From Eubacterium sp. (lineage in GTDB: Bacteria; Bacillota_A; Clostridia; Lachnospirales; Lachnospiraceae), in contig JAMPGN010000263.1 in NCBI GenBank assembly GCA_023663915.1, positions 1 to 5,031 on the forward strand: a stretch of DNA of 5,031 bases. The letters are read 5' to 3'. Below are positions 1 to 5,031 of the stretch, one piece after another (the stretch's first letter is position 1; each line of letters starts with the position of its first letter). A program made the position numbers and the translations under genes. The notes below the pieces were generated by a model. The model searched no databases, was not told the DNA's origin, and saw only the letters and a list, made by a program, of their open reading frames with translations.

Positions 1-1
1 T

Positions 2-436
2 GCCACGCGGGGAGATCAGACCGTGTTTTATGCGGGGTATCGGATGCAGAGAAACGGCTGGGTCGTCTGGGAAGACAGGAAATATCATCTGGACGAGAAC
101 GGCTTCGTGCAGAAAGGCTGCTGGTTTGACGATGAAACGGGCAGATATTTCCTTGCCACAAAGGATGGTCACGCGTTGCGTGAGGATGTCACGATTCAGG
201 ATGAGGATTACTACTTTGACGAAAACGCGGTGATGATGCGGGGGCTTGTGACGAGACCCGACGGCAATGTCTATTATTACGATCCGGAGACGGGCGCATT
301 GCAGCGGAATGTGACCGTGACGGTGGACGGCGTGGACTACGAGGTGAACGGAAAGGGGATCGCGGCAGCAGTCGTGCCGCCCGCACCGACGGAGGCGCCT
401 GCGGAGGCGCAGCCTGCGGAGGGGCAGGCGCAGTAG
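2..436 (+). CDS. C-terminal part of a cell-wall-binding repeat protein (5' end outside window)
   Basis: The reading frame is open from the left edge to TAG at 434-436, giving about 144 visible residues. An in-frame GTG at 23 is unlikely to be the true start, because open coding continues upstream of it (ATRGDQT before it) and no ribosome binding site precedes it. The protein consists of degenerate repeats of about 20 residues rich in Trp, Tyr, Phe, Gly and Asp, for example GWVVWEDRKYHLDENGF, GRYFLATKDGHA, DYYFDENAVMMRG and NVYYYDPETGALQ. This is the pattern of the choline/glucan-binding (CW_binding, PF01473-like) repeats that anchor secreted proteins to wall polymers. It ends in a low-complexity Pro/Ala/Glu/Gln tail of about 25 residues. 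The enzymatic or adhesive domain would lie upstream, outside the window, so its actual role cannot be told. The gene is clearly more GC-rich than the operon to its right and has its own terminator, so it is an independent unit. Confidence 0.8.
   Translation, partial: ATRGDQTVFYAGYRMQRNGWVVWEDRKYHLDENGFVQKGCWFDDETGRYFLATKDGHALREDVTIQDEDYYFDENAVMMRGLVTRPDGNVYYYDPETGALQRNVTVTVDGVDYEVNGKGIAAAVVPPAPTEAPAEAQPAEGQAQ
397..426 (+). repeat. Two tandem 15-bp units in the Pro/Ala/Glu tail
   Basis: Positions 397-411 (GCCTGCGGAGGCGCA) and 412-426 (GCCTGCGGAGGGGCA) differ at one base. They sit in the coding frame and encode the Pro-Ala-Glu-Ala/Gly-Gln units of the C-terminal tail of the wall-binding protein. 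Such units can expand or contract without changing the frame. Confidence 0.7.
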
Positions 437-470
437 CGCAGGGAAATACAACAATAAATCAGATTGGGAA

Positions 471-497
471 AGCGTCGGCGGAGCCCGGCGCTTTTTT
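471..497 (+). terminator. Intrinsic terminator of the wall-binding protein gene
   Basis: AGCGTCGG (471-478) pairs with CCGGCGCT (485-492) to give an 8-bp GC-rich stem with one G-U pair. The loop is 6 nt (CGGAGC) and a run of six Ts (492-497) follows. It lies 35 bp after the TAG stop, where a rho-independent terminator is expected. Confidence 0.88.
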
Positions 498-519
498 ATG
501 ATCGCACGGATCGGATTAA

Positions 520-771
520 AAGAGGTCAGACTTGACGACATTGTCTATGTTTTTATCGCGGATAGTTCAGAAAAGGTGTTATATCTGTGCGCTATGAAAG
601 GAAAACGTTTTGAGAGAAGGCGTTTTTACGATTGCGTTAAACAGACAGCAGTATGAAAGAAAAAGGGCGCGGCATTTTCTGGATTCATATTTTGATGGTT
701 CTTTGAATCAGTTTATGTCAGCCTTAAATGGAGGTGAGAAGATATGCTGTGATGCGACGGAAGAATTGTGA
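520..771 (+). pseudogene. Broken BlaI/MecI-family transcriptional repressor
   Basis: One frame across this stretch reads like the second half of a BlaI/MecI/CopY-type winged-helix repressor. First comes a recognition-helix-like segment (TTLSMFLSRIVQKR; family pattern roughly TvxtfLsRLvkKG). An in-frame TGA at 595-597 follows. Then comes the C-terminal dimerisation part: NRQQYERKRARHFLDSYFDG, followed by SLNQFMSALNGGEKICC and DATEEL (family pattern roughly vsreeYerkearxfLdxxfdGSlxxlvaaL...eElxeL). The first 30 to 40 residues of the wing-helix domain are missing: stops at 499-501 and 517-519 close the frame on the left, right against the preceding terminator. A TGA at 769-771 ends it. The internal stop and missing N-terminus make a functional repressor unlikely. 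A short product from TTG 610 would contain only the dimerisation half. The family assignment is from memory of the alignment pattern, not a search. Confidence 0.68.
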
Positions 772-891
772 TAGATCTCGGAGCATATAGTGCATTTTTC
801 GAGGATGGTTTCTACCAGAAGAGAGAGATAATCCTAATTAATTTGTTTATTTTGGTTAGCTATGACGAAAAGGTAAAATTGTTGAATTTAC

Positions 892-920
892 TTGACAATT
901 GTATATATTTGTTATATATT
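892..920 (+). promoter_or_regulatory. Strong sigma-A type promoter
   Basis: The -35 box is a perfect TTGACA (892-897), the spacer is exactly 17 bp, and the -10 box is TATATT (915-920), one mismatch from TATAAT. The surroundings are very AT-rich. Transcription would start around 926-928, inside the left arm of the palindrome that follows. It points toward the ABC transporter/radical SAM operon and is the best promoter seen upstream of it, although its transcript must pass the hairpin and T-run at 921-959. Confidence 0.78.
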
Positions 921-959
921 ACCACTAGAACTACACGCGTGTAGATCTAGTGGTTTTTT
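921..959 (+). terminator. Long palindrome plus six Ts at the transcription start: terminator or attenuator
   Basis: Positions 921-937 and 938-954 are inverted copies with a single A-A mismatch (930/945). The outer arms are ACCACTAGA and TCTAGTGGT, the core is CTACACG/CGTGTAG, and the Ts run from 954 to 959. For any transcript entering from upstream this is a near-ideal intrinsic terminator on the + strand. For a transcript starting at the promoter just before it (about 926-928), the outermost left-arm bases would be absent, leaving a shorter stem separated from the Ts. Read-through from that promoter may therefore be easier. It could also act as a DNA operator. Confidence 0.6.
931..944. promoter_or_regulatory. 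Perfect 14-bp palindrome, candidate repressor operator
   Basis: CTACACGCGTGTAG is a perfect dyad centred at 937/938, about ten bases after the predicted transcription start, which is a classic position for repression. It contains TACA and TGTA half-sites, the words known from BlaI/MecI/CopY operators, but spaced by 4 bp rather than the usual 2. A remnant of a BlaI-type gene lies only 160 bp upstream. That this is a BlaI-family operator is inference. Confidence 0.35.
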
Positions 960-1274
960 GTTATGTAACAAATTCTGAAATATTGAATTTATGCGGATTT
1001 AATCAAGAAAATTGCAAAGATGCTTATGCTGTCGGGGGCAATTAGAAAGCGGCTGGAACGAGGGTGGGGGAAGCATAGTGAATATTTGAAGCATACCTGA
1101 CAAGATTTACAAAGTAAAAAAGCGGAGAGTGTGACGCAACGGCACAGGAACGCATTTTGAAAGCGTAAAAGCGAAGGAATACAGCCGAAAGAGACTGTCT
1201 CTACAGTTTCCGTGTGATTCAGTAGTCGTTATGCTGAGATATCTGTTGTGATTTGACGGCATTTAGAGTCTGAT
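960..1274 (+). other. Leader-like region without a convincing gene
   Basis: These 315 bases between the hairpin and the ABC transporter hold no ORF above about 40 codons. I see three things. First, a frame open from 987 to 1100 with ATG at 1020, giving a basic 26-residue peptide. Second, an overlapping frame from TTG 1012 to 1089 with a short CLCC cluster. Third, a stop-free but start-less stretch (1135-1251) reading ...YSRKRLSLQFPCDSVVV..., which looks like residual coding or a spread repeat. A 13-bp palindrome, AGAGAC-T-GTCTCT, sits at 1190-1202. None of the small ORFs has a good ribosome binding site. No tRNA, riboswitch or clear second promoter was recognised. Confidence 0.5.
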
Positions 1275-1280
1275 AGGAGA
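1275..1280 (+). promoter_or_regulatory. Ribosome binding site deciding the GTG start of the ABC gene
   Basis: AGGAGA lies 7 nt before GTG 1288. The frame is closed upstream by TAG at 1264-1266 and has no ATG between, so the well-placed site supports the GTG start. Confidence 0.8.
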
Positions 1281-1287
1281 AGAAATT

Positions 1288-3111
1288 GTGGTCTTTGCGT
1301 CCATTATTGTAAATAATAACCGGACAATTAAGGCGTTTGCCTACTGTATTAGGTTGTCTTGGCGCGTATCAAAGGTATATACAGTTCTACAATTTCTGAC
1401 GCGGATAGTATCTGGTTTTTTACCTGTTTTGATTACTTGGAATACAAAGGAGATTATTAATATTCTCAGTGTTGACACAGGAGCGGAGACATGGAAGCGA
1501 GAGGATTTATTGCTGATTAGAATGGGTGTTATGCTGTTGCTTTTTCTACTAAGGCTTTTGGCAACGCAGATTTATACTTATGTGAGCAAGATGCAGAGTG
1601 AAAGGGTTCTTCGTTTTGTAGAGCAGGAACTTTCGTTAACTGCGATGCGGATGAAGCTGGAATATTTTGACGACCCAAAGTACTATGACATGTTTGAAAA
1701 GGTGAAAATGGACGTTTTCTCTCTTTCGAGTGCTATGTATGATGGTATCTCCGCAGTCAGCTATATGTTTTCGCTTTGCAGCTGTGTTTATTTTCTGACA
1801 GGACTTGGACCTGTTTACACGCTGTTGGTCGTAGCTGCCACCGTACCTATGGCGGTGTCGGAATATAAATATACAAGGGAATTATACTCATGGGGAGTGA
1901 ACCACATGAGAGAAGAGCGGGAAATGTCTTATATATATTGGGTAGCTACAGATCGGAGGTTTGCGCAGGAGATACGTGTTTTTGGGACGCAGAATTATTT
2001 AATAGAAAAGTATCGTAAGGTTTGGAACGGATATTTCTCTAATAAATCGGAATTATCAAAAAAAAGAGCTACGTTGAATTGCGTATTGTCAATATTTCCA
2101 GAGCTGATTGTAGTTGCAGCACTGCTCGTAACGGGAAGTAGAGTGTTTGCCGGAACAACCATGATTGGTGATTTTACATTATATAATGGCTTGCTTGTAC
2201 AGTTGATTGAGTATTTGCGTGGCATGGTTGTGTCATTCATGGGACTGGTTGAAAAAAAATTACAGATAGAGCATGTATCTGAGTTTGAAAAGCTGGTGGG
2301 AGAAGAAAAAGTAACTGGCGGAAAGCATCTTTGCAAGAAAGTCGATATCGAATTTCGGAATGTCAGCTTCCAATATCCGGGAACGGACCACTATGTAATA
2401 CAAGATGTCAGTTTTCGGTTGCCAGCGGGGAAAAAGATATGCATTGTGGGAGAGAACGGAGCGGGAAAATCCACGCTGTTTAAATTGTTGCTACGTTTTT
2501 ACGAACCTTGTGAGGGGCAGATTCTGTTAAATGGTATGCCGATTGAAGAGTATGATCTTGACAGCTTAAGGAAAAGGTTTAGCTGCTTTTTCCAGAAAGC
2601 AGCTAATTATGCTTTTACAATACAGGAAAACATTCGATTTTCACAGATTGATAAAGTGGGCAAGGAAGCCGCAGAGAGTGAGAAACGGGCAGAGGAGATG
2701 GCAGGAGTTTCCGCCATGCTCGATTTGATGCATCAGGGCAGGAATACCTTTCTGACGAGGGCGTTCAGTGATGACGGAGTGGAACTGTCTGGCGGACAGA
2801 ATCAAAAAATCGCCTTGGCGAGAATGTTTTATAAAGATGCGTCCGTATTGATATTGGATGAGCCTTCGGCGGATTTGGACCCAAAAGCGGAGTACGAATT
2901 ATTTCAGGCAATTCAAAAAGAATGCAAGGGGCAATCCGTGTTTTATGTGTCCCACCGTTTGGCAAATGTGGATTTGGCTGATGAAATTATTGTGATGGCT
3001 GGGGGGCAGATTTGTGGGATGGGAACCCACGAAGAATTGATGAAAAATTGCCAGATATATGAAAGACTGTATCATTATCAGGCGGATAAGTATGTAACGG
3101 AAGAAAAATGA
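1288..3111 (+). CDS. ABC exporter half-transporter (membrane domain fused to ATPase) for a modified peptide
   Basis: This 607-residue protein has the type IV exporter (MsbA-like) layout: an N-terminal membrane domain with about six helices (roughly 31-51, 75-97, 153-170, 172-190, 264-288, 293-318), then an ATPase domain from about 350. It should work as a dimer in the cytoplasmic membrane. ATPase motifs are complete: A-loop Tyr363, Walker A GENGAGKST (388-396), Q-loop Gln436, signature LSGGQ (500-504), Walker B VLILD with catalytic Glu525, D-loop SADLD (527-531) and H-loop His556. The stretch EIRVFGTQNYLIEKYR (228-243) is a typical intracellular coupling region. There is no N-terminal C39 peptidase domain, so it would export a peptide without cleaving the leader itself. 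Start is GTG 1288 with AGGAGA upstream. It is followed 13 bp later by a radical SAM peptide maturase, so the likely cargo is the modified peptide. Export rather than another substrate is inferred from context. Confidence 0.92.
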   Translation: MVFASIIVNNNRTIKAFAYCIRLSWRVSKVYTVLQFLTRIVSGFLPVLITWNTKEIINILSVDTGAETWKREDLLLIRMGVMLLLFLLRLLATQIYTYVSKMQSERVLRFVEQELSLTAMRMKLEYFDDPKYYDMFEKVKMDVFSLSSAMYDGISAVSYMFSLCSCVYFLTGLGPVYTLLVVAATVPMAVSEYKYTRELYSWGVNHMREEREMSYIYWVATDRRFAQEIRVFGTQNYLIEKYRKVWNGYFSNKSELSKKRATLNCVLSIFPELIVVAALLVTGSRVFAGTTMIGDFTLYNGLLVQLIEYLRGMVVSFMGLVEKKLQIEHVSEFEKLVGEEKVTGGKHLCKKVDIEFRNVSFQYPGTDHYVIQDVSFRLPAGKKICIVGENGAGKSTLFKLLLRFYEPCEGQILLNGMPIEEYDLDSLRKRFSCFFQKAANYAFTIQENIRFSQIDKVGKEAAESEKRAEEMAGVSAMLDLMHQGRNTFLTRAFSDDGVELSGGQNQKIALARMFYKDASVLILDEPSADLDPKAEYELFQAIQKECKGQSVFYVSHRLANVDLADEIIVMAGGQICGMGTHEELMKNCQIYERLYHYQADKYVTEEK

Positions 3112-3116
3112 GGGGG
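3111..3116 (+). promoter_or_regulatory. Ribosome binding site overlapping the ABC stop codon
   Basis: AGGGGG starts on the last base of the TGA stop (3109-3111) and is 8 nt from ATG 3125. This arrangement favours translational coupling of the exporter and the maturase. Confidence 0.75.
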
Positions 3117-3124
3117 AATAAGCA

Positions 3125-4549
3125 ATGGAAAGAAAAAAATTTCAGCCATTTATTCATTTGTTAGAAACACCCTATGGAAAGTATGTTTATGATCTCAATA
3201 AGAGTTCTATAATTAAGGTGCCAGATGCGGTGTATTACTATTTACAGGACATGATAAGTGAACCGGATGCAAAAGTTAGAACGTATTTGGAGAACCTGAA
3301 AAATCAAGGATATCTAAAAGAAAAACATATTAAGATAAGCGAACATTCGGTGACTGAGTATTATCATTCCTTTATTAGTCGTAATTTGGGGCAGCTTACT
3401 TTACAGATTACACAAAGGTGTAACTTGAAATGTGAATACTGTGTTTATTCCGGTAATTATTATAATAGAGTCCACACCAATAGGACGATGCCATTCGAAG
3501 TGGCAAAAAAAGCAATTGATTATTTTATCACGCATTCCAGAGATTCAAGTAATTTTGGGATTTCCTTTTACGGCGGAGAGCCACTATTGGAGTTTGATCT
3601 GATAAAAAAATGTGTTGCATATGCGGACAGCAGGTCGGAGGGTAGAAAGATAACTTATAATTTTACTACAAATGGAACATTACTTACGGAAGAAAAATAC
3701 AAATTCCTAGTAGAACACGATTTTGCAATACTTGTGAGTCTGGATGGTCCTGAAGAGGTGCATGACAGGCATAGGATTTTCTCTGGGTCATCTGTAGGAT
3801 CTTTTCACCAAATGTTTTGTAATCTTAAAAATTTTAAAGAAAAATATCCAAAATATTATGCAGAAAAAATATCTTTTAACACAGTGTTAGACCCTAGGTT
3901 TTCGATTAAGGAAATTTGCGATTTTACAAGGAAGAATGATTTAATCAATCAGTCAACAATATTGTCTTCCGTAATTAATGGTGTACAGGCAAAAGAAGAG
4001 ATTTACTACACTGAACAATTTGAAGAAGAATATGAATATGAAAAGTTTAAGGTAATGTTGTGGAAGTTGGGGCGATTAGAAAGAACTGATATACCGCCAT
4101 TGATGCAACGGCATTTTATCGAGATAAAACGTTTGGCTGTAGGTTTTGAAAGAATTAATTTGAACGAATTACCAGATAAGGGACATAGGGGTGGTCCTTG
4201 TATACCAGGGGTGCGTAAATTATTCGTTGATGTGGATGGGAAACTTTTCCCGTGTGAACGGGTGAGTGAAACATCGGAAGTGGCTTGTATTGGACATATA
4301 GACGAAGGGATTGATGAGGAAAAAGCATTACAGTTACTTAATATAGAATGGCTTACTTCTGAAAATTGTAGAAATTGTTGGGCGTATGTTCTGTGTCCTA
4401 CCTGTTTTACCCATGCGGATGATAAGGGTAGATTGTCAAAAGAGAAACAAATGCGGGAATGCCAAGGGTGTAGGATGCAAATTGAGGATGATATTAAGGA
4501 TTATCTGGTTTTGAATGAGTTGGGATACAACAGACAATTGGATGCATAG
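3125..4549 (+). CDS. Radical SAM/SPASM peptide maturase, CcpM (Cys-rich peptide, Clo7bot) type
   Basis: The protein has 474 residues, usual for the family. Residues 1-85 form an N-terminal domain (GKYVYDLNKSSIIKVPDAV) of the kind seen in peptide maturases and may help bind the leader. The radical SAM barrel has the cluster motif CNLKCEYC (Cys99, Cys103, Cys106), the AdoMet-binding YGGEP (149-153), TTNG (181-184) and SLDGP (205-209). The C-terminal SPASM region carries auxiliary iron-sulfur ligands: Cys359, then G-x4-Cys377, CERVSE, Cys415-x2-Cys418-x5-Cys424-x2-Cys427 and Cys446-x2-Cys449. It would use reductively cleaved S-adenosylmethionine to form a 5'-deoxyadenosyl radical and install a bond, often a thioether or carbon crosslink, in a precursor peptide in the cytoplasm. 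The segments CVYSGNYYNRVH and PCERVSETSEVACIGHIDEG recall the CcpM/Clo7bot maturase family (TIGR04068 as I remember it). The exact chemistry and substrate cannot be read from the sequence. It lies between the exporter and a probable maturation partner. Confidence 0.93.
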   Translation: MERKKFQPFIHLLETPYGKYVYDLNKSSIIKVPDAVYYYLQDMISEPDAKVRTYLENLKNQGYLKEKHIKISEHSVTEYYHSFISRNLGQLTLQITQRCNLKCEYCVYSGNYYNRVHTNRTMPFEVAKKAIDYFITHSRDSSNFGISFYGGEPLLEFDLIKKCVAYADSRSEGRKITYNFTTNGTLLTEEKYKFLVEHDFAILVSLDGPEEVHDRHRIFSGSSVGSFHQMFCNLKNFKEKYPKYYAEKISFNTVLDPRFSIKEICDFTRKNDLINQSTILSSVINGVQAKEEIYYTEQFEEEYEYEKFKVMLWKLGRLERTDIPPLMQRHFIEIKRLAVGFERINLNELPDKGHRGGPCIPGVRKLFVDVDGKLFPCERVSETSEVACIGHIDEGIDEEKALQLLNIEWLTSENCRNCWAYVLCPTCFTHADDKGRLSKEKQMRECQGCRMQIEDDIKDYLVLNELGYNRQLDA

Positions 4550-4554
4550 GAGGG
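4548..4554 (+). promoter_or_regulatory. Ribosome binding site overlapping the maturase stop codon
   Basis: AGGAGGG begins inside the TAG stop (4547-4549) and lies 4 nt before ATG 4559. It is the strongest site in the window, fixes the start of the third gene, and suggests coupling. Confidence 0.85.
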
Positions 4555-4558
4555 ACTT

Positions 4559-5031
4559 ATGAAGAAGATGATGATTTACCCATATAGCAAGACCTACGAG
4601 CCATATGTAAAAAGCTCAGAAATACTGGGTGAATATACGGTGACAGCTTTGGTCAGTCCAAGAGGATGGGGATATGAAGGAGACATTGTTACAAGTGAAC
4701 AAAAAAGAGAATATGTGGTTTCAGCAGATTTTTCAGATAAGTTAGATGATTGTACCTGTGTGTGGTTTGTGGCGGATGGCAGACTGGAAATGCCCAAAGA
4801 GCTATTGAGAGAAAAATTGTTAGAAGCAGTATCTGCTGGGAAAGAAATCTTATATACGAGGTATAGTGATAATAGTTACAAAGAAATGAAAAATCTTATT
4901 CCAAAGAAATTGTGTATAGAACGGGGTGCAAAACTCTCAAATTTACTTAGTCTATTGCCAGATAGGACATACGATATTGACACACCTGTCGTTGTTGTTA
5001 TAGGGACAGGAGAAGATACAGATAAATTAGC
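4559..5031 (+). CDS. Peptide maturation system protein (TIGR04066-like), N-terminal part, cut by window end
   Basis: The frame is open from ATG 4559 to the right edge (157 complete codons, no stop). It is a soluble-looking protein with no signal peptide or membrane segment. It begins MKKMMIYPYSKTYEP, continues with LVSPRGWGYEGD at about 31-42, and near the window end has a beta-strand and glycine-loop segment VVVVIGTGEDTDKL (about 144-157), which looks like the entry to a nucleotide-binding or Rossmann-like domain. These landmarks match my memory of the 'peptide maturation system protein' family (TIGR04066), found next to CcpM-type radical SAM maturases and Cys-rich precursor peptides. Its biochemical role is not established to my knowledge; a helper in maturation or in precursor handling is inferred from neighbourhood alone. 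The start is set by an AGGAGGG site overlapping the maturase stop. The gap to that gene is 9 bp, so it belongs to the same operon. Confidence 0.75.
   Translation, partial: MKKMMIYPYSKTYEPYVKSSEILGEYTVTALVSPRGWGYEGDIVTSEQKREYVVSADFSDKLDDCTCVWFVADGRLEMPKELLREKLLEAVSAGKEILYTRYSDNSYKEMKNLIPKKLCIERGAKLSNLLSLLPDRTYDIDTPVVVVIGTGEDTDKL

Follow-up and report, generated by a model that had tools for sequence, protein, structure and literature searches.

The 5,031-nucleotide stretch of DNA analysed here (the window) very probably holds the 5′ half of a CLI_3235/CcpM-type cluster that follows the general RiPP route, with the precursor about 0.9 kb past the window end and a source bacterium close to Lachnospiraceae MAGs. 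The cluster belongs with SacP23 of Paenibacillus polymyxa in the CLI_3235/CcpM class, not in Clo7bot. Three genes on the forward strand make up the visible part: an ABC exporter gene (1288..3111, 607 aa, GTG start with AGGAG upstream), the maturase gene ccpM (3125..4549, 474 aa) and the 5′ part of a TIGR04066 gene (4559..5031, running open into the window end, with 157 of its predicted 354 codons). Each start is preceded by a purine-rich ribosome site. The initial annotation had described an exporter, a radical SAM/SPASM maturase and a TIGR04066-like partner as tightly coupled, and the gaps of 13 bp (exporter to maturase) and 9 bp (maturase to TIGR04066) bear this out. Its account of the operon composition is right for the three genes and incomplete otherwise: relatives also have TIGR04069, and many have an S8 protease, both absent from the window. 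The exporter combines transmembrane and ATPase regions in one chain (Walker A at 388, LSGGQ at 500, Walker B at 520, H-loop at 555). No peptidase domain was matched in it with Pfam, so leader removal is probably the work of another protein.

The maturase carries CxxxCxxC at residues 99-106, and its cysteines between 359 and 449 form a SPASM-type pattern. It matches TIGR04068 (CcpM) with 556.1 bits, above the cut-off of 500, as the initial annotation had anticipated. The next families, RumMC (228 bits), lachnocin (227) and PapB (198), all score far below their own cut-offs, so that sactipeptide- and ranthipeptide-type links are not separable on this basis. The proposed Clo7bot-type pathway does not survive the comparison, since the Clo7bot model TIGR04334 gives 57.7 bits against a cut-off of 600. 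Nor does the protein fare better as an anaerobic sulfatase-maturating enzyme, for which TIGR03942 gives 93.2 bits (cut-off 349). The reading as a maturation and export operon for a Cys-rich RiPP is upheld by TIGR04068 as the best maturase family and by relatives with Cys-rich precursors. The two nearest of these are L001 (Lachnospiraceae bacterium UBA7143) and L002 (Lachnospiraceae isolate Mgla_MAG_31-bin_7), which have exporter, maturase and TIGR04066 in the same order, are 76 and 80% identical to the window DNA across some 3.7 kb and show 73 and 71% maturase identity, respectively. In a sample of 397 genomes from the relatives' family, 16 matched TIGR04068 at E ≤ 1e-100 (13 over the cut-off), as against 0 of 14 control genomes.

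Across the 28 distinct CcpM loci, the window included, the TIGR04066 start lies within 150 bp of the maturase end in 25. In L132 the distance is 1.6 kb, in L136 the two are fused, and L139 has no TIGR04066; its maturase is a distant one of 354.9 bits, below the TIGR04068 cut-off. TIGR04069, sought with its own profile, occurs within 2.6 kb on either side of CcpM in 24 of the 28; outside this count are the window, which is cut, L140, L139, and L132, where it is about 2.8 kb off. Left out of these counts are L120, which repeats the L003 locus, and a truncated copy of the L140 maturase at the end of L001. Two tandem CcpM clusters of one genome are seen at L001 (9995-21413) and L140 (8042-12199), a duplication that sets the L001 genome apart, with FtsX-like permeases and an ATPase between them. 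The first cluster has TIGR04069; the second is without it and holds the sole S8 protease of both loci.

No precursor was found in the six frames of the window with a profile built from 30 distinct sequences (28 database homologues, those of L002 and L140 among them, plus L001 and L121), the best match being 3.8 bits (E 2.2), in agreement with the earlier report that no precursor gene is visible. The same profile finds the L001 and L002 precursors at E 1e-24 and 1e-28; both are within the profile, and this shows only a working search. In these two relatives the order is exporter, maturase, TIGR04066 (354 aa), a TIGR04069-like protein and a Cys-rich peptide, and they have, unlike the window, the downstream half with TIGR04069, the precursor and FtsX-like permeases. 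The peptide has 47 or 59 aa with a leader like MKKxLKKRxxRGQ, and scores 16.5 (L001) and 16.8 (L002) bits against TIGR04065 (cut-off 26). The suggestion of a precursor of unusual composition thus loses ground, because the relatives' precursor is an ordinary Cys-rich peptide, though below the TIGR04065 cut-off. From the TIGR04066 end to the precursor there are 314 bp in L001, 309 bp in L002 and 314 bp in L121 (to the first of two possible starts), and 122 bp in L140, whose cluster is without TIGR04069. L121 shares the order maturase-TIGR04066-TIGR04069-precursor, with another transporter set upstream. The nearest TIGR04066 protein, P0026 (a database cluster representative), is 354 aa long and identical to the window piece at 148 of 157 positions (94%). 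This length and identity, together with the relatives' spacing, place the expected precursor near 5932-5937, some 900 bp past the window end and behind TIGR04069.

Inspected by eye, 25 of the 28 CcpM loci have a small Cys-rich ORF with a Lys-rich start, 11 of them downstream of CcpM and 14 upstream; for the window, L132 and L139 no such ORF was seen. The 14 upstream cases would suit a precursor that is unusual in composition and sits 5′ of the operon. We consider this scarcely probable, the least so of the alternatives weighed here, given that the precursor profile is without a match in any frame of the window and that the window's four nearest relatives (L001, L002, L121 and L140) all have their precursor downstream of CcpM. 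That same pattern agrees with the other option of the initial annotation, a precursor downstream of 5031. The missing precursor therefore appears best explained as an effect of the window edge.

The DNA upstream of the operon begins with the 3′ end of a gene for a choline-binding/glucan-binding-repeat protein on the forward strand (2..436; PF19127 at 53.1 bits, cut-off 27; TIGR04035 at 47.3 bits, cut-off 147.7). This gene is an upstream neighbour outside the operon. G+C is 0.59 in it (1-436) and only 0.36-0.42 across the operon, a drop that would suit an inserted cluster. At 538..768 on the same strand lies the remnant of a BlaI/MecI-type (PF03965) repressor gene, recovered by tblastn with the L002 protein (798-1184). 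The remnant covers residues 45-122 of the intact 129-aa L002 homologue, but is interrupted by an in-frame stop and lies partly in other frames; residues 1-44 were not found at the remnant site in this search of the window. In contrast, the regulator is intact in L002, where it precedes the operon and matches PF03965 at 66.7 bits. A promoter-like TTGACA-17 bp-TATATT (892..920, forward strand), read from the sequence and from the DNA alignment with L002, is followed by an inverted repeat of 17 + 17 nt (921..954, forward strand) with the centre CTACACGCGTGTAG, arms that are 94% complementary and a T-run after it. The repeat is kept in L002 and folds as a hairpin at -18.7 kcal/mol (z -5.1). It resembles the BlaI-type operator consensus, TACA...TGTA. 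It could be a plain terminator, yet transcription driven by the 892-920 promoter would begin inside the dyad, so an operator over the expected start site fits better than a terminator hairpin and is the likely reading. A similar half-site of the 34-nt dyad also stands before the L002 repressor gene. The operon may be unrepressed here, or under another repressor. About 300 bp at 1000-1304, running into the exporter start, do not align to L002, and the first residues of the exporter differ. An Rfam scan of the window gave no match at gathering score. A near-match search of a plasmid collection gave no match; a viral collection gave 11 weak relatives, all at most 36% identical, with no sign there of a phage-borne copy.

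With its regulator remnant broken by a stop and frame changes, and with no precursor in the window, the operon could be read as a decayed or silent relic that has lost its precursor. This is very improbable. Neither the exporter frame nor the maturase frame is interrupted, TIGR04066 stays open as far as the window end, and all three have a ribosome site; the promoter and dyad are conserved with L002; and P0026 is full length. Moreover, loss of a repressor is more likely to release an operon than to silence it. We infer instead that the cluster continues as in its relatives.

The identity of the third gene, as first proposed, is upheld. The window piece matches TIGR04066 at model positions 1-162 of 361 with 94.6 bits (cut-off 200) on a gene cut by the window end, and no other NCBIfam family was matched at E ≤ 0.001. 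The full proteins of L001 and L002 score 266 and 292 bits; P0032, a TIGR04066 protein named for Blautia schinkii, is 45% identical to that of L002. The predicted model of P0026 has two domains arranged as in 2obn, 2g0t and 7xrj, and TIGR04066 is thus predicted to have the full DUF1611/DgcN fold. Against Pfam PF07755, P0026 gives 13.6 bits, under the gathering score of 25, and the best S8-fused relative 47.8 bits. The TIGR04066 profile gave only two weak, unrelated matches against PDB sequences. The link to DUF1611 derives from the predicted fold and from the S8-fused relatives. For DgcN as an enzyme only a PDB title could be used, no account having been found in the reachable literature, outside of which most subscription papers fall; in the text available, DUF1611 is named in work on phages of Dickeya and in work on the cell length of this genus.

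At the last residues before the window end the P-loop reads GTGEDTDKL (GTGEDTDKLA in P0026). The canonical GKx[ST], as in 2g0t, occurs in 0 of 78 TIGR04066 rows versus 8 of 9 relatives fused to an S8 protease. The 78 rows represent 26 distinct CcpM-locus sequences and 51 homologues, L003 and L120 being the same and the distinct sequences therefore 77; the database homologues were counted by sequence, whatever their gene neighbours. The cut piece of the window, the partial first copy of L140 and P0052 were dropped for an incomplete motif. Because the P-loop lysine is kept in 74 of the 78 rows, and GK in 5 of them, TIGR04066 may still bind a phosphate or nucleotide. In all, 43 places with TIGR04066 were found, 22 of them at CcpM loci, and 12 of the 21 others were examined: nine S8 fusions (L153-L161) and the unfused L162-L164. 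GKx[ST] is present in 9 of these 12 (eight fusions and L162). The exceptions to the split between fused and unfused proteins are L160, fused to S8 and eroded, and L162, unfused and canonical. A TIGR04066 tree of 44 rows includes 7 of the 52 database homologues and 9 of the 12 others, with a canonical group of 6 rows; its long branches meet at the base, and no direction of P-loop loss is drawn from it.

The fusion loci L153-L161 share with the window cluster a TIGR04066-type domain, a radical SAM protein (weak in L156) and, in most, ABC transporters; an S8 protease is present as well. Unlike in CcpM loci, the TIGR04066 domain is fused behind the protease. Three maturases near these fusions were scanned; those of L153 and L154 incline towards TIGR04463/Clo7bot with scores under the cut-off, and that of L160 is a lachnocin maturase. 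In one genome assembly only, at L136 (9205-11385), CcpM itself is fused in frame with the P-loop part of TIGR04066 to give a protein of 726 aa.

The TIGR04069 proteins of L001 and L002 score below the curated cut-off. A model built from 17 close homologues and the L003 protein has a pLDDT of 90. With Foldseek its top three matches are carrier proteins, the best being 6lvu (TM 0.77, E 3.4e-3), and none reaches E ≤ 0.001; the prediction points to an acyl-carrier fold. In the alignment with 3gzl and 9ls6, their phosphopantetheine serine falls on Ala41, where helix II starts. The carrier-serine position is Ala in 18 of 18 close homologues, and also in P0070, which was omitted from the alignment for its divergent end. 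In a broader survey set (25 proteins, identical sequences removed) it is Ala in 9, Pro in 8, Asp, Val and Leu in 2 each, and Ser and Thr in 1 each. Judged by this residue, TIGR04069 is without the phosphopantetheine serine and should carry no phosphopantetheine arm.

Among known systems, the SacP23 cluster of Paenibacillus polymyxa #23 shares the ABC transporter, TIGR04068 and TIGR04066, and also holds TIGR04069, a subtilisin-type protease and a CLI_3235-family precursor; unlike the window cluster, it has 8 genes including an ECF sigma-like gene (PMC10731318). Expressed in Bacillus subtilis, it yields an antibacterial product of mass 3404 with a blocked N-terminus; its cross-linking, the authors state, is still to be elucidated (PMC10731318). 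They propose that TIGR04066 confers immunity and that the carrier homologue takes part in modification (PMC10731318). The earlier label of an uncharacterised product is fair for the window cluster, known from its genes alone, and does not extend to this relative, whose bioactivity comes from the expressed cluster (PMC10731318). SacP23 is also mentioned in PMC11594732, and CLI_3235 in PMC7343975; the name CcpM was met in a single paper of the literature available. A five-gene cluster of Roseburia intestinalis L1-82 holds TIGR04068, TIGR04066, TIGR04069, a subtilase and an ABC transporter; it is likened by gene content only, and its authors saw no obvious structural gene (PMC4573289). In the SF-50 sactipeptide cluster, likened by description only, the structural peptide is assigned to TIGR04065 (PMC7872077). 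In the portions of the literature examined, no proven cross-link was found for any TIGR04068 product.

The pathway would begin with a short precursor, encoded behind the rest of TIGR04066 and the TIGR04069 gene; its leader would be rich in Lys and Arg (MKKxLKKRxxRGQ..LQxY) and its core in Cys. CcpM would install thioether cross-links on the core cysteines by SAM radical chemistry, while TIGR04066 and TIGR04069 would join it in a platform, for the most part without catalytic function, on which the peptide is held or presented. The leader would be cut off by an S8 (QhpE-like) protease whose gene lies elsewhere, and the ABC exporter of the window would secrete the product, probably a bacteriocin or signal. 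By analogy with the antibacterial SacP23 cluster, a bacteriocin is the likely product class. A platform role is suggested by gene fusions, which join TIGR04066 to the maturase in one case and to the leader protease in nine. That P-loop residues and the carrier serine have been lost argues that both partners act by binding in CcpM clusters. We tentatively propose, as a possibility short of an even chance, that two retired enzymes serve as the CcpM platform, a P-loop-less protein of DUF1611/DgcN fold and a serine-less carrier, with fused relatives that mostly have a working P-loop. Alternatively, the two could be catalytic, a DgcN-like acyltransferase and an unusual carrier acylating the mature peptide, for instance where cleavage by the S8 protease frees an N-terminus. 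This appears unlikely: GKx[ST] is absent from all 78 TIGR04066 rows and the carrier serine from 24 of the 25 broad-set TIGR04069 proteins, an absence for which a peptide-modifying acyl carrier is rated low; a shared fold alone shows no function; and the blocked N-terminus has other causes, discussed by the authors (PMC10731318).

The cluster is one more member of a known bacteriocin-like family, and what it adds is the likely identity and apparent degeneration of two partners, TIGR04066 (DUF1611 fold, eroded P-loop) and TIGR04069 (carrier fold). The failure of precursor searches near CcpM-type maturases is partly explained, as the gene may lie on either side, may sit about 1.4 kb away and may score below cut-off. 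In neighbouring RiPP families the same DUF1611/DgcN fold may be a live enzyme or a switch that couples cleavage to a further step. For the CcpM clusters, fold and residue evidence disfavours immunity for TIGR04066 and a modifying acyl carrier, as suggested for SacP23 (PMC10731318), and predicts that both proteins are partners of the maturase.
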